From a bacterium (lineage in GTDB: Bacteria > UBP7 > UBA6624): 5,161 nt of DNA. Where the stretch lies: positions 1 through 5,161 of the forward strand of contig JACNFQ010000085.1 in NCBI GenBank assembly GCA_014384545.1, given 5' to 3'. Position 1 is the stretch's first letter; every line of letters begins with the position of its first letter. The position numbers and the translations under genes are program-made. Shown in pieces: positions 1-5,161 of this stretch. The notes under the pieces were generated by a model. It ran no database searches. It was not told the origin of the DNA and saw only the letters and a program-made list of their open reading frames with translations.

Positions 1-721
1 CCCTGAGACGCTCTTCAACAGCACCATTGGTGAGATGACCAATGAGGGATTTTCGGCTGACACCCACCACAAGACGCGCACCCTGACAAGCCTCCTTAAT
101 GCTCTCAAGGTTCTCTAGAAGGGTGATATTGGCGGATTGCTTTTTCCCAAACCCTATTCCTGGATCAACGAGCACATCGGATGGTTTGATACCAAAACGG
201 ATTAGGAGCGAGCGTTTCAGCGCGAGTTCCTTGCTGACAGTCTCAACGACTAAAGATGATTCCAGCGGATTCTCCATCATGGTGGCTGGTGGCCAAACTG
301 CGTGGTTGACCAAGAAGGGAAACCCTAAGGGCGCACATGTCATCAACATCTCACCATCCCCCAACAGACCAGAAGGGTCATTGATGAGGTCCGCGCCCAT
401 CGCCATCGCTTTTTGGGCTGTAGAAGCGTGGTATGTGTCCACACTTACCTTGGCGTCTCCTCCCTCTAGCGCCTTGATAATCTCTCCAAGAGGTTCAGCG
501 AGGCGATTCCATTCAGTTTGATGATCAAGGGGCGCTGCCCCCGGCCGGGTGCTCTCTGCCCCCACATCGATAAAAACAGCACCTTCTTCTACCATTTCTA
601 GGGCTCGGGAAGGTGCACCAGAAGAGGGAATCCGACTCCCTTTCCAAAACGAATCGGGCGTCAGATTGATGACCCCCATCAAGGCGGGGGACTTACCCAA
701 TCTGTGCTTGCCCCGTTCCAC
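1..721 (-). CDS. folP: Dihydropteroate synthase, 3' end beyond the window edge
   Basis: Condenses 6-hydroxymethyl-dihydropterin pyrophosphate with p-aminobenzoate to give dihydropteroate, a cytoplasmic step of folate synthesis. About 240 residues are visible of a family that usually has about 280. Numbered from the GTG at 721: MGVINLTPDSF at 15-25 (pterin/PPi loop, Asn19), DVGAESTRPGA at 52-62, SVDT at 93-96 (Asp95), LINDPSG at 112-118 (Asn114), DPGIGFGKK at 186-194 (Asp186) and VSRKSLIG at 221-228 (Lys224). The last Arg/His motif lies off the window. The start is uncertain. A stop at 725-727 bounds the frame; GTG 721 and TTG 700 overlap the end of purM, while ATG 679 lies 13 bp after the purM stop. 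I prefer an upstream start because beginning at ATG 679 would cut the first beta strand, but none has a clear Shine-Dalgarno. Two usually conserved stretches differ: loop 1 reads FWKGSR and the usual MHMQG-like motif reads NHAVWPP. Downstream partner of purM. Confidence 0.9.
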   Translation of the reverse strand, partial: MERGKHRLGKSPALMGVINLTPDSFWKGSRIPSSGAPSRALEMVEEGAVFIDVGAESTRPGAAPLDHQTEWNRLAEPLGEIIKALEGGDAKVSVDTYHASTAQKAMAMGADLINDPSGLLGDGEMLMTCAPLGFPFLVNHAVWPPATMMENPLESSLVVETVSKELALKRSLLIRFGIKPSDVLVDPGIGFGKKQSANITLLENLESIKEACQGARLVVGVSRKSLIGHLTNGAVEERLR

Positions 722-1733
722 TTTCTAGGCACCCGACAATCCAAGAAGGGTAGGGCAGGGCGGCGAGAGAGTTGAGGGCTTCTTTTTCACAAGTTGGGGA
801 GAGGACCACGACCAGCCCCAACCCCATATTGAACGTGCGGTATGCTTCGTCCAACGGAATACCACTCCTAGCCACGAGCCAATCTAAGACGGGAGGTCGT
901 GCAAAGGTAGCGGGATTGACAACGCCATCCAAATGAGGAGGGAGGAGCCTAGGTATGTTCCGAATCAGTCCACCACCAGTAATGTGCGCAATCCCCTTGA
1001 TACCGTCTCCGCAAGCCTCCTGAAGACCCGCGACAGCACGAGGATATAACCGGGTCGGTTCGGTCAACTGCAACCCCAGAGGAACAGACCCCCCGCTACG
1101 GGGTTGATGGAGGTCGATGTTTAGACTAGAAACGAGAGCCCTGACTAGAGAGTAACCATTGCTATGAAACCCTGAAGAAGCGAGCCCCACCAATAGGTCT
1201 CCTTCTTGAGCATCAACTTGGGGTTGGTAAAGGCGTGCCGGAGTTGGAAATGTGCCCACGCCAAAGCCCACCAAGTCCACTTCTCCCCCTGGATACAGAC
1301 CCGGCATTTCGGCAGTTTCTCCCCCTACTAGAGTAGCACCACTTTCTTCTACAGCCCTAGCCAACCCTTCGATGATGCGTTGGAAGCGTTCGGGTTCTAG
1401 TTTGCCCGTTGCGTAGTAGTCTAGAAAGGCTTGAGGTCGTGCTCCACTGGCAACGAGGTCATTGACCACCATCGCCACACAATCTTGCCCCGCAGCCTCT
1501 AAGGTATCCATCTCTAAATGGAGGAGAATCTTGGTCCCCACCCCATCGGTGGACAAGGCAAGGGTGGTGCCCTCTATGTGGAGAATCCCCGAGTAGCCTG
1601 TGGGGTCGGTTCCTACCCGCTTGTCGTGGGTCGCTCTTACGGCTTTTGCGACTCCAGCCAAAGCGGATTCGGCTGCTTCTGTATCAACGCCTGCTTCCTT
1701 ATAGGACTGGGGATGAGAAGAAGAAGATGCCAT
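693..1733 (-). CDS. purM: Phosphoribosylformylglycinamidine cyclo-ligase (AIR synthetase)
   Basis: Catalyses the ATP-dependent ring closure of FGAM to aminoimidazole ribotide (AIR), the fifth step of de novo purine synthesis, in the cytoplasm. The 346 residues match the usual PurM length. Landmarks in order: SYKEAGVD at 10-17, STDGVGTK at 61-68 (nucleotide-binding loop), DCVAMVVNDL at 84-93, GARPQAFLDYYATGKL at 97-112, GGETAEMPGLY at 137-147, GLASSGFHSNGYSLVR at 183-198, GIAHITGGGLIRNIPR at 247-262 and FNMGLGLVVV at 301-310. All hallmark segments of the PurM/ATP-grasp-like AIRS N- and C-domains are present, with no frameshift. The ATG at 1733 places the SYKEAGVD motif at the normal distance from the N-terminus, although no strong Shine-Dalgarno precedes it. 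Its first codons appear to overlap the start of the divergent NHL-repeat gene. The last dozen residues after the conserved WIVG segment look unconserved and may overlap the start of folP. Confidence 0.97.
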   Translation of the reverse strand: MASSSSHPQSYKEAGVDTEAAESALAGVAKAVRATHDKRVGTDPTGYSGILHIEGTTLALSTDGVGTKILLHLEMDTLEAAGQDCVAMVVNDLVASGARPQAFLDYYATGKLEPERFQRIIEGLARAVEESGATLVGGETAEMPGLYPGGEVDLVGFGVGTFPTPARLYQPQVDAQEGDLLVGLASSGFHSNGYSLVRALVSSLNIDLHQPRSGGSVPLGLQLTEPTRLYPRAVAGLQEACGDGIKGIAHITGGGLIRNIPRLLPPHLDGVVNPATFARPPVLDWLVARSGIPLDEAYRTFNMGLGLVVVLSPTCEKEALNSLAALPYPSWIVGCLESGTGQAQIG

Positions 1734-2789
1734 CTGCGTTTGATTCTACTAGGGGGGGCTCTATTGGGCATACAATCGGACGCTGTGCCGCGAAATCTTT
1801 TTTCTTGGTGGTTGACCCTCTTTTTTGGGGCGTTTGTATTGACATCTTATACGATTGCAATCACCCGGCATCCGCCCATTAGACCCCCCCTTCGTTCCTC
1901 TGGAATGGAGAGCATACCCCTTGAGAACAAGGAAGAATCAACGAGAGACCACCGCCCCGGAAAGATAATCTTATCCGACCCCTCCCTTTCCGAGCCGTAT
2001 GGCGTTGTACGCGTGGGTGATAAGTTGGTTTTGGTTGATGCGAATCGGTCGTCGGGGAGAGGAGTCGTTAGGGTGTTTAGCATGGTGACCCAAGACGCTT
2101 TGCCCTCTCTTGCCCAGGGATTCCGATTCCCTGCAGGACTCGCTTTGTGGTCAAACGAACGCCTTCTTTTGGTGGACAATGGGGGTGGTGGCTCGCTCAT
2201 CCTGTTGGGGGCAGAAGGGGAAGAAAAGCGCCTGAGTGATCCACTTGACGACCCCAAAGATGTCGCTGCGGATGTGGGAAGGGGCAGGATCTTCGTTGCC
2301 GACAGGGGGAATAATCGAGTCCTAGTGTTGGACGAGGATTTTGTAACGATAGACTCTTGGGCTCCACCCGATGACCACTTTGTGCCCAATGGTCTCGCAT
2401 TGGGGCACCAAGGGCGACTCTTTGTATCCGACAAGGCAGGAGCGAGGGTGTGGGTCTTTTCTAGGGAGGGCAAAGTAGAAGGATCTTGGGGGCGTTCGGG
2501 GCGAGACATGCCTGAAGAGATGGCGTTGCCTGGCGGGGTAGCGGTTGACCCTTGGGGACGCGTCTATGTCGCAGATTACGCCCGGGATTCAATTCATGTC
2601 TTTTCTAGAGAAGGGGACCACATTGGATTGATGGGGGGAGAGGAAGCGAATGATCCTTCTTTTGGTCGACCCCGTGGACTCTTTTACGATGCCGTCTCTG
2701 GGCGGCTTTTGGTGACGGGGGGCGACCGGCAATTGAATGTAGCCCGAGTTTGGAGTTTGCCCCTTTGGCAACTAGGTTCAGCGGAATGA
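1713..2789 (+). CDS. Membrane-anchored NHL-repeat six-bladed beta-propeller protein
   Basis: Function unknown. Read from ATG 1713 it has 358 residues: a basic N-terminus (MRRRRC), hydrophobic stretches at about 8-20 and 31-50 (SWWLTLFFGAFVLTSYTIAI) that look like a signal anchor, a polar proline-rich linker at about 51-90, then six NHL-type repeats. The repeats lie at about 95-122, 139-166, 181-206, 225-250, 272-297 and 319-347; the best are DPKDVAAD..GRIFVADRGNNRVLVL and LPGGVAVDPWGRVYVADYARDSIHVF. Six repeats suit a complete propeller, a fold used for protein or ligand binding, probably outside the cytoplasmic membrane. The start is unsettled: ATG 1713 overlaps the first 21 bp of purM on the other strand, while TTG 1764 follows a G-rich, Shine-Dalgarno-like run (1751-1758) and would avoid the overlap. 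The frame stays open back to 1518, but that part is antisense to conserved purM codons. Its TGA overlaps the ATG of the next gene. Confidence 0.85.
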   Translation: MRRRRCHLRLILLGGALLGIQSDAVPRNLFSWWLTLFFGAFVLTSYTIAITRHPPIRPPLRSSGMESIPLENKEESTRDHRPGKIILSDPSLSEPYGVVRVGDKLVLVDANRSSGRGVVRVFSMVTQDALPSLAQGFRFPAGLALWSNERLLLVDNGGGGSLILLGAEGEEKRLSDPLDDPKDVAADVGRGRIFVADRGNNRVLVLDEDFVTIDSWAPPDDHFVPNGLALGHQGRLFVSDKAGARVWVFSREGKVEGSWGRSGRDMPEEMALPGGVAVDPWGRVYVADYARDSIHVFSREGDHIGLMGGEEANDPSFGRPRGLFYDAVSGRLLVTGGDRQLNVARVWSLPLWQLGSAE

Positions 2790-2908
2790 AAAAGGGGACT
2801 TTCAACTGGGGGGCATTGGGGGCAGGGGTGATCCTCTTTCTAGCGGTCCTTCTGGGCGTAAAGACTTCTTTGCTCTTTATGGCTTGGGTTGGTGCAACGG
2901 GCGGATGA
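2786..2908 (+). CDS. 40-residue hydrophobic microprotein
   Basis: Unrecognised small protein, missed by length cut-offs. It starts MKKGTFNWGALGAGVILFL and ends MAWVGATGG. After a basic N-terminus (Lys2, Lys3), residues 9-39 are almost wholly hydrophobic or small, with one lysine at 26, so it could be one long transmembrane helix, a short helical hairpin or an uncleaved signal-like peptide. Position is the strongest support: its ATG overlaps the TGA of the NHL-repeat gene (ATGA at 2786-2789) and its TGA overlaps the ATG of the LarA-like gene (ATGA at 2905-2908). It exactly fills the gap between two real genes, as expected of a translationally coupled member of the operon. Upstream Shine-Dalgarno signals are weak, which also fits coupling. 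The alternative is a non-functional spacer ORF that only passes ribosomes to the next gene. No function can be assigned. Confidence 0.65.
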   Translation: MKKGTFNWGALGAGVILFLAVLLGVKTSLLFMAWVGATGG

Positions 2909-4170
2909 CTGATTTCAAGTTTGGGAGCAAGAAGATTCCCTTTTCTTGGCCCCGTGGGTGGGATGTCTCATCTTGGCTTCCTGAAGACCGTCCCGTTTTC
3001 CAAGAAGAGGGTGAGATCGTTATTGATGCGTTGGATGCGCCTTTTGGCTCTTTGCCTTTGGCAGAGGTCCTTGATAAGGACGATCGGATTCTGGTCGTCG
3101 TTCCTGATGAAAACCGAAACCCTCGCCTTGATGTGATTCTCCCAATTCTCCTAAAAAGAATCCAGCTAAGGAAACCGAAAAGAGTAGAGATCCTCGTGGT
3201 GGGGGAGGGGGGTGTTCGACCTCGGGTCAGTGATGCATTCTTAGCTAAGTTGGGGAGTTGGGATGGGTGTGATGATGTGCACCTCCACGAGCCATCTGAA
3301 GTGGTCTCGGACGGGTTGAAAGAGGAATCAGTATTGGGAACAACAATCGCTGTCAACCCCCTCATATTGGAAGCTGATAAAGTGATTGTGGTCGATCAAA
3401 TGAACTTCCACGATATGTTGGGGTACACCGGTGGAGGAGAGGGAGTTTCCTTAGGGGCATCGGGGTGGGAAACCGTTAGGCAGAATCGATCTTTGGTCTT
3501 TGACAAGAAGGGTCGAAGACATACAAGAGCTGCGGCTGCCCGAATGAATGGGAACCCTGTTTTTGAGGATGCTCAAGAAATCGCCCAGTTACTCAATCCC
3601 GATTTCGTAATCAACGCCGTCTTGGGCATTGACCAACGCATTACCCGTGTTTTTTGTGGGGATGTCGGTTCTTCCCATGTGGAGGGAAGCCGCATCATGA
3701 TGGGGTTTTTCCGCATGCGTGTTCCTCGAAAAAAGACGATCTTTGTCTCTGCGGGGGGGGCTCCCAATGATGATTCCTTTCTCTCGGTGATGAAAGGAAT
3801 ACAGTATTGGTATCGGGTCGTCCGTCCCAAGGGGACTTTGGTGGTGGGCGCAGCCTGTACGCTTGGGTTGGGCAACGACAAGTTGGCGAAGTGGTTGGCG
3901 ATGCCACCCACAGAAGTCCGTAAGGTCGTTGCTAATCGTGAGAGTTTTGACCCCCTTGCGTATGCGGTTCTCTGTTTGAGAGAAGCCCAACACCATTGTC
4001 GCATACTCTTGTGGTCGGATATGAATCCTGAAGAAGTTCGGTTTACCGGTTGCGTACCCATCAAGAATCTCCCTGAAGCATTCTTGATGGTGCGCAAGGA
4101 TACCAAGGAGGGGTTGCCTCAGGTAGGGTGGGTGCCAAGTGCAAACCAAACCTTGGGTATTCCTGGCTGA
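2905..4170 (+). CDS. LarA-like protein (lactate racemase family, Lar_N/DUF2088) with altered active site
   Basis: Member of the LarA family, whose founder is the nickel-pincer-dependent lactate racemase. From ATG 2905 it has 421 residues, close to LarA's. Visible family landmarks: ALDAPFGSLPLAEVL at 42-56, VPDENRNP at 66-73 (LarA DHTRP motif; Asp68 and Arg71 match Asp72 and Arg75), EADKVIVVDQMNFHDMLGYTGGGEGV around 156-181, INAVLGIDQRI at 236-246 and VMKGI at 295-299 (Lys297). Compared with Lactiplantibacillus LarA recalled from memory, spacing is identical from the DxxR motif to position 195. His174 is kept (His169), but His108 becomes Val104, the cofactor-bearing Lys184 becomes Glu179 and His200 becomes Arg195. 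It is therefore unlikely to be a lactate racemase; substrate and cofactor are unknown. No larB, larC or larE is in the window. TTG 2884 is an alternative start, but ATG 2905 overlaps the microprotein stop and is preferred. smpB begins 4 bp downstream. Confidence 0.88.
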   Translation: MTDFKFGSKKIPFSWPRGWDVSSWLPEDRPVFQEEGEIVIDALDAPFGSLPLAEVLDKDDRILVVVPDENRNPRLDVILPILLKRIQLRKPKRVEILVVGEGGVRPRVSDAFLAKLGSWDGCDDVHLHEPSEVVSDGLKEESVLGTTIAVNPLILEADKVIVVDQMNFHDMLGYTGGGEGVSLGASGWETVRQNRSLVFDKKGRRHTRAAAARMNGNPVFEDAQEIAQLLNPDFVINAVLGIDQRITRVFCGDVGSSHVEGSRIMMGFFRMRVPRKKTIFVSAGGAPNDDSFLSVMKGIQYWYRVVRPKGTLVVGAACTLGLGNDKLAKWLAMPPTEVRKVVANRESFDPLAYAVLCLREAQHHCRILLWSDMNPEEVRFTGCVPIKNLPEAFLMVRKDTKEGLPQVGWVPSANQTLGIPG

Positions 4171-4174
4171 GGAA

Positions 4175-4630
4175 ATGACGAAAGTCTTTGCCAGAAACAA
4201 ACGCGCCCCCTATCTTTACGAGATTACAGAGACGTGGGAGGCAGGCCTTTCGTTAGAAGGGTGGGAAGCGCGTTCAACGCGCGAAGGGCGTATGAGTATC
4301 AATCTTGCCCACGCCCGCATTAGGGACGGCGAGGTTTGGTTGGTGGGAGCACATATCGCCCCCTTGCCCCATTCCAGCGCAAGGCAAGATGCCACACGCG
4401 ACCGTAGGCTGTTGCTCCATGGAAGAGAGATTCGAGACCTAGAGCGAAAGACCGAGCCTAAGGGGATGGCACTCGTTCCGCTTAGAGCCTATGGAAAACG
4501 AGGTGTTATCAAAATCAAGTTGGCGTTGGGGAAGGGTAGGGGGAAGGCTGACAAGAGGGACCGTATCCTTGAGAAAATTGATAGAGCAGACGCCAAAGAT
4601 GCGGCAAACAGAGCGATGGGCAGGGGTTGA
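4175..4630 (+). CDS. smpB: SsrA-binding protein SmpB
   Basis: Binds the tRNA-like domain of tmRNA and delivers it, with EF-Tu, to ribosomes stalled without a codon in the A site, so that nascent chains are tagged for proteolysis. The 151 residues match the family. Landmarks: ARNKRAPYLYEITETWEAGLSLEGWEARS at 6-34 in two adjoining blocks, ARIRDGEVWLVGAHIAPL at 47-64, RRLLLHGREI at 77-86, KGMALVPLRAYGKRG at 96-110 and VIKIKLALGKGRGKADKRD at 111-129. The basic C-terminal tail (about 130-151) is the part that enters the mRNA channel in known SmpB. ATG 4175 gives the usual short lead before the NKRA motif; a TGAGGA run sits only 1 nt before it, so coupling to the LarA-like stop 4 bp upstream may matter more. 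GTG 4139, overlapping the previous gene, is an alternative. Its RNA partner ssrA lies 44 bp downstream, a common arrangement. Confidence 0.97.
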   Translation: MTKVFARNKRAPYLYEITETWEAGLSLEGWEARSTREGRMSINLAHARIRDGEVWLVGAHIAPLPHSSARQDATRDRRLLLHGREIRDLERKTEPKGMALVPLRAYGKRGVIKIKLALGKGRGKADKRDRILEKIDRADAKDAANRAMGRG

Positions 4631-4633
4631 AGA

Positions 4634-4662
4634 ACGACATCCCTCGATTAGAGAAGTAGAAT
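4634..4662 (+). promoter_or_regulatory. Candidate sigma70-type promoter for ssrA
   Basis: ACGACA at 4634-4639 (GACA matches the 3' part of the -35 consensus) and TAGAAT at 4657-4662 (five of six -10 positions) are separated by 17 bp, the optimal spacer. The predicted start near 4669 would leave a short leader before the mature 5' end at 4675, which RNase P would remove as for other tmRNAs. Read-through from smpB is also possible. Confidence 0.4.
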
Positions 4663-4674
4663 AAGGGTGGATAT

Positions 4675-5027
4675 GGGGGCGATTTGGAATCGACGAGAGT
4701 TGGAACGGTCGCACCGCAAGCAGGTTTGTCGTCAGCCTTAATGGCGACAAAAATAAAGGCCAACAACAGCGCCTACGCTCTCGCCGCCTAGTTTCTAGGC
4801 TGGCTCTAAGGAGCGCCCCGGCATCTGATGCCAGAAGGAAGCCAAGGGGTTCATATACTGGCTGTGGGGACGGAGATCGCCTTCCGACCTGTCCTCAAGA
4901 TTTAGGAAGGTGCAACCGGAGCCCAGCTGTCCGTGGCTCGCTAACCGGTACAACCACGGACTAAGCTTGTAGAAGTGTAGCCTTGGAAAATGATCGGACC
5001 CGGGTTCAAATCCCGGCGCCTCCACCA
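4675..5027 (+). ncRNA. ssrA: Transfer-messenger RNA (tmRNA, one-piece)
   Basis: Acts as tRNA and then mRNA to release stalled ribosomes and add a degradation tag. The RNA is 353 nt including an encoded CCA at 5025-5027. The acceptor stem pairs 4675-4681 (GGGGGCG) with 5017-5023 (CGCCTCC): seven pairs, one of them G-U, with discriminator A at 5024. The T arm is 5000-5004 with 5012-5016 around a TTCAAAT loop. The 5' D-like segment reads GATTTGGAATCGACG, matching the conserved GGATTCGACG of other tmRNAs, and the 3' side carries GGACTAAGCTTGTAGA, like the E. coli GACTAAGCATGTAGT segment. The sequence between holds the tag frame and pseudoknot helices, for example 4929-4936 with 4954-4961 (eight pairs). 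Unlike alpha-proteobacterial or cyanobacterial two-piece forms, both ends lie in normal order in one gene. It follows smpB by 44 bp. Confidence 0.97.
4759..4791 (+). other. tmRNA tag-peptide reading frame (ANNSAYALAA)
   Basis: The resume codon is taken as GCC 4759, by comparison with the E. coli GCA resume site and its A-rich upstream context; here the upstream run is ACAAAAATAAAG. The frame reads Ala-Asn-Asn-Ser-Ala-Tyr-Ala-Leu-Ala-Ala followed by a single TAG at 4789-4791. The ending YALAA is the classic ClpXP/ClpAP recognition end. The stop codon lies in a perfect 6-bp hairpin (4786-4791 with 4795-4800, TTT loop), in the place of the helix that follows the tag in other tmRNAs. Confidence 0.9.
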
Positions 5028-5057
5028 TCAATACATTGACCACAATAAAGGAACAGT

Positions 5058-5114
5058 ATGGATAGTTTTTATTGGAATCGTGCATTAGCTAGCATTGCGG
5101 GCAAGTACGCCTAA
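5058..5114 (+). CDS. Possible 18-codon ORF downstream of tmRNA (leader peptide candidate)
   Basis: Reads MDSFYWNRALASIAGKYA and stops at TAA. What supports it is a good Shine-Dalgarno, AAAGGA at 5047-5052, five bases before the ATG. No family is recognised and 18 codons can arise by chance. It lies in the same frame as the ATG at 5121, six bases after its stop, so it could be a short leader coupled to a downstream gene. The rest of 5028-5161 shows no convincing terminator or RNA gene. Confidence 0.25.
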   Translation: MDSFYWNRALASIAGKYA

Positions 5115-5120
5115 GCCGGT

Positions 5121-5161
5121 ATGGATAAGAAAGACAAATTAAGTCCTGTTTTGGTAGGCGT
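5121..5161 (+). CDS. Possible start of a gene running off the right edge
   Basis: An ATG opens a frame reading MDKKDKLSPVLVG that is still open at the edge; the other two plus frames and all three minus frames close within this last stretch. Only about 13 codons are visible, with no clear Shine-Dalgarno of its own, so no product can be named. Confidence 0.25.
   Translation, partial: MDKKDKLSPVLVG

Follow-up and report, generated by a model that had tools for sequence, protein, structure and literature searches.

A LarA-family protein of UBP7 bacteria with conserved glutamate and arginine at the pincer-lysine and nickel-histidine positions

Results

The LarA-like gene and its neighbours

The window, by which we mean the whole stretch of DNA analysed, is an entire contig of 5,161 bases (G000:C33) belonging to a 1.39-Mb draft genome; the UBP7 comparison set comprises three genomes of two genera, that of the window (G000) together with G001 and G002. 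All three share one gene order: folP and purM on one strand; on the other, genes for an NHL-repeat protein, a 40-residue peptide, a LarA-like protein and SmpB. Coordinates are collected in Table 1.

Table 1. Genes, RNA and active-site codons of the window. Residues are numbered in the window protein, with the LarA counterpart given in the first column.
Feature	Position	Strand	Remarks
NHL-repeat beta-propeller protein	1785..2789	+	hydrophobic N-terminal segment; GTG start inferred from G001 orthologue
40-aa ORF, single membrane span	2786..2908	+	overlaps both neighbours (ATGA at each junction); conserved in G001 and G002
LarA-like CDS, 421 aa	2905..4170	+	ATG start, TGA stop
Asp68 (LarA Asp72)	3106..3108	+	ribose contact, kept; role from PMC12611868
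Arg71 (LarA Arg75)	3115..3117	+	NPN phosphate / substrate carboxylate, kept; role from PMC12611868
Val104 (LarA catalytic His108)	3214..3216	+	His lost; Asn aligned in the two orthologues
DQxNFHD motif, residues 164-170	3394..3414	+	surrounds kept catalytic His169 (LarA His174)
Glu179 (LarA pincer Lys184)	3439..3441	+	GAG; Glu in 3/3 UBP7 genomes
Arg195 (LarA nickel ligand His200)	3487..3489	+	CGA; Arg in 3/3 UBP7 genomes
Lys297 (LarA Lys298)	3793..3795	+	kept
smpB	4175..4630	+	starts 4 bp past LarA-like stop; ATGA overlap in G001
tmRNA (ssrA)	4675..5027	+	directly 3' of smpB in the window; tag ANNSAYALAA

The hydrophobic segment of the NHL protein is probably a membrane anchor; the propeller itself, conserved in all three genomes, has weak similarity to proteins of the ScyF/ScyE and SMP-30 types. 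The 40-residue open reading frame (MKKGTFNWGALGAGVILFLAVLLGVKTSLLFMAWVGATGG) is a new gene call: its stop/start overlaps on both sides are seen in both genera; between G001 and G002 it has diverged with a dN of 0.031 and a dS of 0.76 (dN/dS about 0.04); it has no Pfam match; and a counterpart is present in L032 from about position 4695. That the NHL, 40-residue and LarA-like genes form an overlapping run suggests that their products may belong to a membrane complex, though with smpB at the end of the run co-transcription alone is no proof of shared function. The proximity of smpB raised the possibility of a link to trans-translation, which was set aside: the gene is a housekeeping neighbour, and nothing further pointed that way. 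A scan of promoter and terminator consensus sequences returned nothing exceeding that in shuffled controls.

The protein is a LarA homologue

Membership of the 421-residue protein in the LarA family, first proposed from the sequence alone, was upheld by Pfam, by phmmer and by a profile built from the orthologues. The Pfam Lar_N model matches the window protein at an E value of 2.4e-22 (79.6 bits, against a curated cut-off of 23.3) and scores 90 bits with its UBP7 orthologues. In phmmer comparison with PDB sequences the window protein matched the malate racemase Mar2 at 2e-26 and LarA at 5.6e-18; with the profile of the three orthologues these values became 2.8e-39 and 5.6e-28, the near full-length alignment to LarA being significant. 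Homology thus extends over nearly the whole length of LarA from L. plantarum (PDB 5huq) and of the LarAH5/LarAH6 malate racemases (Mar2, PDB 6d6z). On these comparisons the protein is, by descent, a member of the LarA (Lar_N / DUF2088) superfamily, and the resemblance is not one of chance.

It is nevertheless distant from the characterised groups. The LarA_C domain scores 13.8, 19.7 and 18.6 bits in the UBP7 trio, under the Pfam cut-off of 25, as against 56-62 bits in canonical relatives. The best NCBIfam models are LarAH6 and LarAH10 (175-182 bits), to which the window protein matches with E values of about 1e-51 and scores of 176 and 175 bits where the cut-offs are 500 and 540; over the LarAH5, LarAH6, LarAH10 and Ni_dep_LarA equivalogs together, scores of 133-176 bits fall well below curated cut-offs of 460-540. 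Structure predictions made from the three orthologues reached pLDDT values of 49 and 48, too low for mapping of individual residues; when the model at pLDDT 49 was submitted to Foldseek, all matches with E < 0.001 were LarA-family structures, which supports a LarA fold at the level of the fold and not of residue detail.

Active-site positions

In LarA, Arg75, Lys184 and His200 bind the NPN cofactor and Asp72, His108, His174 and Lys298 are catalytic (PMC7583248); as described in PMC12611868, Asp72 equivalents touch the ribose of the cofactor, and Arg75 equivalents its phosphate and the carboxylate of the substrate. Alignment to 5huq places LarA His174, Lys184 and His200 on His169, Glu179 and Arg195 of the window protein, with the 16-residue spacing between Lys184 and His200 preserved exactly. 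The interval originally singled out, 3106-3489, runs precisely from the codon for Asp68 through that for Arg195 in the frame opened by the ATG at 2905, and the residues named at the time (Glu179, Arg195, Val104, His169, Asp68, Arg71 and Lys297) all proved right, both in the 5huq alignment and in multiple alignments. The claim that this alignment is free of gaps did not survive: offsets to LarA are 4 at Asp72, Arg75 and His108, 5 at His174, Lys184 and His200, and 1 at Lys298, so that the window protein is shorter than LarA by one residue or more between Val104 and His169, and the orthologues have more small gaps.

Like LarA and Mar2, then, the UBP7 proteins retain equivalents of Asp72, Arg75, His174 and Lys298; unlike them, they have Glu for Lys184, Arg for His200, Val or Asn for His108 and Ser or Glu for Gln295, and come from genomes in which we found no NPN pathway (see below). 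Gln295 is near-invariant among LarA homologues (114/119) and is replaced by Ser294 in the window protein and by Glu in its orthologues. One member of the catalytic histidine pair, His169, is present and the other is not. A further change lies close by, where Asp164 occupies a position that is Gly in 102 of 120 LarA homologues.

The replaced residues are shared by both genera

The window protein and its two orthologues, one in each of the three genomes, are 40-41% identical between genera. Glu179, Arg195, Asp68, Arg71, His169 and Lys297 are invariant in all three, and the codons at the two replaced sites differ (GAG, GAG and GAA for Glu179; CGA, AGA and AGG for Arg195), both having changed synonymously between G001 and G002. 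Reversion of either site to Lys or His in an orthologue had been named beforehand as the result that would count against the sequence-only reading; none was seen. That reading had also asked whether Glu179, Arg195 and Val104 are conserved, which held for the first two and not for the third: since position 104 is Asn in the other genus, the loss of His108 is not a fixed replacement. Because only two independent lineages are available for judging the two sites, their shared Glu and Arg is by itself modest evidence of conservation. No orthologues beyond those of G001 and G002 came to light when 2.9 million viral contigs and the contigs of GTDB r220 were searched.

To gauge how rare the two residues are, 122 sequences were retrieved and tabulated together with the window protein (123 rows, some loci having been fetched twice; 119 distinct sequences after length and duplicate filtering). 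The Lys184 column holds K in 118 rows, E in four (the three UBP7 proteins and L016) and T in one; the His200 column holds H in 118, R in three (the UBP7 trio only), L in one and Q in one. Thus, among about 120 LarA homologues from outside UBP7, Glu stands once at the pincer-lysine site and Arg never at the nickel-histidine site. There are 29 columns conserved to at least 85% in the other homologues: the trio keeps 15, varies at ten, and at the remaining four carries the same substitution in all three proteins (Thr70 to Asn, Gly164 to Asp, Lys179 to Glu, His195 to Arg).

The segments around these sites are also more alike between genera than is the protein as a whole: residues 164-179 are identical at 11 of 16 positions (69%) and residues 189-199 at 8 of 11 (73%), as against 40% overall. 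We take this as suggestive of better conservation in the pocket, the p values of 0.02 and 0.03 being nominal, the segments hand-picked around the LarA pocket and the part between them unconserved.

The gene is under purifying selection

Between G001 and G002 the dN/dS of the LarA-like gene is 0.029 by NG86 and 0.036 by YN00, values similar to those of purM (0.045/0.040) and below those of the NHL gene (0.062/0.059) and folP (0.17/0.15). Strong purifying selection acts on the protein, which is retained for a function. A dN/dS of 0.03 between these orthologues is not that of a decaying gene, and decay was rejected on this ground; with Glu179 and Arg195 invariant in the orthologues, the earlier view of a substituted site still under selection stands.

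Genes of the NPN pathway

None of the three UBP7 genomes has a larB, larC or larE gene scoring over cut-off. For LarC, neither the TIGR00299 nor the PF01969 model gave any match in the three genomes, the control genomes giving the matches expected. LarB-like matches scored 35-38 bits where the cut-off is 175, that of the window genome being a 148-residue PurE-type frame; LarE-like matches reached at most 39 bits against 150, and the two inspected read, from their sequences, as NAD synthase and TilS. The genomes are 79, 86 and 62% complete, so LarB, LarC and LarE could in principle escape detection. In the 73 other genomes with LarA homologues, LarC is present in 58 and was not found in 15, most of which are also without a LarB over cut-off. 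Given the incompleteness of the UBP7 genomes and the existence of such negative controls, absence of the pathway is supporting evidence and not proof, and we rejected the absence of LarC as a stand-alone demonstration of NPN loss. Taken with the fixation of Glu179 and Arg195, the absence of LarC and the failure to recognise LarB or LarE in all three genomes support the original proposal that the protein cannot hold the cofactor in the way that LarA does.

Nearly complete genomes with LarA homologues and with neither LarC nor a LarB over cut-off include G047, G322, G194, G242, G325, G056, G370 and G138, among others.

Other homologues with altered sites

Phylogenetic analysis of 61 homologues groups the three UBP7 proteins in one clade (support 100) on a long stem branch of 1.73. 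Its nearest neighbour, with a weak SH-aLRT of 81, is L046, which is also the closest non-UBP7 match of the profile. This protein has His, Gln, Tyr, Gln and Gln at the positions of Asp72, Arg75, His108, His200 and Lys298 and keeps the pincer Lys184; in its genome, G192, LarC is present and no LarB scores over cut-off. A single ancestral loss common to L046 and UBP7 is weakly supported by these data. The L046 gene (L153, 3323-4600, minus strand) lies close downstream of rpoA-rplQ.

L016, from genome G018, resembles the UBP7 proteins in having Glu at Lys184, no His at 108 or 200 and no LarC found, and differs from them in being without Asp72, Arg75, His174 and Lys298 as well. It too sits on a long branch; it is sister (support 99) to L064, where the canonical Lys and His are kept, and the loss in L016 is independent of that in UBP7. 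Departures from the NPN site have thus arisen more than once in the family. The L016 gene occupies 3342-4829 of L154 (minus strand), and LarC was found in neither the L016 nor the L064 genome.

Discussion

Replacement of the pincer Lys and the nickel-binding His by Glu and Arg, in genomes where the cofactor genes were not found, means that the UBP7 protein probably does some other job. We consider it likely that this is an NPN-independent protein of LarA fold, selected for another role and fixed in the UBP7 lineage. Glu179 and Arg195 might pair in a salt bridge or help to line a remodelled pocket, where they and Asp164, Asp170, His169, Asp68, Arg71 and Lys297 would bind a ligand; retention of Asp68, Arg71 and Lys297 makes a small ligand of anionic or nucleotide-like character probable. 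His169 would be the sole remaining acid-base, and the role that of a single-base cofactor-free enzyme or of a ligand-binding module. A place for the protein in a membrane complex with the NHL propeller and the 40-residue peptide is a tentative further step, to which we give somewhat less than an even chance; any specific chemistry that might be assigned to the protein is doubtful.

NPN independence could take either of two forms. The protein may serve the propeller and the peptide as a scaffold or ligand-binding partner with no catalysis of its own, a plausible reading though well short of an even bet: it accords with the conserved, overlapping run shared with two membrane-associated proteins and with positions of the catalytic His108 and of Gln295 that are lost and free to vary, but a scaffold would have no need to keep His169, Lys297, Asp68 and Arg71, and a complex is not proven by gene order in a run co-transcribed with smpB. 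Or, a little less probably, it may be a cofactor-free hydroxy-acid enzyme (an isomerase, lyase or hydratase) in which His169 is the single acid-base, possibly with a metal at Asp164, Asp170 and Glu179. In its favour, His169, Asp68 and Lys297 are retained, new acidic residues are fixed near His169, and there is precedent for LarA proteins with a single catalytic His, albeit in a subfamily that keeps NPN (PMC12611868); on the other hand, the neighbours include no metabolic gene that might indicate a substrate.

There is little likelihood that the protein is still an NPN enzyme, binding its cofactor through other residues or without a covalent bond and drawing it from an undetected pathway. Part of the NPN and catalytic set (Asp68, Arg71, His169, Lys297) is indeed retained, and there are genomes with canonical LarA homologues in which LarB and LarC are not detectable; but both of the contacts specific to NPN, the covalent Lys and the nickel His, are replaced, the Lys by a residue of opposite charge, and LarC is missing by two models from three UBP7 genomes while present in 58 of 73 others. 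Equally improbable is the replacement of NPN by another carrier, in which Asp68 and Arg71 would hold a non-covalent nicotinamide nucleotide, Glu179 would take its carboxamide at the former site of the pincer thioacid and Arg195 the place of the nickel ligand; the protein would then work with the propeller and the small peptide as a redox or isomerase unit bound to the membrane. Least likely is a decaying or recently inactivated racemase: the stem branch before the UBP7 split is long and the formerly invariant positions 104, 183, 184 and 294 vary, but dN/dS is 0.03, frames are intact in two genera, gene order is fixed and the ex-pocket segments are among the better conserved parts.

LarA homologues without NPN residues are already known in general. 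In groups 12, 13 and 16 of Desguin et al. 2020 (PMC7583248) the catalytic and NPN-binding residues are not conserved, and the proteins are described as probably NPN-free; the UBP7 proteins resemble them in this respect, the comparison being with the published description, but their homology to LarA is clear whereas that of the three groups is doubted in the same source. The single-histidine proteins LarASp and LarABw (PDB 9q2u, 9q3j), of which LarASp was purified with NPN, are reported in PMC12611868 to have Asn for His174 and to keep His108, Lys184 and His200. They too have lost one of the two catalytic histidines, but at all four positions the UBP7 pattern is the opposite. In the abstracts and selected sections of the literature searched we found no conserved Lys-to-Glu and His-to-Arg replacement in the absence of an NPN pathway and in a membrane-linked run, and to that extent the Glu/Arg variant of UBP7 appears new.

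For proteins such as these, annotation as 'lactate racemase' on the strength of the Lar_N domain alone would mislead. Few organometallic cofactors are known, NPN among them, and the way in which a family of proteins acquires or sheds a metal cofactor that it tethers covalently is, to our knowledge, not understood. A conserved site of reversed charge with no detectable pathway, together with the independent loss in L016, offers a natural experiment on this question and a short list of proteins worth expressing.
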